Source: an uncultured Thermotogae bacterium (lineage in GTDB: Bacteria > Thermotogota > Thermotogae > Mesoaciditogales > Mesoaciditogaceae). Taken from it: a stretch of 64,000 nucleotides of DNA. The stretch is from positions 1 to 64,000 of the forward strand of contig CAJXLN010000004.1 in NCBI GenBank assembly GCA_913056255.1, in the 5' to 3' direction. The notes beneath the pieces were generated by a model. It made no database searches and was not told the origin of the DNA. It saw only the letters and a program-made list of their open reading frames with translations. Shown here in pieces: positions 1 through 64,000 of the stretch (the stretch's first letter is position 1; every line of letters starts with the position of its first letter). A program made the position numbers and the translations under genes.

Positions 1-3
1 TTT

Positions 4-93
4 GGCGGCAGTCAAGAAACGATAGCCGTGAAGTCGTAAACGATAATACTTGAGAGTTAAAGATATCCTGATTATTTAAGGATAAGTTCTTAG
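4..93 (+). repeat. Dispersed ~90-bp repeat, copy A
   Basis: Nearly the same sequence recurs at 3412-3501, 10402-10450 joined to 10597-10642, and 26772-26861, always between genes. Shared blocks include AAGAAACG, TAGCCGTGAAGTCG, ACGATAATACTTGAG, TTAAAGATATC and TTATTTAAGGATAAG. Only the right part of any larger element is visible because the left side lies outside the window. The rest of 94-224 holds no gene that I can see. A short block GACGCACATTAAGAG at 134-148 resembles the inverted repeats that bound the element at 51266-51650. Confidence 0.85.
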
Positions 94-224
94 AATGTTT
101 AAATTTATTCGTAACATTTATCGTAATCTTGACGCACATTAAGAGGCAATTAGTAAAAAATCCCCCACTTCAAAGTAAATAGGAGCAAGTATTATCAAGT
201 GATGATGACAGGTTTCGATGTATT

Positions 225-1484
225 TCAAATTACTCCTGCTATTTTGGCGCCGTGAATTTTCAAAGCCTTAGGACCATAGTAATTGCCTTCTTTCACGGTT
301 TCTTTCGAAAGTTCAAGCGTTTCTTGCACATCTTTTATATTTCCTGAAACCGACCCGCCAGTTACAGGTATTTTCTTTTCACCGTCGTAGTACCATCCTA
401 ACCTTATTTCACCGGCGAAGTCACCTGTCAACGCATTCATTTGAAAATCGGAAAATGACTTGAGTTCAATGTATCTACCACTTCTAAGCTCATCGATGCT
501 TTTTTTACCAGGATCCACACTGAAATTGGTCATGTTTCCAGTCGGATTTGTGTTGAGGTAATGAGAAAATCTCAGATTTCCCCAGTACGTGAGGAGTTTT
601 CCGTTGTCGATTATCTTGACCTTTTTCAGCTCAACTCCATCGTTATCAAAAGGCACGGAAAAGTACGATCCTTCGATCGTAGGATCGATGTACAACGTTA
701 TCGGAGCGTGGAATTTGTCTCCAATTTTAGCGTTTGACATCTGCTCGTAGACATTCATTGCCGAGGCTTTTTCAAGATAGTAACTCATGATCTCTTTAGT
801 TCCGGATTCATCGAATATTATGGGGATATCTTTTATTTTTGGTGTCGATCTGGCAGCAGCTCTATCAGCGGTTATTTTCAAGGCATCGAGAACTCTGGAG
901 GAAATCGATTCTGGAGAAAGGTTAGATGTTTTGATGTCATGGTACAGCTCAACTTCTTCTTTGCCCTTGCTCGTTGTTATGAATTCGATCTCGAGTTTCT
1001 CATGGTTGTAGGATACATCAAGACCTGTAGAATTCAAGATTCTGACGTTCTCAGTGGTCAAGAACACTTCTGCCGAATTGATCCAGGCTTTATCATTGTC
1101 CACGAGTATGGCCTCGATCACACCGTCAACTTTTTCTAAAACACTCAAGGGTTTACGTACGTCTTTTTTCCGTGGCTTTGCGATCGGGTACGGTTCATTT
1201 TTGACGAAATCAGCTGCAAAGATTGCCTTTTTAATGGTTTTTTCGATCTCGTTTTGCGACATCGTTGGATGGATTTTTATGCTCGATGATCCCATGTAAT
1301 TCTTACCGTCTTCTTTGAATTTTTTGTAGACGGTCAGTTCGTATTTCCTTACCTTTTTTGCCCTGTTCATATCAAGGATTTTCTTTATGAAGAACATTTC
1401 TTTCGATTCCACATTTTTTTCGATTATTTTCCACTCTTCGATACCGAGTTTTCTAAGGCTTTTAAGGATCTCATCGACCATCAT
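225..1484 (-). CDS. tldE: TldE/PmbA-type protease subunit
   Basis: This 419-residue protein belongs to the TldD/PmbA family. It lacks the HExxxH metal site carried by its upstream neighbour, which is the hallmark of the TldE (PmbA) subunit. In characterised systems TldD and TldE form a heterodimeric metalloprotease that trims unfolded or modified peptides in a central channel. The family-typical C-terminal stretch with VTGGSVSGNI is present. The start overlaps the tldD stop by four bases (ATGA), so the two are translationally coupled and probably made in equal amounts. A second ATG directly follows the first, so the exact start is uncertain by one codon. The substrate is unknown; no RiPP precursor is visible nearby. 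Confidence 0.92.
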   Translation of the reverse strand: MMVDEILKSLRKLGIEEWKIIEKNVESKEMFFIKKILDMNRAKKVRKYELTVYKKFKEDGKNYMGSSSIKIHPTMSQNEIEKTIKKAIFAADFVKNEPYPIAKPRKKDVRKPLSVLEKVDGVIEAILVDNDKAWINSAEVFLTTENVRILNSTGLDVSYNHEKLEIEFITTSKGKEEVELYHDIKTSNLSPESISSRVLDALKITADRAAARSTPKIKDIPIIFDESGTKEIMSYYLEKASAMNVYEQMSNAKIGDKFHAPITLYIDPTIEGSYFSVPFDNDGVELKKVKIIDNGKLLTYWGNLRFSHYLNTNPTGNMTNFSVDPGKKSIDELRSGRYIELKSFSDFQMNALTGDFAGEIRLGWYYDGEKKIPVTGGSVSGNIKDVQETLELSKETVKEGNYYGPKALKIHGAKIAGVI

Positions 1485-2884
1485 CCCAACCTCGCTTTCG
1501 CTTTTATGTACGGGCCACCGGCGGAAACTTTGACGAATTCCTTGTAGCCTTTCCCACAGGCTCCGCTTCCAGAAAGCTTGAAGTCATCTGAAACCATGGA
1601 GATCGATTTGAGAAGATCAGGGACGTATCCCGTCATTACAATTGGCGAAATGATCTTCTTTGTCAGTTTCCCGTTTTCTATTTCTCTCGCGTAAGTTATC
1701 ATGATCTGAATTCCCCAGTTTTTTGGATCTTCCATACCACTTCCATATTTTTCAAGAAGATAACCCTTTTTGATCGAACTTATCATATCTGAAAGCTTGT
1801 CTTTACCGGGCGATAAAAAGGTGTTCGTCATCCTCGCATACGCTTTTCTTTCGAAGGATTGTCGTTTTCCGTTGCCAGTGGGTTTGGTTCCAAGTTTCAT
1901 AGCGGAGAGTAAGTCGGAAAGTCCTCTTTTCAATATTCCGTTCTCTATGACAACGGTGTCAGTTCCAAGTGTTCCTTCATCATCGAAAAAGTAGGATGAG
2001 ACTTCTTTCGCAGCGGCGGCACCATCGTGCATGGTGACAAGATCAGAACCAACTCTTTTGTTCATGTATTCCGCAGCTTTGGCTCTCCCTTTGACGAACA
2101 TGTCCATTTCGACACCGTGTCCAAAAGCCTCATGGGCTATCACACCGGTAACATCCGGAGAACATATGACATCGTATTCACCGGGTTCTAATCTTTTCGC
2201 ACCCAAGAGTGCCTCTGCATCTTCGACAACTTTCGGTACTTTCTCATCCATTTCATCGAGGAGTTCGACTCCCTTGAGACCTGAAAAGCTTTCATAAGTA
2301 TCTTTTATGTTATTGCCTTCCGCAACTATTGGCTGCAAATATCCTTGTGTCCACACGTAGGCCTGCGACAGTTCTTTTTTATTCGAGATGAACATCTTGT
2401 TGCTTTGGACTTCTTCGTAGATCGCGTTGAAATTCTTGAGCTTGTTTGAGATTTTGAAGGCTACATCTTTCATCCGGGAAAGTTTTTCGATCTTCTTCTG
2501 AGCACTCACGCTCTCTGGAAGAATTTCCACATCAGTGGAGAAATCCTCTTTGATTTCTTCTTCCTCGATCACGGGATAAGATGAAATTTCCATTTTGCTG
2601 TTGAGTTTCAAGGATTCCACGATCGTTTTCTCAATTTCCTCGATATCCTTCAACTCGTTGAAGGAAAATTCACGGTAATTTCCATCGTGCACTCTCACCA
2701 CAAATCCTCTTTCAGTCCAGGCGCTGTCGTGAATTTCCACACCATTTGCGTTCACGAGAAAAAAAGTGCCATTTTTGTCTGTTCCTAAAACTGAGACGTA
2801 ATCAAAATGCGTCGAAAGCTTGTCGATGAGTTCGTGTATCTTCTCTCGCGAACTTTCCAAAAAATTTGAAAATTCGACCTTCAA
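1481..2884 (-). CDS. tldD: TldD-type metalloprotease subunit
   Basis: This 467-residue protein carries HEAFGH at about residues 251-256, the zinc-binding HExxxH motif of TldD. The later conserved glycine-rich region includes SGSGACGKGYKEF near the C terminus. TldD is the catalytic half of the TldD/TldE protease. Its length is normal for the family and no frameshift is seen. It is the first gene of a two-gene operon with tldE. An extended -10 promoter lies about 85 bases upstream. The role here (general peptide turnover or maturation of a modified peptide) cannot be read from the sequence. Confidence 0.93.
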   Translation of the reverse strand: MKVEFSNFLESSREKIHELIDKLSTHFDYVSVLGTDKNGTFFLVNANGVEIHDSAWTERGFVVRVHDGNYREFSFNELKDIEEIEKTIVESLKLNSKMEISSYPVIEEEEIKEDFSTDVEILPESVSAQKKIEKLSRMKDVAFKISNKLKNFNAIYEEVQSNKMFISNKKELSQAYVWTQGYLQPIVAEGNNIKDTYESFSGLKGVELLDEMDEKVPKVVEDAEALLGAKRLEPGEYDVICSPDVTGVIAHEAFGHGVEMDMFVKGRAKAAEYMNKRVGSDLVTMHDGAAAAKEVSSYFFDDEGTLGTDTVVIENGILKRGLSDLLSAMKLGTKPTGNGKRQSFERKAYARMTNTFLSPGKDKLSDMISSIKKGYLLEKYGSGMEDPKNWGIQIMITYAREIENGKLTKKIISPIVMTGYVPDLLKSISMVSDDFKLSGSGACGKGYKEFVKVSAGGPYIKAKARLG

Positions 2885-2965
2885 AACTATCCCTCTTTTC
2901 TTTTAGAAATCCGTAATGCAATTTCATCGTTTCTTGAAGATAAATCAGATCAGAAAATCATTCAC

Positions 2966-2974
2966 ATTATACCA
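2966..2974 (-). promoter_or_regulatory. Extended -10 promoter for tldDE
   Basis: On the minus strand TGG is followed directly by TATAAT, a perfect -10 with an extended TGN element. It lies about 80 bases before the tldD start. No clear -35 is seen, which is common with extended -10 promoters. Bases 2885-3064 contain no other recognisable gene. Confidence 0.5.
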
Positions 2975-3064
2975 TTTCGTGGTTTCATGATCAGGAGCGT
3001 GGAGTTTCTTTATTTTCATAGGTAAATGTGAAAGTGATGTGAATCAAATACACGATATTTGTAT

Positions 3065-3500
3065 TTAGAGCTTATCCTTAAACAAAATAGGAGCGGAGGA
3101 GCCGAGAGAGCGGAGGTGCCAGCGGCACCATCTTTTCCGCTTTCCCGACCAAAGCGATAGCTGCGACCCCGTGGGCACTCGTTACTTCGACATTCCCGAC
3201 CAAGGCGGCAGCCGCGACCCTTTAGCACCATTTTTTCCGCTTCTACGACCAAAGCGATAGCTGCGACTGGAGGCACTCGTCTTTACAGCATTATTGTTTG
3301 AGGAGCCGAGAGTGCCCGTCGGCACTCGTTATTTCGGCTTTTACGACCAAGTCGGTAGACGCGACCGGTAGCCGAGACGTCAGGAGAGTAGAATAAAAAA
3401 ATCTTTGATTTAACGGCAACCAAGAAACGGTAGTTATAAAGTCGAAAACGATAATATTTGAGAGCTAAAGATATCGTGATTATTTAAGGATAAGTTCTAA
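3065..3500. mobile_element. 436-bp MITE-like element with terminal inverted repeats
   Basis: The left end TTAGAGCTTATCCTTAAA (3065-3082) is the inverse complement of the right end TTTAAGGATAAGTTCTAA (3483-3500), with 17 of 18 bases matching. GTAT flanks both sides (3061-3064 and 3501-3504) and may be a target duplication. However, GTAT also follows the copy at 10.6 kb, so it could instead be part of the repeat. The interior has no transposase. It holds five tandem units (3125-3371) and the conserved right-end repeat (3395-3500). This is the architecture of a non-autonomous miniature element. The transposase family that mobilises it is unknown. Confidence 0.75.
3125..3371. repeat. Five tandem ~49-bp GC-rich units inside the MITE
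   Basis: Units run 3125-3174, 3175-3224, 3225-3272, 3273-3321 and 3322-3371. Each begins with GCACC or GCACT. Units 1, 2, 3 and 5 share a core like CGACCAAAGCGATAGC followed by GCGAC. Unit 4 has lost the core and instead carries GAGGAGCCGAGAG, which also occurs just before unit 1 at about 3096. The block looks much richer in G and C than its surroundings. The partly self-complementary core suggests possible RNA or DNA secondary structure. An open frame across it on the minus strand appears to be only a by-product of the repeats. Confidence 0.75.
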
Positions 3501-3501
3501 G
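3395..3501 (+). repeat. Dispersed ~90-bp repeat, copy B
   Basis: This matches copies A, C and D and forms the right end of the 436-bp element. It shares with copy C an extra leftward block (seven A, then TCTTTG, then ACGGCA). The first hairpin seen in the other copies (ACGG-TAG-CCGT) is broken here, because the sequence reads ACGGTAGTTAT. Confidence 0.85.
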
Positions 3502-3514
3502 TATCAAATCACAC

Positions 3515-3554
3515 TTGACAAAATTCCACTCCTCGATGTATACTATTTGTATAC
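3515..3554 (+). promoter_or_regulatory. nagB promoter with GTATAC operator
   Basis: There is a perfect -35 TTGACA (3515-3520), an 18-base spacer and a -10 TATACT (3539-3544). Two GTATAC half-sites (3538-3543 and 3549-3554) sit five bases apart, covering the -10 and the expected start of transcription. Such inverted repeats over the -10 are typical of GntR-family repressors, which commonly control nagB in other bacteria. No regulator gene is adjacent. A good ribosome site, GAGAGG, follows at 3575-3580. Confidence 0.7.
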
Positions 3555-3586
3555 TTGTAAGTACATCTTTGAAAGAGAGGATATTT

Positions 3587-4333
3587 ATGATCAAAATTGA
3601 GAAAAATTCTAAAATGGTTGGTTTTAGTGCAGCCACGATAATCGCGAGGCAACTGATAAAGAAGCCTAATTCCGTAATAGCGATTCCTACTGGAACAACA
3701 CCAATTCCCATGTACGAAGCAATCGTGAAATTAGTTGAACACAGGATTATTTTCACCCAAAAAGCGCGTTTCTTCAATTTGGATGAATATGTGGGTCTTA
3801 CTCGAGAAAATCCGATGTCTTACGCTTATTACATGAAAAAGCATCTTCTTTCAAAGATCGAAAAGGTTCAACACGATATTCCATCAACTGATACACGAAA
3901 TCCGGAAGAGGAGGCAAACAATTACGAAAAGAGAATAGAAAAAGTGGGTGGCTTCGATCTGTGTTTGTTGGGAATAGGAGTTGATGGCCATATAGGATTC
4001 AATGAACCTGGAACTCCTTTTTCGTCTATCACGCATGTCGCTCATCTTCATCCATCAACGATCAAAAGAAATTCGAAGGAATTTGGAAAAACAGTTCCCG
4101 ATATTGCAATAACAGTGGGCATTAAAACCATAATGAAATCTCGGAGCATCGTACTTATGGCCACTGGTACCGAGAAATCAAAGATATTAAAAGATGCATT
4201 TTGGGGAGAAGTTACGCCAGATGTGCCCGCTTCTGTACTTCAGCTCCATCCAAATCTTACCGTTTTAGTTGACGAGAAGTGCGCAACTGAAATCACATCC
4301 AGCGCCAATGACTTCCATTGGATGAATCTCTGA
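3587..4333 (+). CDS. nagB: Glucosamine-6-phosphate deaminase
   Basis: NagB converts glucosamine-6-phosphate to fructose-6-phosphate and ammonia, the last step of amino-sugar catabolism in the cytosol. The protein is 248 residues, normal for the family. It shows the NagB signature LGIGVDGHIGFNEPG near residues 124-138 and an early IPTGTTP phosphate-binding loop. The ATG at 3587 is chosen because GAGAGG lies just upstream and the promoter and operator precede it. A longer in-frame start would run into the promoter. The 3' end overlaps the convergent cysS gene by 41 bases. No nagA or transporter is beside it. Confidence 0.93.
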   Translation: MIKIEKNSKMVGFSAATIIARQLIKKPNSVIAIPTGTTPIPMYEAIVKLVEHRIIFTQKARFFNLDEYVGLTRENPMSYAYYMKKHLLSKIEKVQHDIPSTDTRNPEEEANNYEKRIEKVGGFDLCLLGIGVDGHIGFNEPGTPFSSITHVAHLHPSTIKRNSKEFGKTVPDIAITVGIKTIMKSRSIVLMATGTEKSKILKDAFWGEVTPDVPASVLQLHPNLTVLVDEKCATEITSSANDFHWMNL

Positions 4334-5660
4334 TTTCTACCCCTAACTCTTTCAGTTTTTTTCTTATCGCGTCGGCTTGTTCGTAATCGTTACGAACTCG
4401 TGCAGTATTCCTCAACTCCACAAGGGTTTCTACAAAAGCATCAGCGTTTACATTTTTCTTTTCAAAGTCAAAGCCTAAGAAGTAATTCCATTCCATAAAA
4501 AGGGCGCGAATTTTCGCCAAATGCTCGCGATCGTCCGTGAGGAGAGCTTCTTTTACAAGCTCGAATATAACAGAAAAAGCTTGTGGAGTGTTAAAATCGT
4601 CATCCAGTGCCTCATTCATCCGCGCGCGCCATTCTTTTGAAAAACTGTCTTCTACAGCTTTTGTATCATCACCGATTTTTCTTTTGATCTCGTCCATAGC
4701 GTTTGCAATTCTATTGTAAGATGCTTTTGCCTCTTCCATCCTATCCGAGGAAAATTCCATCGGACTTCGATAATGTTTTGAAAGCAAGTACATTCTAAGT
4801 GCATTAGGTCCGTACACTCTTAAGGCTTCTCTAACGTTGAAGATGTTGCCAAGCGATTTGGACATTTTTTCTTTCTTCACAGATATCATACCGTTGTGCA
4901 TCCAATAATTCACCCATTTTTTTCCACTCCATGCTTCAGATTGAGCACGTTCGTTTTCATGATGGGGGAATATAAGATCGTTTCCGCCGGCATGAATATC
5001 GAACGAATCACCAAGGAGTGTAGTGGACATGACAGAACACTCTATATGCCATCCAGGCCTCCCAGATTTCCATGGACTGTTCCAACTCGGCTCTCCCGCT
5101 TTGGCTGCTTTCCAAAGCACGAAATCGAGAGGATCGTCTTTAGAATCGTTGATCTCCACTCTTGCACCAGATCGCATATCAGACAGTTTTCTGTTGGAAA
5201 GAGCGCCGTAACTTTTGAAAGCACTCACATCGAAATAAACATCGCCGTTTTTGGAATATGCAAATCCTTTTTTTTGAAGAACTGATATAAAATCGATGAT
5301 TTCGTTCACAAAATCGGTGGTACGTGGATGAAAGGTTGCAGGCTCAATTCCGAGCCTACAAGCATCTTTAAAGTATTCGGCCACGTATCTATCGGATAAT
5401 CTTTTTGTGGATATTCCTTCTTCATTCGCAGTTTTTATGATCTTGTCATCTATATCCGTGAAATTTTGTACGTAAGTGACACTGTATCCTCTGTATTCAA
5501 GATATCTTCGAAAGCTATCAAATACCACAGCCGCTCGGGCGTTCCCAACATGTATCAGATTGTAAACAGTGGGGCCACACACGTACATTTTTACCCTTCC
5601 CTCTTCTAAGGGAATGAATTCTTCTTTTTTCCCACTCAGTGTGTTGGTTATCCTGATCAT
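4293..5660 (-). CDS. cysS: Cysteinyl-tRNA synthetase
   Basis: This class I synthetase is 455 residues and charges tRNA-Cys. It shows the HIGH-type motif HVGNAR (about residue 37), preceded by CGPTVYN, and the KMSKS motif in KEKMSKSLGN. The zinc-site cysteine and histidine residues are in ECS and HHENE. The C terminus keeps the typical GxxWRW ending, so the gene is full length even though it overlaps nagB. It begins one base after the gltX stop, which indicates co-transcription with gltX. Confidence 0.96.
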   Translation of the reverse strand: MIRITNTLSGKKEEFIPLEEGRVKMYVCGPTVYNLIHVGNARAAVVFDSFRRYLEYRGYSVTYVQNFTDIDDKIIKTANEEGISTKRLSDRYVAEYFKDACRLGIEPATFHPRTTDFVNEIIDFISVLQKKGFAYSKNGDVYFDVSAFKSYGALSNRKLSDMRSGARVEINDSKDDPLDFVLWKAAKAGEPSWNSPWKSGRPGWHIECSVMSTTLLGDSFDIHAGGNDLIFPHHENERAQSEAWSGKKWVNYWMHNGMISVKKEKMSKSLGNIFNVREALRVYGPNALRMYLLSKHYRSPMEFSSDRMEEAKASYNRIANAMDEIKRKIGDDTKAVEDSFSKEWRARMNEALDDDFNTPQAFSVIFELVKEALLTDDREHLAKIRALFMEWNYFLGFDFEKKNVNADAFVETLVELRNTARVRNDYEQADAIRKKLKELGVEIRDSSNGSHWRWM

Positions 5661-5661
5661 G

Positions 5662-7110
5662 TTAATCCTCCAGAAATCGTTTTAGCCTTGAAATAACATT
5701 TTCTCTTCCAAGAAGAAAAATCAAATTCACAAGATCAGGGCCTGAGTCTTTGCCGGTTAATATTTCTCGAAGAGAGTGATAAAAATCCCCAGGTTTAACT
5801 TTTGTTTCTTTGACAACGCGTCTGGTTGCCTGGGTAATGGATTGAGGGGTCCACTCGTCCATCGATTCGTAAGAATTTTTCAGTGTCTTGTAAACGAGTG
5901 AAATACCGCTCTTTTCCAATAATTTTTTTAATTCATAGTTTATTTCAGGAGTTTTCGTGTACACTTCAAGTTTTTCAGGAAGTTGAGACAATTCGTTTAC
6001 TTCATTCTTCACTGATGAAAGTGCTGCCATCGTCCATTTTCGACTGAAGGTATACTCCTCTTCTGATAAAAATTTCGGAACCACAAATGGTTTTGAGAAT
6101 TCATAAAGTTCTTCCTCTGAAAGTTTCCTTATGTATTGTCCGTTCATCCAGATGAGTTTCTTTTCATCGAAAATTGCCGGATTTTTGGAAACACGATCGA
6201 GATCGAAATTTTCGATCAACTCATTCATACTCATCACCTCTTTAAGCTCAGGATGTGACCATCCAAGAAGTGCAAGGTAATTGATCATCGCCTGAGGTAA
6301 GAAACCGCGTTTTCTGTATTCAGAAATGGAAGTTGATCCGTGACGTTTACTCAATCGTGTTCGATCTGGACCAAGTATCGTTGAAAGATGTGCGAATTTT
6401 GGAACTTTAAATTCGAGAGCTTCGTAAAGAGCTATTTGTTTAACGGTGTTTGAAAGATGATCGTCTCCACGTATAACATGAGTGATTTCCATAAGAGAGT
6501 CGTCTATAACAACAGCGAAGTTGTACGTTGGTATTCCATTGGATCTGAGAATGGCGAAATCTCCAACCGAGTCAGCTCCAAAATGTACATCGCCTTTTAC
6601 AAGATCGTTCAGTATTCGATCTTTTCTTTCAAGTGAGAAGTATATGGCAGGTTGCCTACCGTCTTTTTTGTACCTCTCTATTCTTTCGTGTGTGGAGAAA
6701 CTCTCAAGCATTTCACGGGTGTAATGCGGAGCCTGGGATTTTGAAATCATGTTTTCTCTGAGCTTTTCTATTTCTTCCGCTTCGGCGTAAACAAAATAGG
6801 CTTTTCCACTATCAACCAGCTTTTGAGCGTAGTTTTTGTACAATTCCGTTCTTTCACTTTGTCTGTAAGGACCGTACTTCCCTCCAATATCAGGCCCTTC
6901 GTCCCAATCAAATCCAAGCCATTTCAGATCGTTCAAGAGGCTTATTTCAGATTTCTTAGTCGATCGTTCAACATCTGTATCCTCTACTCTGAGGACGAAC
7001 TGTCCTTTGTATTTTTTGGCATATAGAAAAGAAAAGAGGGCAGTTCTCACACCACCTACATGAAGTTCACCCGTGGGACTCGGTGCAAAACGTGTTCTCA
7101 CAGTTGTCAT
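5662..7110 (-). CDS. gltX: Glutamyl-tRNA synthetase
   Basis: This is a 482-residue class I synthetase with FAPSPTGELHVGG (HIGH region, residues 7-19) and the KMSKS-equivalent LSKRHG near residue 250. It attaches glutamate to tRNA-Glu. Some bacteria also use GltX to mischarge tRNA-Gln, and specificity cannot be decided from sequence alone. The gene sits between mnmE and cysS with 11-base and 1-base gaps, in a translation-related operon. No second gltX is in the window. Confidence 0.95.
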   Translation of the reverse strand: MTTVRTRFAPSPTGELHVGGVRTALFSFLYAKKYKGQFVLRVEDTDVERSTKKSEISLLNDLKWLGFDWDEGPDIGGKYGPYRQSERTELYKNYAQKLVDSGKAYFVYAEAEEIEKLRENMISKSQAPHYTREMLESFSTHERIERYKKDGRQPAIYFSLERKDRILNDLVKGDVHFGADSVGDFAILRSNGIPTYNFAVVIDDSLMEITHVIRGDDHLSNTVKQIALYEALEFKVPKFAHLSTILGPDRTRLSKRHGSTSISEYRKRGFLPQAMINYLALLGWSHPELKEVMSMNELIENFDLDRVSKNPAIFDEKKLIWMNGQYIRKLSEEELYEFSKPFVVPKFLSEEEYTFSRKWTMAALSSVKNEVNELSQLPEKLEVYTKTPEINYELKKLLEKSGISLVYKTLKNSYESMDEWTPQSITQATRRVVKETKVKPGDFYHSLREILTGKDSGPDLVNLIFLLGRENVISRLKRFLED

Positions 7111-7121
7111 TTATCCATTCC

Positions 7122-8417
7122 TCACTTTCCAACACAAAAATTCGAGAATATAATATCGAGAATATCGTCAGAGTACCTTCTACCAGTAAGAGAATCCAAA
7201 AACTCAATGGCTTTCCTTATATTAATGTCCACAACATCAATGGGATATCTGCTTTTCTGTGCCACTTCGGCTTCCTCTATTTCATTCAGTGCCCTCTTCA
7301 ACAGATCGTACTGCCTCTCAGCTATTACAACGGCATCAACGCTATTCATGCTCTCAGTTACCGAAGTTGCCAATTTCACGATCTCATCTCGCAATTTTTC
7401 TATTCCATGGCCTGTTTTCGCAGAAACGTTCAGAACACCATCGAATCTCCTTTTTGCAAGATCGATTTTGTTTACGACTCGAATGTCAGCTGAAAGTTCA
7501 GTGTTGTTTTTTTCAGATACGGTGGCATCCATAATGTGTACTTTGATATCGGCTTCTTGTGCCGCCTTAAGTGCTCGGTCTACTCCAATCTTTTCAATTT
7601 TATCCGGTGTTTCTCGTATTCCAGCAGTGTCAATGAGTTTTACGCGCAATCCACCTATAAAAGTATCGACTTCGACAGTGTCTCTGGTAGTTCCGGCAAC
7701 AGGTGTCACTATTGCCCGATCACGTCCAATTAAGGCGTTGAGTATGGAAGATTTTCCAACATTTGGAGCACCCAAGAGTGCAACTTTAACGCCTTCTATG
7801 GCAGTTTTCGCAGGATCATAAGTTGAGATGAGTTGTTTCAATCTTTTTGTCATTGGCGAAAGATCTAAATTGAAATCATCTTCAAATTCATCAGGATAAT
7901 CGATTCTCACCTCTATTGAGGCGGAAAGATTTAAAAGCTCTTCTCTCAAAGCTTTAACGAATTTAGAAAAGGCTCCATCCATTGTCTTTCTTGCAATTTT
8001 GATTCCTACTTCACTCGTTGAATCCACGATCTTTTCCACAGCTTCTGCCATGGTCAGATCCATCTTGCCATTCAAAAATGCACGTTTAGTGAATTCTCCA
8101 TGTTCTGCCAATCTTGCTCCAGAATCGATCATCGCCCTTACGGCTTTTGATAGAATTAAAGAATTACCATGAAAAGATATCTCTACCATATCTTCTCCAG
8201 TATAGGTGTGGGGAGCTTTGTAAAAGATCACAACGATATCATCCAAAGTCTCTTTTCCGATTGTGAAACTGGCGTGACTAGCAACTCTTGATTTCGGATG
8301 GATATTCACGTGTTTTAAGACGATATTCCAGGATTCAGGACCGCTTAACCTTATCATTCCAATAGCCGCTCTACCTGGTGCAGTAGAAATGGCTACAATA
8401 GTGTCCGGCTTTACCAT
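7122..8417 (-). CDS. mnmE: tRNA modification GTPase MnmE
   Basis: With MnmG, MnmE installs the carboxymethylaminomethyl group at U34 of certain tRNAs. The 431-residue protein has the N-terminal formyl-folate-binding domain (STAPGRAAIGMIRLSG). It then has a GTPase domain with GAPNVGKSS (P-loop, about residues 212-220), GTTRDT, DTAGIRE and NKID. It ends with the diagnostic CxGK (CVGK). The start overlaps the stop of the upstream small envelope protein by seven bases. mnmG is not in the window. Confidence 0.95.
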   Translation of the reverse strand: MVKPDTIVAISTAPGRAAIGMIRLSGPESWNIVLKHVNIHPKSRVASHASFTIGKETLDDIVVIFYKAPHTYTGEDMVEISFHGNSLILSKAVRAMIDSGARLAEHGEFTKRAFLNGKMDLTMAEAVEKIVDSTSEVGIKIARKTMDGAFSKFVKALREELLNLSASIEVRIDYPDEFEDDFNLDLSPMTKRLKQLISTYDPAKTAIEGVKVALLGAPNVGKSSILNALIGRDRAIVTPVAGTTRDTVEVDTFIGGLRVKLIDTAGIRETPDKIEKIGVDRALKAAQEADIKVHIMDATVSEKNNTELSADIRVVNKIDLAKRRFDGVLNVSAKTGHGIEKLRDEIVKLATSVTESMNSVDAVVIAERQYDLLKRALNEIEEAEVAQKSRYPIDVVDINIRKAIEFLDSLTGRRYSDDILDIIFSNFCVGK

Positions 8418-8857
8418 ACGTACCCCACTCCAAATTCAGGAGACAACTTGCCATTTGATGGAATATGATTCGATGTGTCATTGAAAAAGACAAAGATTTT
8501 CGTTACACCGACAAACACTCCAAAATCGTGTAAACGAGCCCCAATTCTGCTGTCACCAGAAAGTAAAACGGCATTTGCATCTGTAGAGCTCGCAAAGAGT
8601 ATTGAAGCACTCACGCCGCCTCTCAAAAATAGTGTGAGTTGTGATACACTGCAGTCGATGTTTAATCCAATTCCCTGATTCAAGGAAATTGCAGCCTTGT
8701 TCACCGAAAATCCAGAAGAAAGGTACATGTTTCCGAAATTTTCTGTGAATTCAACACCCATTCCAGCACTTACATATCCTCCCCATATTGATTGTGAAAA
8801 GGCTACAGTTCCAAATAATACCGATAAAAAAAGTGTAAAAAACACGTATTTTCTCAT
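8411..8857 (-). CDS. Small exported beta-rich protein, unknown function
   Basis: This 148-residue protein starts with a clear signal peptide (MRKYVFFTLFLSVLFGTVAFSQS; cleavage likely near residue 22). The rest alternates polar and hydrophobic residues with many glycines and ends in the aromatic pair YVW, as in small outer-membrane beta-barrels. No family is recognised with confidence. It overlaps mnmE by seven bases and is first in that run of genes. An outer-membrane location is inference from composition only. Confidence 0.6.
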   Translation of the reverse strand: MRKYVFFTLFLSVLFGTVAFSQSIWGGYVSAGMGVEFTENFGNMYLSSGFSVNKAAISLNQGIGLNIDCSVSQLTLFLRGGVSASILFASSTDANAVLLSGDSRIGARLHDFGVFVGVTKIFVFFNDTSNHIPSNGKLSPEFGVGYVW

Positions 8858-8924
8858 CTTGAGAAAATTCCTCCTTTGATTTCGTGCAAACCCTCACCAC
8901 ATACAAGAAAAAACTATTTACGTC

Positions 8925-9025
8925 TTAGCGTTAAATCTATTTTTATTTTAACACACGTTATGAGCACTTTGATTGGAGTGATAATTTGTCAAATGTCGAA
9001 TTTAGTGATAAGATTTTAACGCTAA
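8925..9025. promoter_or_regulatory. Inverted repeat pair in a divergent intergenic region
   Basis: TTAGCGTTAAATCT (8925-8938) and AGATTTTAACGCTAA (9011-9025) are inverse complements with a single extra T. They lie 72 bases apart between the divergent starts of the exported protein gene and the flavoprotein gene. This is consistent with a pair of operator sites bound by a dimeric regulator or a looped repressor. No regulator is adjacent. Confidence 0.4.
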
Positions 9026-9048
9026 ATTTCGAAACTGAGGTGAACACA

Positions 9049-10311
9049 ATGAAAATAGCAGTTGTGGGCTTTGGAGCTGCCGCGATAGGATTTGTAAGTG
9101 AAGCGATAAAGAAAGGGCACAAGATCCACATCTTTGAAAGATCAAAAGACGTGTACAGCTCAAGTATAAGCGGGCTAAGATCTGATGGCAAGCTTTTCGT
9201 TTCAAAGGATATGGGCGGAGATCTCCACATTCCGATAGAAATTCAAAGAGAAGTGATCGATTACTACACTTCGAAACTGAGTGAAACAGATAGAAAAAAC
9301 ATCAAAACAGGTATTTCTTTCGCAAAAGATTCTGAATATTTTGAAATCTTCTATTCCAAGGGATTTGAGCCAGTCAATTCGCGATTTTTCCATATAGGAA
9401 CCGACAAACTCGCAAGCGTTCTCAAAAAAATATACGATGAATTTATGGAGTCAAAAAACGTAAAATTCCACTTTGCGGTCAAAATCGACAACGTAATTCT
9501 TCAAGACGGAAAGATAAAGGTTCAATCCGAAAACTTCGATGACATGTTCGATTACGTTGTGATCGCTGTAGGAAGAAGTGGACACAAACTCGTAAATCGG
9601 ATAGCTGAAAAGCACCCCGAGCTTGTGCTTTCCGGCAATGTGGTGGACATAGGAATACGATATGAGGTACCGAATCATGTTGTAAAGAAACTAAACGAAG
9701 AAATGTACGAATTCAAAGTCAAAATGCGAACCAAAACTGGATACATGGTGAGAACCTTCTGCAACAACCCATCCGGAAAGGTCGTGCTTGAAAAGTATGA
9801 AGATTTTGTGACTGTCAATGGTCATTCGAATTCGATGGCAGAAACATCGAACACGAATTTTGCCATCTTGTGTAGCACATCTTTTACCGAACCTTTTAAC
9901 GATCCGGTGGGATACGGCTCGTACATAAGCAAGTTGGGAAATATTCTTGCCGGTGGAAGAAAAGTGCTACTTCAAACTTATGAAGATTTTGTAAAATGCA
10001 AGAGAACGAAAAAAATTGGAAGAGTCGAACCAACGCTCCCAAATAATGCTTATGTACTCGGAGACGTGAACCTTGTGCTTCCAAGAAGAATTGCACTTTC
10101 CGTCTCAGAATTCATCCAGAAACTCGGTGAAGTTGTTCCAGGATTAGCTTATCCGGATAATCTGATGTACGCAGTAGAGGTCAAGTTTTACAGTAACAAG
10201 CTTGACAACGGTAAATATGAAAATCTCAAATTTATAGGTGATTGTAGCGGCCACACAAGATCGATAACTTATGCCACTGCTCATGGGAAAATGCTTGCTC
10301 AAAATCTTTAA
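9049..10311 (+). CDS. FAD-dependent oxidoreductase of COG2509 type
   Basis: The protein opens with VVGFGAAAIG, an FAD-binding Rossmann glycine motif (residues 5-14). A second dinucleotide-type segment VVIAVGRSG lies mid-protein, and it closes with FIGDCSGHTRSI, the C-terminal FAD-contact motif of this family. It resembles the uncharacterised FAD-dependent dehydrogenases of COG2509. Its substrate is unknown. The ATG at 9049 is chosen because CTGAGGTGA precedes it; an in-frame ATG at 8986 would add 21 unconserved-looking residues. It stands alone, with no partner gene on its strand. Confidence 0.8.
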   Translation: MKIAVVGFGAAAIGFVSEAIKKGHKIHIFERSKDVYSSSISGLRSDGKLFVSKDMGGDLHIPIEIQREVIDYYTSKLSETDRKNIKTGISFAKDSEYFEIFYSKGFEPVNSRFFHIGTDKLASVLKKIYDEFMESKNVKFHFAVKIDNVILQDGKIKVQSENFDDMFDYVVIAVGRSGHKLVNRIAEKHPELVLSGNVVDIGIRYEVPNHVVKKLNEEMYEFKVKMRTKTGYMVRTFCNNPSGKVVLEKYEDFVTVNGHSNSMAETSNTNFAILCSTSFTEPFNDPVGYGSYISKLGNILAGGRKVLLQTYEDFVKCKRTKKIGRVEPTLPNNAYVLGDVNLVLPRRIALSVSEFIQKLGEVVPGLAYPDNLMYAVEVKFYSNKLDNGKYENLKFIGDCSGHTRSITYATAHGKMLAQNL

Positions 10312-10384
10312 CTCCTAATGCATTCTCAATGTAGTCTTAAATCCCAACGTCACCCCGGCAGCAAAACAAAGGAAAATTCCACTC

Positions 10385-10642
10385 AAAAAAATCTTTGTTT
10401 TGACGGCATCCAAGAAACGGTAGCCGTGAAGTCCCAAACGATAATATACTAAACCAACTTTAAAAGTGAAGTCATTTGACTTCAGCAATTGCCTTTCGGT
10501 GTCTGGTCCTCGCTGTGCTGCGGAGGCCACCTGCAAGGCAAGTTTGCTCTCCGTCAAATTTAAATTATATTTCGGATTTTGAAAAAGAGTTAGTATACTT
10601 AAGAGTTAAAGATATCGTGATTATTTAAGGATAGCTTCTAAG
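10385..10642 (+). repeat. Dispersed ~90-bp repeat, copy C, split by an insertion
   Basis: The left half is 10385-10450 and the right half 10594-10642. Together they match copies A, B and D in order, and the break falls inside the GATAATACTTGAG block. The stretch 10312-10384 before it holds no gene. A block CTCCTAATG at 10314-10322 matches the end of the 51266-51650 element, but only over nine bases. Confidence 0.8.
10451..10593. mobile_element. 143-bp hairpin element nested in repeat copy C
   Basis: TATACT occurs on both sides (10445-10450 and 10594-10599), consistent with a 6-base target duplication. The insert folds on itself: ATTTGAC (10474-10480) pairs with GTCAAAT (10553-10559), AGCAA with TTGCT, and TTGCCTT (10489-10495) with AAGGCAA (10535-10541). 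The tip carries GGTCCTC and GAGGCC. A smaller alternative hairpin GAAGTC-ATTT-GACTTC lies at 10468-10483. No coding potential is seen. It could be a palindromic miniature element or a structured RNA gene. Confidence 0.6.
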
Positions 10643-10690
10643 TATCCCCTTAAAAAAATCATGAGATTAAAAAAACATGCCTCGTAGATG

Positions 10691-10719
10691 TTGACAACAA
10701 TATAGGTTAAGCGTATAAT
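10691..10719 (+). promoter_or_regulatory. Consensus sigma-A promoter upstream of the spermidine module
   Basis: TTGACA (10691-10696), a 17-base spacer and TATAAT (10714-10719) form a perfect promoter. Transcription would start near 10726, about 160 bases before the regulator's ATG, leaving a long untranslated leader in which no gene is seen. Confidence 0.65.
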
Positions 10720-10821
10720 ATTTAATGCTACTAATCAATGAGTTTAATAATATGCAATTTTGATTGAAAAAAATCCACAAAAAAAGCGTTTTAGGGAATA
10801 ATATTTAGATGAATGTACCAC

Positions 10822-10850
10822 TTGTTGTAAGAATGAGTGGGGTTTATAAT
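10822..10850 (+). promoter_or_regulatory. Second, proximal promoter of the spermidine module
   Basis: TTGTTG (10822-10827), a 17-base spacer and TATAAT (10845-10850) would give a leader of about 28 bases before the ATG at 10885. It may serve for autoregulation by the regulator gene that follows. Confidence 0.45.
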
Positions 10851-10884
10851 TTTAAACAAAAAAGCAGAATTAATGAGGTATGCT

Positions 10885-11418
10885 ATGGAAATAGGGAAAA
10901 AACTCAAAAGAATCCGGCTTTCAAGAGGTTTCACTCAAGAGGAACTTGCCAAAAGATCCGATCTTACCAAGGGGTTCATCTCTTTGCTTGAAAGAGACAA
11001 AACTTCTCCATCCATTGCGACACTCGAGCAGATGCTCAACGTGCTTGGAGTAAGCTTAAAACAATTTTTTTCTGAAGAGGTGCCCTCCAAGGTAACTTTT
11101 ACCAAAAAAGATCGTGTACCTCTCTACGATGAGCCTGAGGGTGTAAAAACTCAATTGCTAATTCAAGGAATTGAGGATAAGAAGATAGATCCAAGACTTG
11201 TTGTTCTCAAGCCAGGAAGTGCTACCTCGCCAGAAGATTACCACGAAGGTGAAGAGTTTGGCTTTGTCGTGGAAGGAAATGTCGAGCTTTGGTTAGATGA
11301 AACACGTTACAAGGTCAAATCTGGTGAATGTTTTTATTACAAAGCAGACCATCGACATCAAGTGAGAAATACCTCAAAGAGTAAAAAATCAAAACTTCTT
11401 TGGATAACCATAGATTGA
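10885..11418 (+). CDS. XRE-family regulator with C-terminal cupin
   Basis: The 177-residue protein has an N-terminal helix-turn-helix of Cro/XRE type (RLSRGFTQEELAKRSDLTKG, about residues 11-30) followed by a cupin_2 domain. The cupin includes YHEGEEFGFVVEGNVEL and a later HRHQ. This layout is known from small-molecule-sensing regulators such as PuuR, which controls putrescine use. Placement directly before speD and speE, 22 bases apart, suggests it senses a polyamine or related metabolite and controls this operon; this is inference. The ATG at 10885 is chosen for the GAGG at 10875-10878. Confidence 0.85.
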   Translation: MEIGKKLKRIRLSRGFTQEELAKRSDLTKGFISLLERDKTSPSIATLEQMLNVLGVSLKQFFSEEVPSKVTFTKKDRVPLYDEPEGVKTQLLIQGIEDKKIDPRLVVLKPGSATSPEDYHEGEEFGFVVEGNVELWLDETRYKVKSGECFYYKADHRHQVRNTSKSKKSKLLWITID

Positions 11419-11440
11419 ACAAGAAATGGAGGCGTGTTAA

Positions 11441-11848
11441 ATGAAATCCCTTGGTAGGCATTTGCTTGTTGAATTTTACAATTGTGATTCTGATATTCTT
11501 GATGATGTGACGATAATAGAAGAGCACATGAGAACTGCTGCAAGGAAAGCCAATTCAACGGTTGTCAATTCTACCTTTCATCGTTTCAGTCCATACGGAG
11601 TCAGCGGAGTTGTTGTCATAGCTGAATCGCACCTTTCAATTCACACGTGGCCGGAATACAAGTACGCTGCGGTGGATCTCTTTACTTGTGGAGAATTGGT
11701 CAATCCCTGGAAAGCTTTTGAATATCTCAAGGGAGTTTTTCATCCTTTAAGAGAATCGGTTATTGAACTCAAACGTGGTGAATATGATAAAATCGGTATT
11801 CCAAAGAATTCAAAATACAAAGCAATGGAAGGTGCTGAAATTGCCTAA
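11441..11848 (+). CDS. speD: S-adenosylmethionine decarboxylase, prokaryotic type
   Basis: SpeD makes the aminopropyl donor for spermidine synthesis. The 135-residue length fits the short bacterial class (about 130 residues). [11 protein letters not shown] (about residues 62-72) contains the serine at which the proenzyme cleaves itself to form the pyruvoyl cofactor, together with the catalytic histidine. The downstream FTCG holds the catalytic cysteine. A ribosome site GGAGG precedes the ATG. It overlaps the likely TTG start of speE by eight bases, so the two should be coupled. Confidence 0.95.
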
Positions 11849-12701
11849 GGAGAATTCCTCTTTACGTTTTGATGAAATATTCAGCAACGGGAATGTTGCA
11901 ACATCTCTTAGAATAAGAAATGTGATTTACTCAAAGCAGAGCAAAATTCAGAGAATAGACATATTCGAAACCGCGGATCTTGGTAGGATATTCGCGTTAG
12001 ATGGAACGATAATGTTGAATGAACGGTGGGAATTCACATATCATGAGATGATAACTCACGTTCCGATGTTTTCACATTCCAATCCGAAAGATGTTCTCGT
12101 GATAGGCGGAGGCGATGGGGGCGTTGTGCGTGAGGTGCTCAAGCATCCATCAGTTGAAAAGGTAGATCTCGTAGAGATAGATCCAGACGTTATCGAAGCC
12201 TGCAAAAATTACCTACCTTCCACAGCATCTAAACTTTCCGATCCGAGGGTTGCCATATACAACGAGGACGGTAAAAGTTTTGTGATGAGAAAAGATACTG
12301 AATACGATGTGATAATAGTCGATTCAACAGATCCGTACAAAGGTGCTGGTGAATCGCTTTTCACCGAAGAATTTTACACTGCTTGTCGAAATGCCCTCAA
12401 AGAAGATGGAATTTTCTCCGCAGAAGCAGAAAATCCCGTCTATGACGGCAAAGAGATGGAAAAGTGCTTTAGGGAGATGAATAAGGCCTTTCCCATGGTT
12501 AAACCCTACACTGCTTTCGTTCCCATGTATCCATCTGGATTTTGGGTTTTTGCTTACGCCTCTAAAAATGTCCTTCCGACAATTAAAGACGGTAAATCGA
12601 GGCTTAAGAAACTCATTGGCTCCCTCTTCTACTACAATTTCAAGATCCACGAAGCATCTTTTGTGGCACCAACATTTCTTGAAAAACTTCTTGAGTATTG
12701 A
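11841..12701 (+). CDS. speE: Spermidine synthase
   Basis: SpeE transfers the aminopropyl group from decarboxylated AdoMet to putrescine or a similar amine. The protein has [11 protein letters not shown], the nucleotide loop [16 protein letters not shown], the acidic residue in LVEIDPDV, and the catalytic-aspartate segment [10 protein letters not shown]. These match thermophilic spermidine synthases. I place the start at TTG 11841 because GGAAGG lies eight bases upstream and because an upstream ATG would put 26 extra residues inside speD. GTG at 11832 is the alternative. The length of 286 residues is normal. It converges on nnr with a 37-base gap and no clear terminator. Confidence 0.93.
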
Positions 12702-12738
12702 TCCAGTGTCAAGGACGGTAATACGTGGGAACTGGTAA

Positions 12739-14280
12739 CTACGATGATAAGTTTTTGAGAACTTGGGGTATGAGTTCTATGAGGTCTCGCGGAAGTAACG
12801 AGGCCTCGTTACTTTTTTCCGCATAAATCTCGGCTGCTCTGCCGTGCACGTAGGCTGCAAGTTTTAACGCATCTAAAGAATTCAATTCTTGTGCCATAAA
12901 TCCCGCTATCATCCCTGTTAACACATCTCCCGAGCCCCCCGTTGCAAGACCGCTGTTGCCAGTCACGTTGAGATAATATCTTCCATCTGGAGAGGCTATC
13001 ACCGTTGTGGCACCTTTGAGCAACACGCTAATGCCTTTTGATTGAGCGAATTCAACGGCATTCTTTACTGGGTTTGATAATATATCCTCTACCTTTTTGG
13101 ATGTCAATCTTGCGAATTCTCCCGGATGCGGAGTCAGCACTGTTTTTTCTGAAAAAGTGATTTCATTCGTGTCTCTTGAAAGCAGATTCAGTGCATCTGC
13201 ATCTAAAATCATGGGTTTATCGAAATTCGAAACGATCCATTTCACGATCTCTCCGGTTTCGAAATTATCTCCAAGGCCAGGGCCAATTGCGATTACATCT
13301 GATTTGTTGATAAGTTCCTTCACTTCCTGTCTTGATGTAACTGCCAATGACCCATCCTGAGTTACCGGCAATGGAATCGCTATTGCTTCCGGTAAAGAAG
13401 TGGTGACGGTGGTATTGAAGGGTTCGGGTACTCCAAGGGTCACAAGTCCTGCGCCAACACGCAAGGCTCCATAAGCAGAAAGTATCGGTGCACCTGTGTA
13501 ACGACGTGAGCCTGCGATTATCATAACTTTTCCAAATGTTCCTTTGTGAGAAAGTGCAGGCCTTTTTGGAAGCAAGAGTTTTGCGTCATCAAAAGTTATG
13601 ACTTCTCCTTTAAAGTGAGCTTCATTCATTAAATGTCCTGGAATACCTATTTTTCCTATCTTGATCTTTCCGCACATCTCTCGGGCTGGATAAAAGAGCA
13701 TTCCTGTTTTCAATACTCCAAAAGTTACGGTCAAATCAGCATGAATAGCCGCGCCAAGAAGTTTCCCAGTATTGGACTCAATACCACTTGGAAGATCAAC
13801 CGCGACCGTGAATTTTGAATTTTCATTCACCATTTTAATTAATTCCATAAGTTCATCTGAAAGTAAATTAGATGCACCTGTACCAAGTATTCCATCTATT
13901 ACTATATCTGCACTCTTGAGTTCATTCATGAAGACGGATCTCATGGATTTTTCGTAAATCTCAACTGGAACTCCCATTTTTTTCAGTATGGATAAATGTC
14001 TTTTGGGGAGATTGCCGCTTGTTTCTCCCAAAACCAAGTAAACTCTAACTTCAGCTCCCGCTTCTATAAAATTTCGTGCAGAGGCAAGTGCATCACCACC
14101 ATTGTTTCCCTTTCCCACAAGTACGAGAACCTTTTTGCCAACAAGAGATTCGAATTCGTCTTCTACTGCAAGATACAGTGCTATGGCTGCATGCTCCATC
14201 ATTAACCATTCATCTATCCCATAAGTGTTTGCAGTTTCTATCTCTATGGCTCTCATTTCTTCTTTGGTAACTATTCTCAT
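12739..14280 (-). CDS. nnr: Bifunctional NAD(P)H-hydrate epimerase / dehydratase
   Basis: This enzyme repairs hydrated NAD(P)H. The 513-residue protein joins an N-terminal YjeF_N epimerase domain (about 1-210; GKGNNGGDAL) to a C-terminal ribokinase-like ADP-dependent dehydratase domain (about 220-513; AIGPGLGD, HPGEFARL, GNSGLATGGSGDVLTG). The fusion is the usual bacterial form. It begins six bases after the upstream envelope gene stops, on the same strand. Both halves look intact. Confidence 0.94.
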   Translation of the reverse strand: MRIVTKEEMRAIEIETANTYGIDEWLMMEHAAIALYLAVEDEFESLVGKKVLVLVGKGNNGGDALASARNFIEAGAEVRVYLVLGETSGNLPKRHLSILKKMGVPVEIYEKSMRSVFMNELKSADIVIDGILGTGASNLLSDELMELIKMVNENSKFTVAVDLPSGIESNTGKLLGAAIHADLTVTFGVLKTGMLFYPAREMCGKIKIGKIGIPGHLMNEAHFKGEVITFDDAKLLLPKRPALSHKGTFGKVMIIAGSRRYTGAPILSAYGALRVGAGLVTLGVPEPFNTTVTTSLPEAIAIPLPVTQDGSLAVTSRQEVKELINKSDVIAIGPGLGDNFETGEIVKWIVSNFDKPMILDADALNLLSRDTNEITFSEKTVLTPHPGEFARLTSKKVEDILSNPVKNAVEFAQSKGISVLLKGATTVIASPDGRYYLNVTGNSGLATGGSGDVLTGMIAGFMAQELNSLDALKLAAYVHGRAAEIYAEKSNEASLLPRDLIELIPQVLKNLSS

Positions 14281-14285
14281 GGTCT

Positions 14286-15653
14286 TTACCTCCTTGTTCC
14301 AATCAATTTCATTGCCACACTGTACTCTTTTTGAGCTTCCTCGTAATGCCCAATTTTTTCATAAACTTTTGCTATTTTCATATGCCATCTGAAATCTTCT
14401 GGAGATTTTGAGAGTTTCTTCATGTAAAAACCGAGCTCTAATTTATTGAACTTGAAAATTCTGTACACTGCAAGTCTAACTCGTGGAATGAAAGAAGAAA
14501 ATGTAAGTCCGATTAACACCACAAATACGTAAATCCATGGACTGATGTTTGAAACACTCACCTTTTTCTCTTTTTCGGCGGATGATGATACGGAATGAGA
14601 TGATAAAGCTATTGCTAAGAGCTTAGAAGAGTTCGGATTTTCCGGATTTGAACTGGCGAGCTTTCTCATATCGTTTATTATACCTTTTGGTATCACGAAT
14701 TCAGTAGTTGATACTCTGTTTAACAGCAAAGTCAAGTACGTTCCAAGGATTTTTGATAGGCCTTTTCTGTACTGAGATGGAAAATTCTGCGTAGATCTGT
14801 AAAAGTTAGTGGCATATCTTACGAAAGGAGATAGATCTTTTGCATCTGACAATTGACGTGTGGTATCGGTAATAGACGTGTAAAGCGAGAGATATTTCGA
14901 AACGATGTATTTCCACTGTAAAAGATTCGGATCTGTTTTCACGTGTGCGAAAGAAGATATCATCGTTTCGAAATCTACCGTTTTAATCCCGTTTTGTGCT
15001 TGATAGGCATCAAGACCGCTTAACCACACATAAGTTTTCATAGAGAGATTGTTTACGTCGTATGGCGTGGATATAGATGCCACGAACTTCGCTGCATCTG
15101 CGTCGAAGATCTCCGGTGATGTTTCTATGGCCTGCGAAAAGAAACTCCACAGTGATGATATTTTCTCTTTTGGAAGAAAAGTTTCGAAATTTGGAATCTT
15201 GTAAATGAATTTTAATTTTGAAAACAGTTTTACAGCTCCCGTGTAATCAGAATTGGAGATGCGATCGAAAAAATCTGAATAGTCTCGTGATATTGGCAGC
15301 AAATTGAATACAAGATCGAATTTGTCTGGAAGTCTTTTTACGTCAGAAGCGCTCAGTGAATCATAAAATTCATTCAAGTCGCCTTTAACAATGAGATTTG
15401 CAATGTGAATTTCAGGTGAAGAGTTGGCACTCTTCAAGATCTCCAATTTTGAATATATCACTTGAGCAGCATGTAGAATTAAAGGCGAAGAAGGATCTGA
15501 GAGTAAGAGTTCTACCACCTTATCTCTTGCACGAAAGAGCGTTTCTGGTTTTTCAGAGAGTGCAAGCACTTCATTTACAGAGATCCCAAACAACAAGACA
15601 GTTGTTACAAAGAGAAAAAACGCCAAAAAGAGAAATGACCTTTTCAATTTCAA
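14286..15653 (-). CDS. Membrane-anchored exported protein with C-terminal TPR, unknown function
   Basis: The 455-residue protein has an N-terminal signal or anchor (residues 5-25) and a long, probably helical, extracytoplasmic part. A transmembrane segment near residues 365-385 (SPWIYVFVVLIGLTFSSFI) follows. A short cytoplasmic tail contains one tetratricopeptide-like repeat (KIAKVYEKIGHYEEAQKEYS). No family is recognised. It shares a four-base overlap with the next gene upstream, another exported protein, so the two probably form one envelope unit. Confidence 0.55.
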   Translation of the reverse strand: MKLKRSFLFLAFFLFVTTVLLFGISVNEVLALSEKPETLFRARDKVVELLLSDPSSPLILHAAQVIYSKLEILKSANSSPEIHIANLIVKGDLNEFYDSLSASDVKRLPDKFDLVFNLLPISRDYSDFFDRISNSDYTGAVKLFSKLKFIYKIPNFETFLPKEKISSLWSFFSQAIETSPEIFDADAAKFVASISTPYDVNNLSMKTYVWLSGLDAYQAQNGIKTVDFETMISSFAHVKTDPNLLQWKYIVSKYLSLYTSITDTTRQLSDAKDLSPFVRYATNFYRSTQNFPSQYRKGLSKILGTYLTLLLNRVSTTEFVIPKGIINDMRKLASSNPENPNSSKLLAIALSSHSVSSSAEKEKKVSVSNISPWIYVFVVLIGLTFSSFIPRVRLAVYRIFKFNKLELGFYMKKLSKSPEDFRWHMKIAKVYEKIGHYEEAQKEYSVAMKLIGTRR

Positions 15654-16630
15654 TCACCAATGGCTTTGTAAAGGTAAAATTCTTCTAAGAGTTTTATGCA
15701 GTACATATCCCTCTCGTATCCCAAAGATGATATTTGACTTGACACATTTTTGACCTTTTCAAGGCTGCATTTTCCGGTGAGATAATCGCTGTAAACTTTT
15801 GAATATAACTTGAAAAGTTCTGATAACTTACCATCATAGGCCTTCACGAATCCTGAAAGGATATGAATATCTCTGAAATAACGTCGCTTTTCCACATCAA
15901 AGAAATTCTTTGCCTTCGTTTTTACTTTTGGACTCCAATCGTAATTCAAGGAAACTTTGAAATCCATTTGCTTTGATTGATTCAAAAAACCCATATATCC
16001 ATTTATCGAAAAATTTGAATCATTGTTTTGTGGCTTCTGGAAGTTACTCGGCGTGTAATTCTCAGGAATTTTTGGAATTTCCAATGTTGGAAATTTGAGC
16101 TTTGAAATTCGTATCCCGAGAAGTGTGTTGATCATCTGAAGATCGTAAGTGTACTTCGATTTCAAGAGATAAATCTCGGTCTCGTTTTTCAAAGAGCTGG
16201 ATTCGGATGATAACTGATCTACAGTTCTATCACTGCGGTAGGCGTCAAAGAAAAGATCGATGATCTTCATTTTGAGTTTTATTTTTTCATTGATATGTTC
16301 ATAAAGTATCTTATCAGATGCTTGCTGATAGGCAAATGGATCGAAGGTTGCAAAAATCCCCATCTCATCGTTTGAGAGATTGATACCGACTTTTAAAGAT
16401 TTAGATACTTCGATTTTTGTGGTTGCAGTGCCAGCAAGCGAAGGAGGAAATGACAAAGAACCTCCCAAATCAACACTCCAATAATTTATACCTGATATTG
16501 CCGAAAGTGATTGCGCGTAGTCGATATTCGATACATTATTGACAAGAGATAAGAGCTCACCGATCGTCTGCCCAAAGAAAATAACAGCGAAAAGCACGAT
16601 TATTCCCGAAAAAATAATTGTTTTCTTCAT
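15650..16630 (-). CDS. Exported protein, possibly TolC-like, unknown function
   Basis: The 326-residue protein starts with a signal peptide (residues 1-22). The mid-region KIDLFFDAYRSDRTVDQL followed by long helices, and the later MDFKVSLNYDWSP beta segment, loosely recall half of a TolC/outer-membrane efflux fold. The similarity is weak and the match is tentative. A probable extended -10 promoter lies about 35 bases upstream. It overlaps the downstream TPR protein gene by four bases. Confidence 0.45.
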   Translation of the reverse strand: MKKTIIFSGIIVLFAVIFFGQTIGELLSLVNNVSNIDYAQSLSAISGINYWSVDLGGSLSFPPSLAGTATTKIEVSKSLKVGINLSNDEMGIFATFDPFAYQQASDKILYEHINEKIKLKMKIIDLFFDAYRSDRTVDQLSSESSSLKNETEIYLLKSKYTYDLQMINTLLGIRISKLKFPTLEIPKIPENYTPSNFQKPQNNDSNFSINGYMGFLNQSKQMDFKVSLNYDWSPKVKTKAKNFFDVEKRRYFRDIHILSGFVKAYDGKLSELFKLYSKVYSDYLTGKCSLEKVKNVSSQISSLGYERDMYCIKLLEEFYLYKAIGD

Positions 16631-16663
16631 TTTTCTCCTTCCAAATAATTCGATCCATACTCA

Positions 16664-16672
16664 AGTATACCA
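16664..16672 (-). promoter_or_regulatory. Extended -10 promoter for the envelope gene pair
   Basis: On the minus strand TGG precedes TATACT (16669-16664), an extended -10 element. A possible TTGTCA lies further upstream but at a poor distance (21 bases). It would drive the two exported-protein genes and perhaps nnr. Confidence 0.4.
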
Positions 16673-16772
16673 CTTAAGAGAATTCAGAAGTGACAATTCT
16701 AACAACTGTACATTTTCAACGTGTCGATCAGCAGATATGTTGATTTTTGAATCGAAGAGCTTTTTGATCATT

Positions 16773-17666
16773 TCACAAAGTTTTTGATGAGTTGATCACC
16801 GACCTGGCTACTTTCACGTCATTTTCAATCGCATCTTTGAGCTCCGAAAGACTCGAAAATTTGATCTCAGGTCTCATGTAGCGGAGAAGTTCAATCTTCA
16901 AATTGCGGCCAAATAGATTCAATTTTTTTTCAAAAAAGTGTACTTCGTAAGTTACCCTTCCATTTTTATCTGTTGTCGGTCTTGTCCCAATGTTCATAAC
17001 ACCATGTAGAGTCTCACCATCTATCGTGGATCTCACAATGTAGACTCCGTATTTCGGAACCAAGAGTGGGTATTCTGGACGTTTCAGATTGGCTGTTGGA
17101 AATCCTATCTTCGTTCCAAGCCCACGTTCTCGAAAAACTTTACCTGTGATCGCAAAATATCTTCCCAAATATGCTGGAACTACTTCTGGTCTTCCCGCCT
17201 TCAATTCATATCGTATCAAACTACTACTTACACGATTACCGCGTTTTGTGATTTTAGGAATGATCGTGACTTCGAATCCTTCACGCTTCCCAAACTCAGC
17301 CATCATTTCAGCGTCTCCATTTGCACCCTTGCCAAACTTGAAATCATGACCGATGCACACAGAGCGAACCTTCAAATCGTTTACAAGCATTTTTACAAAC
17401 TCCGTGGTGTTCATTTGAAAAATATCGCGGAGATCCTTGATGATGACTTCATCAATTCCATAACCCTTAAGCAATTCAATTCTTTCCAAAGGTGTTGTCA
17501 GAAGACCGTAAAAATCATTTGGTTCGATCAGCGCTTCGTACGGAAGAGCAAAGACAAAAGCAGTCGCTTTCAAATCGTATTTCTTCGCGTGTTCAACCAT
17601 TCTTTTTGCAATGAAAACATGTCCAACATGGACGCCATCGAAGACACCTATCGTTATTGCTCTCAA
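16773..17666 (-). CDS. ribF: Bifunctional riboflavin kinase / FAD synthetase
   Basis: RibF makes FMN and then FAD from riboflavin. The 297-residue protein has an N-terminal nucleotidyltransferase domain (GVFDGVHVGH near residues 7-16, later SSSLIRYELKAG). A C-terminal flavokinase domain follows (GRGLGTKIGFPTANL region, GVMNIGTRPT, FEKKLNLFGR). The TTG start overlaps the truB stop (TTGA), so they are coupled. The ribF-truB-rbfA grouping is common in bacteria. No FMN riboswitch is visible, as expected for a housekeeping copy. Confidence 0.95.
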   Translation of the reverse strand: MRAITIGVFDGVHVGHVFIAKRMVEHAKKYDLKATAFVFALPYEALIEPNDFYGLLTTPLERIELLKGYGIDEVIIKDLRDIFQMNTTEFVKMLVNDLKVRSVCIGHDFKFGKGANGDAEMMAEFGKREGFEVTIIPKITKRGNRVSSSLIRYELKAGRPEVVPAYLGRYFAITGKVFRERGLGTKIGFPTANLKRPEYPLLVPKYGVYIVRSTIDGETLHGVMNIGTRPTTDKNGRVTYEVHFFEKKLNLFGRNLKIELLRYMRPEIKFSSLSELKDAIENDVKVARSVINSSKTL

Positions 17667-18592
17667 CTGAACACCTTCTTAGGGCGCAAGATAACCTCTT
17701 GTCTTCCGAGCCTTTTAATGGTGGGAATGTACGTGGATTTTCTCTCACTCATTGCGATCGAAATGAACTTTCCAGCTGGTCCCACAACTCTGACCAGTTC
17801 TTTTTTGCCGAACTCATCAAAACTCTCCATTTGATCGACAGTTACAGGTTGCCCGTTTAAAACGGATTTCATAGCTTCTTTGGTGATTTTAACTGTGGGG
17901 AAAAGAGGATTTGTTATTTCCTCAAGGCTTATAAAATCATGATCTTCAAGATGATCGGTTTTGTAAACGTCAATGGCACCTTTCACGCTGAAATTTCCTA
18001 TCCGAGTTCTCCTGAGTTCGTAAGCTATTGCACCGCATCCCAATTTCATTCCAAAATCTCGACAAAGTGCTCTGATGTACGTTCCCTCCGATACGACCGT
18101 CACAAAGTGAACGTATGGAATATCGATTTTTAAGATATCGATAAGATGAATTTTGACACGCTTAGGAGGCATTGTGATGATCTTTCCCGCACGTGCCAGT
18201 TTGTAAAGACGTGTACCGTTGTATTTTTTAGAAGAGTACATGGGTGGAACCTGATCGTACTCGCCAACAAAAGAATTCAAAGCTTCACGAATGGATCTTT
18301 CATCAACACTGCAAAGATGTTTCTCGACGATCTTTCCTGTCCTATCAAAAGTATCGGTGATAGTACCTAACTTGGCAACAACTTCGTAAGTTTTTTCCAT
18401 GTGTAAAAGGTAGTCCAACACACGTGTGGCTTTTCCCACACCAACGAGCAGTAATCCAGTTGCAAAAGGATCAAGTGTTCCGGAATGCCCGACACGTTTT
18501 GTAAGCGTGAGTTTTCTTACCTGATCTACAACATCATGAGATGTTGGACCGGAAGGTTTATCGACTTTTAGAATTCCGTTTTTCATTTTCAA
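17663..18592 (-). CDS. truB: tRNA pseudouridine-55 synthase
   Basis: TruB isomerises U55 in the T-loop of tRNAs. The 309-residue protein contains KPSGPTSHDVV and the catalytic aspartate motif GHSGTLDPFATGLL (about residues 36-49). The PUA-like C-terminal part is present. It overlaps rbfA by about 35 bases at its start and ribF at its end, forming a compact rbfA-truB-ribF operon. Confidence 0.95.
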   Translation of the reverse strand: MKMKNGILKVDKPSGPTSHDVVDQVRKLTLTKRVGHSGTLDPFATGLLLVGVGKATRVLDYLLHMEKTYEVVAKLGTITDTFDRTGKIVEKHLCSVDERSIREALNSFVGEYDQVPPMYSSKKYNGTRLYKLARAGKIITMPPKRVKIHLIDILKIDIPYVHFVTVVSEGTYIRALCRDFGMKLGCGAIAYELRRTRIGNFSVKGAIDVYKTDHLEDHDFISLEEITNPLFPTVKITKEAMKSVLNGQPVTVDQMESFDEFGKKELVRVVGPAGKFISIAMSERKSTYIPTIKRLGRQEVILRPKKVFS

Positions 18593-18926
18593 TTTTCTTG
18601 AAAAGTTTGTCCAATTCGAAGGACTTCTCTATTCCTTTATCATGTATTAAGATCAGTTCAGGCGCTTTAAATGTTCTGATATGCTTTGCGACTTTCGTTT
18701 TAAAGTAACCCTTTGCATTCTCAAGAATTTCAAAGATCTCTTCATTCTTTTTTTCGTTTTCTTCAAAAACACTGAAATACACGTGTGCATATCTGTAATC
18801 CTTGGAGAGTTCCACTCTTACCACTGATACTATCCCTTCAATGCGCGGATCTTTCATATTTCTAAGAGCTTCGGAGAGGATTTTAACCATCTCTGATTCC
18901 AGCATCTCTCTTTTATACATGCCCAT
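18558..18926 (-). CDS. rbfA: 30S ribosome-binding factor A
   Basis: RbfA helps mature the 16S rRNA 5' end and is needed in the cold. The roughly 122-residue product shows the KH-like fold signature, including DPRIEGIVSVVRVELSKDYR and the KTKVAKHIRTFKAPEL region. AGGAG lies upstream. ATG at 18926 is 12 bases from it, while an upstream TTG at 18938 has no spacing, so the ATG is preferred. Two later ATG codons are possible. It is first in the rbfA-truB-ribF operon. Bases 18939-19128 before it hold no gene that I can see. Confidence 0.9.
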   Translation of the reverse strand: MGMYKREMLESEMVKILSEALRNMKDPRIEGIVSVVRVELSKDYRYAHVYFSVFEENEKKNEEIFEILENAKGYFKTKVAKHIRTFKAPELILIHDKGIEKSFELDKLFKKIENEKRNSKSR

Positions 18927-19128
18927 TATTGCGTACAACTCCTCTATTTGGAAGATTTGGCATACGAAAAATTATATCACACGGTGTGTATTTCACCTGC
19001 AAGGCACTACAACCATATGGAAAGTTGATTGAAAGGAAGAGATTTTTTGAATGAAAAATCAGAAAAATAAAAAATACAAGAAACACAGCCACCACACATA
19101 GAAAAGCAAAAGGATCGTTTAGTTATAG

Positions 19129-19521
19129 CTATTCTTTATGTTCAATCTTGGAATACATTTCAATGAACTTATTTATGCGTGCTCTTGTGTCTTTCAAATC
19201 TCTAACGTACAAATGTAGATAATTTTTCCCTTCAGCCGTGATCTTGTAAACCCGGCGTGGAGCTCCTACACCGGTAGTGTCCCACTCTGAGACAACTATT
19301 TTTTTTGCCTCCATCTGTCGAAGTATTCTATAAAGAGTTCCCATTTGTCCTATTCCATTGAACTCAACATCGAATTCTCCGAGCGATTTGGTGAGATCGT
19401 AGCCATGAGCGGGTTCTCTTGAAAGTAATAGCAATACGTATCCTTCGAGCCACTGACCCGATTTGAGATTCCTTCCTTTTTCACAGCCTCGTCTCATACC
19501 ATGTCTCGACACACATCTCAT
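19129..19521 (-). CDS. PadR-family transcriptional regulator
   Basis: This 130-residue winged-helix protein matches PadR. SGQWLEGYVLLLLSREPAHGYDL is the first helix and turn, MGTLYRILRQMEAKK the recognition region, and GAPRRVYKITAEGKNYL the wing. The tail is a short helix likely used for dimerisation. Its ATG overlaps the stop of the sensor kinase gene by four bases (ATGA). Sharing an operon with a PhoR/PhoB-type pair is unusual. It carries two cysteines in its N-terminal 13 residues. Its target is unknown. Confidence 0.85.
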   Translation of the reverse strand: MRCVSRHGMRRGCEKGRNLKSGQWLEGYVLLLLSREPAHGYDLTKSLGEFDVEFNGIGQMGTLYRILRQMEAKKIVVSEWDTTGVGAPRRVYKITAEGKNYLHLYVRDLKDTRARINKFIEMYSKIEHKE

Positions 19522-20762
19522 CCTTTCATCAAAATCGGAAGAAATATTTTGAACTCAGAGCCAACACCTTTTTCACTCGAAACTTCAATACGACCTCCAT
19601 GTCTTTTAACGATCATTCTTACGATTGAAAGTCCCAAACCTGTACCGCCAACTTTTCTTGAACGTGCTTTATCTACTCTATAAAAGCGATCGAATAGCTT
19701 TGAAATAGAATCAGACGGTATGCCTAAGCCTGTATCTTTGACAATTAAAATACATTCTTTATCAGCAAAACCACATGACAGTTCAACACGTTTTTCGCCT
19801 TTTTCCTTTTGTGATGTGTATTTTATAGCATTGTCCGTAAGATTAAGAATGGCCTGAACCAGTCTATCAAAATCTCCATTAACGGTAATGCCTGAATTAC
19901 AAGAAATTTTGACATCAACTCCCAAACTTTCGGCCATAGGCTTCACTATCCTTGAAACGTACTTGACCACATCGCTTATTTCAACTTCTTCAAAGTCGAA
20001 TACCGCTTTACCTTCCTCTATCTTTTGAAGGTCTAAAAGATCGTTTATCAACCTGCTCATTCTTGCCGATTCAGCTTCTATTATGCTCAAAAAGTGTTTT
20101 ACAGTCTCCAAGTCTGAAAAATCGTCATCAAGTAATGTTTCCGCATACCCGTGAATGGACGTCAAAGGCGTTTTGAGTTCGTGAGAAACATTTGATATGA
20201 ACTCTTTTCTTGCACTGTCAAGTTCTCGTTCTTTGGTTACATCCTTCATCAGGATTATCAGAACTTCCTCTTTCTCACTCAGAATGACAGGTATGGCATC
20301 ACACCTTACGAAACGCTTTTTAGGATAGAGGATGGATATCTCCGTTGAGTCGCTTTTGAAGGATTTGAGATTCTTGTCGGCAAAACTCAACACTTCGTAA
20401 TTATCCACCAATTCCACGAGTTTTTCCCCGACAGATTTTCTTTCTTTTATTCCGACCATCTCACGCGCAGCCGAATTGTCCATCAGTATTCTACCGGATC
20501 TATCAAGTATTATTATTCCATCACTGATATTCTGGAGGATAATACGCATGTTTTCACGGCTGTGAATTGCCTCTTCGTATTTAGCCTCCAGATCATGCTT
20601 CATATCTTTGAGCACACCAAGAATTTTTATTGTTGGTACGTCTTTATCGGCTATAGCGTGTGAGACATCCCTAAGGATTCGTCTGGCTTTAACGAGTTCA
20701 AGATATAAGAGCAATGCAAGTACAAGACTTGCAGCTGCAATGACTGCCAACACAATTACCAA
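19518..20762 (-). CDS. PhoR-like sensor histidine kinase
   Basis: The 414-residue kinase has one N-terminal membrane helix (about 2-22), a linker, and a PAS domain (about 80-185, NISDGIIILDRSGRIL). The HisKA box follows as SHELKTPLTSIHGYAE with the phospho-accepting histidine, then HATPase with DNAIKYTSQ, DTGLGIP and GGTGLGLSIV. No extracellular sensor domain is present, as in PhoR-type kinases that read the signal through partners. It follows its response regulator by 12 bases. A PhoU-like gene is far away at 50.4 kb. The phosphate role is inference. Confidence 0.88.
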   Translation of the reverse strand: MVIVLAVIAAASLVLALLLYLELVKARRILRDVSHAIADKDVPTIKILGVLKDMKHDLEAKYEEAIHSRENMRIILQNISDGIIILDRSGRILMDNSAAREMVGIKERKSVGEKLVELVDNYEVLSFADKNLKSFKSDSTEISILYPKKRFVRCDAIPVILSEKEEVLIILMKDVTKERELDSARKEFISNVSHELKTPLTSIHGYAETLLDDDFSDLETVKHFLSIIEAESARMSRLINDLLDLQKIEEGKAVFDFEEVEISDVVKYVSRIVKPMAESLGVDVKISCNSGITVNGDFDRLVQAILNLTDNAIKYTSQKEKGEKRVELSCGFADKECILIVKDTGLGIPSDSISKLFDRFYRVDKARSRKVGGTGLGLSIVRMIVKRHGGRIEVSSEKGVGSEFKIFLPILMKG

Positions 20763-20774
20763 GGTCGTGAACTA

Positions 20775-21494
20775 TCAGTCCTCGCTTCCCGGATCCTTGA
20801 ACTTGTATCCCTTTCCTCTGACCGTGACAATGTACTTGGGGTTTGATGGATCTTCTTCGATTTTGGTTCTCAGTCTCCTTATATGTACATCCACAGTACG
20901 CGTGTCACCGTAATAATCGTACCCCCAAAGAGTGTCAAGCAGCACATCTCTGCTGAAAACTTTGCTTTTGTTCTCAGACAAAAATCTGAGAAGGTCAAAT
21001 TCCAAAGGTGTTAAGTTCACGAATTTCCCTCTGACCTTAACTTCATACTTTTCCAAGTCTATTTCCAGATCTTTAGCGGTGATCTTTTTTGGTTTTTCCT
21101 CACTTTTCTTAAGAGATTGATCTGTTCTTCTGAAAATCGCTTTTATTCGTGCAAGAAGTTCTCTTACACTGAAGGGTTTCGTTATGTAGTCATCTGCACC
21201 GAGTTCAAGACCAAGAACTCTATCGAATTCTTCACCCTTTGCAGTCAAAAATATCACAGGTTTATCCCTGTTTTTATCGCCGCTCCTTAGAGTTCTCACG
21301 AGATCAAACCCATCCATTCCTGGGAGCATGACATCAATTATGAAAAGATCTATGTCGCTTTCGTTTATTATTTCAAGAGCTTTTTCCGCGTCATAGGCTT
21401 TGATGACATCGTACCCCTCCTTCTTAAGATTATAGCTGACAAGTTCCACTATTGATGGCTCGTCGTCAACAACCAATATCCGCTTTTTTGCCAC
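20775..21494 (-). CDS. PhoB-like response regulator
   Basis: This 239-residue OmpR/PhoB-family regulator has a receiver domain with DDEPS, the acceptor aspartate in IIDVMLPGMDG and the lysine in TKPFS. A winged-helix output domain follows (TPLEFDLLRFLSENKSKVFSR, DVHIRRLRTKIE). The GTG at 21494 is chosen because GGAGGG sits seven bases upstream; the longer frame would start inside the preceding gene. The end of that gene overlaps this start by 29 bases. It pairs with the kinase downstream. Confidence 0.9.
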   Translation of the reverse strand: MAKKRILVVDDEPSIVELVSYNLKKEGYDVIKAYDAEKALEIINESDIDLFIIDVMLPGMDGFDLVRTLRSGDKNRDKPVIFLTAKGEEFDRVLGLELGADDYITKPFSVRELLARIKAIFRRTDQSLKKSEEKPKKITAKDLEIDLEKYEVKVRGKFVNLTPLEFDLLRFLSENKSKVFSRDVLLDTLWGYDYYGDTRTVDVHIRRLRTKIEEDPSNPKYIVTVRGKGYKFKDPGSED

Positions 21495-23055
21495 TTTTAA
21501 TCCCTCCTTGATTCTTTGCCTTTTCACAAACTCCACATACTTCACATTTTCCGATTTGACAATCAGGATATGTTTTGAATTTAAATGCCATATCCTTTTG
21601 AAGATTCAAAAATGACTCATTCATAACATTTATGTAGCTCCAGCTTCGGCTTGGATTCCAAAACTTCTCTACGCCTTTTAAAACTCCAAGAGGTTTGTCG
21701 GAATTTGCAAGTTCTTTGGAAAGTTCTGGAGTTGCGGTGGAAATTATCCACTGAATTCTTGCCAATCTTGCACTCTCAAATTTAGACCTTACATGCATCT
21801 TTCCAAATGCAGAGCTAAGATACCGTTTACGCCATTTGAGTTCCTTCCCATCCAGCATTTTAAAATTCTCCAAAGGAGTCCACGGTTTTGGAATAAAAGG
21901 ATTGAGACTCACATAAGGAAGTAGTCCATTGGCCTTAACACGTTTAACAATATCAATTATACCATCCAGATCCTCCTGTTTTTCTTCTGGAAGACCGTAA
22001 ATGAAATACATTTTTACCCTCTTCAACCCACACTCCTTGACATATCTAATAGCTTGTTCTATATCTCTATCAGATATCTTTTTATTGATCAGATCTCTTA
22101 TACGTTGTGTACCGGCTTCAGGAGCGAGCGTTATTTCACGATCTTCAAGAGTTACAAGCGTATCTATTAAATGTGGAGTTATGGCATCAAGTCTCACAGA
22201 CGAAACACTTAATCCCCTCACTTTGCCTTTGATCCATTCCAAAAGCTCATCCAGATATGGGTAGTCTGAAACTGTTGCCGCAACTAATCCCACATTTTCG
22301 GTGTATTTAAGGGCATTAGATATTTTACTCTTGATTTTCTCCAATTTCATATACCGTGCCGGTCTGTAAACGTAACCTGCTACACAAAATCTACATCCAC
22401 GTGTGCAACCGCGCTCTATCTCCACCAAATATCTTTTGCCGAAAGCACCGCGAGAAGATAGAAAGAATGATTCTGCCAAGGAGTTTTCCATATTTTCCAG
22501 CTTTGAAAGCTTCACGGTTCTAACACCAAGCATTGGTATTGATAGGCACGACATCTTCGAGAGCTTTTCTAAAAGTTTTTCACCCCGTACACCTTGTGTC
22601 CAAAAAGAGTACATTTCTTCAAAAAACTCCGGACAACCCTCTATTTCGCCGTGAAAAATCACATCTGCCACAATCCATAAAGAATTAGGATTGAAAAAAG
22701 TCATTGCCCCCCCTACAATCACCAAGGGACTTCCATTTCTTTTGTACGAGGAAGCACTGATATGGCTCTTTTTAAATACGCTTAAAACATTTAAAACATC
22801 TGATTCGAATGAAATTGAAAAAGCCCATATATCAAAATCAGATAGTGGCCTGTTGTGTTCTATGGATCTCAACTGCGTATTTTCATCGTATACAAAGCGC
22901 TCACACGCAAATCCCACTCGTGACAACATTGCGTACACCGCATTGAATCCCAAGTTCGAGATTGCCGAAGCGTAATCATTTGGAAAGATCAACGCGATCG
23001 AAGGCCCACCGCCTGCTTTGATAAGGGCCGTTTCAGCCGTTTTCGGTTGTAACAT
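21466..23055 (-). CDS. B12-domain radical SAM protein with extra C-terminal cysteines
   Basis: The N-terminal 180 residues look like a cobalamin-binding-type domain of radical SAM enzymes. Near residue 220 is ERGCTRGCRFC, the CxxxCxxC site for the 4Fe-4S cluster, followed by a TIM-barrel core (LAPEAGTQRIRD). The C-terminal tail has CQIGKCEVCGVC, a possible second cluster site. It resembles the widespread TIGR03960-like radical SAM proteins, often fused to or followed by a DUF2344 partner that is absent here. The start is uncertain: ATG 23055 or GTG 23070, both inside the end of ftsH. The function is unknown. Confidence 0.75.
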   Translation of the reverse strand: MLQPKTAETALIKAGGGPSIALIFPNDYASAISNLGFNAVYAMLSRVGFACERFVYDENTQLRSIEHNRPLSDFDIWAFSISFESDVLNVLSVFKKSHISASSYKRNGSPLVIVGGAMTFFNPNSLWIVADVIFHGEIEGCPEFFEEMYSFWTQGVRGEKLLEKLSKMSCLSIPMLGVRTVKLSKLENMENSLAESFFLSSRGAFGKRYLVEIERGCTRGCRFCVAGYVYRPARYMKLEKIKSKISNALKYTENVGLVAATVSDYPYLDELLEWIKGKVRGLSVSSVRLDAITPHLIDTLVTLEDREITLAPEAGTQRIRDLINKKISDRDIEQAIRYVKECGLKRVKMYFIYGLPEEKQEDLDGIIDIVKRVKANGLLPYVSLNPFIPKPWTPLENFKMLDGKELKWRKRYLSSAFGKMHVRSKFESARLARIQWIISTATPELSKELANSDKPLGVLKGVEKFWNPSRSWSYINVMNESFLNLQKDMAFKFKTYPDCQIGKCEVCGVCEKAKNQGGIKSGKKADIGC

Positions 23056-24937
23056 TGCCTTTAGGGGCACTGTGGTTTTTACCGGCTTTATCTACATCAT
23101 CTGCAGCTATATCGTCACTTTTAAGCAAACGATTGAGTTCTTCACCCTGTATGGTTTCTTTTTCCAAAAGAATTTCGGCTATGCTATCCATTTTATCACG
23201 ATATTTCAATAAAATTTCCTTGGCTCGAGAATAACATTGGCTGACTATGATCTTGACCTGTTTGTCTATCTCCGAAGCGGTTTCCTCACTGTAGTTTTTC
23301 ATTTGAGAAAGCTGTTTCCCAAGAAAGACTTCTTCTTCTTCCGAGCCCCAAGCAATTGGCCCGATATTTTCACTCATTCCGTACTTGCACACCATATTTC
23401 TTGCTGTCTTTGTTGCTCTCTCTATATCATTAGAAGCACCCGTTGTGATTTCGTTGAAGACAATGTCTTCTGCGGCACGTCCACCAAGAAGTCCAGTGAT
23501 TTTATCCAAGATCTCATCTTTAGACATCAAATATTTGTCCTGAAGTGGAAGTTGCAGCGTAAATCCAAGCGCATGCATTCCACGCGGCACTATCGAAATT
23601 TTGTGAACTGGATCTGCATTTGGCAGAACTGCTCCAACGATCGCGTGACCGATCTCATGGTAAGCGACTATCTTACGTTCCTTAGCGCTTACTAGCCTCG
23701 ATTTTCTTTCTGGGCCGGCTATAACCCTGTCTATCGCTTCCTCAAAATCCTCGAATTCTATTTGTCTCTTCTTTCTTTGCGCCGCAAGTAAGGCAGCTTC
23801 ATTGACAAGATTCTCAAGATCGGCCCCAACAAATCCAGGAGTTCTCTGCGCCAGAATCTTTGGATCGATGTTTCTATCTATTGATTTTCCACGCATGTGA
23901 ACTCGCAATATCGCTTCTCTTCCATTTATATCCGGGGGATCCACGAGAATTTTCTTATCGAATCTTCCAGGTCTTAAAAGGGCAGAATCAAGTATGTCAG
24001 GCCTATTCGTTGCTGCCATGACGATCACTGCTGTGTTTTGATCAAAGCCATCCATTTCTACAAGAAGTTGGTTTAGAGTTTGTTCTCTCTCATCATGACC
24101 TCCACCAAGCCCTGCACCCCTCTGACGACCAACCGCATCTATTTCGTCTATAAACACGATGGAAGGTTCATTTTGTTTGGCTTGAGCGAAAAGATCTCTC
24201 ACCCTTGAAGCACCGACACCTACAAAAAGTTCCACAAAATCCGATCCGCTTATATGGAAAAATGGAACACCGGCCTCACCTGCCGTGGCACGTGCGAGAA
24301 GAGTTTTTCCGGTTCCGGGAGGTCCAACAAGAAGTACTCCTTTTGGCATTCTCGCCCCAAGTGTGTTGAATGTTCCTGGATTCTTAAGAAATTCCACAAC
24401 AGATCTCAATTCTTCTTTCGATTCTTCTACACCTGCAACATCGTCAAAAGTTACTTTTTTCTTGTTGGAGTCGTAAATTTTTGCAGGACTTTTTGTAAAA
24501 GTAAAGGCCTGAGAACCCCCTCCGCTCATACGCTTCATAATGAACCAGAAGAATAAGAAAAAGAGTACTAACGGTACGACGGTTCCCAATATACTGAACC
24601 ACATCGAAGCGTTGCCTGACTGTTTCGCAACAACATTTATATTCTGAGAGTGCATTTTTTCCACAAACTGACTGCTTGTGAGCAACCACGGTGCGTATAG
24701 TTGGTACTTCCCTGTGTTGGTTATAACTGTGGTGTTTCCGTCACTGTTTATGATCACTTCTTTTATCGGAGACGGTTTCTCTTCAACCATTGTCAGGAAC
24801 TTAGTAAAATTAATTTGAACAACAGGAGTAGGTGCTTGCCACATATTCCTTACAAGAAAAAATATGAGGATCAGTACCAACGTGTAAAGCATAAACGATT
24901 TCCAATTTGGACCAATTGGTTTGTAATTCTTGGGCAT
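23033..24937 (-). CDS. ftsH: ATP-dependent membrane metalloprotease FtsH
   Basis: FtsH degrades membrane and soluble proteins. The 634-residue protein has two transmembrane segments (about 15-30 and 113-135) flanking a periplasmic domain. The AAA core carries GPPGTGKT (Walker A), [10 protein letters not shown] (Walker B) and the SRH region ATNRPD. The zinc-protease motif is HEIGHA. It follows tilS by four bases, a pairing seen in many bacteria (tilS-ftsH). No truncation is seen. Confidence 0.97.
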
Positions 24938-24941
24938 CCTT

Positions 24942-26327
24942 TTAAAAGTTACCTCCTTCCCGACTAAGTAACAAAATCTTATGCGTAGTTTTTGTTACTT
25001 TAAAATCTTCGGGTATCATTATTCCTACAATCCAGACTATCTTACCATTTTTTTGAGAAATTACAGGAAACTTTTTTCTCAAAGAAAGAGAGATTTTTCG
25101 ATCTTTCAAAATTGAAAGCACAGTTTTACTTCTCTTCATTCCAAGAGGAACTATTTTTTCACCAATCTCTACCCTTCTTAAAAAGAGTGGAAGTTGTACT
25201 TTTTCAGCGTCCAAAACGGCAATACTTTTCGCATCTCCGAAGTAATCGTTAAAATTTTCAATTTTTGCCTGCACTTTCAATGACAGCTCTTCAACTTCGA
25301 CTTCGCCTGGTACGTTAAGTTCAATGGGTTCCGTCCAATTCACAGTTTCGGCTTTTGTACCAAAGGAAAATGTATCTCGCGTTTTTAAAGCGTATATTCC
25401 TCTACCAAGGTTAAGCTCACCTTCTCCAAACTTTCTTATCAGATTTACTGTTGAATCGATCTTCTCGCGGGAAATTTCGATGTTCAAACGTCTGAAGCAT
25501 TCTTTGGCAAGCTCAGACAATAAAAGATCTTCCTTGCCAATGAGATCCTTTATTGAAAAAGTTATTCTGTCCTCTGTTATTACGGAATTTTTAAACATCT
25601 TCATAACCTTATCGCCGATGAAGTCTTGATATTCACGAAGTATTTTTGTAACTTCAAACACCTTGCTTTCGATATCAGGACAGAATTCACTTTTAACGAT
25701 TGGAATAAGAACATGTCTCACTTTGTTTCGCGTATAACGTACATCTGAATTCGTTTTGTCCTCAAAAAAGTTCAACCTCTTTATTGTAACATATTCTCGT
25801 ATTGTTTTTTCATCAAAGATCAAAAAAGGTTTTATATACGATCCGTTTTTTGGACGCATACCAATCAATCCACCAATGCCACTTCCTCTAAAAAGCCTGA
25901 TGAAGAAATTTTCGGCCAAATCAGAAAGATGATGTGCTGTGGCGATTTTTTGAGCTTTGAACCTTTTCATCGCATCTTCGAAAAATTCGTATCGCACAAC
26001 GCGCGCAGCTTCTTCAATTGACATTCCCTTGTGGTATTTCTTGTACTTTAGAACGTTTTTCGATTGTATTAGACATTCCATTCCAAGTTCTCTTGCCATT
26101 TTGTAAATTGCCGGACCTTCTTTTGCCGCTTCTAAACGTATCATGTGATTGAGATGTGCAACCATAAAATCAGCTTTCAATTCTGATTTCAGTGCGCTTA
26201 ACGCGTACATCATGGCGATCGAATCTGCGCCTCCTGAGACAGCGAGTACTACACGCTCTCCAGGTGTCACGAGCTTCTCTTTTTTCACGAATTTTAAAAG
26301 TTTATATTCGAACTCGTTGAACTTCAT
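24942..26327 (-). CDS. tilS: tRNA(Ile)-lysidine synthetase
   Basis: TilS converts the wobble C of tRNA-Ile(CAU) to lysidine. The protein of about 461 residues has the PP-loop SGGADSIAMMYAL near residues 31-43, then the N-terminal catalytic region and the larger C-terminal tRNA-binding part. The ATG at 26327 is preferred because GGAGGTGA lies six bases upstream; a TTG codon immediately before it is in frame. It heads the tilS-ftsH run. Confidence 0.94.
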   Translation of the reverse strand: MKFNEFEYKLLKFVKKEKLVTPGERVVLAVSGGADSIAMMYALSALKSELKADFMVAHLNHMIRLEAAKEGPAIYKMARELGMECLIQSKNVLKYKKYHKGMSIEEAARVVRYEFFEDAMKRFKAQKIATAHHLSDLAENFFIRLFRGSGIGGLIGMRPKNGSYIKPFLIFDEKTIREYVTIKRLNFFEDKTNSDVRYTRNKVRHVLIPIVKSEFCPDIESKVFEVTKILREYQDFIGDKVMKMFKNSVITEDRITFSIKDLIGKEDLLLSELAKECFRRLNIEISREKIDSTVNLIRKFGEGELNLGRGIYALKTRDTFSFGTKAETVNWTEPIELNVPGEVEVEELSLKVQAKIENFNDYFGDAKSIAVLDAEKVQLPLFLRRVEIGEKIVPLGMKRSKTVLSILKDRKISLSLRKKFPVISQKNGKIVWIVGIMIPEDFKVTKTTHKILLLSREGGNF

Positions 26328-26424
26328 CAATCACCTCCGTAATGTAGTAATATAATACATTTCGTTTAAGTCTTGAACACTTGCAAGGTTCAAAGGCACA
26401 TGATCTTATAATTTTCACTCTCAT

Positions 26425-26456
26425 AAAAAAGTGAACTCAGAGCTTTACTCTGAGTT
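26425..26456 (-). terminator. Rho-independent terminator of tRNA-Thr
   Basis: On the minus strand AACTCAGAG, a five-base loop and CTCTGAGTT form a nine-pair stem followed shortly by six T. It begins two bases after the encoded CCA of the tRNA, so it ends the tRNA transcript before tilS. Confidence 0.85.
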
Positions 26457-26457
26457 C

Positions 26458-26533
26458 TGGAGCCAGCGTAGGGATTCGAACCCTAGACCTACTCATTACG
26501 AATGAGTTGCTCTACCAGCTGAGCTACGCTGGC
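26458..26533 (-). tRNA. tRNA-Thr (CGT)
   Basis: A complete 76-base cloverleaf can be folded. The acceptor stem is GCCAGCG with CGCTGGC. The D-arm is GCTC and GAGC, and the anticodon stem ACTCA and TGAGT. The anticodon loop TTCGTAA gives anticodon CGT, and the T-arm has GGTTCGAATCC. The discriminator is T and CCA is encoded. It reads the threonine codon ACG. A terminator follows at once. A possible promoter (TTGACA, 18 bases, TAAATT at 26736-26707) lies far upstream inside repeat copy D. Confidence 0.96.
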
Positions 26534-26605
26534 AATAAATATCGCTACACGATTTTCTCGACGCTCAAAAACGACAAACTCCCATAAACCAAGGTTAAAA
26601 TGAAC

Positions 26606-26861
26606 GCTTTTACTTAAACAAAGTGCCCTTTCTCCCAGCTACAGGGACAGTAGACACTTTTACTCTCTTGTTTAATTACATTTTCTTTAGAAATGTAGTT
26701 GTTAATAATTTACCATTAATCTTCGCTATTTGTCAAGCAAAAAAATGACAGTGCAATTCATCTCACCAACTAAAGGCAGCCAAGAGACGGTAGCCGTGAA
26801 GTCGAGAACGACAATACTTGAGAGTTAAAGATATCGTGATTATTTAAGGATAGGTTCTTAG
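26606..26861. repeat. Repeat copy D with a degenerate left terminal repeat
   Basis: Bases 26772-26861 are a full copy of the 90-bp repeat, with both small hairpins intact (ACGG-TAG-CCGT and GTCG-AGAA-CGAC). At 26606-26622, GCTTTTACTTAAACAAA matches the left terminus of the 436-bp element at 14 of 17 bases. The whole may therefore be a second, shorter (about 256-bp) member of the same family that lacks the tandem units. It fills most of the gap between tRNA-Thr and the MFS gene. Confidence 0.65.
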
Positions 26862-26900
26862 TGAACTACCTTTCACTTACTTCGTTGAGGATGGAGACTT

Positions 26901-26931
26901 TTGATAATTACGTTAAAAATTGTCATATAAT
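26901..26931 (+). promoter_or_regulatory. Promoter of the MFS gene, giving a near-leaderless mRNA
   Basis: TTGATA (26901-26906) and TATAAT (26926-26931), 19 bases apart, lie only nine bases before the first ATG at 26941. No Shine-Dalgarno sequence stands between. Transcription should start within a few bases of the ATG. Confidence 0.5.
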
Positions 26932-26940
26932 ACCTCCATT

Positions 26941-28194
26941 ATGATGGAGAATTATCAAAAGATACATGCACGGAGGATTTCCATAATTGAAGGAACTTTT
27001 GCCACGGTTTGGGGACAGTTCACCGGTGGATTTGGCGGGAACTCTTATCTGACCGGTTTTTTTCTATGGCTTGGTGCTTCCCCTTTCATGATGTCTGTTT
27101 ATGGCTCCGTTTTCGCTCTGGCAAGTCTGCTTCAGCCTTTTAGTTTGGCCTTAGCACGCAGATTCACGAGTAAGAAAAAACTCGTTCAAGTTCTTGTATG
27201 GGCATCAAGACCAACATTTTTTACTTTGATTTTCACAGCTTTCATAAAATCGGGTTTGAGAGTGTGGGTAGCGATCCTTATTCTTTTTTTCATTGGACTT
27301 ATGACATCCACAGCCGGCGCACCCTGGCAAAGTTGGATGAGCGAGATCGTGGATATGAGAACACGTGGTAAATACTTCGGCATGCGCAACTTCATAACAG
27401 GGGCAGTAGCAGTACCTTCAGCTTTACTCGCCGGATATATACTCGATGCCCTTGGCAAGGGCTTCCTTGCCTTTGCCGTTGTTTTCATAATCGGTTCTGT
27501 TTCTGGAGCATTCGATGCTTACATGTTCAAACTTCAAGATGAAGATGTAACTAAAAGAGAGCCCGTGTTCAATTTGCCACTCGTACTTGAAGCGTTGAAA
27601 ATTCCGGGAGATTACAAAAAATTTCTGATCATCTCCGCATTTTGGAATTTTTCTGCTGCGTTGATAGGGCCTTATCCTGTTGTCATGCTCATAGATGATT
27701 TTAAGTATAATTATGCGATGTTGGGTTTCTTAACTGTGATCTTAACGATCTTTTCAGCCTTGTTTCAACCATTATGGGGGAAACTCGGTGATAAACATGG
27801 ATTCTTCAGAATGCTCAAACTCGCCCTTTTACTTCAAACCATGTTAGCTTTCATGTGGTTTATAGCTGTGCCATCCATGTATTATGTTATGCTGCTGTAT
27901 GCTTTAATCGGTACGATCGTCATGGCTGGTACTCTCCCAATGACTTTCAACACCCTTATGGGTATAGTACCAACATTTGGCAAAACTGAAGCCTTTTCCG
28001 CCTTCACAAGTATAACAAGTGCCTCGACATTCCTGGGAAATATTTGCTCTGGGTTGATTGTGACTATGCTTTCGCAAGTGAACTTCGTAATGTGGATTTG
28101 GGATGTGAATGCCTACAGAGTGATCTTCATCATCACTTTTATCGCCAGACTTCTCGTTGTTTCTTACATGTTTCATTTGAGTATAAGAGAATGA
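26941..28194 (+). CDS. Major facilitator superfamily transporter
   Basis: This protein of about 417 residues has roughly 12 hydrophobic segments. A basic loop between the second and third helices (ARRFTSKKKLVQ) fits the MFS pattern. A later loop has WQSWMSEIVDMRTRGKYFGMRN, as in a broad family of uncharacterised bacterial MFS proteins. The substrate is not predictable. ATG 26941 or 26944 is the likely start, with no ribosome site. A GGAGG at about 26971 lies in the coding region without a normal start codon after it. It is transcribed alone. Confidence 0.8.
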   Translation: MMENYQKIHARRISIIEGTFATVWGQFTGGFGGNSYLTGFFLWLGASPFMMSVYGSVFALASLLQPFSLALARRFTSKKKLVQVLVWASRPTFFTLIFTAFIKSGLRVWVAILILFFIGLMTSTAGAPWQSWMSEIVDMRTRGKYFGMRNFITGAVAVPSALLAGYILDALGKGFLAFAVVFIIGSVSGAFDAYMFKLQDEDVTKREPVFNLPLVLEALKIPGDYKKFLIISAFWNFSAALIGPYPVVMLIDDFKYNYAMLGFLTVILTIFSALFQPLWGKLGDKHGFFRMLKLALLLQTMLAFMWFIAVPSMYYVMLLYALIGTIVMAGTLPMTFNTLMGIVPTFGKTEAFSAFTSITSASTFLGNICSGLIVTMLSQVNFVMWIWDVNAYRVIFIITFIARLLVVSYMFHLSIRE

Positions 28195-28240
28195 TTGAAA
28201 TGATTCGAAGCGTGTATAGGGAGCAATATAATTTAGGAAA

Positions 28241-28381
28241 ATGAGCTTCACAAGAGATTATAAACTTATCCCTAAACAAAAAGAAGAAAGAGCCATATTT
28301 GAAAAAATCCGCGAAGTACCCTTCTGTGAGGAGAACGCAGTCAATTTGATCGTGGAGCAAACCAACGTTAGCCGGTCTTGA
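28241..28381 (+). CDS. Possible 46-residue protein, unknown
   Basis: An ATG with AGGAAA just upstream opens a 46-codon frame rich in charged residues (for example KQKEERAIFEKIREV). No family is recognised. Bases 28265-28281 inside it match the left terminus of the 436-bp MITE at 16 of 17 positions (CTTATCC-TAAACAAAA). The frame could therefore be a real small gene, a decayed insertion remnant, or chance. It sits 46 bases after the MFS stop. Confidence 0.3.
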   Translation: MSFTRDYKLIPKQKEERAIFEKIREVPFCEENAVNLIVEQTNVSRS

Positions 28382-28431
28382 CACTTCCAAACTTCTTCCG
28401 TGAACATTTGTAATCAGAAATTAATTGATAT

Positions 28432-28487
28432 TTGATCGAAAATAAATGTAAAGGGTATAATATCTATATAGATATATCTATATAGAT
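28432..28487 (+). promoter_or_regulatory. padR promoter with twin palindromic operator
   Basis: TTGATC (28432-28437), an 18-base spacer and TATAAT (28456-28461) form the promoter. Directly after it two identical 12-base palindromes ATCTATATAGAT (28462-28473 and 28476-28487) are separated by AT, covering the transcription start. A strong AGGAGG follows before the ATG. This fits autorepression by the PadR protein encoded next, as known for other PadR regulators. Confidence 0.75.
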
Positions 28488-28502
28488 AGTAGGAGGCTAG
28501 AT

Positions 28503-28970
28503 ATGAGGACTTCTTATCCGATGTTGAAGATGATGCTTTTAAATTTTCTTTCAAAACACGATGAAGTGACGGGATACGATTTTTTGAAATATGCCAAGGA
28601 GAAAGGCATGCCGGCATCGCCAGGAACGGTTTATCCACAACTGAGCGATCTCTTAGATAAAAAGATGATAGAGCAAAGGATCGTCGGAAGGAAGAAGATG
28701 TACAGTTTAACCCCTGAAGGAAAATATTTCGTAAAGGAACTGAGAAAGAATACCGATGCCTTGAAGTTGATGATGCGTAAAATCGGGATCGTCATGAGGG
28801 AAAAAAATCCTTCGATGCCACATGATGTAAAGAGAGTTGTGAAGAACTTGCTTTACGTACTTCACGATCTCTCGAGTAAAGATTTCAAAAACAAACCGAG
28901 TTTAAAAAAGAGTCTGAAGTTGATAGTCGAAGCTGAAGAAATTTTAAGGAGGTTTTCAAATGGAGAATAA
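28503..28970 (+). CDS. PadR-family regulator of the ABC exporter operon
   Basis: The 155-residue winged-helix protein has GYDFLKYAKEKGMPASPGTVYPQLSDL, the PadR DNA-binding core, then a wing (GRKKMYSLTPEGKYFV) and a C-terminal helical dimerisation region. It is the first gene of an operon with an ABC ATPase and permease, overlapping the ATPase start by 11 bases. By analogy with LmrR-type systems it probably represses its own operon until a drug-like ligand binds. The twin palindrome upstream is its likely site. Confidence 0.88.
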   Translation: MRTSYPMLKMMLLNFLSKHDEVTGYDFLKYAKEKGMPASPGTVYPQLSDLLDKKMIEQRIVGRKKMYSLTPEGKYFVKELRKNTDALKLMMRKIGIVMREKNPSMPHDVKRVVKNLLYVLHDLSSKDFKNKPSLKKSLKLIVEAEEILRRFSNGE

Positions 28971-29907
28971 AAAAGCCATACTTGTAAGGAATCTCAAGAA
29001 ATACTTCAAAAAAGTCAAAGCCGTTGATGATGTTTCGTTCGAGGTGAAGTATGGAGAATTGTTCGCACTGTTAGGTCAAAATGGTGCCGGAAAGTCTACA
29101 ACTATAAGAATTTTAACCAATCTCGCAGTGCCGACAAGCGGTTACGTAGAGGTAGCAGGTTACAATGTTTTAAAGGATCCCGCAAATGTGAGAAGGAACA
29201 TAGGACTTGTGGCAGAGAAGATCATACTTTACGATAACCTAACGGCCGTGGAAAACATAAAGTTCTTTTCGAGACTTTATGGAATGAAAGATTCCCTCAT
29301 AAAGGATAGAACTGAAAAACTTCTGAAACTTTTAGATATCTGGAATTTCAAAGATATGCTGGTATCTAAGATGAGCACCGGCATGAAGCAGAAAATAAAT
29401 CTTGCAAGGGCACTTGTACCAGATCCACCAATAATATTTCTTGATGAACCAACCTTAGGGCTCGATCCGGTTTCAACCAAACATATAAGGGATTTCATAA
29501 TTGGTTTGAGAAAAGAAGGAAGGACGATCGTTTACACAACACACGTACTTCACGATGTTGAACTCATGAACGTTGATGAAGTCGCAATAATGCGAAAAGG
29601 TAAGATTATGGCGATAGGCACTTTGAACGAGATAAAGAAACATTTCAAAAAGGCGGAGATCGTTGAAATTGAGACAGACAGAAGGCTTCTCGCAAATGAG
29701 GTAAAGGGAAAGATCGTTGAACAAGAAGACGGATACATGAAAATCGAGGTTGAGGATCTGGATCAATTCATGAAGGACATTACAAAACTAAACGTTCGGA
29801 TAAGAAGTTTCAAAACACTTGAACCTTCTCTTGAAGATGTGTACATTGAGATATCGGAAGGGAATAGTCCTGAAGAACAAAGTAAAACTGTAAGTGCTAA
29901 GGAGTGA
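28960..29907 (+). CDS. ABC transporter ATP-binding protein
   Basis: The 315-residue ATPase has GQNGAGKST (Walker A, about residues 38-46), the signature MSTGMKQKINLARAL, the Walker B IIFLDEPTLGLDP and the H-loop TTHV. It resembles the DrrA/CcmA-type ATPases that pair with ABC-2 permeases. The C-terminal roughly 70 residues form a small regulatory domain. AGGAGG precedes its ATG. With the next gene it should form an exporter of a hydrophobic compound or antibiotic; the substrate is unknown. Confidence 0.93.
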   Translation: MENKKAILVRNLKKYFKKVKAVDDVSFEVKYGELFALLGQNGAGKSTTIRILTNLAVPTSGYVEVAGYNVLKDPANVRRNIGLVAEKIILYDNLTAVENIKFFSRLYGMKDSLIKDRTEKLLKLLDIWNFKDMLVSKMSTGMKQKINLARALVPDPPIIFLDEPTLGLDPVSTKHIRDFIIGLRKEGRTIVYTTHVLHDVELMNVDEVAIMRKGKIMAIGTLNEIKKHFKKAEIVEIETDRRLLANEVKGKIVEQEDGYMKIEVEDLDQFMKDITKLNVRIRSFKTLEPSLEDVYIEISEGNSPEEQSKTVSAKE

Positions 29908-29912
29908 TGTAT

Positions 29913-31004
29913 ATGAGAACATTGGATATTGCGTGGAAGGACTTGAAAACATTTTTAAGGGGAAAGACAAGGGTTATTTTTTCAGTTCTAATGCCAATCA
30001 TAATGATGATTATGCTGGGATTTATATTTCCGAAAACAGGAGGTTCTTACTCTGGTAATATAGGGATATACTCACAGGACCTTATTTTTAACGCGAAGGT
30101 TGAGAAATCAGTTTCGAGTACAAGCGAAAACAAGATGATCTTTTACGATTCACGTCAGGATCTCATTAACGCACTTGCAAGTGGAAAGTTAATAGTCGGG
30201 GCAATAATCCCAAAGGATTTTTCTTTGGCCGTGGCGCTTAAACGTCCTGTAACGATGGATATCATACCAAACCCAGCCAATCCTCAAGCTGGTATAATGA
30301 TGTCTCAAGAGCTTGTGAGTATGTTGGGTCAGCAAGATGCCAAAAATGTTAAACGGAATGTGCAATCAAAACTCATCAATGCTGATGGAACACACTTTAA
30401 TTATTACGACTTCACAGTTCCAGGCCTTATGGCCATGATAGCGATAATGAGCGCCATGACAGGTCTTGCCTCTGCAATAACTAGAGAAAGAGAACTCGGT
30501 ACCTTAGATGGTATCATGGTTACTCCGGTAAGGCGTGGCAGTGTTGTTGTAGGAAAGGTACTTGCGCAAAGTATAAGAGGATTCGTAACGGCCATGATAA
30601 TTCTCGTCGTTTCATGGCTTTTCTTTGGAGTGCATTTTTCCGGCACATCTTTGTTGTGGACGATCTTCTTGCTTTTACTCGGAACATCCAGTTTTATAGG
30701 AATTGGGGTTATGATCACGTCTGCAATGAAAGAGCAAGAAACAGCTATGATATCGATGACAACTTTGACCTTTCCAATGATGTTTTTCTCTGGTGTGTTT
30801 TTCCCAGTTCAGCAGATGCCAAAGATCTTACAGTACATATCGTATATTTTCCCACTCACTTACGCGGCTGATGCTTTGAGAAATGTCATAACTTTGAATG
30901 TTGGATGGAGTTTTATATGGGTTGATGTTGTGGTACTCGTTGGATATGCGATCGTCTCTTCTGCAGCTGCGGCTCTCACATTCCAGAGATTAACATATGA
31001 TTAA
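29913..31004 (+). CDS. ABC-2 type permease
   Basis: The 363-residue membrane protein has one N-terminal helix (RVIFSVLMPIIMMIMLGFIF), a large extracytoplasmic loop, then five C-terminal helices. This is the DrrB/YhgE-like ABC-2 layout. ITRERELGTLDGIMVTPVRR is the conserved cytoplasmic coupling segment. AAGGAG at 29899-29904 gives ATG 29913 the best spacing; GTG 29904 and ATG 29907 are alternatives overlapping the ATPase stop. It is the last gene of the operon. Confidence 0.9.
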   Translation: MRTLDIAWKDLKTFLRGKTRVIFSVLMPIIMMIMLGFIFPKTGGSYSGNIGIYSQDLIFNAKVEKSVSSTSENKMIFYDSRQDLINALASGKLIVGAIIPKDFSLAVALKRPVTMDIIPNPANPQAGIMMSQELVSMLGQQDAKNVKRNVQSKLINADGTHFNYYDFTVPGLMAMIAIMSAMTGLASAITRERELGTLDGIMVTPVRRGSVVVGKVLAQSIRGFVTAMIILVVSWLFFGVHFSGTSLLWTIFLLLLGTSSFIGIGVMITSAMKEQETAMISMTTLTFPMMFFSGVFFPVQQMPKILQYISYIFPLTYAADALRNVITLNVGWSFIWVDVVVLVGYAIVSSAAAALTFQRLTYD

Positions 31005-31025
31005 AATATAATTCATAATCACCTC

Positions 31026-31053
31026 TTGCTTTTTTACTTTTTTGTGGTATAAT
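31026..31053 (+). promoter_or_regulatory. Cold-shock gene promoter
   Basis: TTGCTT (31026-31031), a 16-base spacer and TATAAT (31048-31053) preceded by TGG (extended -10) lie about 45 bases before the GTG start. The leader is short and carries AAGGAGG at 31085-31091. Confidence 0.6.
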
Positions 31054-31099
31054 GATTTACGGTTCAGATGAACCTTAATTTTTTAAGGAGGTAACGCGT

Positions 31100-31297
31100 G
31101 TGACTGGTACTGTTAAATGGTTCGATGCTAAGAAAGGCTATGGTTTCATAACGATGGAAGATGGAAATGACATTTTTGTTCATTATTCAGCTATCCAATC
31201 CGATGGATACAAGAGTTTAGAGGAAAATCAAGCTGTTGTATTCGATGTAACCGAAGGTTCGAAAGGCAAACAGGCATCGAACGTCAAATTGGCTTGA
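31100..31297 (+). CDS. Cold-shock domain protein
   Basis: This 65-residue protein is a single cold-shock domain with both RNA-binding motifs, KGYGFI (RNP1) and DIFVHY (RNP2). It binds single-stranded nucleic acid and acts as an RNA chaperone. The start is GTG at 31100 with AAGGAGG upstream. It is a single-gene unit with its own promoter and a strong terminator. Confidence 0.96.
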
Positions 31298-31320
31298 TTT
31301 CTTAATTGAGAAAACAACCA

Positions 31321-31350
31321 AAAAGCCCGAATTAATTCGGGCTTTTTTTT
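31321..31350 (+). terminator. Terminator after the cold-shock gene
   Basis: AAAAGCCCGAATT and AATTCGGGCTTTT form a long perfect stem followed by T (eight in total). With A on the other side it can serve both strands: the cold-shock gene and the convergent pepC gene. A block GTTGACGCACACTTTGAG at about 31362-31379 loosely resembles the ends of the element at 51.3-51.7 kb. Confidence 0.9.
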
Positions 31351-31396
31351 ATGAGTTGAAAAGTTGACGCACACTTTGAGATGTAGATATCTCTTT

Positions 31397-32737
31397 TTAC
31401 CTTACAAAAGCCACAGAGCCCATCGGATCCCAGGGTTTGAGTGCAATGGGTTTTGCCTTCAAAGCTTCCTTCATTTCTGGAGATAGATGTTTTTTGTCCA
31501 AAACGATCTCATACACGTATTCGTCAAACCACGAATTACTCATCGTGAAGTACCCCTTATCTCCTATTTGATCTCCCCAGCTGTTCTCGACCTTCCATTT
31601 CAAAGGCTTTCCGTTTTCGTCGATATCGACGCCAGTGAAAACCATTGCATGGTTTGCCGAACTATTTCCGTAATCGAGTCTTTGAGCTTTGGAAAATGTA
31701 AAATGCGTACTGTAAAGATTTTCAAAATCATACACCTGTGTATCGAGTGCCCCTTTTACACGTTCCATCATCTTACTAACATCAGATGTAAACCAAACGA
31801 GTTCATTTTCTAAAATGGCTTTTTTTGCCAGATCTTTGAAATTTTTCATGTCAAGGTTGAGATATAAAATACCTTTTCCACCAATAACATTACCAAGATA
31901 CTGAACCGTGTAGGTTTTCATGAATTCCTTATCCGACGTTGGACAATTTATCACGCTTACCATATTTTCAAGTTTAATATCACAGAATTCTTTGTAAAAT
32001 TCAACGGGAGTTATTCCATCTATTCTATGGAAATTACCATCTTTATCCTTGTACTCGTAGTCAAACTTTTCAGGAGGCAATCCAATATTTATCGCGAGCA
32101 TTCTGTAAATCTCATTCAGCATTTCAACTTTTTTCTTTTGAATTTCCTTGGAACTTTTATTTTCGTTGATGAGTTCTCTAAGTACCATGGCATCTTCTCG
32201 GAGTTTTGTCTCGAGCAATCTGTTCATCGTTGCGGATTCACTCGTCTGAAAACTTTCATCCATCAAATCTTTGGGAAGAACGCCGTACTTTTCCACAAGA
32301 TCGGCAAACATTCCCCATTGGCCACCATCTTCAACGGGCTTCGATAGTAGCCACATTACAAGACGTCCGTGAAGATCTTCTTTTGCCGTTTCTATAATAC
32401 TTTCGAGAAAATAATTCGCTTTTTCAAGTTTATCCCAAAACATCTGGTAGCTTTGGGAAAGTTCGAAAGACTCAAGGTTGAGTTTATCTGCTATACTTTC
32501 TCTCAACACGTTCAGGCCGGCAAACATCCAGCATCTTCCACTTTTCTTTTGATTCGTTATTCCCCTTGTCTTTATTTCGTTGGAAAAGGTTCTGTTAATA
32601 CTCTGAGCGTAGTGACTTCTGTTCAAAGCGACAGAAGTTAAGGCTCCATTTGATGCCGCATTCATCGCAACGATATTCTTGTCCGAGGATTCGAAATTCC
32701 TTCTGAAATCCTCGATACTTTCCAAATTCAACTTCAA
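31397..32737 (-). CDS. pepC: Aminopeptidase C / bleomycin hydrolase
   Basis: This 446-residue papain-fold (C1B) peptidase has the catalytic cysteine in SGRCWMFAG, the histidine in NHAMVFTGVD and the asparagine in VENSWGD, the full triad. Family members are cytosolic hexamers that trim peptides from the N terminus. I place the start at TTG 32737 because GGAGG lies eight bases upstream, which removes 24 unlikely residues including two cysteines. It shares the bidirectional terminator with the cold-shock gene. Confidence 0.92.
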   Translation of the reverse strand: MKLNLESIEDFRRNFESSDKNIVAMNAASNGALTSVALNRSHYAQSINRTFSNEIKTRGITNQKKSGRCWMFAGLNVLRESIADKLNLESFELSQSYQMFWDKLEKANYFLESIIETAKEDLHGRLVMWLLSKPVEDGGQWGMFADLVEKYGVLPKDLMDESFQTSESATMNRLLETKLREDAMVLRELINENKSSKEIQKKKVEMLNEIYRMLAINIGLPPEKFDYEYKDKDGNFHRIDGITPVEFYKEFCDIKLENMVSVINCPTSDKEFMKTYTVQYLGNVIGGKGILYLNLDMKNFKDLAKKAILENELVWFTSDVSKMMERVKGALDTQVYDFENLYSTHFTFSKAQRLDYGNSSANHAMVFTGVDIDENGKPLKWKVENSWGDQIGDKGYFTMSNSWFDEYVYEIVLDKKHLSPEMKEALKAKPIALKPWDPMGSVAFVR

Positions 32738-32929
32738 TTCAATTACCTCCCTCTTATTCCATTCACAACATTTAAAATCAGAGTAATTACGTTTTAAAAG
32801 CGGGGCCAACGAGTTAGTTTAGAATTTTCAACGTTACGATCCTATTCTATAAAGTGAAAATTCTAAGCGAACAGCAGATCCGTGTAAAATGATACAGTTT
32901 TAACTCTAAGATTTGACATGTTGAAAAGA

Positions 32930-33934
32930 TCAACCCATCCCTGCATTTCGATACAACGATTCGATCTTTTCAGCCATTTTTACAAACACTTTAACGAGTT
33001 TAGGATCGAATTGAGTGCCTGAATTTTTCACAATTTCATCCATAGCATCGACAACAAGCTTTGCTTTTTTGTAAGGCCTCTTACTGACAATTGCATCAAA
33101 AGAGTCAGCTATGGTGACTATTCGGGCTTCCATAGGGATGTTTTCACCCTTAAGCCCTTTAGGATAGCCACTTCCATCGTATTTCTCGTGATGATAAAGA
33201 GCAATTTTTTGCGCATGCTTTAATATCTCGACTTTACTTTCAAGTACACGTGCACCTATTTCGGTATGAGTTTTCATGATCTTCCACTCGTCATCATCCA
33301 GGGGCCCATTTTTGAAGAGTATTGCATCTGGAATTCCGATCTTTCCTATATCGTGAAGAGGAGCCGTGAGACGCATTTCCATAGTCTCTTGAGGTGACAT
33401 GCCCAATTCCTCAGCGAACATCTCGGAAATTTTTCCCACTCTTTGAGTGTGATCAGCCGTTTCATTGTCTCGAATGCTGGCAATATCTCCTAATTTTTCT
33501 AAGAGCTCAAAGGATAATATCTCGTTCTCTCTCATTATTTTGATCATGTTGCTTACCCGTTTGTGAAGCTCGTCGAGTCTTCCAGGACTGTAGGTTTTTT
33601 TTATTTTTAACGCGGTTACTAAGGAATACAGAATGGTTTTGAATTCTTCTGGATCTATTGGCATAATCATCACTTCATCCGCTCCGGAGTTCAAAACCTC
33701 TTCTTTGACTCTCTCACTTTTGTAAGAAAGCACTGCGATCAGCAAGGAGCTTTCATTCTTTTTTCGAATCTTTTTGATTTTTTCTAAGTCTTTTTCATCA
33801 TGAATTCCAACTAAGGCAATGTCCACATTGGAAAAGTCTTCCGGAAGTGGAAAGATCTCCGCTCCAGAATCCTTTAAAGATGAAAGCAAGATATTTTCCA
33901 CAAAATCATCATTTAATGAAACGAAAATTTTCAC
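32930..33934 (-). CDS. HD-GYP protein with a degenerate receiver domain
   Basis: The C-terminal half (about 155-330) is an HD-GYP phosphodiesterase domain with DHTQRV, HDIGKIGIPD and HHEKYDGSGYP, expected to hydrolyse cyclic di-GMP. The N-terminal 115 residues have a receiver fold. However, the acceptor aspartate position reads LVGIH and the conserved lysine position reads MIMPID, so normal phosphorylation is unlikely. It lies downstream of the ornithine genes with a 47-base gap and may be read through from them. Bases 32738-32929 upstream of pepC hold no gene. Confidence 0.88.
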   Translation of the reverse strand: MKIFVSLNDDFVENILLSSLKDSGAEIFPLPEDFSNVDIALVGIHDEKDLEKIKKIRKKNESSLLIAVLSYKSERVKEEVLNSGADEVMIMPIDPEEFKTILYSLVTALKIKKTYSPGRLDELHKRVSNMIKIMRENEILSFELLEKLGDIASIRDNETADHTQRVGKISEMFAEELGMSPQETMEMRLTAPLHDIGKIGIPDAILFKNGPLDDDEWKIMKTHTEIGARVLESKVEILKHAQKIALYHHEKYDGSGYPKGLKGENIPMEARIVTIADSFDAIVSKRPYKKAKLVVDAMDEIVKNSGTQFDPKLVKVFVKMAEKIESLYRNAGMG

Positions 33935-33981
33935 TTTTTATCTCCCAAAGGACGGGGCAAATCCCGCCCATACAATAAAAT

Positions 33982-36174
33982 TTACGATTTACGTTTTCTG
34001 AGCTTTCTCACAAGAAAACTTGCGACATCTGCTCCATGAGTACCGCGTCCAAAGCCGGCATCCATTCCGGAACTTTTTGCAAGGTCGTTTGTTATCTGAG
34101 TTCCACCAGCCACTATGATGAATCTATCTCGTACACCTTTCTCGATGGCAAGTTCGTTGAGTTTTTTCATGTTGTGAATGTGTACATCGTTATGAGTGAC
34201 GATCATCGAAGCAAAAATGACATCAGCATTAGTTTCTACAGCCGCATCTATGAGCTTCTCAACCGGTACACTGGTTCCCAAATAAATGTACGATATACCG
34301 TATTTTTCAATGCCACCGTGCTTTATATCAAGAATTTCTCTAAGGCCAACGGAGTGTTCATCGTTTCCAACCGTGCCGGCTACTACGGTTATCGGGTGTT
34401 CTTTGAAAAACTGTGTAATTTCATTGTCCGAAAGCGGTTTCACACGTTCTGGAATCTTCAATTTCGTCTTGTCGATTGCAAAGGGAACCTTCGCCTTTAT
34501 TTCAAGATACGTTCCCTCAGCCGGATGAAGGATCGTCTTGTGTATAACGTTTATATCAGTTAGACCCATGCGCTTAGCTGTTTCTATAGCCGCTGCTTCA
34601 GCAATTTCCTCTTTTTCGGAAAAGGTCATATCTATCTGTATCGTTCCGTCATTTGCCCATTCAACTTCGGGTTTCAAAAGATTTTTCTCTTTCATCTTTT
34701 CAACATCATTCAGGCGAATATTGACGTTATCACTTTCATCAAGTTCATCTATGTACTTGATCTTGGAATGGTCACAAAGTGTGCATCCACCTATGAGATC
34801 ACAGGCTTTTTCCAATCCCTGCGGTAAATTGTTGTATCCGAAATGATGGCAAACCGGCGCCATGTACTCTTTATCCCTTGGAACCACTGTTCCTGCCGCG
34901 ATCTCGCCATTTTTCTTTCGTTTTATTCCATCACCCATACGTTCTGGATAGTATCCATTATCTACAAAGAAACCTTCTTCCACCGCCTCGAAGTAGCCGC
35001 CAACTTCTATTATATCTTCAAGCATCAAAATGGCCCGCATTTTGAGTTCACGAACCTTTTCATTTATCTTTTTTTCATCTAATTTCACGTAATTCTTTAT
35101 TCCGTCCAAACCCACAAGCGCGTGTTTGGCGGTTTCTACCCCACGTATGGAATTTATGTGCCATGGCACGTTTCGCCCTTCATCTGGCGTTATGGTAGAT
35201 TGAATATCAGCAGAGGTCAATCTAGATATGAACGTATCTATCATGTGCATTCGAGTGGCATCTATAAGATCGGATTCTATGTATCGAGTGTTCATCTGTG
35301 CTCTGAATTTGTAGCCTTTGAAAAGTTCACGAACAGCCACAGCGTAAGGTAAGTTTATCCTCATCGTGGGACTTGGAACGGCAGTTGGTGGAACAGTTGA
35401 AAGTGCTATGTTCTCTTTTTTCATTCCCGACTTCACGGAATAAAGTGAATTTATCGCGTGTTGTACCAACAGTTCCGGTATGACCTTCCAAGATATCCTC
35501 GCTGAGGCATTCGCGTTGTGTGCCCCATCTATTTGAAGCATTCCTGCCCACGCCATTATGTGTTTTGCCACTGCGGCATCGACAAAGGATCTCACGGGAT
35601 TTATTCCACGATAAAGCACGTTGTACTGTGGATCTTGATGTGCACCGTTTACACCCTCTTCTGCAAAAAGTACCGCAATTTCGGGACCTGCAACTCCACT
35701 GACGTACGAGTGAAAATTTATAGGTCTTCCTACCTCATCTTCGATCATGTCAAGGGCTTTTCTCGTGGCACGAAGTTGTTTCCTCGTGATCGGTATTCCC
35801 CCGATCCCTTCGGGTGTTCCTTCTATCAATCCATCGATATGGGATTGTCCAAGAGTCCTTATGACCATGATATGATCGGCGCCATGCCAGGCAGCCATTC
35901 TCATTCTACGAATATCATCTTCAAATCTTCCGGATGCTATCTCACTGGTGATCACAACATCTGGTTGTGGATCTATGTTGTCGAAGTAATGCGCCGCTGG
36001 AAGTGGGATCGAATTTTTCAAAGGTTCACTTGCTTGTTCATACGTGTAATCGCCCATCTTGAGATTTTTTTTCTGTTTTCTCCAGGTCCATCCCCTTCGC
36101 CTTGGAACGTAGTGCTCAAGATCCTTCAATATCTCTTCTACGTTCAATTTTTCATTTGGCTTTATTTTCTTCAC
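33982..36174 (-). CDS. oraE: D-ornithine 4,5-aminomutase, large subunit
   Basis: OraE moves the terminal amino group of D-ornithine to give 2,4-diaminopentanoate, using adenosylcobalamin and pyridoxal phosphate. The 730-residue protein has the large PLP-binding barrel and a C-terminal B12 domain with DEHSVG (DxHxxG; the cobalt-ligating histidine is about residue 607), followed by GTS and AGGTQ segments. The length fits the family. Its GTG start overlaps the oraS stop by four bases. It is the last gene of the ornithine cluster. Confidence 0.93.
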   Translation of the reverse strand: MKKIKPNEKLNVEEILKDLEHYVPRRRGWTWRKQKKNLKMGDYTYEQASEPLKNSIPLPAAHYFDNIDPQPDVVITSEIASGRFEDDIRRMRMAAWHGADHIMVIRTLGQSHIDGLIEGTPEGIGGIPITRKQLRATRKALDMIEDEVGRPINFHSYVSGVAGPEIAVLFAEEGVNGAHQDPQYNVLYRGINPVRSFVDAAVAKHIMAWAGMLQIDGAHNANASARISWKVIPELLVQHAINSLYSVKSGMKKENIALSTVPPTAVPSPTMRINLPYAVAVRELFKGYKFRAQMNTRYIESDLIDATRMHMIDTFISRLTSADIQSTITPDEGRNVPWHINSIRGVETAKHALVGLDGIKNYVKLDEKKINEKVRELKMRAILMLEDIIEVGGYFEAVEEGFFVDNGYYPERMGDGIKRKKNGEIAAGTVVPRDKEYMAPVCHHFGYNNLPQGLEKACDLIGGCTLCDHSKIKYIDELDESDNVNIRLNDVEKMKEKNLLKPEVEWANDGTIQIDMTFSEKEEIAEAAAIETAKRMGLTDINVIHKTILHPAEGTYLEIKAKVPFAIDKTKLKIPERVKPLSDNEITQFFKEHPITVVAGTVGNDEHSVGLREILDIKHGGIEKYGISYIYLGTSVPVEKLIDAAVETNADVIFASMIVTHNDVHIHNMKKLNELAIEKGVRDRFIIVAGGTQITNDLAKSSGMDAGFGRGTHGADVASFLVRKLRKRKS

Positions 36175-36542
36175 TTTTGGTCACTTCCGTTGAAAAGAGC
36201 TCTAACTTCGTCCCAATGATCTTCCTCAGTAAGCACTTTACCAGCCATGACGTAATCACTCATTCCTTTGGATTTTGCAAAACGATAGACAACATTCCCA
36301 GCCCCTTTGCCAAGTAAACCTTGATCGAATATCTTATCAACGAGCGATTTAGCCATGAGACTATCAAATCCCATTCTCAACAGCACAGATCGCTCTATAG
36401 ATGGTGAGGTGTGCGTTTTGGCAAGTTCTACAAGAGGATTGACCACTTGTTCGACGAGCTCCCAAAATCTTTTGTCAAGTTCCTCATCTGAAAGATTTCT
36501 CAAATGTACGCTTCTCTCATCAAAATCATCCGATCTCACCAT
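36171..36542 (-). CDS. oraS: D-ornithine 4,5-aminomutase, small subunit
   Basis: OraS is the small helical partner of OraE, and the roughly 123-residue length is normal. RSVLLRMGFDSLMAKSLVDKI and GKGAGNVVYRFAK match the family. ATG 36542 is preferred because AGAGGTG lies about eight bases upstream; a TTG at 36548 overlaps the ortB stop. The arrangement oraS-oraE directly after ortB is the one known from ornithine-fermenting clostridia. Confidence 0.92.
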   Translation of the reverse strand: MVRSDDFDERSVHLRNLSDEELDKRFWELVEQVVNPLVELAKTHTSPSIERSVLLRMGFDSLMAKSLVDKIFDQGLLGKGAGNVVYRFAKSKGMSDYVMAGKVLTEEDHWDEVRALFNGSDQK

Positions 36543-36544
36543 AG

Positions 36545-37942
36545 TCAAAGCACCTCTTTTAGTCTCTTCTTTACATCATCAAATGTCATACGCGTATCTT
36601 CTGATATGAATTTAATTTCCACATCTGAATATTCTCTTTTACCGTACGTTTTTACAATTTCTTTTAAATAAGAGTTTCTCAGTTTTTCAAGAGGATATTC
36701 GATCGTGCCAATTTGATCGATACTATCCGGTATTGCAATAACTTTGCCCGGCTCATCTTCTTTTATCGGATCTCCGTTTTTGACTACTACTCCCATTTTT
36801 TTTGCAAAAGTCAACTGCGCACTTGGCAATTTTCCAGCACCGGTGTACTCCGTCTCTTGAACCACGATGATCTGATCACGATCCATTTCCCGTGCCATAG
36901 CAAGTGCTGCCGTCAATGACGTGTTCCCTGCAGGTCCTCTCATCATACCCTCAACCTGGGCAAGTGCCTCCGTCGTGAAAAAAACCTCTCCTTGAGTCAC
37001 CAAAAGGTACCTATCCAGGTATCTCAACGCTCTTGCGGCATTCCGCGGAACGTCAACTCTATCTGGAAATACGGCAAAGGGAATTCCAAAGCCGGTATGG
37101 CCCGTCGTGAAAGATTTTCTGTTAAAATCACGATCGCTTGCCATGTGCAAACCGTGTAAATCGACACTCACTCCCACCACTTGCGTATTATTCGCTTTTG
37201 CGAGTTTTAAGCCACGCGCCGTACCGGTGACATTTCCACCACCAGCATGTGTCACCAACACCAGATCTGGGAATTTCCCTTCACGACGATGAAGCTGCGT
37301 TGCGATCTCGTATCCAAGTGTCTCGATACCGGCTATTCCAAACGGTGTGTAAAGTGAAGCATCGAAGTATCCCGTTTCATCAAGTAATTCTAATGTGTAG
37401 TAGAAAAGTTCAGGTCCCACCGTTAGCTGTACAACTTCAGCGCCGTACGCTTCACAGGCACGTCCCTTCTCCAATATCTCAGGCTGTCCTACGTGATGAC
37501 TGTCAAAAGCTTCTTGAACGACGATGCATCTCAAACCTCTTTTAGCCGCTTGCGAGGCAACAGCTGCCCCATAATTTCCAGAAGTGGCAGCAATCACGCC
37601 TTTGTATCCGTGCTTTTTCGCGTGATACACTGAAACTGAAGCTCTTCTATCTTTGAAACTTCCGGCTGGGTTGGCCACTTCGTCTTTCAAGAATATGCGT
37701 GCCCCCTTGCCTGGAGGAGAATATTTTCGGACGAGCTTTGTGAGATTTTTAAGCTCAACCAGGGGAGTATTTCCAACCTGGGTTTCGAACTGAATCTCAC
37801 GTATTTCATCCAAAGAGTAACCCGCTTCGTTCATCATCTTCTCATAATCGAAAGCAACACCTTCAATTTCGAATTTGGAATAATCCACTCCAACAGCACG
37901 TTTTACGATTTCTCCACGTCTCTTCATCACATCCTCGTACAT
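36545..37942 (-). CDS. ortB: 2-amino-4-oxopentanoate thiolase, beta subunit
   Basis: OrtB is the PLP-dependent subunit of the thiolase that splits 2-amino-4-oxopentanoate with CoA into acetyl-CoA and alanine. The 465-residue protein is a fold-type II PLP enzyme like threonine synthase. PAGSFKDRRAS holds the PLP lysine, ATSGNYGAA the phosphate-binding loop, and HAGGGNVTGTARG a glycine-rich loop. It starts one base after ortA ends and overlaps oraS. Confidence 0.92.
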   Translation of the reverse strand: MYEDVMKRRGEIVKRAVGVDYSKFEIEGVAFDYEKMMNEAGYSLDEIREIQFETQVGNTPLVELKNLTKLVRKYSPPGKGARIFLKDEVANPAGSFKDRRASVSVYHAKKHGYKGVIAATSGNYGAAVASQAAKRGLRCIVVQEAFDSHHVGQPEILEKGRACEAYGAEVVQLTVGPELFYYTLELLDETGYFDASLYTPFGIAGIETLGYEIATQLHRREGKFPDLVLVTHAGGGNVTGTARGLKLAKANNTQVVGVSVDLHGLHMASDRDFNRKSFTTGHTGFGIPFAVFPDRVDVPRNAARALRYLDRYLLVTQGEVFFTTEALAQVEGMMRGPAGNTSLTAALAMAREMDRDQIIVVQETEYTGAGKLPSAQLTFAKKMGVVVKNGDPIKEDEPGKVIAIPDSIDQIGTIEYPLEKLRNSYLKEIVKTYGKREYSDVEIKFISEDTRMTFDDVKKRLKEVL

Positions 37943-37943
37943 C

Positions 37944-38237
37944 TTAAATTCCCTCCAGAGTGTGCTTGAGATACGGACCGATTTTCAAGAGTTCAGGGAT
38001 TGGATCGCCAAAATCGTGTGTGTAACGTGGATTGATCTCAACGAGAGTTCCACTCACAACTCTCCCACTTAGCGTGGAAATTTCAACTTTAGCTCCCATT
38101 TCAGCATCTGCCATTAAGAAACCGTTGACCCACATTTCCAGCGGAACTTTTTTCGTGTCTTGAGGGAGATGCGAAGAGCGTTCTTCGGTTTTTAACACAA
38201 CATTATGAATTTTCACCCAATCTCCACGTTTGGCCAT
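37944..38237 (-). CDS. ortA: 2-amino-4-oxopentanoate thiolase, alpha subunit
   Basis: This 97-residue protein matches OrtA, the small partner of OrtB. It contains GDWVKIHNVVL near the N terminus and the ending NPRYTHDFGDPIPELLKIG typical of the family. A ribosome site GGGGTG precedes the ATG. It lies six bases downstream of ord. Confidence 0.9.
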   Translation of the reverse strand: MAKRGDWVKIHNVVLKTEERSSHLPQDTKKVPLEMWVNGFLMADAEMGAKVEISTLSGRVVSGTLVEINPRYTHDFGDPIPELLKIGPYLKHTLEGI

Positions 38238-38243
38238 TTTTTA

Positions 38244-39257
38244 TCACCCCACATTTAAAATTCCACGAGGAATCGTCATGTCTTTCATCGTTAAAAGTCC
38301 TGGCTTCGCCTCTACAATTGCCGGAATCATGTTGACCGCCATCGCCATAGTACCTTTTCCACCGGGAATTTCAGGTTTTATTTCCATGAATAGATTTGGA
38401 TCTCCTTCAATTTGGATAAAATCTCCCGTTTTCACGTCTTCTAACTCAGGATGGATCTGCTGTGGATGTACGAGTTCGATTTTAACATTGCCGTCAACGA
38501 TCCCCCTACCTGTATGTTTGCAACCTGCAACTTGTCCGGGTTCAACTTTTACATATGGCGTTTCTCTGTAAGTCTTGGATACTATGGGTTCTCGCTCTTC
38601 TTCTATGCGTTCTATTTTCCAACCAAGTGCGTCTGCTATCATCGCGATTGATTGGCGAAATCCAATATGGCCAACTATATTGCCATTCTTTATGCCACGT
38701 TTAAATTCTTCGACACTTGTTCCGACTCCTTGAGTGCGCATAACCTCTGCACCGAATGGCGAAAGATCGTTTATTCGTTGAGCTTTTATCCTTTCAATGT
38801 TGAGACACACACCCGTAAGGGTGAGTATCAGCGTATCGAGAACGAATCCAGGATTAACACCTGTACCAAGAACGGAAACACCGTGTTTTTTCGCAAGAGA
38901 ATCCATTCTATGAGATAATTCCGGATAATCAAGCCATGGATAGGACATCTCTTCGGCAATCGTTATAACATTGGAAGAGTGTTCAACGGCCATTTTGATC
39001 ATTGGAAACACTTTTGGAACAAACGACGTGGTTGCTATCAAGACAACATCTGGATCGGTTTCGGATATCACTTTTTCGGGATCTGAGGATATCGTTATTT
39101 CACTTTTAACATTCAAATATTTGCGGAGTGATTTTCCGTCGAGTTCATCTCTAAGTGTTTCTATTGCACCTACGAGTTTCATATCAGGTTTGTTGAGTAT
39201 GTCCTTAATCATACCACTTCCCATTGCTCCAAGACCCCACATGACTATTCTTTTCAT
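38244..39257 (-). CDS. ord: 2,4-diaminopentanoate dehydrogenase
   Basis: Ord oxidatively deaminates 2,4-diaminopentanoate to 2-amino-4-oxopentanoate with NAD(P). The 337-residue protein starts with GLGAMGSGM, a Rossmann dinucleotide motif, and has the DapB-like fold of this family (LGTGVNPGFVLDT). AGGAGAGGAAG lies upstream of the ATG. It is the first of five ornithine genes in pathway-related order. No ornithine racemase or reactivating factor is in the window, so the pathway start must be encoded elsewhere. Confidence 0.93.
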   Translation of the reverse strand: MKRIVMWGLGAMGSGMIKDILNKPDMKLVGAIETLRDELDGKSLRKYLNVKSEITISSDPEKVISETDPDVVLIATTSFVPKVFPMIKMAVEHSSNVITIAEEMSYPWLDYPELSHRMDSLAKKHGVSVLGTGVNPGFVLDTLILTLTGVCLNIERIKAQRINDLSPFGAEVMRTQGVGTSVEEFKRGIKNGNIVGHIGFRQSIAMIADALGWKIERIEEEREPIVSKTYRETPYVKVEPGQVAGCKHTGRGIVDGNVKIELVHPQQIHPELEDVKTGDFIQIEGDPNLFMEIKPEIPGGKGTMAMAVNMIPAIVEAKPGLLTMKDMTIPRGILNVG

Positions 39258-39288
39258 CTTAACACTTCCTCTCCTAAAGTCTAAAAAC

Positions 39289-40527
39289 TCAAAGGCTCTT
39301 TATAACCCTTCTGTATTCCAAATATTTGCCTTTGATCTTGATAATAGCATTGAGTACGTACGTTCCACTTGATGGAAAGGTTATCGATTTCCATGTTTTA
39401 GAGTTCACCAATATCCTCATTCCACCTGAAGGTATGATCACATTATGCGGTGAAGTATCTGAAAATCTGTAAAGCTCCATGTCTCCTCGCTTGATAAAAA
39501 ATGTTATGGAATTAAGAACAACGAATTTTTCTTTGAGAGATGTATTGGAAATCCAAAGCGAGAAATCGATGGGTTGATCTTCTTCCACTACCATCGGAAT
39601 ATCAGAATTCAACATCAGATCATCTATATTTCCAACTCGATCAGGATTAACGACTAAAAATGTGGCCGTTGCGATCAGATCCTTCGTACCCTGAAGCTTA
39701 GCGAGAAGGTAATATTTTCCTGGATTTTGAATTGGATCCATTTTGTACGTGTAAAGCAGCTTACTTTGACCAGATACGGGATTTATTTGATCTGGTGCAT
39801 TGAATGTTTTGGAAGAAATGAGATTGCGTTTTTCATTCAACAAAGAGAATGAAACTGTTTTGGTCTTGATGTTTATAGGATTGGGTGTGTTGTTTTTAAC
39901 GTACAATCTGAAGATACCTTTTTGATTAACGACGAAAAAATCCTGACCTGAGTTTAAAATAGCCTGAACTTTGGAAAGATATGTGAAATCCTTCGACAGA
40001 TGTACTGCTTTTCCATTTAAATTGATAAGAACACTGACGTGATACGTTCCGCTTTTAAGATGAGAAAGTTCCACTTCGTGCCTTAAGTCGTAAAGTATCA
40101 TGCTGCTTTTACCTTTTATTTTTGAGCGAATGGTTTTGTCAAAATGAAAATTGTACAGATCCGGACTCGCCTCGGATCCAATTCTGACATTGAAAGAATA
40201 CAATGAGAAATTTTTCGTTTCTTTTGACAAATTCGTGATATGAACTTTGAATTCAAGTGGTTCTCCAGAAAGATAGTCACTTTTGTTTGCGGATATGTAT
40301 ATTTGGAAACTTCCAACTGTTTTCAACGAGTCACTGGATATTCTGCGCTGTTTTTGAGTTGCAAAATACACAAAAACTATAATGAGAATCAAAATGATAT
40401 TGAAGAGAAAAATGTATTTTCCACGTTTAAAATTCTTAGAAGGACTTGCCTTTTTTTTACTTTTGGTTATTTCCTCCCACTCTTCTGGAGAATGAGAGTG
40501 ATACTGGTTTTTATTCAATTCACTCAT
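39289..40527 (-). CDS. Membrane-anchored protein with Ig-like (BsuPI-type) domains
   Basis: The 412-residue protein has a basic cytoplasmic tail of about 45 residues, one transmembrane helix (YIFLFNIILILIIVFVYFA), then an extracytoplasmic part of three or four beta-sandwich domains. Segments such as YLSGEPLEFKVHITN and FVVNQKGIFRLYVKN recur in pattern, as in BsuPI or CARDB-like modules. It overlaps the end of the pilus-type ATPase gene by eight bases. It may belong to the same surface-assembly unit; that is inference. Confidence 0.6.
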   Translation of the reverse strand: MSELNKNQYHSHSPEEWEEITKSKKKASPSKNFKRGKYIFLFNIILILIIVFVYFATQKQRRISSDSLKTVGSFQIYISANKSDYLSGEPLEFKVHITNLSKETKNFSLYSFNVRIGSEASPDLYNFHFDKTIRSKIKGKSSMILYDLRHEVELSHLKSGTYHVSVLINLNGKAVHLSKDFTYLSKVQAILNSGQDFFVVNQKGIFRLYVKNNTPNPINIKTKTVSFSLLNEKRNLISSKTFNAPDQINPVSGQSKLLYTYKMDPIQNPGKYYLLAKLQGTKDLIATATFLVVNPDRVGNIDDLMLNSDIPMVVEEDQPIDFSLWISNTSLKEKFVVLNSITFFIKRGDMELYRFSDTSPHNVIIPSGGMRILVNSKTWKSITFPSSGTYVLNAIIKIKGKYLEYRRVIKSL

Positions 40528-42196
40528 TTCTTACCACACGGGTAACTTCATTGTAGGAAGTTATTCCTCTTACTATTTTATCCACGCCATCCTCAAATAA
40601 AGTCCTCATTCCACCGCGCCGCGCCGCTTCACGAAGCTCCGCGTTGGAAGCTCCACGATATGTTAATTTTCTAACTTCTGGTGTAACGATCATGACCTCG
40701 TTTATGGCAGTTCGACCTTTGTATCCACTTGGACAACTGGGAGATTGCCCCGCTTCGTACATTTTTGGTTTTAAATCTGGGTAAAGCCTTTTGGCTACCT
40801 CAACGATTTCTTTCCTGGGTGTGACCTCTCTTTTACACTCATCACAGAGCTTTCTAACGAGCCGTTGACCTACCACACCGATCAATGAAACTCCTATCAT
40901 GTGAGGATCAAGGCCAAGATTCACAAGTCTTGAGATGGCACTTGGGGCATCGTTGGTATGCAGTGTACTGAAGACAAGATGCCCAGTCATTGAAGCTTCA
41001 AGGGCAAGCTGCGCAGTTTCACGATCTCGAATTTCTCCTATCATTATGATATTCGGATCTTGTCGAAGTATCGATCTCAAAAACCTTGCGTAAGTTAGGC
41101 CTATTTCAGAATTGACCTGGCATTGATTGACGCCATCTATGTTGTATTCAACGGGATCTTCCACGGTAACGATGTTTTTAGTCACGTCTTTTATCTCGTT
41201 TATTGCCGCAACGAGAGTAGTGGATTTACCACTACCTGTCGGACCGGTAAGAAGTATTATTCCATATGGATAATGTACAAGCTCTAAAAACCTATTGGTG
41301 TTGTACTCACTGAAACCCAGATCAGAAATACTCTGTTGAGAAGCAGCAACGCGAAGGATTCTCATAACGATTTTCTCTTGATACACGGTGGGCATTGTTG
41401 AAACTCTGAAATCGTATTGTTCTCCATTGTATTTCATGAAAAATTTTCCATCTTGAGGAAGCCGTTTTTCAGATATGTCCAAACCGGACATGATCTTTAT
41501 TCTTGACACAATGGACGAGTGTGTTTTCTTTGGATACGTTGTAACTTTTCTGAGTATTCCATCAACTCTGTATCTGACGTTAACTAAATTTCGAGTCGGT
41601 TCTACATGAATATCACTTGCGCCCTGAACAATTCCGCCTTCAATTATCGCCTTCACGAGCCTTACTACCGGAGCTTCTTCGGCCTCTTCATCTTCTGTAG
41701 TTTCTTCTTCTTCTTCTTCTGATTGTGGAAGATCTTCGAAGGTTGGGAGTCCCGTATCTATTTGGGATTCGAATATGGATTTGTAAAATGAGTCAAACAG
41801 GTCGGTGGGAACAATTGCAACCTCTACTTTCATCGATGTGATAAAACGAATCTCTCGCATTATTTGCGTGTAATTCACCGCATTATCAGTTGCCACATAC
41901 AAGGTATTCCCGATTTTTTTGTACGGTATTATTCTGTATGATTTGATCAAGTTGTGAGGAATGGAATTTATCACGTCAAATGGAATATTCGCCGGAAGTT
42001 CTTCGAGCTTTTTAAGACCAAACTGAGTGGATAGAGCATCCGCAATATCATTCCATGTCACGAAGTGGTTTTCAACCAAAACTCGTCCCAACGGTTTTTT
42101 GATGGCTTTTGCTATCTCAAGTGATCTCGTGAGTATTTCTGGCGTGATATATCCTTTGGATACTAAAATCTCACCTATTCTTCTGAAAGATGACAA
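40520..42196 (-). CDS. Type II secretion / type IV pilus assembly ATPase
   Basis: This 558-residue GspE/PilB-family ATPase has an N-terminal MshEN-type domain (about 1-150) and an acidic stretch near 155-172. The motor carries GPTGSGKST (Walker A), the Asp box, DPNIIMIGEIRD (Walker B) and the His box STLHTND. The usual four-cysteine zinc motif is incomplete: LCDEC is kept, but the second pair reads GQSPSC, leaving three cysteines. TTG 42196 follows GGAGG by seven bases. No other pil or gsp genes are adjacent. Confidence 0.88.
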   Translation of the reverse strand: MSSFRRIGEILVSKGYITPEILTRSLEIAKAIKKPLGRVLVENHFVTWNDIADALSTQFGLKKLEELPANIPFDVINSIPHNLIKSYRIIPYKKIGNTLYVATDNAVNYTQIMREIRFITSMKVEVAIVPTDLFDSFYKSIFESQIDTGLPTFEDLPQSEEEEEETTEDEEAEEAPVVRLVKAIIEGGIVQGASDIHVEPTRNLVNVRYRVDGILRKVTTYPKKTHSSIVSRIKIMSGLDISEKRLPQDGKFFMKYNGEQYDFRVSTMPTVYQEKIVMRILRVAASQQSISDLGFSEYNTNRFLELVHYPYGIILLTGPTGSGKSTTLVAAINEIKDVTKNIVTVEDPVEYNIDGVNQCQVNSEIGLTYARFLRSILRQDPNIIMIGEIRDRETAQLALEASMTGHLVFSTLHTNDAPSAISRLVNLGLDPHMIGVSLIGVVGQRLVRKLCDECKREVTPRKEIVEVAKRLYPDLKPKMYEAGQSPSCPSGYKGRTAINEVMIVTPEVRKLTYRGASNAELREAARRGGMRTLFEDGVDKIVRGITSYNEVTRVVRNE

Positions 42197-42255
42197 ACAA
42201 AGTCCTCCATTCCTTTTAATTCACATTATTTTGTTGAAGTGGTTGCTTCCGCTGA

Positions 42256-43305
42256 TTATTTTAAAAACTCATCGAGCCCTGATCTGTATATCGCTGGAAT
42301 GTCAGTATCATTGAAAAGCAGCTTATCCGGTTCTTCAAACCCCGTTGCTATGAGTGTAACTCTCATTTCATCTTCAGGTATAGAATCATCGATTATAAGT
42401 CCAAATTTCACATCGGCTTCTTCGCTGCACCCTCTTCTTATTACGGAAGCGGCAGTATGCATTTCTTTCATCGTCACGTTCTTTGGAGCGGAAACATTCA
42501 ATATGATAGCAGAAGAATTGTCAACAGGCTGTTCGAGCAACTTTGATTCCATGGCCATTCTCGCAGCTTCTTCGGCACGATTTTCGCCTTTTCCGATACC
42601 TATTCCCAACATTGCCGGGCCAGCATCTCTCATTATGGATTCAACATCCGCAAAATCAAGGTTTATGTATCCTCGTTTTGTTATGAGTTCTGAGATACCT
42701 TTCACGCCTTGATGCAAGGTTTCATCTGCTTTAAGAAAAGCATCTGGTATTGTGGTATCAACTGGAAGTTCTTCCAGCAATTTATTATTGGATATTCGTA
42801 TTAAAGTGTCCACGTTGCCTCGAAGTTTTTTAAGACCTTCCATTGCAATACGCCATCTACTGTTTCCCTCAAAATAAAACGGTGTTGTGGCAATCGCAAC
42901 TGTTAATATTCCGTTTTCTCGCGCAATCCGTGCAATAATCGGCGAAGATCCAGTACCAGTTCCACCACCCATACCGGCTGTAAGAAAAAGCAAATCCGTA
43001 TCGTCAAGCACCTTTTTAATTTCATCTACACTTTCTTCAGCCGCTCTTTCTCCTATTTCAGGATACCCGCCAGCGCCAAGTCCACGAGTTGTTTCGGCGC
43101 CCAGCTGAATGGTAACATCGGCTTGACTCGATTCAAGGACCTGAAGATCGGTATTTGCAGAGATAAATGTGACATCTTTTATGCCAGATTCTATCATCCT
43201 TGCAATCGCATTATTTCCAGCCCCACCTATACCCATAACCTTTATAGTTGGTATACGTTTGACTTTCCTTTCAGGTCTACCTTCTTTCTCGATCTCAAAA
43301 GGCAT
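42256..43305 (-). CDS. ftsZ: Cell division protein FtsZ
   Basis: FtsZ is the tubulin-like GTPase that forms the division ring. The roughly 349-residue protein has GIGGAGNNA, the tubulin signature GGGTGTGSSP, and the T7-loop region NLDFADVES. It keeps a short C-terminal FtsA-binding peptide, TDIPAIYR, with very little linker. ATG 43305 is chosen because GGGAGG lies seven bases upstream; an ATG six bases earlier is too close. It follows ftsA by 24 bases. Confidence 0.97.
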   Translation of the reverse strand: MPFEIEKEGRPERKVKRIPTIKVMGIGGAGNNAIARMIESGIKDVTFISANTDLQVLESSQADVTIQLGAETTRGLGAGGYPEIGERAAEESVDEIKKVLDDTDLLFLTAGMGGGTGTGSSPIIARIARENGILTVAIATTPFYFEGNSRWRIAMEGLKKLRGNVDTLIRISNNKLLEELPVDTTIPDAFLKADETLHQGVKGISELITKRGYINLDFADVESIMRDAGPAMLGIGIGKGENRAEEAARMAMESKLLEQPVDNSSAIILNVSAPKNVTMKEMHTAASVIRRGCSEEADVKFGLIIDDSIPEDEMRVTLIATGFEEPDKLLFNDTDIPAIYRSGLDEFLK

Positions 43306-43329
43306 CAACATACCTCCCTTTTTAAGAGA

Positions 43330-44619
43330 TTACACCAATTTTTTCAAAAACTCCCATACTTTCTTCAAGAATCCATCTTCATAATTCTCATTTTCATTTT
43401 TGTCAGAAGAAATGGCAGGAGTCTTGGATATGGGGCTCACCCTAAATGCTTTCCTAACGTTAAATCCATGTTTGAACAGATGTACAAAAGCTCCAAAAAG
43501 CAAAGTATACGCGGGAACTGCCATGATATCTTCAGCTCCATTGACAATAACGTTGTTTGAAGACGCATAAGCACCAGTTCGGGCTGTTATGTTAAATACA
43601 GAAGAACCGATTCCAGCAATTCCAGGTATCGAAGCTCCCCCACCGGTTATCACGAGACCTACGGGATTAAATGAGGCTTTGTTCAAAGTACGAGTGAATT
43701 CTCTTCTTGCAATACTGAATATTTCTTGCGATCTTGCATACGCTGTCAAGGAAAGAGAGCGTTTCTTGATGTTTTTCTTCGTTTTGGCATCAAAATCGGT
43801 GGTTTCCACTGTTTCGTCTTCTTTTACACTTTTGTAGTCCAAGTTAGAATGGTAAAAAAGCAAACGCTCAGCCTCGGAGTAGGAAACTTTGAAAACCGTA
43901 GCTATGTCTTTGACGATGTTTTGAACGCCAAGTGGAATGAGCTGAAATTCTACAGGCACTCCTTTTTCGTACGAAATGATTTTGGTTGTGGCGTATCCCA
44001 TTTCCAAACATAGAATTCCTCGATCCTTTTCATTTTCATTCAACACCCCTTCGGCTGCAAGTATACCCGGATGTGCTATTGACGCCGAAGTGAAATTGTA
44101 GCCTTCAAAAAGATTAAAAAATTCATCTTGAGCCATTTCATCAATTTTAACAAGTATCATATCTGCCGTTATTTTTGTACTCATCATAGAAACCGGATTG
44201 ATCACGACTCGCCCGTCATCGAGCGTGTAGTTCATGACAATCACGTCGATCGTATTTTCACGCTTTCCCGCCTCAAGGCGCATGGTGCGAACATGAGATT
44301 CCTTTATAGGTTCAGCTTTATCTTTTGACAATGTTTTTTCAACTTTTATTCTTTCCATGCTGAACACATTCGAAGAACCCGTTACGATCAGATCGCCAAA
44401 AGGTATTTTTTTAGTCATCTGTGATTGAAGCTCTCCCAACGCCTCTCCAATACTTGCCCTAAGACCGATCACATCCACGATCTTTCCACCTGAAAATCCG
44501 TTGGATTTCACGGTAGAATAACTCAATATTTTAAAGCCGTCACTAACCTTTTCTCCTAAAGCGGCTTTAATGTTGTACGTACCTATATCTACAACCGTTA
44601 TTCCCCCTGTTTTCGCCAT
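43330..44619 (-). CDS. ftsA: Cell division protein FtsA
   Basis: FtsA is the actin-like membrane tether of the FtsZ ring. The roughly 429-residue protein shows VVDIGTYNIK (phosphate 1), CLEMGYATTK (phosphate 2) and VITGGGASIPGI (adenosine site). It ends with the basic amphipathic helix FLKKVWEFLKKLV that binds the membrane. The start at ATG 44619 is the best guess; a GTG nine bases earlier is possible. It pairs with ftsZ as in most bacteria. Confidence 0.95.
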   Translation of the reverse strand: MAKTGGITVVDIGTYNIKAALGEKVSDGFKILSYSTVKSNGFSGGKIVDVIGLRASIGEALGELQSQMTKKIPFGDLIVTGSSNVFSMERIKVEKTLSKDKAEPIKESHVRTMRLEAGKRENTIDVIVMNYTLDDGRVVINPVSMMSTKITADMILVKIDEMAQDEFFNLFEGYNFTSASIAHPGILAAEGVLNENEKDRGILCLEMGYATTKIISYEKGVPVEFQLIPLGVQNIVKDIATVFKVSYSEAERLLFYHSNLDYKSVKEDETVETTDFDAKTKKNIKKRSLSLTAYARSQEIFSIARREFTRTLNKASFNPVGLVITGGGASIPGIAGIGSSVFNITARTGAYASSNNVIVNGAEDIMAVPAYTLLFGAFVHLFKHGFNVRKAFRVSPISKTPAISSDKNENENYEDGFLKKVWEFLKKLV

Positions 44620-44701
44620 GAAATTCACCAGCCTTTGCTGGCATGACACCTCCTCGCGTTGGGTTTGAAAATTATACTACTTTTACTTCAAAAAAACGAA
44701 A

Positions 44702-45307
44702 TCAAACCGAGAAATGACTTTCAATCTCCTTAATTATACACTTAAAAATTCGATCTGGATTGAGCCTGGAGTCGATCTTGACAAATCTTTTGGATTTTGA
44801 TAAAAATTCATAGCCTTTTATTACACGTTTCATAAACTGCCAGCCTTCAGCCTCTATTCTGTCTCCACTTAGCTGCCTTCTCTCTTTAAAAGTTTTTTCA
44901 TCGATTTCCAAATAAAATGTAAGATCTGGATAAAGCATATCCGTGGCGAATTCGTTGATCAAAATCACCATTCTCTTACCCAATTCCCTTCCAAACCCCT
45001 GGTAAGCTACTGAGGAATCTACATATCTGTCAAGAATCACGAACTCCCCCATGTTAAGTCTGGGTCTGATTTCCCTTTCCACCAACTGGGCGCGAGATGC
45101 AACATAGAGAAAAAATTCCGTTTTGGCACTCATATCCGAATTGTTTTTATCCAAAAGAGTTTGTCTTATTTGCTCGCCTATGTCTGTGCCGCCTGGTTCT
45201 CTGAAAATCGAGAATTTCACACTTTTTTTCTCCAAGTACGATTTAAGCATTTCAATCTGGGTGGACTTTCCACATCCATCAATACCTTCAAAGGTTATAA
45301 ATGGCAC
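44702..45307 (-). CDS. tmk: Thymidylate kinase
   Basis: Tmk phosphorylates dTMP to dTDP. The 201-residue protein has FEGIDGCGKSTQ (P-loop, residues 5-16), the DR motif in LDRYVDSSVAYQG, and a lid near ERRQLSGDR. The GTG start follows GAGGTGA. It begins 13 bases after dnaB, a DNA-replication pairing. Confidence 0.95.
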   Translation of the reverse strand: MPFITFEGIDGCGKSTQIEMLKSYLEKKSVKFSIFREPGGTDIGEQIRQTLLDKNNSDMSAKTEFFLYVASRAQLVEREIRPRLNMGEFVILDRYVDSSVAYQGFGRELGKRMVILINEFATDMLYPDLTFYLEIDEKTFKERRQLSGDRIEAEGWQFMKRVIKGYEFLSKSKRFVKIDSRLNPDRIFKCIIKEIESHFSV

Positions 45308-45320
45308 TTATTCACCTCCG

Positions 45321-46697
45321 CTACTCATGAGATATATCTTTTTCGTAAAAGCTTGCGAATTTAGGGAAAAAACTGACAACTACACTTCCTATTGGTCCGT
45401 TTCTCTGCTTGCCTATTATTAATTCGGCGTCTTTTGGACTGTCAAAATCAACTGGGATCTCTTCTTCCTCTTTCTGCTTTTTAGATTTGTAATAATCCCC
45501 ACGATGAATAAAGATTACCACATCCGCATCTTGTTCAATCGCTCCGGATTCTCTCAGATCGCTCAGTCTGGGTCTCTTTTCATCGCGTTGCTCTACAGCC
45601 CTTGAAAGCTGTGAAAGTGCCACTACACACACATCCAACTCTCTGGCGAGGAGTTTTAAAGAACGCGATATTTCAGAAATTTCTTGTTGTCTGTTTTCAT
45701 GTCGTCCTCTGCTGTGCATCAGTTGAAGATAATCGATGAACATCACATCCATTCCATATTCCTTTTTTATCTTACGAGCCTTTGTCCTTAACTTCATTAT
45801 GTCCAAAGAGGGATCGTCGTCTATAACCATACGTGCGCTTCTTAATCTGTTAGCGGCATCTGTCAATCGTCTCCAATCATCTGGCGATATGACACCTGAT
45901 CGTATGTTCTTAAGATCAACGTACCCTTCCGCACACAGCATTCTGTGTGCCAATTGCTCTGCTGACATTTCCAGACTGAACAGTGTGACGTTATGTTCGT
46001 AGCGAAGAGAGATGTTTCTTGCCAGGGTAAGAGCAAGCGAAGTTTTTCCAAGAGACGGCCTTGCCGCAATTATAATGAGATCTGATTTATGAAATCCTGC
46101 GGTCATGCTATCAAGACCTCTAAAACCGCTGGGAATTCCTGAAACGTATAAGCCTCCTTCTGGAGACTCGCGTTCCATTTTTAATTTTTCAATGCGCACA
46201 AAGGAAGAATCTATCACATCTTTTATAGCCATGTAGGTGCGTCTCGTTCTTCCTTCTGCTATTTTGAAGATCATTCTTTCCGCACTGTCAAGTATATCAT
46301 CAACGTCACCGTGTTCATACGAGAGATTGGCGATTTTACCAGCGGTCTTTATAAGCTGGCGAAGTATGGATTTCTCCTTCACGATCTTCGCATAGTATTC
46401 CACATTAGAGACTATTGGTACGGCATCGGCAAGATGCATGACTCCTATCTCACCGCCTACGAGATCCAACTGTTTTTTAGATCTCAAGATCTCCGTTACG
46501 GACAAAACGTCTATTGGCTCAGAACTTTCAAAAAGTTCTTCCATAGCCTGGAACACGAATTTCGTGATGGTGAAATAGAAATCGTTGTGCGAAAGGATCT
46601 CGAAAACCATCTCACCAGCTTCTGGATCGAGAAAAAGCGCCCCTATCACAGCTTCTTCAGCTTCTCTACTCTGCGGCATTATCCTTGATTCTTCCAT
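45321..46697 (-). CDS. dnaB: Replicative DNA helicase DnaB
   Basis: DnaB is the hexameric helicase that opens the replication fork. The 458-residue protein has the N-terminal DnaG-interacting domain (PQSREAEEAVIGALFLD), then a RecA-like ATPase with ARPSLGKTSLAL (Walker A) and VMFIDYLQLM (Walker B). The arginine-finger region RESGAIEQDADVV is also present. No intein is seen. It lies about 7 kb from the proposed origin. Confidence 0.96.
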   Translation of the reverse strand: MEESRIMPQSREAEEAVIGALFLDPEAGEMVFEILSHNDFYFTITKFVFQAMEELFESSEPIDVLSVTEILRSKKQLDLVGGEIGVMHLADAVPIVSNVEYYAKIVKEKSILRQLIKTAGKIANLSYEHGDVDDILDSAERMIFKIAEGRTRRTYMAIKDVIDSSFVRIEKLKMERESPEGGLYVSGIPSGFRGLDSMTAGFHKSDLIIIAARPSLGKTSLALTLARNISLRYEHNVTLFSLEMSAEQLAHRMLCAEGYVDLKNIRSGVISPDDWRRLTDAANRLRSARMVIDDDPSLDIMKLRTKARKIKKEYGMDVMFIDYLQLMHSRGRHENRQQEISEISRSLKLLARELDVCVVALSQLSRAVEQRDEKRPRLSDLRESGAIEQDADVVIFIHRGDYYKSKKQKEEEEIPVDFDSPKDAELIIGKQRNGPIGSVVVSFFPKFASFYEKDISHE

Positions 46698-46736
46698 CTT
46701 TCATCCCCTTGTTAACACGAAATTTCCCGAATTCAC

Positions 46737-49700
46737 TCAGAACATAGAAAATCCGAAACTACCCGTCACCGGATCAAAAGAAACGAACTTCTCTGGAAAT
46801 GCCGTTATGTAAAGCGTGAACGCGAATTTTGAAAATTTGAATCCTCCTATCGTGGAGAAAACCATCGATCCTCTCAATCCCATACAATCCCAGAGCTTTA
46901 AGAAATTCAAGGTCGTAGATTGCAATTGCCCGTTTGAATAGCTTCCCTTTGAAGACAAGCCAATGCCAAGAGCCTTTAAATTTCCAGATGCGCTGAAATT
47001 GAGATTACTTATTGAAAGATCTTGAGATTTTATAGTGAATTCTGTTGACAGCTTGAAATTTGAGAGAAACAACAAATTCTTGAGAGATGCGGTGAATTTG
47101 TTCGAGATATCTGAAAACTCTTTGGAATTGTAGTCATACAGCGTTTCGGCATGATAGGCAAAACCGGACCATTTCGAATCGAGAGAGTATTTTGTGTTCA
47201 CGAGCTTAGGAAGCTTAGGAGATGGTTCTATTATCGTACTTGTATTTAGAGCATTTTTAATGGTAAAAATGCTGAAATTCGATGAAGTGGTAAGCACCAT
47301 ATTTGACCATGGATGTGTCGAATTGTTGAAATCGTATGAAAACTTTGATGCGGCACTCAGCGGAATAATTGGGAATTTGTATTTCAGAGAGAATGCAACG
47401 TTGTTTTGATAGTTGTGCGTATCGAAATTCGAAATGTTTTTTCCTCCAACTTGTATAAAGGTTTGAAGTGCGGAAATATTAAGTCCAAGCAAATTATAAG
47501 ATAAATTCGTCTTCAATATTGAGGCAATTCTGTTAGAAATCGATACATTTCCACTTTCGGTTTTGAACCCTGTTTTCGCACCATACGACAAATTTAACCC
47601 CAATCCAAAGAATTTGGTGCTCAATGAACTGAAATTATAACTCGCATCTGTAAAAGTCGAGTATTTCAAAGGTTGATTAGATGAAAAAGACATATTTCCA
47701 GAGTAAACACCTGTAATGGATTTTAAAGTAAAAAATCTCAAGGGCCATGAGAATTTTCCAGAAATGGAATTGGCATTTGAAAAATCACCTGAAGGTAACG
47801 AAAAATTACCATTTCCATTCACTTTACCCGTTAACTTCAGTGGACCAAGCGATGCTCTAAAATCATTTATACTGTAAGGAATATTGTATTTTTGCACACC
47901 ATTCGATACGGATTGAATGGCTTTTAAAGCAAGAGCACCACCCAAGGCAGGACCTGAAAGAGAAAGAACGGAATCCTGTTTGTTGGATTTCACATCGTTT
48001 TGATAGTTGAAAGACAATTTGTATGATTTAAAGAGAGTTCCCGAGGTTCCAAACTTGACAATTTCACTTGATTTAGACCCATTTTCTGAAGAGTTAGAAT
48101 ACGAAAGAGAAAAGGGCAATCCAAACAACTTTCCTGCAAGATCAAATCCTTGATTTAAGGGACCTTTTTGATAAGAATCGAAATGCACATCTCCGTTCAG
48201 AGAATCACTTGGAGAAAAGTTGAATTTTACAGCTGTGTACCAGCCTTCACTGGCCGAATAGTTGAAAGAAACCTCCATGGGTTGCTTGCCACCTGTCAAT
48301 GAGTAGTAATACTGAGGCAAATACATAACAGGTATTCCAAATATGTACATCACCACATTGTAAGCGATCAAATGATCACCTGGAACGATGTAAATCTCGG
48401 AAGATTCCACTTTGTAATGCGGAGGACTTGCCGTACATGTGGTTATGTAGCCGGGTTTTATAACGCTTGTTCCAGATTTTGTATCGTAGAATGTCTTATT
48501 TCCCCTGAAATACACATTTTTTTTAACTCCTTTTGCATTCTTAACTTTGACAGTCCCGCGAATACTCTCAACAAGAGCCACTTGTTTTTGAAAATCAACC
48601 GTCATTTTCGAGGAAAATATCTTTCTCTTTTCTTGGGTGTAAACGACATTTCCTACGAAAACCGCTTGCGTAACGTGACCTTTTTCATCAAGAAAGATAC
48701 TGGCTTCCGATGCACTTACACTGTAATTGAAAGATTTGATCGTAACTCCTCCGGTATAAACCACTTCAGTGGCTGAGAGAGTTTTCAACTGTCCAGCGGT
48801 AACCGTAAGTAACTGAGAGCTGAAAGCCCGACTTGATATTCCCAGAACGAATATGACTAAAAATATTGGCATGATTCTGATCATGATTTCTTTTATCTTA
48901 AACATCAAGCGACTGTCCAAAAGCAAAAAGAAAAGTACCCCAACAAGGGCGAAAATCAAATCAGGAAGCCATGAAGCTAAGATCGGTTTGATCATTCCGT
49001 TCTCTCCCATAGCATTCAGCCAAGCGCTTGAACCTTGATAAAGAACCACCAGAATGAAAGTTATTATCACGCCCCAAGACTTGCTCTTTATTCCAAAAAA
49101 CAGTGAGAACGGAACCCCAAAGAACGCGATGATAAAAGCTCCCAATGCATTGGCAAAACGTGAGTACAACTCAACTTCAAAAGTTCTTGGATTAAGTCCC
49201 AATTTCTTGAAAAGATTTATTCGATCCCTCAACTCTTGTGTACTCATGGCTTCAGGTGGTTTTTGCGAACGAATGTATTTAATGACTTCTTCCGTTATAT
49301 TCAGTTTCATGGTGTTAAAAGACATGTCAAAATTCATCAAGCCGTTTTTAAGGGTGTAGGTTCTTCCGTCTTTTAGATACCAATTTCCGTTTTTGATATA
49401 CGCACTCTTTGCGTATACAACGCTGATGTTATTGCCGGATATGCGGTACATGAGAACTGTGCTGAATCTTTCCGTTTTCGGATCGAATTCCTTCACATAA
49501 AAATAATTGTTGTTTGCCTTGAAAAATGTGTTCGTTTCCACTTTTGGCAGTGAAGAATGCCACACATTTTTCGCCTCATACTCTTTCGCCCTTGTAGTAA
49601 AATTCGGAACCACGTAATTCTCGATCAGGTATGTACCAAATGCCAGAATTATCCCCATTATTAAAAAGGGAATTACGATCTTTTTCAAATTTATACCGTG

Positions 49701-49973
49701 AACTTGAAATGCCATGAGTTCGTGTCGAGTCGAAAAATTCGACAATACCCAAAAGATCGCAAGTAAAGTACCAACTGGAATTCCCATCACGACGAATTTC
49801 GGAAGATAATAATAGATCAAAACAAAAAGTTCCCAAAATCCAACGTGATTTTGTATTATGATGTTCGATATCTGATACAACAATTCAACGCTTACGAAAA
49901 TTATAAAACCTATCAGTCCAATGAAAAACGGCATAACGAATTCTTTGGACACGTATTTATAGAGAGTCTTCAA
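46737..49973 (-). CDS. LptF/LptG permease fused to an LptA/LptD-like outer-membrane part
   Basis: This is a 1078-residue single frame. Residues 1-358 match an LptF/LptG permease with six membrane helices and a periplasmic domain. Residues 364-385 form one further hydrophobic segment, like an internal signal. Residues 395-490 resemble the LptA/OstA beta-jellyroll (SEASIFLDEKGHVTQAVFVG). Residues 505-555 carry TTCTASPPHYK and PGDHLIAYNV, close to LptD. The rest is glycine- and serine-rich beta-strand sequence ending in Phe, as for a barrel. In LPS bacteria these are separate proteins of one bridge. TTG 49973 follows GGAGG by eight bases. Confidence 0.85.
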   Translation of the reverse strand: MKTLYKYVSKEFVMPFFIGLIGFIIFVSVELLYQISNIIIQNHVGFWELFVLIYYYLPKFVVMGIPVGTLLAIFWVLSNFSTRHELMAFQVHGINLKKIVIPFLIMGIILAFGTYLIENYVVPNFTTRAKEYEAKNVWHSSLPKVETNTFFKANNNYFYVKEFDPKTERFSTVLMYRISGNNISVVYAKSAYIKNGNWYLKDGRTYTLKNGLMNFDMSFNTMKLNITEEVIKYIRSQKPPEAMSTQELRDRINLFKKLGLNPRTFEVELYSRFANALGAFIIAFFGVPFSLFFGIKSKSWGVIITFILVVLYQGSSAWLNAMGENGMIKPILASWLPDLIFALVGVLFFLLLDSRLMFKIKEIMIRIMPIFLVIFVLGISSRAFSSQLLTVTAGQLKTLSATEVVYTGGVTIKSFNYSVSASEASIFLDEKGHVTQAVFVGNVVYTQEKRKIFSSKMTVDFQKQVALVESIRGTVKVKNAKGVKKNVYFRGNKTFYDTKSGTSVIKPGYITTCTASPPHYKVESSEIYIVPGDHLIAYNVVMYIFGIPVMYLPQYYYSLTGGKQPMEVSFNYSASEGWYTAVKFNFSPSDSLNGDVHFDSYQKGPLNQGFDLAGKLFGLPFSLSYSNSSENGSKSSEIVKFGTSGTLFKSYKLSFNYQNDVKSNKQDSVLSLSGPALGGALALKAIQSVSNGVQKYNIPYSINDFRASLGPLKLTGKVNGNGNFSLPSGDFSNANSISGKFSWPLRFFTLKSITGVYSGNMSFSSNQPLKYSTFTDASYNFSSLSTKFFGLGLNLSYGAKTGFKTESGNVSISNRIASILKTNLSYNLLGLNISALQTFIQVGGKNISNFDTHNYQNNVAFSLKYKFPIIPLSAASKFSYDFNNSTHPWSNMVLTTSSNFSIFTIKNALNTSTIIEPSPKLPKLVNTKYSLDSKWSGFAYHAETLYDYNSKEFSDISNKFTASLKNLLFLSNFKLSTEFTIKSQDLSISNLNFSASGNLKALGIGLSSKGSYSNGQLQSTTLNFLKLWDCMGLRGSMVFSTIGGFKFSKFAFTLYITAFPEKFVSFDPVTGSFGFSMF

Positions 49974-50009
49974 AAATCACACCTCCAAGTTTGAGCGCGC
50001 ATATTAGAT

Positions 50010-50387
50010 AAAACACCGTCACTTAAACCAAAGGGATTCCCACTTCGCAGATCGTTAGCTTCTTAAGGACAAGCCTTACACGATCTCCACAGGATTGAAT
50101 TTCGGAAGTTTCCGTCGTATTCGTATTTCAAAATATCTCGTTTTCTTATGTTCTTAGCAGTGTTTATATCCCTGTCGTTGACAGCGTGACAGTTAGGATA
50201 TTTCCCCATTCTCTGACATCCTTTCTTCTTTCTCTTGCAATTGTTGTACCATATCTTCAAGTTCGCGCTCAATATCTGGCGTTAAGGGCATTTTTGATTT
50301 TTTTGCTGAGAAAACGATATGGTAATTGCAATTAAAAGACGTCCTCTTGAGTGAGCTAGATTTGATTTCATGATTATATGATATCAC
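50010..50387 (-). pseudogene. IS200/IS605 remnant: tnpA start joined to tnpB end
   Basis: On the minus strand, 50387-50260 encodes a TnpA-like N terminus (YHIVFSAKKSK and PLTPDIERELEDMV) without the HUH motif or catalytic tyrosine. Another frame (50210-50063) gives the last part of TnpB, including PNCHAVNDRDINTAKNI, the zinc-finger end. Most of both genes is deleted. Below 50060, GAAGTGGGAATCCC resembles the right-end hairpin region of IS605 elements. The fragment is non-functional. It sits between phoU and the LptF-LptD gene. Confidence 0.75.
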
Positions 50388-50437
50388 TGATCAGAACAAT
50401 ACAAATCCTCACGCTTGTGCAGCGATGCAGATCACTT

Positions 50438-51079
50438 TTACCTTTTCATTTCGATGGAGAACTTTCCAGATCCCGAATGTAAAACTTTTAAGCAAAGATC
50501 GGCTATTTCTTCTATATCTTTGGAAATAAAAATGAGTCTCATCGCTCTTACAACATTTTTTGGAGATTGCATCATGTAAAGCTTGAGCTCATCCTCAATT
50601 GCCACATCCAATACATCAACGTATTCCTCCATTTTTAGCAATTTGTCAATCTTTGATGAATTACTTCTGTCCATGTACACAAAAAGACTTGTCCTGATCA
50701 TTTCTTCAGTAGTTGACGCCATTTTAGGTAGATCAACAAGAGCTTTGAGGGCAGGCTCCTTGACTAATTTTGTGGTATTTGAAGCTATTGATTTCGCCCT
50801 GTCTCCTATCATTTCAAGAGCGTTTACCAAAATGATCCCTCTCGAAATTTCCACAAGGTGTTTTCCAACAGGAGCGTATTCACCGATCAGACAAACACTT
50901 TTTTCCACCAAGTCATCGCGCATCTCATCGGCGATCTTGTCATCTATTATAACTTTTTTTGCCATTTCAGAATCTCTATTCATGAGTGCGTAAACGGAGC
51001 GATCGAAAAGATTCTCAACGAAGCGCCCCATTTTCATCACAGACTCTTTGTATGACTTTACCAAAGTATTTGGTAGCAC
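50438..51079 (-). CDS. phoU: PhoU-domain protein
   Basis: This 213-residue all-helical protein matches PhoU, with two repeats of the helix bundle (residues about 10-100 and 110-205). The acidic metal-binding residues are visible in DDKIADEMRDDL and LEMIGDRAKSIA, and in DIEEIADLCLKV. PhoU links phosphate uptake to PhoR signalling. Here it stands alone without pst genes, and the PhoR/PhoB-like pair is 29 kb away. The start is GTG 51079 after GAGGTGG. Confidence 0.85.
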   Translation of the reverse strand: MLPNTLVKSYKESVMKMGRFVENLFDRSVYALMNRDSEMAKKVIIDDKIADEMRDDLVEKSVCLIGEYAPVGKHLVEISRGIILVNALEMIGDRAKSIASNTTKLVKEPALKALVDLPKMASTTEEMIRTSLFVYMDRSNSSKIDKLLKMEEYVDVLDVAIEDELKLYMMQSPKNVVRAMRLIFISKDIEEIADLCLKVLHSGSGKFSIEMKR

Positions 51080-51265
51080 TTTACCACCTCAGCGGTATTA
51101 TACATCAGTTTGCAGTTTCACAGAAGAATTCATTCTATCCATTTCGCACTACGATAATTAGAAACCTCAACCATGCACTTTCAAATTGAAATTTGAATAT
51201 TGGAATAACGGCCTTTGAAAATAGTAAGGGCAGGGCCGCCATGCCCTTTATGTTTTGAAATCTAA

Positions 51266-51650
51266 CTCCTAATGTGCGTGAAGATTAAGGAATTAATCCA
51301 GAAGACATAATGAAAATGTCGAAAGAATCATTTAGCCTTGCGTAATCAGAGTTAGATATGCCTTTACAGAAACCTCATGCAACTTATAGTATTATCCAGA
51401 ACCATTTTGGCCTCTTAAATTTCCTTTATCTTCAGCTCAAGATGCGTATCTTCCACATCTGCAAATGGAAAAAGGGACTTTAAAAAATTCAAAACAAATG
51501 GTCAATTCATGCCGACAACACCTCCGTGACGTGATTTTGTTCAAATCAATTTTATATCTGGTGTTGTCGTTTTTTCAAGTGTTTATGACCTTTTCAATGA
51601 CCTCACTTTTCTTTTTGTGTTGATTTCGTTACTTTCACGCACATTAGGAG
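51266..51650. mobile_element. 385-bp element with perfect 17-bp terminal inverted repeats
   Basis: CTCCTAATGTGCGTGAA (51266-51282) is the exact inverse complement of TTCACGCACATTAGGAG (51634-51650). Inside, on the minus strand, GGAGGTGTTG leads to an ATG near 51511. The following frame, apart from a TGA at codon 3, reads through LKSLFPFADVEDTHLELKI before a stop, like the N terminus of a transposase. Near the other end are further short open pieces (SNSDYARLNDSF). It therefore looks like an internally deleted, decayed IS. An ISL3-type parent is only a guess. ATCT-A lies on both flanks. Confidence 0.7.
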
Positions 51651-51702
51651 ATCTTAAATTGTTGGACACTCTAATTTATAGAAGATATTCGATATTAAAA
51701 CA

Positions 51703-51740
51703 TCAAAAAAGGTGGACTGTACGTCCACCTTGATTTTTTT
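51703..51740 (-). terminator. groESL terminator
   Basis: AAGGTGGAC and GTCCACCTT form a nine-pair stem around a five-base loop (51709-51731), with T runs on both strands. It lies just after the groL stop and should end the groESL transcript. Confidence 0.88.
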
Positions 51741-51757
51741 GCTTACTCAATCCTTTA

Positions 51758-53661
<1,904 letters not shown>

Positions 53662-53684
53662 CTTAAAAAACCTCCCTTCATTTT

Positions 53685-53711
53685 TTAGCACTCAAACACT
53701 TAGTCTGCTAA
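53685..53711 (-). promoter_or_regulatory. CIRCE operator of groESL
   Basis: TTAGCACTC, a nine-base spacer and GTCTGCTAA match the CIRCE consensus. The second half differs from GAGTGCTAA at two positions. CIRCE is bound by the heat-shock repressor HrcA. It overlaps the predicted transcription start and lies 24 bases before the groS ATG. Confidence 0.85.
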
Positions 53712-53713
53712 TT

Positions 53714-53742
53714 ATGTTAACGCAATTGTTCATCACATTCAA
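53714..53742 (-). promoter_or_regulatory. groESL promoter
   Basis: On the minus strand TTGAAT (53742-53737), a 17-base spacer and TAACAT (53719-53714) place the start inside the CIRCE element, as expected for an HrcA-repressed promoter. Confidence 0.6.
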
Positions 53743-53844
53743 GGCCCAATTTAGGCTAATAATTAGCGTGAGAGATGATTACAAGAGATTAGAATCAAAT
53801 ATATATATTTTCCTTTGATTATCTCTCTTTATCTACCTAATGTA

Positions 53845-54222
53845 ATTTTTCCACAGTCAAAAAAGTCTGTATTCATATGGGTTTGTATGAGTTTTCCACA
53901 TTCCTCCAAAAAGTTTTCCACAATCAATTGTGGAAAACTCCGGAAAGCCGCATGAAACTTACAAAAAACGATTGTGGAAAACTTTTTGTCACCTTTTTTC
54001 AGATTTTACAGGGCTTAAGAGATGTTTTTAACGGGACTGGAAAAAAGTTTTCCACATTTTCCACAACGAAAAATTCTTTTCAAAAGTTTTCCACAAGTTT
54101 TCCACAAGTTTTCCACAATCAAAAAAACCATTAACCACGGTGCTTTACATGAGTTTTCCACATTTTCCACAATACCTACTACTACTAAATACTTAAATAC
54201 TTATAGTAATATTAGTAGAAAC
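53845..54222. other. oriC: Probable chromosomal replication origin (oriC)
   Basis: Twelve exact TTTTCCACA boxes, one base from the standard DnaA box TTATCCACA, lie here. On + they start at 53847, 53892, 53914, 54048, 54057, 54087, 54098, 54109, 54154 and 54163; on - they occupy 53929-53937 and 53973-53981. Three are spaced exactly 11 bases apart. The last is followed at about 54173 by TACCTACTACTACTAAATAC and an AT-rich tract, like a DnaA-trio unwinding site. Genes on both sides point away. An AT-rich inverted repeat (AATCAAA and TTTGATT, 53793-53820) lies just outside. No protein gene is credible here. Confidence 0.85.
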
Positions 54223-54317
54223 CGTTCAACGTTTTCAGTTTAAAATTTTTAGATGGTCATTGAAAAGAATAAGGGAGAATTTTCGAGTCAAATGAAAAAA
54301 CGGAGGTGATTTCTAAA

Positions 54318-54944
54318 TTGATCTACGCTATTGGAGATATACACGGATGCGAAGGCTCCTTGAAAAAACTCATGGAAAAGTGCTCTCCACAAAATGCAGA
54401 TACAGTGATTTTCCTTGGAGATTACATAGACAGGGGTCCTAACTCAAAAGAAGTTATAGAATTCCTGATCGATTTTTTTAAAATGCATCCCAACACGGTT
54501 TTTCTAAAGGGAAATCATGAATGGATGTTCTACGAATTTTACAAAAATCGCGATCCTGATATGTGGAATCTATGGGAAATAAACGGTGCAAGAGCAACTT
54601 TAAAAAGCTATGGAAACGTAGAAAACATACCGAAAGAACACGTGGAATTCATCAAAAGAACAAAGACGTATCACATTCAAGATGGGTACTTCTTCGTACA
54701 TGCAGGAGTAAAACCTGGAAAACCTTTAAAAGAGCAGAAAAGCGAAGATATGTTGTGGATAAGAGATGAATTCATATACTCTGATAATCCATTGGAGAAC
54801 CATATCGTCGTCTTCGGACACACTCCAATGGAAAAACCACTTATAATGAGTGATAAAATCGGTGTAGACACCGGTTGTATTTATGGCGGATATCTCACGT
54901 GTATTCGCTTAGAGGACAAGAAAATATTCCAAGAGAGGTGTTGA
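54318..54944 (+). CDS. Calcineurin-like Ser/Thr protein phosphatase (PPP family)
   Basis: The roughly 208-residue metallophosphatase has the full PPP motif set: GDIHG (residues 6-10), GDYIDRG, GNHE, HAGV and GHTPM. Such small bacterial PPP enzymes dephosphorylate proteins or diadenosine polyphosphates; the substrate is not decided by sequence. TTG 54318 is chosen because AGGTGAT lies seven bases upstream; GTG 54306 would touch the ribosome site. It is the first gene to the right of the origin. Confidence 0.88.
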   Translation: MIYAIGDIHGCEGSLKKLMEKCSPQNADTVIFLGDYIDRGPNSKEVIEFLIDFFKMHPNTVFLKGNHEWMFYEFYKNRDPDMWNLWEINGARATLKSYGNVENIPKEHVEFIKRTKTYHIQDGYFFVHAGVKPGKPLKEQKSEDMLWIRDEFIYSDNPLENHIVVFGHTPMEKPLIMSDKIGVDTGCIYGGYLTCIRLEDKKIFQERC

Positions 54945-54946
54945 GA

Positions 54947-55423
54947 TTGAAAGCCATATACCCCGGATCATTTGATCCCATAACGTACGGTCATATTGAC
55001 ATTTTTGAAAGAGCATCAAAAATCTTCGACCACGTGACAATCCTTTTGATGAACAACCCAAGAAAAAGGCCATTATTTTCCATAGATGAGCGACTTGAAA
55101 TGATAAAAGAATCAACGAAGGAATTCAAAAATGTCGATGTCAAGGTTCATACGGGGTTACTTGTTCAATATGTCAAGTCGAGCTCAATAAAAATAGTCAT
55201 AAGAGGACTAAGGGCATTGGAAGATTTCGAATACGAATTCGAAATGGCACTCACAAACAGGCAGATGTGTCCAGAGCTCGAAGTGGTATATCTCATGACG
55301 GACCTGAAATATCTTTTCGTATCTTCTTCAATGGTGAAAGAAATAGCGCAATTTGGAGGTGAACTGAGCAAATGGGCACCTCCCTTTGTCGAAAAAGAGC
55401 TTCAGAGGAAATTCCGCCGTTGA
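54947..55423 (+). CDS. coaD: Phosphopantetheine adenylyltransferase
   Basis: CoaD makes dephospho-CoA from phosphopantetheine and ATP. The 158-residue length is standard. AIYPGSFDPITYGHIDI (residues 3-19) holds the TxGH nucleotidyl-transfer motif, and VSSSMVKEIA the second ATP site. TTG 54947 follows AGGTG and lies two bases after the phosphatase stop; the longer frame starts inside that gene. It overlaps ddl. Confidence 0.95.
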   Translation: MKAIYPGSFDPITYGHIDIFERASKIFDHVTILLMNNPRKRPLFSIDERLEMIKESTKEFKNVDVKVHTGLLVQYVKSSSIKIVIRGLRALEDFEYEFEMALTNRQMCPELEVVYLMTDLKYLFVSSSMVKEIAQFGGELSKWAPPFVEKELQRKFRR

Positions 55424-56265
55424 TCGTGCTCTGTGGTGGTAACTCCGAGGAAAGAGAGGTATCAATTGCAAGCGGTAAAAACGTTCATGATTCTTTGGAA
55501 TATGAAGGAGTGAATTCAAAACTTTTTATATGGAATGGAGACTTTAAATCTTTAGAAACGATTTATTCTCCCTGTTTTATAGCACTTCATGGTTCTCCAG
55601 GTGAAGACGGAAATGTTCAAAAGTATTTTGAAGCAAGAGGCATTAAATACACCGGTTCTGGAGCAAGAAGTTGTGAACTCACTTTTGATAAAATCAAAAC
55701 CAAAGAATTTTTCTTAAAAATAGGTATAAGGACTCCAAAATGGTGGACTAAAAAGCCCGAATATTATCCTTACGTGGCCAAACCAAGGTTTGGTGGATCC
55801 AGCATGGGGATAAAATTATGCTTCAACGAAGATGAATGCCGTGAATTGAATGGGGATTATTTTTACGAAGAGTACATCGATGGTCGCGAAATAAGCGTTT
55901 CAATAGTGGAGTTGAATGGAAACATAACGATACTTCCAATACTTGAAATCATTCCCTCCGCTGATTTTTACGACTACAACTCGAAGTACAAACCGAATGG
56001 TGCAAAACTCATAGCTCCTGCCGCTTTAACTCATGAAGAAAAAGAACAGATCAACAAACTGTCACTTAAAATCTTCAAAAATATGAAACTAAGGGATTTT
56101 GCCAGAATAGATGGTATAATCGCAAAGGATGAGATTTATTTCTTTGAGGTGAATTCTATTCCAGGAATGACTCCAATTAGCGATCTTACAGCGTCTGCGA
56201 GAGCTGCGGGAATCTCGTTGGGAAGAATTGTTTTGCAAGCGGTTAAATCTGCTTGCGGGAGGTGA
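55420..56265 (+). CDS. ddl: D-alanine-D-alanine ligase
   Basis: Ddl joins two D-alanines for peptidoglycan. The 281-residue ATP-grasp protein has [11 protein letters not shown] near the start, [19 protein letters not shown] and the C-terminal [13 protein letters not shown] 55420 shares TTGA with the coaD stop; ATG 55372 would add 16 residues overlapping coaD and is less likely. It is slightly short for the family but complete. Confidence 0.92.
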
Positions 56266-56269
56266 AAGA

Positions 56270-56800
56270 ATGGTTTTTTCAGGAACAACCGTTGTGACTG
56301 TCAGAAAAGGCGGAAAAACCGTAATGGCAGGAGACGGACAGGTAACGCTTGGAGAAACGATCATGAAAGCTACTGCCAAAAAAGTTAGAAAGCTTGGAGA
56401 TGGCAAAGTAATTGCTGGTTTTGCCGGGTCTGTAGCCGATGCTTTTACACTTTTTGAGAGATTTGAGATAAAGCTCAATAAATCGAACGGTATTCTCATG
56501 CGTGCCGCCGTGGAATTAGCTAAAGATTGGAGGACTGATAGGGTCCTTCGAAGACTCGAAGCACTCCTCATGGTTGCAGATATTGAAAGTATTTTGTTGA
56601 TATCCGGGAATGGGGATATAATTCAACCGGACGAACCGATAATGTCGATAGGTTCAGGTGGTTCTTATGCACTCGCAGCGGCAAGGGCGCTTTATCGAAA
56701 TACCGACTTGAATGCTCGAGAAATAGCAACGAAGGCCTTGGAAATTGCCGGAGAGATTTGCATATACACGAATTCGAACATAACGGTTGAAGAACTTTGA
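56270..56800 (+). CDS. hslV: ATP-dependent protease subunit HslV
   Basis: HslV is the proteasome-like peptidase of the HslUV complex. The 176-residue protein starts [13 protein letters not shown], so processing before a threonine would give the catalytic N-terminal Thr. [10 protein letters not shown] and [14 protein letters not shown] are family motifs. ATG 56270 follows GGGAGGTGA. The hslV stop lies 14 bases before the preferred hslU start. Confidence 0.95.
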
Positions 56801-56814
56801 AGGAGGCGCTTGAA

Positions 56815-58203
56815 TTGAGTTTGAATATAGACGAATTAACTCCGCGTCAGATAGTAACCGAACTCGATAAATACATTGTAGGACAAAATGTAGCTAAAAA
56901 GTCAGTTGCTATAGCGCTCAGAAACAGGATCAGAAGAATGAAATTGCCAAAAGAAATGCAACGAGATGTGATTCCGAAGAACATTCTTATGGTGGGACCT
57001 ACGGGTGTTGGAAAAACTGAAATAGCCAGAAGATTGGCTCAGCTCTCAGGTTCACCTTTCATAAAGGTTGAAGTTACACGTTACACCGAAGTTGGCTATG
57101 TTGGAAAGTCGGTGGAATCCATAATTCGAGATCTCGTTGAAGCAAGTGTTAACACCGTCAAATCAGAAATGATGCAAAATGCAGAGGAAGACGCGAAAAA
57201 AGCGGTCGAAGAACGCATACTAGATGCCATTGTTCCAGAAAGTGTTGTGAAAAAACAACAGCCTGGATTTCTCAATTTCTTCCAGAATCCACAACGGACA
57301 ACGATTTCTCCAGAAGCTCACAGAAACGCAAGGGCAAGGCGCAACGAAATGCGTGAAAGGCTTAGAAATGGAGAGCTCGAAGATATGGAAATAGAGATAG
57401 ATCTGGAAGATAACACGCCGATGATGCCTGTTATTGGCGGCGTGAATATGGAAGAGATGAACATCGATCTTCGAGACATGTTTGGAAGCATGATGCCCAA
57501 GAAGATGAAACACAAGCGTGTTAAAGTTAAGAATGCACGACGCTTGTTGCTCCCAGTCGAATCAGAGAAAATGATCGATAAAGACAGCATGATTCAAGAA
57601 GCACTCAAACGCGCACAATACAAAGGAATCGTCTTTTTGGATGAATTCGATAAGATAGTGGCTAACAATTCAAAAAGTGGTATAGATGTTTCAAGAGAAG
57701 GTGTTCAAAGAGATCTTTTGCCGATAGTTGAAGGAACTAATGTCACGACTAAATACGGTATGGTAAAAACCGATTACGTGCTTTTCATTGCGGCAGGAGC
57801 ATTTCATCTATCAAAACCTTCTGACCTTATTCCAGAAATACAGGGACGTTTCCCCATAAGAGTTGAACTTGATGCGTTAACTCAAAAAGATTTTGAGAGG
57901 ATTCTCGTTGAGCCTGAAAATTCTTTGATAAAACAGTACAAAGCTCTGCTCGCAACGGAAGGTGTAGATGTGCAATTTGTTGAGGATGGGATATCCGAGA
58001 TCGCGCGTATGGCGCACGAAATGAACGAAAAGCAGGAAAATATAGGAGCAAGGAGACTTTACACGATCGTCGAAAAACTTATGGAAGACGTATCATTTGA
58101 GGCTCCGGATATCGAAGGACCTGTGATGGTAAATAAAGAATTCGTTGAGAAAAAGCTCGGTGATCTCATTAAAAATGATGACCTGAGTTCTTACATACTT
58201 TAA
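56815..58203 (+). CDS. hslU: HslUV protease ATPase subunit
   Basis: HslU unfolds substrates and feeds them to HslV. The 462-residue AAA+ protein has [16 protein letters not shown] (Walker A), the I-domain (about 110-240, glutamate- and methionine-rich), VFLDEFDKI (Walker B) and sensor 2 near GARRLYT. It ends in LSSYIL, the C-terminal tail that inserts into HslV. TTG 56815 is preferred with GGAGG eight bases upstream. Confidence 0.95.
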   Translation: MSLNIDELTPRQIVTELDKYIVGQNVAKKSVAIALRNRIRRMKLPKEMQRDVIPKNILMVGPTGVGKTEIARRLAQLSGSPFIKVEVTRYTEVGYVGKSVESIIRDLVEASVNTVKSEMMQNAEEDAKKAVEERILDAIVPESVVKKQQPGFLNFFQNPQRTTISPEAHRNARARRNEMRERLRNGELEDMEIEIDLEDNTPMMPVIGGVNMEEMNIDLRDMFGSMMPKKMKHKRVKVKNARRLLLPVESEKMIDKDSMIQEALKRAQYKGIVFLDEFDKIVANNSKSGIDVSREGVQRDLLPIVEGTNVTTKYGMVKTDYVLFIAAGAFHLSKPSDLIPEIQGRFPIRVELDALTQKDFERILVEPENSLIKQYKALLATEGVDVQFVEDGISEIARMAHEMNEKQENIGARRLYTIVEKLMEDVSFEAPDIEGPVMVNKEFVEKKLGDLIKNDDLSSYIL

Positions 58204-58235
58204 ATCAAACGAAAAAATCAAAGGGAGAGTTGTAG

Positions 58236-59552
58236 ATGTTTGAGAACATTGATGAGAAGCAAAACGTTAAGACTGTAAAGGTTACTTTGCCTCATGAAGA
58301 TGTAGAAAAAGCGAGAAATAACGCGTATGCGGATATTTCTAAAAATATAAAAGTTAAAGGATTCCGAACTGGCATGGTTCCACGGAAACTGTTGGATGCA
58401 ATAATAGGAATGGAAAAAATAAACGGAATGGTCAAAGAAATTCTTGCCGACTGGGCCATGGATAAACTTTACGCTGACGAAAAGTTCCAGGAACTGAACC
58501 TCATGTTGCCTCCAGCTCTCACATCGATTGACATGGGAAAGAGCGCCGACGTGATTTTTGAACTTCACAGCTACCCAAATGTCACGGTTGACTCTGAAGC
58601 CATAGGGGAAATAGAAATTCCACCGTTAAGCGATGAAGATATAGAAGAGAATGTAAACAGGCAACTTCAAAATATGCGTGAAGAAAATGCCATACTTGAA
58701 CCAAAGGGAGAAGAAGAAACCATAGAGATTGGCGATCAGGTAGAAGCAGAATACCACGTACTGGGCACTGACAAAAAGCCAAAAGAAGTTGAAATCGTTG
58801 TAAAAGATCCCAAAGAAGGTAAGATATTTAGAGATCTTATCGGTAAAAAAGCTGGTGATACAATTGAATTTGAGGAAGGAACTGGTGAAGATAAAACCAA
58901 GTACTCCATGATCGTAAAACGCGTGTACAAACGGAAATTAGCGAATTTGGACGACGATTTTGCGAAAATGGTTGATAATGAAGTGCAAACTCTTGCGGAT
59001 TTGAAAATAAAATTGCGCAAAGAGATCAGAGAATCTCTGGATAAGATCATAAAAGAAGGCGAAATAAACGCGATCCTTAAGAAACTTACAGACAAGACCA
59101 AGCTTGATATGTCCGAGCATTCTTTGGATTTGTTCATAAATCATGTGATCTCACGTCAAAAAGAAAAAAAAGAGTACGAAAAATCACTCAAAGACTTCAA
59201 TGGGAATGAAGAAGCTTACCGTGACACTTTGAAGAAAGAGATCACGAGCTATTTAAAACTCAAAGGTGCAGTTGAAAAAATCGCGAAAGAGAAGGGAATA
59301 GAAGTTTCAGAGGATGAGATTTTTGAAAAGGCCAAGGAGTACTACAAATCTTCTGGAATGAGCGATGAAAGACTCAAAGTTATCCTTTCGAAAGACAAAG
59401 ATTTCTACAATCGAGTGAAGAACGACTTGCTCCAGCATAAAGTCGCAGAAGAGCTTCTTAAGACCGCGAAAGTAGTCGTTATGGATGCAACAGAAGAAGA
59501 GAAAAAAGAAGCCGATGAGATCCACGAAGAGGAGGAAAAAGGTGATGAGTGA
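58236..59552 (+). CDS. tig: Trigger factor
   Basis: Trigger factor is the ribosome-bound folding chaperone. The 438-residue protein has the N-terminal ribosome-binding signature [11 protein letters not shown] near residues 40-50, a central PPIase (FKBP) domain (about 160-240) and a long helical C-terminal domain. GGGAGAG precedes the ATG. It overlaps clpP by eight bases. The tig-clpP-clpX order is classical. Confidence 0.95.
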
Positions 59553-60153
59553 AAAGATAAAAGACCAAAATGTACCGATAGTTATCGAGACTACTGGTCG
59601 AAGTGAGCGTGCGTATGACATCTATTCCCGCTTGCTCAAAGACAGGATAGTATTCGTTGAGGGAACTATTAACGAGTACACTTCCAGTCTTGTAGTTGCA
59701 CAACTTCTGTTCTTAGAAGCTCACGATCCGGACAAAGAAATTTATCTCTACATAAATTCTCCTGGTGGAAGCGTTACGGCAGGGATGGCCATATACGATA
59801 CAATGCGTTTCATAAAGTGTGATGTTGTTACAACTGCAATAGGTCAAGCAGCTTCCATGGCAGCGGTTCTTCTTACGGCAGGTACGAAGGGAAAACGTTA
59901 TTCACTTCCACATGCCTCTATAATGATTCATCAACCGTTGGGCGGCACTGAGGGCCAGGCAGTTGATATAGAAATTCGTACAAAAGAGATTGTAAGACTC
60001 AAACACGAATTGAACAACATCATCTCGTTGCATACCGGTCAACCTTTTGAAAAGGTTGAAAAAGACACTGACAGGGATTTCTTCATGACTCCTCAGGAAG
60101 CTCTTGAATATGGATTGATTGATAAAGTTATCTCATCGAAGAGAGAAGCGTAA
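59545..60153 (+). CDS. clpP: ClpP protease proteolytic subunit
   Basis: ClpP is the serine peptidase barrel used by ClpX. The 202-residue protein carries the catalytic serine in GQAASMAA, the histidine in MIHQPLGG, and the aspartate near the C-terminal part of the handle. [11 protein letters not shown] is the oxyanion region. ATG 59545 follows AAAGGTG; a longer lysine-rich frame upstream lies within tig and is rejected. Confidence 0.97.
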
Positions 60154-60169
60154 GTTTCGGAGGTAAAAA

Positions 60170-61399
60170 TTGAAAAACGAAAAATTCTGTTCTTTTTGTG
60201 GAAGGCCATCATCTGAAGTTAACAAATTGATAGCGGGACCAAAAAACATTTACATTTGTGATGAATGTGTTGAACTCTTTCACGATATACTTCACGACAA
60301 TCCAAAAATGAAATCGGTTAACTCCAAAGATCTCAAACATCTTCCGGGTCCTATGGAGATAAAATCCGAACTTGACAAGTACGTGATAGGGCAAGAGAAG
60401 GCAAAAAAAGTGATAAGCGTCGCCGTTTATAATCATTACAAGCGTGTTTTTATGGGTAAAAAATTCGACGATGTTGAGATAGAGAAGTCTAACATTTTAC
60501 TGATAGGACCTACTGGTGTTGGAAAAACGCTGATTGCACGGGTATTGGCAAAAATACTGGATGTTCCATTCGCAATAGCAGATGCCACGCCTTTAACAGA
60601 ATCAGGATACGTTGGTGAAGATGTTGAAAACGTTGTACTTCGGCTCTTACAGGTTGCGAATTTCGATGTGGAACGTGCTAAGCATGGGATCATTTACATA
60701 GATGAGATCGATAAAATTGCTCGAAAATCACAGAATGTTTCAATTACGAGAGATGTTTCTGGCGAAGGTGTTCAACAGGCCTTACTCAAAATAGTTGAAG
60801 GAACGATTGCGAACGTGCCACCACAGGGCGGGAGAAAACATCCATATCAGGAATTCATAAAAGTGGACACAACGAATATACTGTTCATTATCGGTGGAGC
60901 ATTCGATGGACTTGAAGAGATCGTTAAATCCAGAATTCAGCAGAGCACCATGGGTTTCAGTGCTAAGATAAAATCCAAGAAAAATGAAAGTGTCACCTCT
61001 CTTCTTAAACAAGTTGTTCCAGATGATCTCGTGCATTATGGGATAATTCCAGAATTCGTTGGAAGGTTTCCGATCACTGCTGCTCTTGAAGAACTCGACG
61101 AGAAACAACTCGTTCGAATTCTCACAGAGCCTAAAAATGCCGTGGTGAAACAGTACAAAAAGCTTCTTGAACTTGATAAAGTGGAATTGGAGTTTGAAAA
61201 TGAGGCGTTGTACGAAATTGCAAAACTCGCAAAGGAGCGCGGCACCGGTGCGAGAGGTCTTAAGAGTGTTATGGATGAAGTCATGATAGATGTGATGTTC
61301 GAAGTTCCGAGTCTTCAAAACGTGCGTCGAGTGATCGTCACTCGTGAAACCGTAAGCAAAGGAAAGAAACCCGTAGTTGAACTCAAAGAGTCTGCCTGA
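60170..61399 (+). CDS. clpX: ClpX ATPase
   Basis: ClpX unfolds proteins for ClpP. The 409-residue protein has the N-terminal zinc domain (CSFCGRP and CDECVEL), then [15 protein letters not shown] (Walker A), YIDEIDKI (Walker B), a long IGF-type loop region near SKKNESVTS, and sensor 2 [12 protein letters not shown]. The start is TTG 60170 with GGAGG six bases upstream. Confidence 0.97.
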
Positions 61400-61414
61400 G
61401 CATGGAGGATTAAA

Positions 61415-62401
61415 ATGGCACTGATCCTCGGCATAGAGAGTTCCTGTGATGAGACATCCGTTGCGATCGTTGAGAATGGAGAAAGAATTATCGCTGAAAA
61501 AACCGCATCTCAAGTGGAGATTCACGCTCTTTATGGTGGAGTTGTACCGGAGATAGCTTCGCGCCATCATCTGGAAAACATTTCAGCACTTATGCAAATG
61601 CTTATGGAAGAATCCAAAACAGATCCGAAGTACATATCTGCCATAGCGGTCACACATGGCCCTGGTTTGGCTGGTCCGTTACTTGTTGGCATATCTTATG
61701 CCAAGGCTTTAGCTTATTCGTGGAATGTTCCTCTAATTGCGGTCAACCATATGCTCGGACATCTCAATGCGGTCTTTCTTTTTGACAAAACGATCTCCTT
61801 GCCCTGCATTGTACTTATGGTATCTGGTGCACATACCGAGATAGTGTTAATGGAATCTTTGAGTTCTTACAAGATCCTTGGAAGATCGGTGGACGACGCG
61901 GCCGGAGAATCTTTTGACAAAGTTGCGCGGATGATGGGTCTCGGATATCCGGGTGGACCCGAGATAGAAAAAATCGCCAAAGTGGGAGTGCCGCGTTATC
62001 GATTCCCAAAACCAAAACCAGCATGGAAATACGATTTCAGCTTCAGCGGATTGAAAACGCACGTTAAGTATTTCCTTAGAGACGAACCGAATGTGAAAAA
62101 AGAAGATGTGGCAGCTTCTTTTCAAGAGACAGTGGCAGCTGTACTTGTAGATCGTGCAGTTAAGGCAGCTGAAGAATATTCCATTCAGGATATCGTCGTT
62201 GCCGGTGGAGTGGCTGCCAATTCAGCTTTGAGGGAAAAGGCTTATGAATCTTTTGAAAAAAATGGGATTAAATTCCATTTTCCACCATTGAAGTATTGCA
62301 CTGATAACGCCGTCATGGTGGCGGCTGCCGGTTGGCAAAACTACAAAGCCGGAAAATTTGCCGATCTTTCACTCAATGCAGTTCCAAATCTGGAGGTATG
62401 A
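61415..62401 (+). CDS. tsaD: tRNA t6A37 threonylcarbamoyltransferase TsaD
   Basis: TsaD transfers threonylcarbamoyl to A37 of ANN-reading tRNAs. The 328-residue protein has GIESSCDETS at the N terminus, HHLENI with the metal-binding histidines, VSGAHTEIV, and VVAGGVAANSALR. GGAGG precedes the ATG. TsaB, TsaC and TsaE are not in the window. Its stop overlaps the region of the next start. Confidence 0.96.
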   Translation: MALILGIESSCDETSVAIVENGERIIAEKTASQVEIHALYGGVVPEIASRHHLENISALMQMLMEESKTDPKYISAIAVTHGPGLAGPLLVGISYAKALAYSWNVPLIAVNHMLGHLNAVFLFDKTISLPCIVLMVSGAHTEIVLMESLSSYKILGRSVDDAAGESFDKVARMMGLGYPGGPEIEKIAKVGVPRYRFPKPKPAWKYDFSFSGLKTHVKYFLRDEPNVKKEDVAASFQETVAAVLVDRAVKAAEEYSIQDIVVAGGVAANSALREKAYESFEKNGIKFHFPPLKYCTDNAVMVAAAGWQNYKAGKFADLSLNAVPNLEV

Positions 62402-62403
62402 AA

Positions 62404-63318
62404 TTGAGATTATCGTATGGAAGTGCAAGGTTTCTTGGACTTATAAAATCTGGTCCAATTCTGAACATGAAAACCATTTACACATTATTCGGCGAGAAAT
62501 GTACATTCGATTGCGCTTATTGTGCCCAAGCAAGAACGAGTCGCACTTCAGAGGGAATGCTTTCAAGGGTTGTATGGCCGAAATTCGAAATGGGAGATGT
62601 TGTAAAGGCCATAGAAAGATCTTCTGAGGTGAAACGCATCTGCTTGCAGATCGTCTCTTCGAAAGGTGTCAAAGATGAAGCCTTTTATTTTCTCAGAAGT
62701 GTAAGAAATTTGAAAATTCCGATTTCTGCGAGTGTTAGAATTCTTTCCGAGAAAGAGGGTTTTGAATGGTTTGAGCAGGGAGTGGAAAGATTAGGCATCG
62801 CTACCGATGTTGTGGATGAAAAACTTTACGAATTGTACCGTGGAGGAGAACTTAAAAAACACGTTTCTCTTCTCAAAAAGATGGCTGAGAAGTTTCCGTC
62901 CAGAATTACCACTCATGTGATAGTCGGGATGGGAGAGAGTGAGAAGCAGATGGTCGAGTTTATTCAAAAAATGCACGATATTGGAGTGACAGTTGGATTG
63001 TTTGCCTTCACACCTATCAAAGGCACAAAGCTTGAAAATCATCCAAAACCATCGATTCATTCTTACAGAAGAATTCAGATTGCACGATACCTTATAGAAG
63101 AAAATTTGGCAAATGTGAAGGATTTTAAATTCTCTGAAGTTGGAGAAATAACCGATAGCGGCTTCGATATGAAAAATATCCCGGATAGAGCTTTTATGAC
63201 ATCTGGTTGTCCCGATTGCACACGACCGTATTACAATGAAGAACCCGGCAAGGAGTCATACAACTTTTTTGATAGCATCAAACGTACAAGTTTTGTGGTT
63301 GGGGATAGAAAGGTCTGA
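62404..63318 (+). CDS. Biotin-synthase-related radical SAM protein
   Basis: The roughly 304-residue protein has CTFDCAYC, the radical SAM CxxxCxxC cluster site, near residues 34-41. A TIM-barrel core and a C-terminal CPDCTRPYYN segment follow, suggesting a second metal site. It resembles the uncharacterised biotin-synthase-like proteins of COG2516. TTG 62404 is chosen because GGAGG lies seven bases upstream; ATG 62398 is only one base from it. The product is unknown. It follows tsaD directly. Confidence 0.75.
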   Translation: MRLSYGSARFLGLIKSGPILNMKTIYTLFGEKCTFDCAYCAQARTSRTSEGMLSRVVWPKFEMGDVVKAIERSSEVKRICLQIVSSKGVKDEAFYFLRSVRNLKIPISASVRILSEKEGFEWFEQGVERLGIATDVVDEKLYELYRGGELKKHVSLLKKMAEKFPSRITTHVIVGMGESEKQMVEFIQKMHDIGVTVGLFAFTPIKGTKLENHPKPSIHSYRRIQIARYLIEENLANVKDFKFSEVGEITDSGFDMKNIPDRAFMTSGCPDCTRPYYNEEPGKESYNFFDSIKRTSFVVGDRKV

Positions 63319-63325
63319 ATTGTTG

Positions 63326-64000
63326 ATGAAATATCGTTTTACAAGTCGAATCTTACTTTTAACGATCTTGATCGTGCTTGATTTTGTAGTTTTGGGAGTA
63401 CCGTTGACTTTGATAACAGTACCATCTCAATCTTCAGTTTACGTCAACGATATTCTTGTAGGTCAAACGAATTCAAATGGCGTTTTGAAACTCAACGTGA
63501 ACTTCGGAGCAAAAATCAGGATTGAAAATATAGGTTATTTCCCAAATACATTCTTGTATTCCTCAAATTCCAGGTCAGCAACAGTTGTGGTGAATTTGAA
63601 ACCGATATCCTATCTTTCGTTGAGTTCAAATCCACAAGGCGCGGAAGTTACCGTAGATAGCGATGAAACGGTGATAACGCCGACTACGATTAAGATCGCA
63701 TCTGGAAAACATTCTCTTGTAATATCAAAAAAAGGTTATGTGTCTCAACACCTCACAATTTACGTTAAACCGTTCAGCAAAGCTTCAAAGAATTTTGTGC
63801 TTGAAAGATCGGGAAGAGTGACGATTAGAAGCTTACCAACTCATTCCAATCTTTACATAGACGATGAATTCGCTGGGATGACTCCCATTTCCACCGTGCT
63901 CTCGATAGGCGTTCACACTCTCACAGTTAAAGCACCGGATTATTCAAAGGCTTCGACTTCTCTTACTGTTGCGGAAAATTCGACTTCCATTTCTCTTTTG
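63326..64000 (+). CDS. PEGA-domain membrane-anchored protein (partial, runs off the window)
   Basis: From ATG 63326 (or TTG 63323) an open frame continues to the last base, 225 codons so far. It begins with a basic segment and one hydrophobic helix (LLLTILIVLDFVVLGVPLTLI), a signal or anchor. It then shows repeated PEGA-type units: LSSNPQGAEVTVDSDETVITPTT, then TIRSLPTHSNLYIDDEFAGMTP. PEGA repeats are surface-protein modules of unknown precise role. It lies seven bases after the radical SAM gene. The C terminus is missing. Confidence 0.75.
   Translation, partial: MKYRFTSRILLLTILIVLDFVVLGVPLTLITVPSQSSVYVNDILVGQTNSNGVLKLNVNFGAKIRIENIGYFPNTFLYSSNSRSATVVVNLKPISYLSLSSNPQGAEVTVDSDETVITPTTIKIASGKHSLVISKKGYVSQHLTIYVKPFSKASKNFVLERSGRVTIRSLPTHSNLYIDDEFAGMTPISTVLSIGVHTLTVKAPDYSKASTSLTVAENSTSISLL

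Follow-up and report, generated by a model that had tools for sequence, protein, structure and literature searches.

Just upstream of nagB in an uncultured member of the Mesoaciditogaceae lies a short insert whose interior is filled with GC-rich repeats. What kind of element is this insert, and what are the repeats that it carries? The insert belongs to the window, the 64,000-nucleotide stretch of DNA analysed here, which forms part of contig C4 of its own genome, G000 (1.63 Mb in 54 contigs, incomplete at 89%). The preliminary description, made from the letters alone, saw one new MITE family with internal tandem units. We consider it probable that the locus is instead a stacked pair: an IS5-type MITE serves as the carrier, and its cargo is a family of approximately 60-nt double-hairpin elements that insert at hairpin tips.

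Extent, target site and copies of the carrier

The element is real, although its edges are not the positions 3065 and 3500 first proposed. Its terminal arms, TTAGAGCTTATCCTTAAA and TTAGAACTTATCCTTAAA, do match at 17 of 18 bases, as had been described, and an inverted repeat of 24 nt (3062–3085 and 3480–3503) is 88% complementary. In each arm the outer TTA belongs to the target. TTA or TAA directly precedes 35 of the 37 matched ends in G000, against 3.2% of positions as background, and the base before this TWA triplet is nearly always C or T. The target thus reads Y-TWA-R, and the MITE proper, 430 bp on the plus strand and without a transposase, begins with GAGC at 3068 and ends with GTTC at 3497. 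These limits rest on the termini and target site common to the 37 ends and on complete copies elsewhere. The left terminal inverted repeat, GAGCTTATCCTTAAA (3068–3082, plus strand), resembles the 5′ end of an IS in genome G006, and the right one, GAACTTATCCTTAAA (3483–3497, minus strand), resembles the 3′ end. They are flanked by the target triplets TTA (3065–3067) and TAA (3498–3500), which differ by one base; the duplication is not the GTAT suggested earlier. A perfect 3-bp duplication surrounds two of the three complete copies (TTA/TTA on C1 and TAA/TAA on C10), compared with TTA/TAA for the window copy. The right terminal repeat is preceded by a right-end module, GAGAGTAGAATAAAAAAATCTTTG... 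(3385–3482, plus strand), that is common to other copies. The reported lack of a transposase is confirmed: the sole internal ORF of at least 60 aa (86 aa, 3016–3276, minus strand) matched no Pfam family. Rfam likewise gave no match above the gathering score at the window.

The insert recurs in G000, where 54 BLAST matches fall into 40 places if those within 800 bp of each other are taken together. In the examined stretches the termini were matched 37 times, as 18 left and 19 right ends, one place (on C25) being counted in both. Both ends stand on one contig in only three copies, the window copy and those at C1:105666–106280 and C10:16900–17334, which have the same ends as the window copy and different interiors. 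Recurring paired ends and the absence of a transposase of its own bear out the identification as a MITE. Many copies are cut at contig ends, 23 of the 108 contig ends of G000 lying within 250 bp of a match to the MITE, which helps to explain why the assembly fragments. The window itself holds further copies or ends at 6–96, 10385–10646, 26771–26862 and 28262–28276, one of them a left end and three of them right ends. One MITE copy has its right end interrupted by another small repeat, approximately 150 bp long (ACTAAACCAACTTTAAAAG...GAGTTAGTAT; about 10480–10630). Related genera and other parts of the genome carry similar pieces, among them L147 (about 2570–2730) and portions in L193 and L184. 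Among 41 genomes (G000 and 40 relatives), five contain a match to the insert, that in G006 covering the right end only and that in G004 part of a unit only. Interior blocks also occur without MITE ends, on C7 and C8 of G000 and in genomes G001 and G002.

Ancestry of the ends

The family had not been recognised when the insert was first described. Its ancestry can now be traced, as ends and target match those of an IS5-family element of related genomes. A search of the relatives for DDE transposases (PF01609) yielded two loci in G003 in which TAA-GAGCTTATCCGTAAA stands just behind the transposase ORF. The G003 ORF passes the NCBIfam IS5 cut-off (NF033580; 113.1 bits versus 110), and the 3′ end lies 19 bp behind it. 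Ends of the same type, with at most one mismatch, are found at 12 places in G003 and G006. The 5′ end in G006, GAGCTTATCCCTAAACAAA, resembles the MITE left end and runs on into the start of an ORF, of which the 36 aa present matched no family. The MITE left end matches this IS 5′ end over approximately 19 bases. The 3′ end in G006 begins GAACTTATCCTTAAATAATCA; these 21 bases recur unchanged at the window copy's right end. Left thus matches left and right matches right beyond the inverted repeat itself, as predicted for a derivative of that IS.

In G003 and G006 the full-length IS expected to share these ends is represented by pieces from its 5′ and 3′ ends. A complete partner on one contig was not found there, the pieces stopping at contig ends or joining other sequence. 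In one G003 locus (L157:1440–2413) an in-frame fusion links the 3′ part of an IS5-type element to the N-terminal portion of a TnpB gene, through either insertion or an assembly artefact. A relative of the IS5-type transposase occurs in three of 61 genomes searched, with no match in G000 at its 89% completeness, and PF13359 is also without a match in G000. Four DDE_Tnp_1 places in G000 were considered as autonomous copies and rejected, as none has good ends; L166 has one end only, with three mismatches. With its ends, its target and a partner IS in relatives all shown, the carrier is best read as an IS5-type MITE. Most likely the DDE transposase of an IS5-family element moves it in trans into Y-TWA-R targets. 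The subgroup may be the IS1031-like one of ISfinder, with a TNA target.

The insert and the nagB promoter

The neighbouring gene matches PF01182, and the closest relatives retrieved for it, at 75% in a Thermotogae MAG and at 60% in one of Mesoaciditoga, suggest a thermophile of Mesoaciditogales type. As first described, 14 bases separate the end of the insert from the −35 box, TTGACA at 3515. The promoter, TTGACA-18-TATACT (3515–3544, plus strand), lies outside the MITE. A like −35/−10 pair is kept in L031, the closest nagB relative retrieved, with other DNA upstream. The core promoter of nagB is therefore native, and the MITE sits just upstream of it. L031 was considered as an empty site and set aside, since its upstream region differs. 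To judge from position, an effect of the MITE on nagB expression is possible. Elsewhere in the window (54077–54118), a perfect 11-bp tandem repeat, AAGTTTTCCAC, is present in 3.2 copies that may be protein-binding boxes.

Architecture and fold of the internal units

The GC-rich repeated units noted in the interior are present. They are not five equal tandem units of 49 bp: the insert holds two complete double hairpins and three 3′ halves. In a complete unit of approximately 60 nt, hairpin A (12–14 bp) is separated by some 10 nt from hairpin B, whose 3 bp end in a closing C-G pair. The 7-bp stem of hairpin A is followed by a bulge of 5–6 nt on the 3′ side (RT..T), a second stem of 5–7 bp and a loop of 3–4 nt. 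Among 77 distinct contexts the bulge is ATCTTT in 28 and GTCTTT in 13. The loops of hairpin B in these contexts are GGTA (35), GATA (19), GAA (9), GGCA (8), GGAA (3), GTTA (2) and GACA (1), so that only three of 68 tetraloops are of GNRA type and the nine further loops are GAA. The two flanks of hairpin B vary together: of 74 right contexts, 37 combine CAA with GCG and 27 combine YGA with GAG.

In the window copy all units lie on the plus strand. Complete unit 1 (3108–3166; model score 67.9 bits) has hairpin A at 3108–3142 and hairpin B, AGC-GATA-GCT, at 3153–3162. Complete unit 5 (3303–3364; 54.9 bits) has hairpin A at 3303–3340 and hairpin B, GTC-GGTA-GAC, at 3351–3360. Between them are the three partial units, two of which keep hairpin B. 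As read from the sequence, the 3′ half of hairpin A is followed by hairpin B GGC-GGCA-GCC at 3174–3217 (repeat families D1/D2) and by hairpin B AGC-GATA-GCT at 3224–3266 (family D1). The third (3272–3291) is a 3′ half of hairpin A of the ATGCTGG/ACAGCAT type without hairpin B, comparable to complete copies on C38 and C39.

A covariance model built from 11 gap-free units gave 90 matches across the 66 loci searched, some of which overlap. All 16 modelled pairs change on both sides among 79 distinct rows. In these rows 97.7% of cells are paired, against 77.9% in shuffles and 38–53% with slid partners; the alignment was fitted to the model and hence leans towards structure. An independent scan for the geometry across 243,626 bases detected 102 hairpins A with 14 different outer stems, 89 of these hairpins being followed by hairpin B. 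Zero hairpins were found in the reversed sequence and in five one-strand shuffles. The scan accepts paired stems only, so what makes it informative is the empty controls together with the variety of those 14 stems. Under DNA parameters unit 1 takes exactly the shape described; in unit 5 hairpin A does so, and another small stem is preferred at B. The window array as a whole has a z-score of −3.59 as RNA on the plus strand, compared with −1.30 on the minus strand and −1.45 as DNA. Choosing a strand from G-T and A-C mismatches (15 versus 5) was discarded as biased, because the detector accepts G-T.

Distribution, borders and nesting of the units

By the covariance model, three congeneric genomes contain 58 (G000), 44 (G001) and 70 (G002) units, and two further genomes, which represent two other genera, contain eight (G004) and two (G005). 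None was found in the remaining 36 of 41 genomes, five of the same family (G003 and G006–G009) included. Viral contigs gave no exact match to a unit pattern. All the listed units of G004 are on one contig (L231 and L232; G004:C64:90000–132000), and nearly all stand in one conserved frame, in which ..CACAG.CTGGGAGGG precedes the unit and GCAACG.TAGTTG.CGGGGAGGG follows it. Units are rare in long ORFs: only four of 89 lie in ORFs of at least 150 aa, though such ORFs cover 48% of the examined stretches.

Borders are sharp on both sides. At the left, the unit's first base, shared by 77 distinct left contexts, has an information content of 1.65 bits, against 0.26 for the base before it. At the right, the fall comes behind the fourth base that follows hairpin B. 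The hosts are varied. Units stand behind the MITE left end, in a large palindromic repeat, at the apex of a CCTTCC...GGAAGG palindrome, in the G004 frame and in other units; a simple classification assigned no host class to 53 of 89. In G001 and G002 the unit is often 17–21 bp from the CATCAAGACATATGAGCTCGCCATC arm of the large palindromic repeat. This repeat (arms CGAAGTCTTCATCAAGACATATGAGCTCGCCATCTGGAAGTTCACA...) often hosts units in all three congeneric genomes, for example near position 66891 of G000:C5 (L091). In the examined stretches of G002, eight copies of the CCTTCC...GGAAGG palindrome are filled by a unit at the apex and four are empty.

Units are also found within units. When a unit is excised in silico, a parental hairpin is restored across the junction in eight of 89 cases (one in G000 and seven in G002), whereas random excisions of the same length gave a mean of 0.5 and a maximum of 3 in 20 replicates. 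In the clearest nested pair the empty form is ATTGCAC-AGT-GTGCAAT, and the filled form reads ATTGCACAGT, then the unit, then AATG, with a few loop bases replaced. Insertions replace approximately 3–4 loop bases, with no clear target duplication. By reading, some arrays of G002 appear to be three levels deep. The appearance of the window's three partial units suggests rearranged nests whose parents are too damaged for proof. Sharp borders, unrelated hosts, sites at hairpin apices and the comparison of filled with empty sites show that the unit behaves as a discrete insertable element.

Proposed mechanism and alternative explanations

The stages through which such a cargo may spread can be outlined. 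(i) The mobile form of the unit would be folded single-stranded DNA. (ii) This form would insert at the tips of other hairpins, those of its own family included, so that units come to be nested in units. (iii) The enzyme is perhaps a host or lost nuclease of the HUH (Y1) type, which is conjecture. GNRA is the rule for RNA tetraloops. The loops of hairpin B follow the DNA rule of GNA or GNNA instead, and hairpin tips are single-stranded targets; both points are the grounds for proposing the single-stranded form. DNA mini-hairpins are exceptionally stable when two or more G-C pairs carry a GNA or GNNA loop (PMC4686876). The better z-score of the whole window array as RNA counts against a DNA form. 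No enzyme tracks the units: Y1 transposases are found only in G000, where the gene is decayed, and in G002, and none was detected in the unit-bearing G001, G004 and G005. The only Y1 gene found in G000 is a truncated REP-associated tyrosine transposase (L006:1085–1381; G000:C3:62292–62588). No unit lies within approximately 1.5 kb of the RAYT-like gene of G002.

Could the interior be explained without a mobile unit? The original view, a new MITE whose interior is a tandem minisatellite, has become highly improbable. Tandem Repeats Finder does report periods of 49 and 51, and MITEs with internal tandem repeats exist, BrickBuilt among them (PMC4596501). Isolated units, outside MITEs and in other genomes, contradict this view, as do the defined borders, conserved fold and nesting. 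An enzyme-free origin is a more serious contender, if still a doubtful one. Here the arrays and nests would arise between hairpins through gene conversion, template switching or slipped replication, and would spread with their carrier MITEs and repeats. Such events would suit the 3′ unit halves joined head to tail in the window, the perfect tandem copies on C66 of G001, and the few loop bases replaced with no clear duplication of the target. They fit poorly with units of fixed length standing singly in unrelated hosts, in genomes where MITE ends are not found (G002) or hardly found (G001 and G004). The same first base in so many left contexts, and an apex that is empty four times and filled eight times, also speak for discrete insertion.

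Two further explanations give the units another nature or another mover. If the double hairpins were structured RNA, protein-binding or terminator-like, they would be selected on transcripts and copied by recombination or by carriers. The strong compensatory change in the stems, the plus-strand excess of the window array, the resemblance of an inner stem followed by ATCTTT or GTTATT to weak terminators, and the scarcity of units in long ORFs would agree with this. Nevertheless, we judge it unlikely: the sole Rfam match in six unit-rich loci is a tRNA, 65 of 68 tetraloops depart from GNRA, and GAA triloops are present. A consistent gene context was not seen either, and positions in unrelated repeats and in each other's loops are not predicted by an RNA function. 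Mobilization of the units by a RAYT, as REP or REPIN elements, is less probable again. The Y1 transposase of G000 best matches the REP-associated family NF047646, at 37.8 bits and below the cut-off of 80, and approximately 115 bp separate the end of its gene from a hairpin B and MITE right end that lie downstream. REPs inside palindromes and CGTC-tagged REPs in Thermotogae have been reported elsewhere (PMC3733652). The edges of the unit, however, are GAG... and ...GCGA or GAGA, neither a GTAG nor a CGTC tag. It consists of two unlike hairpins in a fixed direct order, rather than the inverted pair that defines REPINs (PMC3116915), and a Y1 gene was undetected in three of the five unit-bearing genomes. 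A RAYT as the general mover was rejected, because its distribution does not follow the units. The stacked pair of MITE carrier and tip-inserting cargo remains the probable reading of the locus.

Comparison with known systems

The carrier resembles IS5-family ISs and MITEs in its GAG/GAA termini, its short duplication of TWA type and the DDE transposase with an NCBIfam IS5 match in relatives. It differs from them in that the interior is an array of unrelated double hairpins with no recognisable IS remnant. The BrickBuilt MITE of Porphyromonas gingivalis is the precedent for repeats inside a bacterial MITE. Like the present element it has internal repeats between leader and tail segments, but these are 23-nt head-to-tail repeats without spacers (PMC4596501). 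Here they are double hairpins of approximately 60 nt, which also occur outside the MITE and nest.

The cargo also shares features with the REP, BIME and REPIN families. These are short, palindromic intergenic repeats that form mosaics, show compensatory changes and possibly use a single-stranded DNA route (PMC3733652, PMC3116915). The units differ in having no GTAG/CGTC edge tag, in pairing two unlike hairpins in direct order, and in that no RAYT correlates with their presence. The open-licence literature yielded no description of a self-nesting double-hairpin repeat in bacteria, in a search that also took in MITEs and REP-like repeats of Thermotogae, the subgroups of IS5 and genome papers on the nearest named genera; this is weak evidence of absence.

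Double-hairpin elements are known from the mitochondria of Allomyces and sponges, where two adjacent hairpins occur in many copies and are presumed mobile (PMC2800124). For the Allomyces elements no flank duplication is reported (PMC2800124). Two adjacent hairpins forming one repeated and dispersed unit are found here as well. Tentatively, and at somewhat less than even confidence, the units may represent a bacterial class of minimal, self-nesting double hairpins of approximately 60 nt, which would move as folded single-stranded DNA, insert precisely at tips and ride on transposase-driven MITEs, as a convergent counterpart of the mitochondrial elements. If so, they would provide a clear bacterial case of a hairpin element targeting another hairpin, and their recursive structures could be read as a record of successive insertions. 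The spread of tiny, gene-less palindromic repeats would then be testable in a defined family with many filled and empty sites. The units differ from the mitochondrial elements in their bacterial chromosomal location, the fixed 5–6-nt bulge of hairpin A, the covariation of stems across many subfamilies and the recursive insertion into their own loops. The stems of the units differ freely in sequence, and there is no sign of shared descent; in working principle the mitochondrial elements are nonetheless the closest system.

Follow-up and report, generated by a model that had tools for sequence, protein, structure and literature searches.

A Thermotogota gene joins an LptF/LptG-type permease to LptD through a signal-peptide-like segment and probably encodes a polyprotein of an Lpt pathway without lipid A

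The window analyzed here is a stretch of 64,000 nucleotides from an uncultured Thermotogae bacterium (GenBank assembly GCA_913056255.1, contig CAJXLN010000004.1, positions 1 to 64,000). On its minus strand, positions 46737-49973 form a single uninterrupted frame of 1078 residues, which starts with TTG and contains no internal stop. Sequence, profile and predicted structure show that this frame encodes an LptF/LptG permease, followed by a signal-peptide-like segment and a complete LptD. An earlier note on this DNA had recognized LptF/LptG, LptA-like and LptD-like parts in the frame, and this domain reading proved right throughout when compared with Pfam, NCBIfam, profiles and structures.

The permease domain comprises residues 6-349 (48927-49958, minus strand), which matched PF03739 (LptF_LptG) over profile positions 1-351 of 353 with an E-value of 9.6e-77 and 258.8 bits (cut-off 27.9). 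With phmmer, solved structures of both LptG and LptF were matched, and the permease half scored below the NCBIfam equivalog cut-offs of both LptF and LptG. The periplasmic beta-taco of the permease could be assigned to residues 149-224 (49302-49529, minus strand) from the strands in the full-length AlphaFold2 model, at the same position as in LptF/G. The earlier note had suggested a search for the other permease; the window's own genome holds one permease gene only, and no second LptF/G gene was found in it. As Thermotogota genomes typically carry one permease gene, in the own genome as in nearly all of the phylum, the gene pair for an LptF/LptG heterodimer is not present; being encoded only once per genome, the permease probably forms a homodimer.

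The C-terminal half consists of an LptA-like beta-taco, the LptD N-terminal domain (residues 390-544; 48342-48806, minus strand), and the LptD barrel part (residues 547-1078, ending with F; 46740-48335, minus strand). The beta-taco, visible as strands in the model, was detected by PF03968 (LptD_N, OstA) at residues 436-504 with an E-value of 1.2e-4, just above the cut-off, and by the NCBIfam LptD model PRK03761 at residues 388-553 with an E-value of 4e-8, far under the full-length cut-off of that model. No Pfam or NCBIfam family model matched the barrel itself, even when 55 homologous C-terminal halves were scanned, in which the beta-taco alone was detected (22/55). Therefore, a comparison of folds was needed. 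A profile built from the 55 halves matched the solved LptD structures 8h1r (E-value 1.8e-8, positions 4-302) and 7omm (E-value 6.4e-6), and the match spans the block TTC...PHY...A.N...P.FY.P.YF.SL. The AlphaFold2 model of residues 386-1078 is almost entirely beta with a mean pLDDT of 90.0, and the first 37 PDB hits retrieved with it by Foldseek were all LptD, the best being 5iv9_A (E-value 3.4e-21, probability 1.0). According to AlphaFold2 and Foldseek, this half has the LptD fold, an N-terminal beta-taco followed by a barrel of the 26-strand class. TM-scores against LptD were just ∼0.4 across the whole chain; judged from the model, the loops and the beta-taco-to-barrel angle would differ, or the barrel would be shaped otherwise. 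Structure prediction and profile searches, both named as checks in the earlier note, thus place the half with LptD, and the LptA/LptD similarity whose absence would have spoken against that note is present.

The only two cysteines are Cys513 in the TTC block (48435-48437, minus strand), which is a cysteine in all 51 non-redundant homologues, and Cys1030 in a C-terminal block that reads LHCW in relatives (46884-46886, minus strand), with an aligned cysteine in 42 of the 51. Two of the four cysteines of the LptD inter-domain disulfides are kept; as far as the alignment indicates, Cys513 is likely the counterpart of E. coli LptD Cys173 and Cys1030 likely that of Cys724/725. At several loci (L066, L072, L076, L078, L081, L113, L047, L083 and L084) histidine or lysine takes the place of the C-terminal cysteine (LHHW, LHKW), with the first member of the cysteine pair retained.

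To what extent the fusion is spread can be read from 103 Thermotogota genomes, 100 of which contain an LptF_LptG match in a Pfam search. In 89 of these 100 the match sits in a frame of at least 900 residues, and these cover 11 families and include complete genomes; the named relatives are Mesoaciditoga and its family. In the other 11 genomes the frame is cut by a contig end in six (G001, G021, G030, G033, G061 and G097), broken by stops or frame breaks in three (G040, G043 and G093) and genuinely split in two (G005 and G053). Thermotoga maritima, included as a control genome, also matched LptF_LptG and LptD_N. A sequencing error that merged two genes, which the earlier note had put forward as a possible refutation, is ruled out by the recurrence of the same frame in 89 genomes. 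In this heat-loving phylum, almost all bacteria encode the permease and the outer-membrane LptD gate as a single long protein.

The two halves are joined by an internal signal-peptide-like segment (residues 355-385; 48819-48911, minus strand), which is conserved in the 51 non-redundant homologues. In the window it consists of the n-region KIKEIMIR, the core PIFLVIFVLGI and the c-region SSRAFS. A signal peptidase I cut is predicted between residues 385 and 386 (AFS/SQ; 48818-48819, minus strand) from the conserved small residue at -1 and from the split relatives, and the junction reads KIKEIMIRIMPIFLVIFVLGISSRAFS/SQLLTV, with the slash marking the predicted cut. Junctions of 72 fusions were aligned and reduced to the non-redundant set of 51 with pairwise identity below 80%. 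In this set, basic residues are followed by an uncharged stretch from -15 to -6, and the hydrophobic core of 9-16 residues (median 11) is short for a membrane helix. Small or helix-breaking residues occur at -6/-5, an aromatic residue is found at -2 in 82%, and the residue at -1 is small in 49/51 (96%). The beta-taco starts a few residues past the predicted cut, and in the same phylum BamA, Skp and standalone LptA carry N-terminal signal peptides with similar ends. Located between two domains, the segment of the candidate polyprotein has the basic n-region, the short core and the small -1 residue of a signal peptide. In the full-length AlphaFold2 model, a helix is predicted at 355-383 and pLDDT values below 50 occur solely at 380-385. 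At -1, Ser or Gly is more frequent than Ala, and at -3 Leu is found in 10 of the 51 junctions, so that, judged from sequence, the site falls short of an optimal one for signal peptidase I. When BamA and Skp signal peptides of this phylum were used to train a cut-site weight matrix, its score was dominated by core hydrophobicity and discriminated poorly between the junctions and either transmembrane ends (AUC 0.68) or shuffles (AUC 0.73). Because of this weak discrimination, the case for a cut does not rest on the matrix.

The two genuinely split relatives bear directly on this junction. G005 has two tandem permease genes and, elsewhere, an 849-residue LptD with its own N-terminal signal peptide. 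In trees, the fused barrels of G006 and G007 are the sister group of this LptD (support 100/100), and both permeases join the G006/G007 permease (100/97). This grouping with fused relatives speaks against the idea that G005 represents the ancestral unfused state. Because the trees join its LptD and permeases to fused relatives, G005 would be a later split followed by permease duplication, with the caveat of long branches. Within Thermotogota, its tandem LptF/G-type permeases (L092 5410-6594 and 6613-7743) group together (98/96) beside a fused relative; in sequence terms, a permease of two subunits seems to have newly arisen from a single fused one. In G053, the permease ends within the n-region (...SYKITEPLKRLLG, followed by a stop), and a few bases on, an ATG opens MHLRYKSFSPVLFIISLFFIILSGTKVFS/A and an LptD of 848 residues, which matched the LptD profile with an E-value of 1.8e-114. 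The G053 genome is a draft, but a base-calling slip is unlikely to have caused its split, because nothing equivalent to the new n-region exists in the fused relatives. In both genomes the split lies at the signal peptide and LptD begins with a signal peptide of its own, as expected if the segment already served as a signal peptide. Since the halves are separate in G005 and G053, a lasting link is not obligatory. According to the earlier note, the barrel part either has to get away from the inner membrane or has to be cleaved around residues 364-385, and a predicted cut is well supported by the conserved segment ending at 385 and the two split relatives. For the same reason its headline, one chain spanning the inner and the outer membrane, has become less likely.

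Outside the phylum, a broad sample of about 190 genomes was searched, and the findings stand for the matches listed. In most of the other-phylum diderms looked at, the permease is encoded apart from LptD. Among the matches listed, at least one permease-LptD fusion was identified, a protein of 984 residues in G202 (L206 4594-7548), a genome of another lineage assembled as a single contig of 1.70 Mb. Its junction segment reads RLRLRGILSVVLLLAFTAAAAAG/GPPF, its barrel half matched the LptD profile over 115 positions only (E-value 7.7e-7) with the TTC block present, and its permease is sister to all Thermotogota permeases (97/97). In G106, from another phylum, lptF/G and lptD are adjacent and unfused, with a 4-base GTGA overlap (L208 2676-4904 and 4901-5980), and the LptD has an N-terminal signal peptide. 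It is likely that the fusion arose by loss of the stop in a gene overlap of the G106 type. The split relatives and this overlap suggest how the fusion arises and how it is undone. Other long permease frames outside the phylum were considered as the same fusion; with G202 as the exception, this was rejected, since the five examined are LptF-LptG fusions of 790-933 residues from other phyla (L189 2928-5297, L191 139-2592, L192 2032-4479, L193 161-2590 and L188 1060-3858).

Of the partner genes, LptB (TIGR04406) was found above the cut-off in 39 of 41 genomes searched and BamA in 88 of 103 Thermotogota genomes. The own genome (G000) carries lptB on contig C37 (4920-5618; L158), ∼3 kb from bamA. 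In relatives, lptB often follows a Skp-like gene (L161-L167). A separate LptA-like protein is present in all 21 good-quality relatives, whereas a search of the own assembly (89% complete) returned none. The earlier note had proposed to look for lptB and lptC elsewhere in the genome: the former was found as given above, and a search of the own genome returned no LptC. LpxC (PF03331) was found in none of the 103 Thermotogota genomes, while the four control genomes matched. Because of this absence the cargo is not lipid A, and the Lpt path of these bacteria runs without it. The cargo would most likely be an outer-envelope glycolipid. Transport of some lipid or glycolipid to a toga-like outer membrane, as the earlier note had proposed, thus finds support as far as a non-LPS cargo is concerned, from the missing LpxC and the presence of LptB and BamA; the identity of the lipid is not part of this support.

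Taken together, it is considered quite probable that the gene encodes a polyprotein which signal peptidase I splits into two parts, a permease (probably an LptB-driven homodimer) and an outer-membrane LptD, both working in an Lpt machine for a cargo other than lipid A. Sec would insert the permease, the last helix of which would end in the cytoplasm, and residues 355-385, with their basic stretch and short hydrophobic core, would then act as an internal signal peptide that initiates a second round of export. After a cut by signal peptidase I at about residue 385, the freed LptD would cross the periplasm and be folded into the outer membrane by BamA, whereas the permease, probably homodimeric and associated with the LptB encoded on contig C37, would remain in the inner membrane. 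In most relatives, the bridge over which a glycolipid would be delivered to the toga may be lengthened by the separate LptA-like protein. The fusion would secure 1:1 synthesis at one place. The fixed stoichiometry claimed in the earlier note accordingly holds only for synthesis, as a homodimer could mean two LptDs per transporter.

Alternatively, the chain could stay uncut, with the segment as a seventh transmembrane helix and a covalent trans-envelope bridge from the permease to the barrel. MlaD of Veillonella parvula is a precedent, as it is found at full length across membrane fractions and combines a helix in the inner membrane with a barrel in the outer membrane (PMC10665443). The predicted helicity of segment 355-383 and the weak matrix test (AUC 0.68) are also compatible with this, and a selective value of a lasting link could explain why the fusion is retained in nearly all genomes. 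However, a cut is favored by the short core, by breakers at -6/-5 and by the small residue at -1, G005 and G053 encode separate halves with a signal peptide on LptD, and most other-phylum diderms looked at encode the permease apart. An uncut chain is therefore unlikely. Its extension to most Thermotogota, in which covalent bridges of ABC permease and LptD, two per homodimeric transporter, would carry a non-LPS glycolipid to the toga, is doubtful. A different protease might do the cutting, such as a rhomboid or a periplasmic enzyme acting in the linker, and the segment would then persist as a membrane anchor of one half. Residues 380-385 are indeed the least ordered part of the full-length model, and Ser/Gly at -1 and Leu at -3 do not make the strongest signal peptidase I sites, but the small -1 residue, the breakers and the short core fit the signal peptides of the same phylum, and the same place carries an N-terminal signal peptide in the split relatives, which makes this possibility very improbable. 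That the frame is an artefact, or that an internal start yields a separate LptD, is hardly credible: the halves are adjacent genes in G053 and G106, so that a merger takes one small change, but the open frame recurs across the families mentioned above, and an internal translation start was rejected as not conserved, with an ATG in the n-region of just 19 of 51 genes and 28 of 51 having no candidate start with an upstream ribosome-binding match.

The E. coli LptB2FGC-LptA-LptDE system shares the LptF/G permease, the LptB ATPase, the beta-tacos and the LptD barrel with TTC and C-terminal cysteine blocks. In contrast to E. coli, permease and LptD are here encoded by one gene, one LptF/G gene is present instead of two, LpxC is missing from the phylum and LptC was not found in the own genome. 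In FbcH, the cytochrome b/c1 precursor of Bradyrhizobium, an internal signal sequence comes after a polytopic membrane protein, and the precursor is cut into two proteins; unlike here, it belongs to a respiratory complex and both parts remain at the inner membrane. An Lpt-like system including LptD was proposed in Borrelia burgdorferi, a bacterium without LPS; there it consists of six separate proteins with LptF and LptG apart, whereas permease and LptD are fused here (PMC10353723). The Lpt cluster of Negativicutes and Halanaerobiales shares a single LptF/G homologue, OstA proteins and LptB, but these bacteria have LPS, and neither a clear LptD nor a fusion was reported there (PMC5007114). MlaD likewise combines, in one lipid-transporting polypeptide, a part in the inner membrane with an outer-membrane barrel; it differs in that it belongs to the unrelated MCE family, has one helix and a small barrel, and is uncut, with no internal signal-peptide-like segment noted (PMC10665443).

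In a survey of outer-membrane genes, with lptD among the genes searched, Thermotogae were described as lacking nearly all of those studied except bamA (PMC8871954). Contrary to this, LptF/G and LptD were found here phylum-wide, LptB and BamA in almost every genome searched, and an LptA-like protein in most relatives; a fused gene is easily overlooked by surveys that assume one gene for one protein. The literature searched on Thermotoga, with subscription papers mostly outside its scope, contains no description of a permease-LptD fusion, and an earlier mention is possible. A literature search for internal signal peptides returned viral polyproteins only. Every part of the protein comes from a known family, and what is new is that they occur fused, and probably processed, in bacteria without LPS. 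Thermotogota, described as missing the Lpt machinery, possess it without making LPS, and, with LpxC absent, they allow one to ask what Lpt carries in the absence of LPS and whether LptD builds the toga as an outer membrane. The internal signal peptide offers a direct and cheap test case for bacterial polyprotein processing between two membranes.

In family f6 (L040-L043, L045, L046, L062 and L111) the barrel halves exceed those of the other families by ∼350 residues, giving fusions of ∼1430-1470 residues. LptA-like proteins with tandem OstA repeats occur in G005 (three repeats, 603 residues, L093 2294-4105) and in G099 (two repeats, 330 residues, L103 4321-5310), and these are perhaps pre-joined units of the bridge.

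Follow-up and report, generated by a model that had tools for sequence, protein, structure and literature searches.

The gene-free stretch that separates groES from the gene of an ApaH-like phosphatase in the window, that is, the whole 64,000-nucleotide stretch of DNA analyzed here, almost certainly marks the place where chromosome replication begins in an uncultured Thermotogota bacterium, and its plan is ordinary. We hold it very probable that positions 53847-54218 constitute the chromosomal oriC, on whose 12 boxes DnaA would assemble and whose minus-strand DnaA-trios would be opened, with the box set representing a replaced family code. Two details go beyond the known plan, namely that each strand carries a trio array and that the whole box set differs by one letter from those of the sister genera. 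The preliminary description of this DNA proposed a new origin architecture for the phylum; as worded this did not hold, since the plan is that of Thermotoga maritima (PMC10316083) and Bacillus subtilis (PMC6669920), and novelty is retained for these two details only.

Identification of the DnaA box cluster

Twelve exact copies of TTTTCCACA, ten forward and two reverse, were found at 53847-54171. On the plus strand they occupy 53847-53855 (box 1, with an orthologous box in all eight of the relatives aligned), 53892-53900 (box 2), 53914-53922 (box 3), 54048-54056 (box 6), 54057-54065 (box 7, which abuts box 6 directly), 54087-54095 (box 8), 54098-54106 and 54109-54117 (boxes 9 and 10, each at an 11-bp step), 54154-54162 (box 11, the first of a tandem pair beside the trios) and 54163-54171 (box 12, ending 4 bp before the first trio), while the inverted boxes 4 and 5 lie on the minus strand at 53929-53937 and 53973-53981. 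Boxes 2 to 12 are defined by exact match together with the alignment of relatives. The start-to-start spacings are 45, 22, 15, 44, 75, 9, 30, 11, 11, 45 and 9. Twelve identical 9-mers, ten in one direction, in fewer than 330 gene-free bases of 53845-54222 and with steps of 9 and 11 bases, had been described from the letters alone, and all of this was confirmed: the span is 325 bp, and no credible gene was found in the gap between the groES start (about 53661, minus strand) and the phosphatase start (about 54318, plus strand). The TAG repeats at 54176-54218 were absent from that description.

The density had also been called far beyond chance, and rightly so. The window holds 17 copies of TTTTCCACA against 1.40 expected, 12 of them within 325 bp, while 100 dinucleotide shuffles of the whole window gave a mean of 1.4 and at most 6 copies; no 9-mer unrelated to the box exceeded 4 copies per 325 bp. 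Across the whole 1.63-Mb assembly, all same-strand box pairs no more than 30 bp apart fall in the groES-phosphatase gap, and no second box cluster was found elsewhere. The box is one base off TTATCCACA, yet lies fully within TTWTNCACA, the usual DnaA-box consensus (quoted in PMC5043019), and is the common, established box of cyanobacteria (PMC4674748); the box itself is therefore not new.

On the left the cluster is flanked by groES (53395-53661, minus strand; NF011106, TIGR02348 (groES/groEL)) and, beyond it, groEL (51758-53428, minus strand), and on the right by the ApaH/PrpE-like metallophosphatase gene (54318-54944, plus strand) followed by coaD (54947-55423, plus strand). A sequence match to a CIRCE-like operator of groES, TTAGCACTC-N9-GTCTGCTAA, which we take to be of the HrcA/CIRCE type, lies at 53685-53711, outside the origin, and marks its left boundary. 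It stands about 135 bp from box 1 and is kept in all family genomes aligned, so that heat-shock transcription would depart from the edge of the origin. Further to the left, 46737-49973 on the minus strand encodes a 1078-aa protein whose N-terminal third matches LptG/LptF permease, with a weak LptD match behind; in a phylum whose cells bear a toga, this may be an export protein that arose by fusion.

Position of the cluster in the genome and its conservation

The assembly is a metagenome-assembled genome of 54 contigs with 89% completeness, and skew was therefore drawn per contig. On the 83-kb contig the cumulative GC-skew minimum falls at 54200 and not elsewhere, in agreement with the origin proposed earlier, and the purine minimum falls at 54250. 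On the corresponding contig of the same-genus genome (G002:C84) the minima lie at 33884 (GC) and 33876 (purine), about 20 bp from its last box. Gene orientation switches at the cluster: coding bases to its left amount to 41.5 kb on the minus and 8.0 kb on the plus strand (84% minus, 41.5 of 49.5 kb), and those to its right to 23.1 kb on the plus and 4.5 kb on the minus strand (84% plus, 23.1 of 27.6 kb).

A local GC minimum was found near the orthologous cluster in five of the six sister-genus genomes, G008 being counted for a local minimum only. In the stretches covered of G005, G006, G007 and G009, the lowest point is at most about 350 bp away from the cluster. The exceptions among the relatives are G004, in which no skew minimum was found at the orthologous cluster, and G008, in which the minimum coincides with the cluster only in the 100-kb stretch around it; over 200-620 kb of that genome it lies at 284 kb, away from the cluster at 516 kb. 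The box positions are conserved while the spacers drift, spacer identity to the window's genome being 52-69% in the relatives aligned, and groES, groEL and coaD are conserved together with the cluster in four genera. Skew minimum, strand switch, conserved boxes, trios and an intact dnaA thus agree on the candidate origin.

Structure of the putative unwinding element

The sequence beside box 12 is AT-rich (78% A+T in 54172-54222). Four TAG DnaA-trios begin 4 bp past the box with the correct polarity, forming a first array at 54176-54187 that reads 5'-TAGTAGTAGTAG-3' on the minus strand (CTACTACTACTA on the plus strand), with its 3' end towards box 12. The element thus holds more than the three trios that a basal unwinding system (BUS) has, as a minimum, no more than 16 bp from a box (PMC8287927), on the correct strand, and at least three TAG repeats, as in an origin of the T. 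maritima type. This array is the sole one of its kind on the minus strand of the 64 kb. After 16 AT-rich bases, the core of the putative unwinding element (54188-54203), a second array follows on the plus strand, TAGTAATATTAGTAG at 54204-54218 (TAG-TAA-TAT-TAG-TAG), which faces the first. It is identical in G002, where 17 bases around it are unchanged, whereas the spacers are only 69% identical.

Both strands of 1.14 Mb of family DNA were searched for arrays of at least four in-phase trios, at least three of them TAG, for which a first-order random model gives an expectation of 0.02 per 64 kb. Eight arrays were recovered, all inside these origins. In G004, G005 and G007 an inverted box lies 4-5 nt past the second array, which gives a mirror image of box, trios, AT-rich stretch, trios and box; CTA trios start 4 nt past the first box, and TAG trios beyond the AT-rich stretch end 4-5 nt short of the inverted box (L163:14040-14110 in G004, L165:2751-2815 in G005 and L166:15550-15900 in G007). 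The window and G002 keep the second array alone, with no inverted box within 16 bp beyond it, and genus g2 has neither the second array nor the inverted box. Judged from sequence, the two arrays may act as unwinding modules on both strands.

The initiator protein

The genome encodes one cognate DnaA (P0002, contig G000:C8), above the family cut-off and with an intact reading frame. Its gene is not on the origin contig; in T. maritima, too, dnaA is presumably not adjacent to oriC. Its best match among solved structures is 2z4r, which we take to be T. maritima DnaA. No convincing DnaA boxes were found in the dnaA promoter, where a switch of boxes lying outside oriC would have been visible. DciA is encoded in the genome, and a DnaD family protein was not found in this 89% complete assembly. 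The contig G051:C1 carries ten DnaA-like AAA+ matches, mostly frames of 242 or 248 aa scattered over the chromosome, which resemble IstB-type ATPases that assist insertion elements and not extra DnaA.

L398/I and M410/V are the only helix-turn-helix positions at which the window's genus, represented by three DnaA sequences, consistently departs from the genera with TTTTCAACA boxes. M410 aligns with E. coli L438, which is listed among the base-contacting positions of DnaA (PMC5043019), and is the only reported base-contact position that separates the window's genus, the others having V. Altogether 25 DnaA positions separate the two groups, so that with about eight contact positions the match at M410 may be due to chance, and a tie between M410 and the box letter is only a lead. 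The recognition helix reads RDHS in the window's family and RSHP in the f2 and f11 genomes, the latter representing T. maritima in this comparison.

Box sequences in related genera and families

Orthologous loci in the relatives were located via the phosphatase gene. In G002 eight boxes match TTTTCCACA exactly and others are degenerate. The seven genomes of g2, g3 and g4, which belong to the same family, show 10-13 boxes in matching places, every one of them TTTTCAACA. Position 6 of the box differs from the window's genome in 84 of 84 orthologous comparisons, whereas agreement at the remaining eight positions ranges from 69 to 84 of the 84 (82-100%) and that of the spacers of these genera is 52-63%. 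None of the origins in nine genomes mixes the two letters among its exact boxes. The box sequence appears to be a family code replaced as a set, TTTTCCACA here and TTTTCAACA in the sister genera.

In a tree of DnaA domains I-III, phosphatase and GroEL, all branches of which have at least 98% bootstrap support, g2 splits first and the window's genus is sister to g3 plus g4. One A-to-C replacement in the window's genus is then the shortest account, as an ancestral C would need two C-to-A changes, and this direction of the switch is favored. The preliminary description left two possibilities, that the box had changed or that the lineage had kept the general bacterial type; the latter is the less likely, since the use of TTTTCAACA by the sister genera suggests that TTTTCCACA was re-acquired.

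Genomes of family f2 carry clusters of TT(A/T)TCTACCAC and those of f11 clusters of (A)CCTACCAC. On a 5'-anchored alignment to the 9-mer, which is our own reading, these longer boxes have T at position 6. The f2 clusters are origin-like, with boxes in two facing groups (L156:9200-9560, L158:9830-10260, L157 and L159), and no skew minimum was found at the cluster in the L157-L159 stretches. Sampled skew and repeat clusters revealed no origin in families f9 (G021) and f10 (G038), nor was one found in G001, whose phosphatase fragment starts a contig. A search for pairs of the broad pattern TTTTCNAC over 61 genomes was discarded as too noisy, and genome-wide counts of TTTTCCACA and TTTTCAACA in ten family genomes were dropped as a sign of sites outside oriC because the coding background dominates.

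Comparison with known origins

The origin of T. maritima (tma-oriC; Ozaki 2006, PMC10316083), a member of the same class, likewise combines DnaA boxes in mixed orientations with an adjoining AT-rich element with TAG repeats, of which the TAG eTrio is essential. It has five boxes of ACCTACCAC, whereas the cluster described here has twelve of TTTTCCACA. None of the T. maritima 9-, 10- or 12-mer boxes, including ACCTACCAC, occurs in the window, and the earlier statement that the two boxes differ stands; other families of the class keep T. maritima-like types. The box found here shows that the one of T. maritima is not representative of the entire class, and the recognition helices differ in the same comparison. 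In the B. subtilis BUS (PMC6669920, PMC8287927) a short gap likewise separates tandem boxes from 3'-GAT-5' trios, which lie on the strand to which DnaA should bind. Unlike that system, the window has a second array on the opposite strand, and its genome has DciA with no DnaD family protein found. B. subtilis uses the DnaD family for the opposite strand. Cyanobacterial origins (Synechococcus, Anabaena, Cyanothece; PMC4674748) have the identical box in an unrelated lineage, but they adjoin dnaN, whereas the origin described here adjoins groES. The box of Mollicutes, TT(A/T)TC(C/A)ACA (PMC3322544), allows C or A at position 6, where the genera compared here also differ; in Mollicutes this is an ambiguity in a consensus, whereas in the present family every origin has a single letter throughout.

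Alternative explanations

A cluster of DnaA boxes need not be an origin. E. coli has DnaA-box clusters without origin function, and the boxes described here lie upstream of groES beside a CIRCE-like operator, so that a datA- or DARS-like titration or regulatory site, or a control region of groESL with the true origin elsewhere, has some appeal. We consider it very improbable, because the skew minimum and the gene-strand switch fall exactly at the cluster, the trios are of the unwinding-element type and the assembly offers no second cluster. Iterons or partition sites of an integrated mobile element, which resemble the cluster in being short tandem repeats in one direction, are more improbable still, to the point of being negligible: the repeat matches the DnaA-box consensus, the housekeeping flanks are conserved with it in four genera and a rep gene near the cluster is absent in all relatives.

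The two novel details leave more room. The one-letter difference might reflect homogenization of the repeats by gene conversion within the array, tolerated by DnaA with no change of specificity. Domain IV is nearly unchanged, M410 (E. coli L438) against V being the only difference among reported contacts (PMC5043019), and Mollicutes boxes accept either letter (PMC3322544), which implies that a small change of DnaA, or none, may suffice. This account is possible but rather unlikely, as boxes in both orientations, with diverged spacers between them, changed together, and a tolerant DnaA would be expected to leave mixed boxes, which no origin in the nine genomes has. For the facing TAG arrays, there is a substantial chance, somewhat short of even, that they form an inverted repeat that acts as a cruciform or as another protein's site and not a second DnaA-trio. 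As a single strand, the mirror arrangement of G005 gives a good fold (z -4.6 against shuffles) and may act there as a cruciform, but the element of the window folds no better than shuffles (z -0.7), the array keeps a three-base phase, and in G004, G005 and G007 the inverted box stands at the 4-5 nt spacing of the first module.

Proposed mechanism and implications

Under the reading as oriC, DnaA (P0002) would bind the 12 boxes via domain IV. The tandem boxes 11 and 12 would seed a DnaA-ATP oligomer running onto the TAG trios of the minus strand (54176-54187), as in B. subtilis, and the oligomer would open the AT-rich stretch beyond them, with the duplex opening towards 54218, while the distal boxes 1-10 would raise the local DnaA concentration. 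Helicase would be loaded afterwards, probably with DciA. The second array could conceivably let DnaA hold the plus strand and guide a second helicase. A fuller version, with two facing unwinding modules, one per strand and each with a helicase, and a whole code flipped from A to C at position 6, perhaps together with V to M at DnaA position 410, is offered tentatively and is rather doubtful as a whole.

It is an unsolved question of evolution how an initiator and a dozen essential sites can switch specificity in concert while the cell survives. The sister genera present two origin states, one letter apart, at the same locus and with closely related DnaAs, which makes the switch directly testable. 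How, at bacterial origins, a second helicase gets onto the opposite strand has been stated as unknown (PMC10201434, PMC10721633), and an origin in which both strands carry trio arrays, completed by mirror boxes in three relatives, is a natural test case for this question. Origin-opening repeats on both strands may thus help to explain how two replication forks are started.
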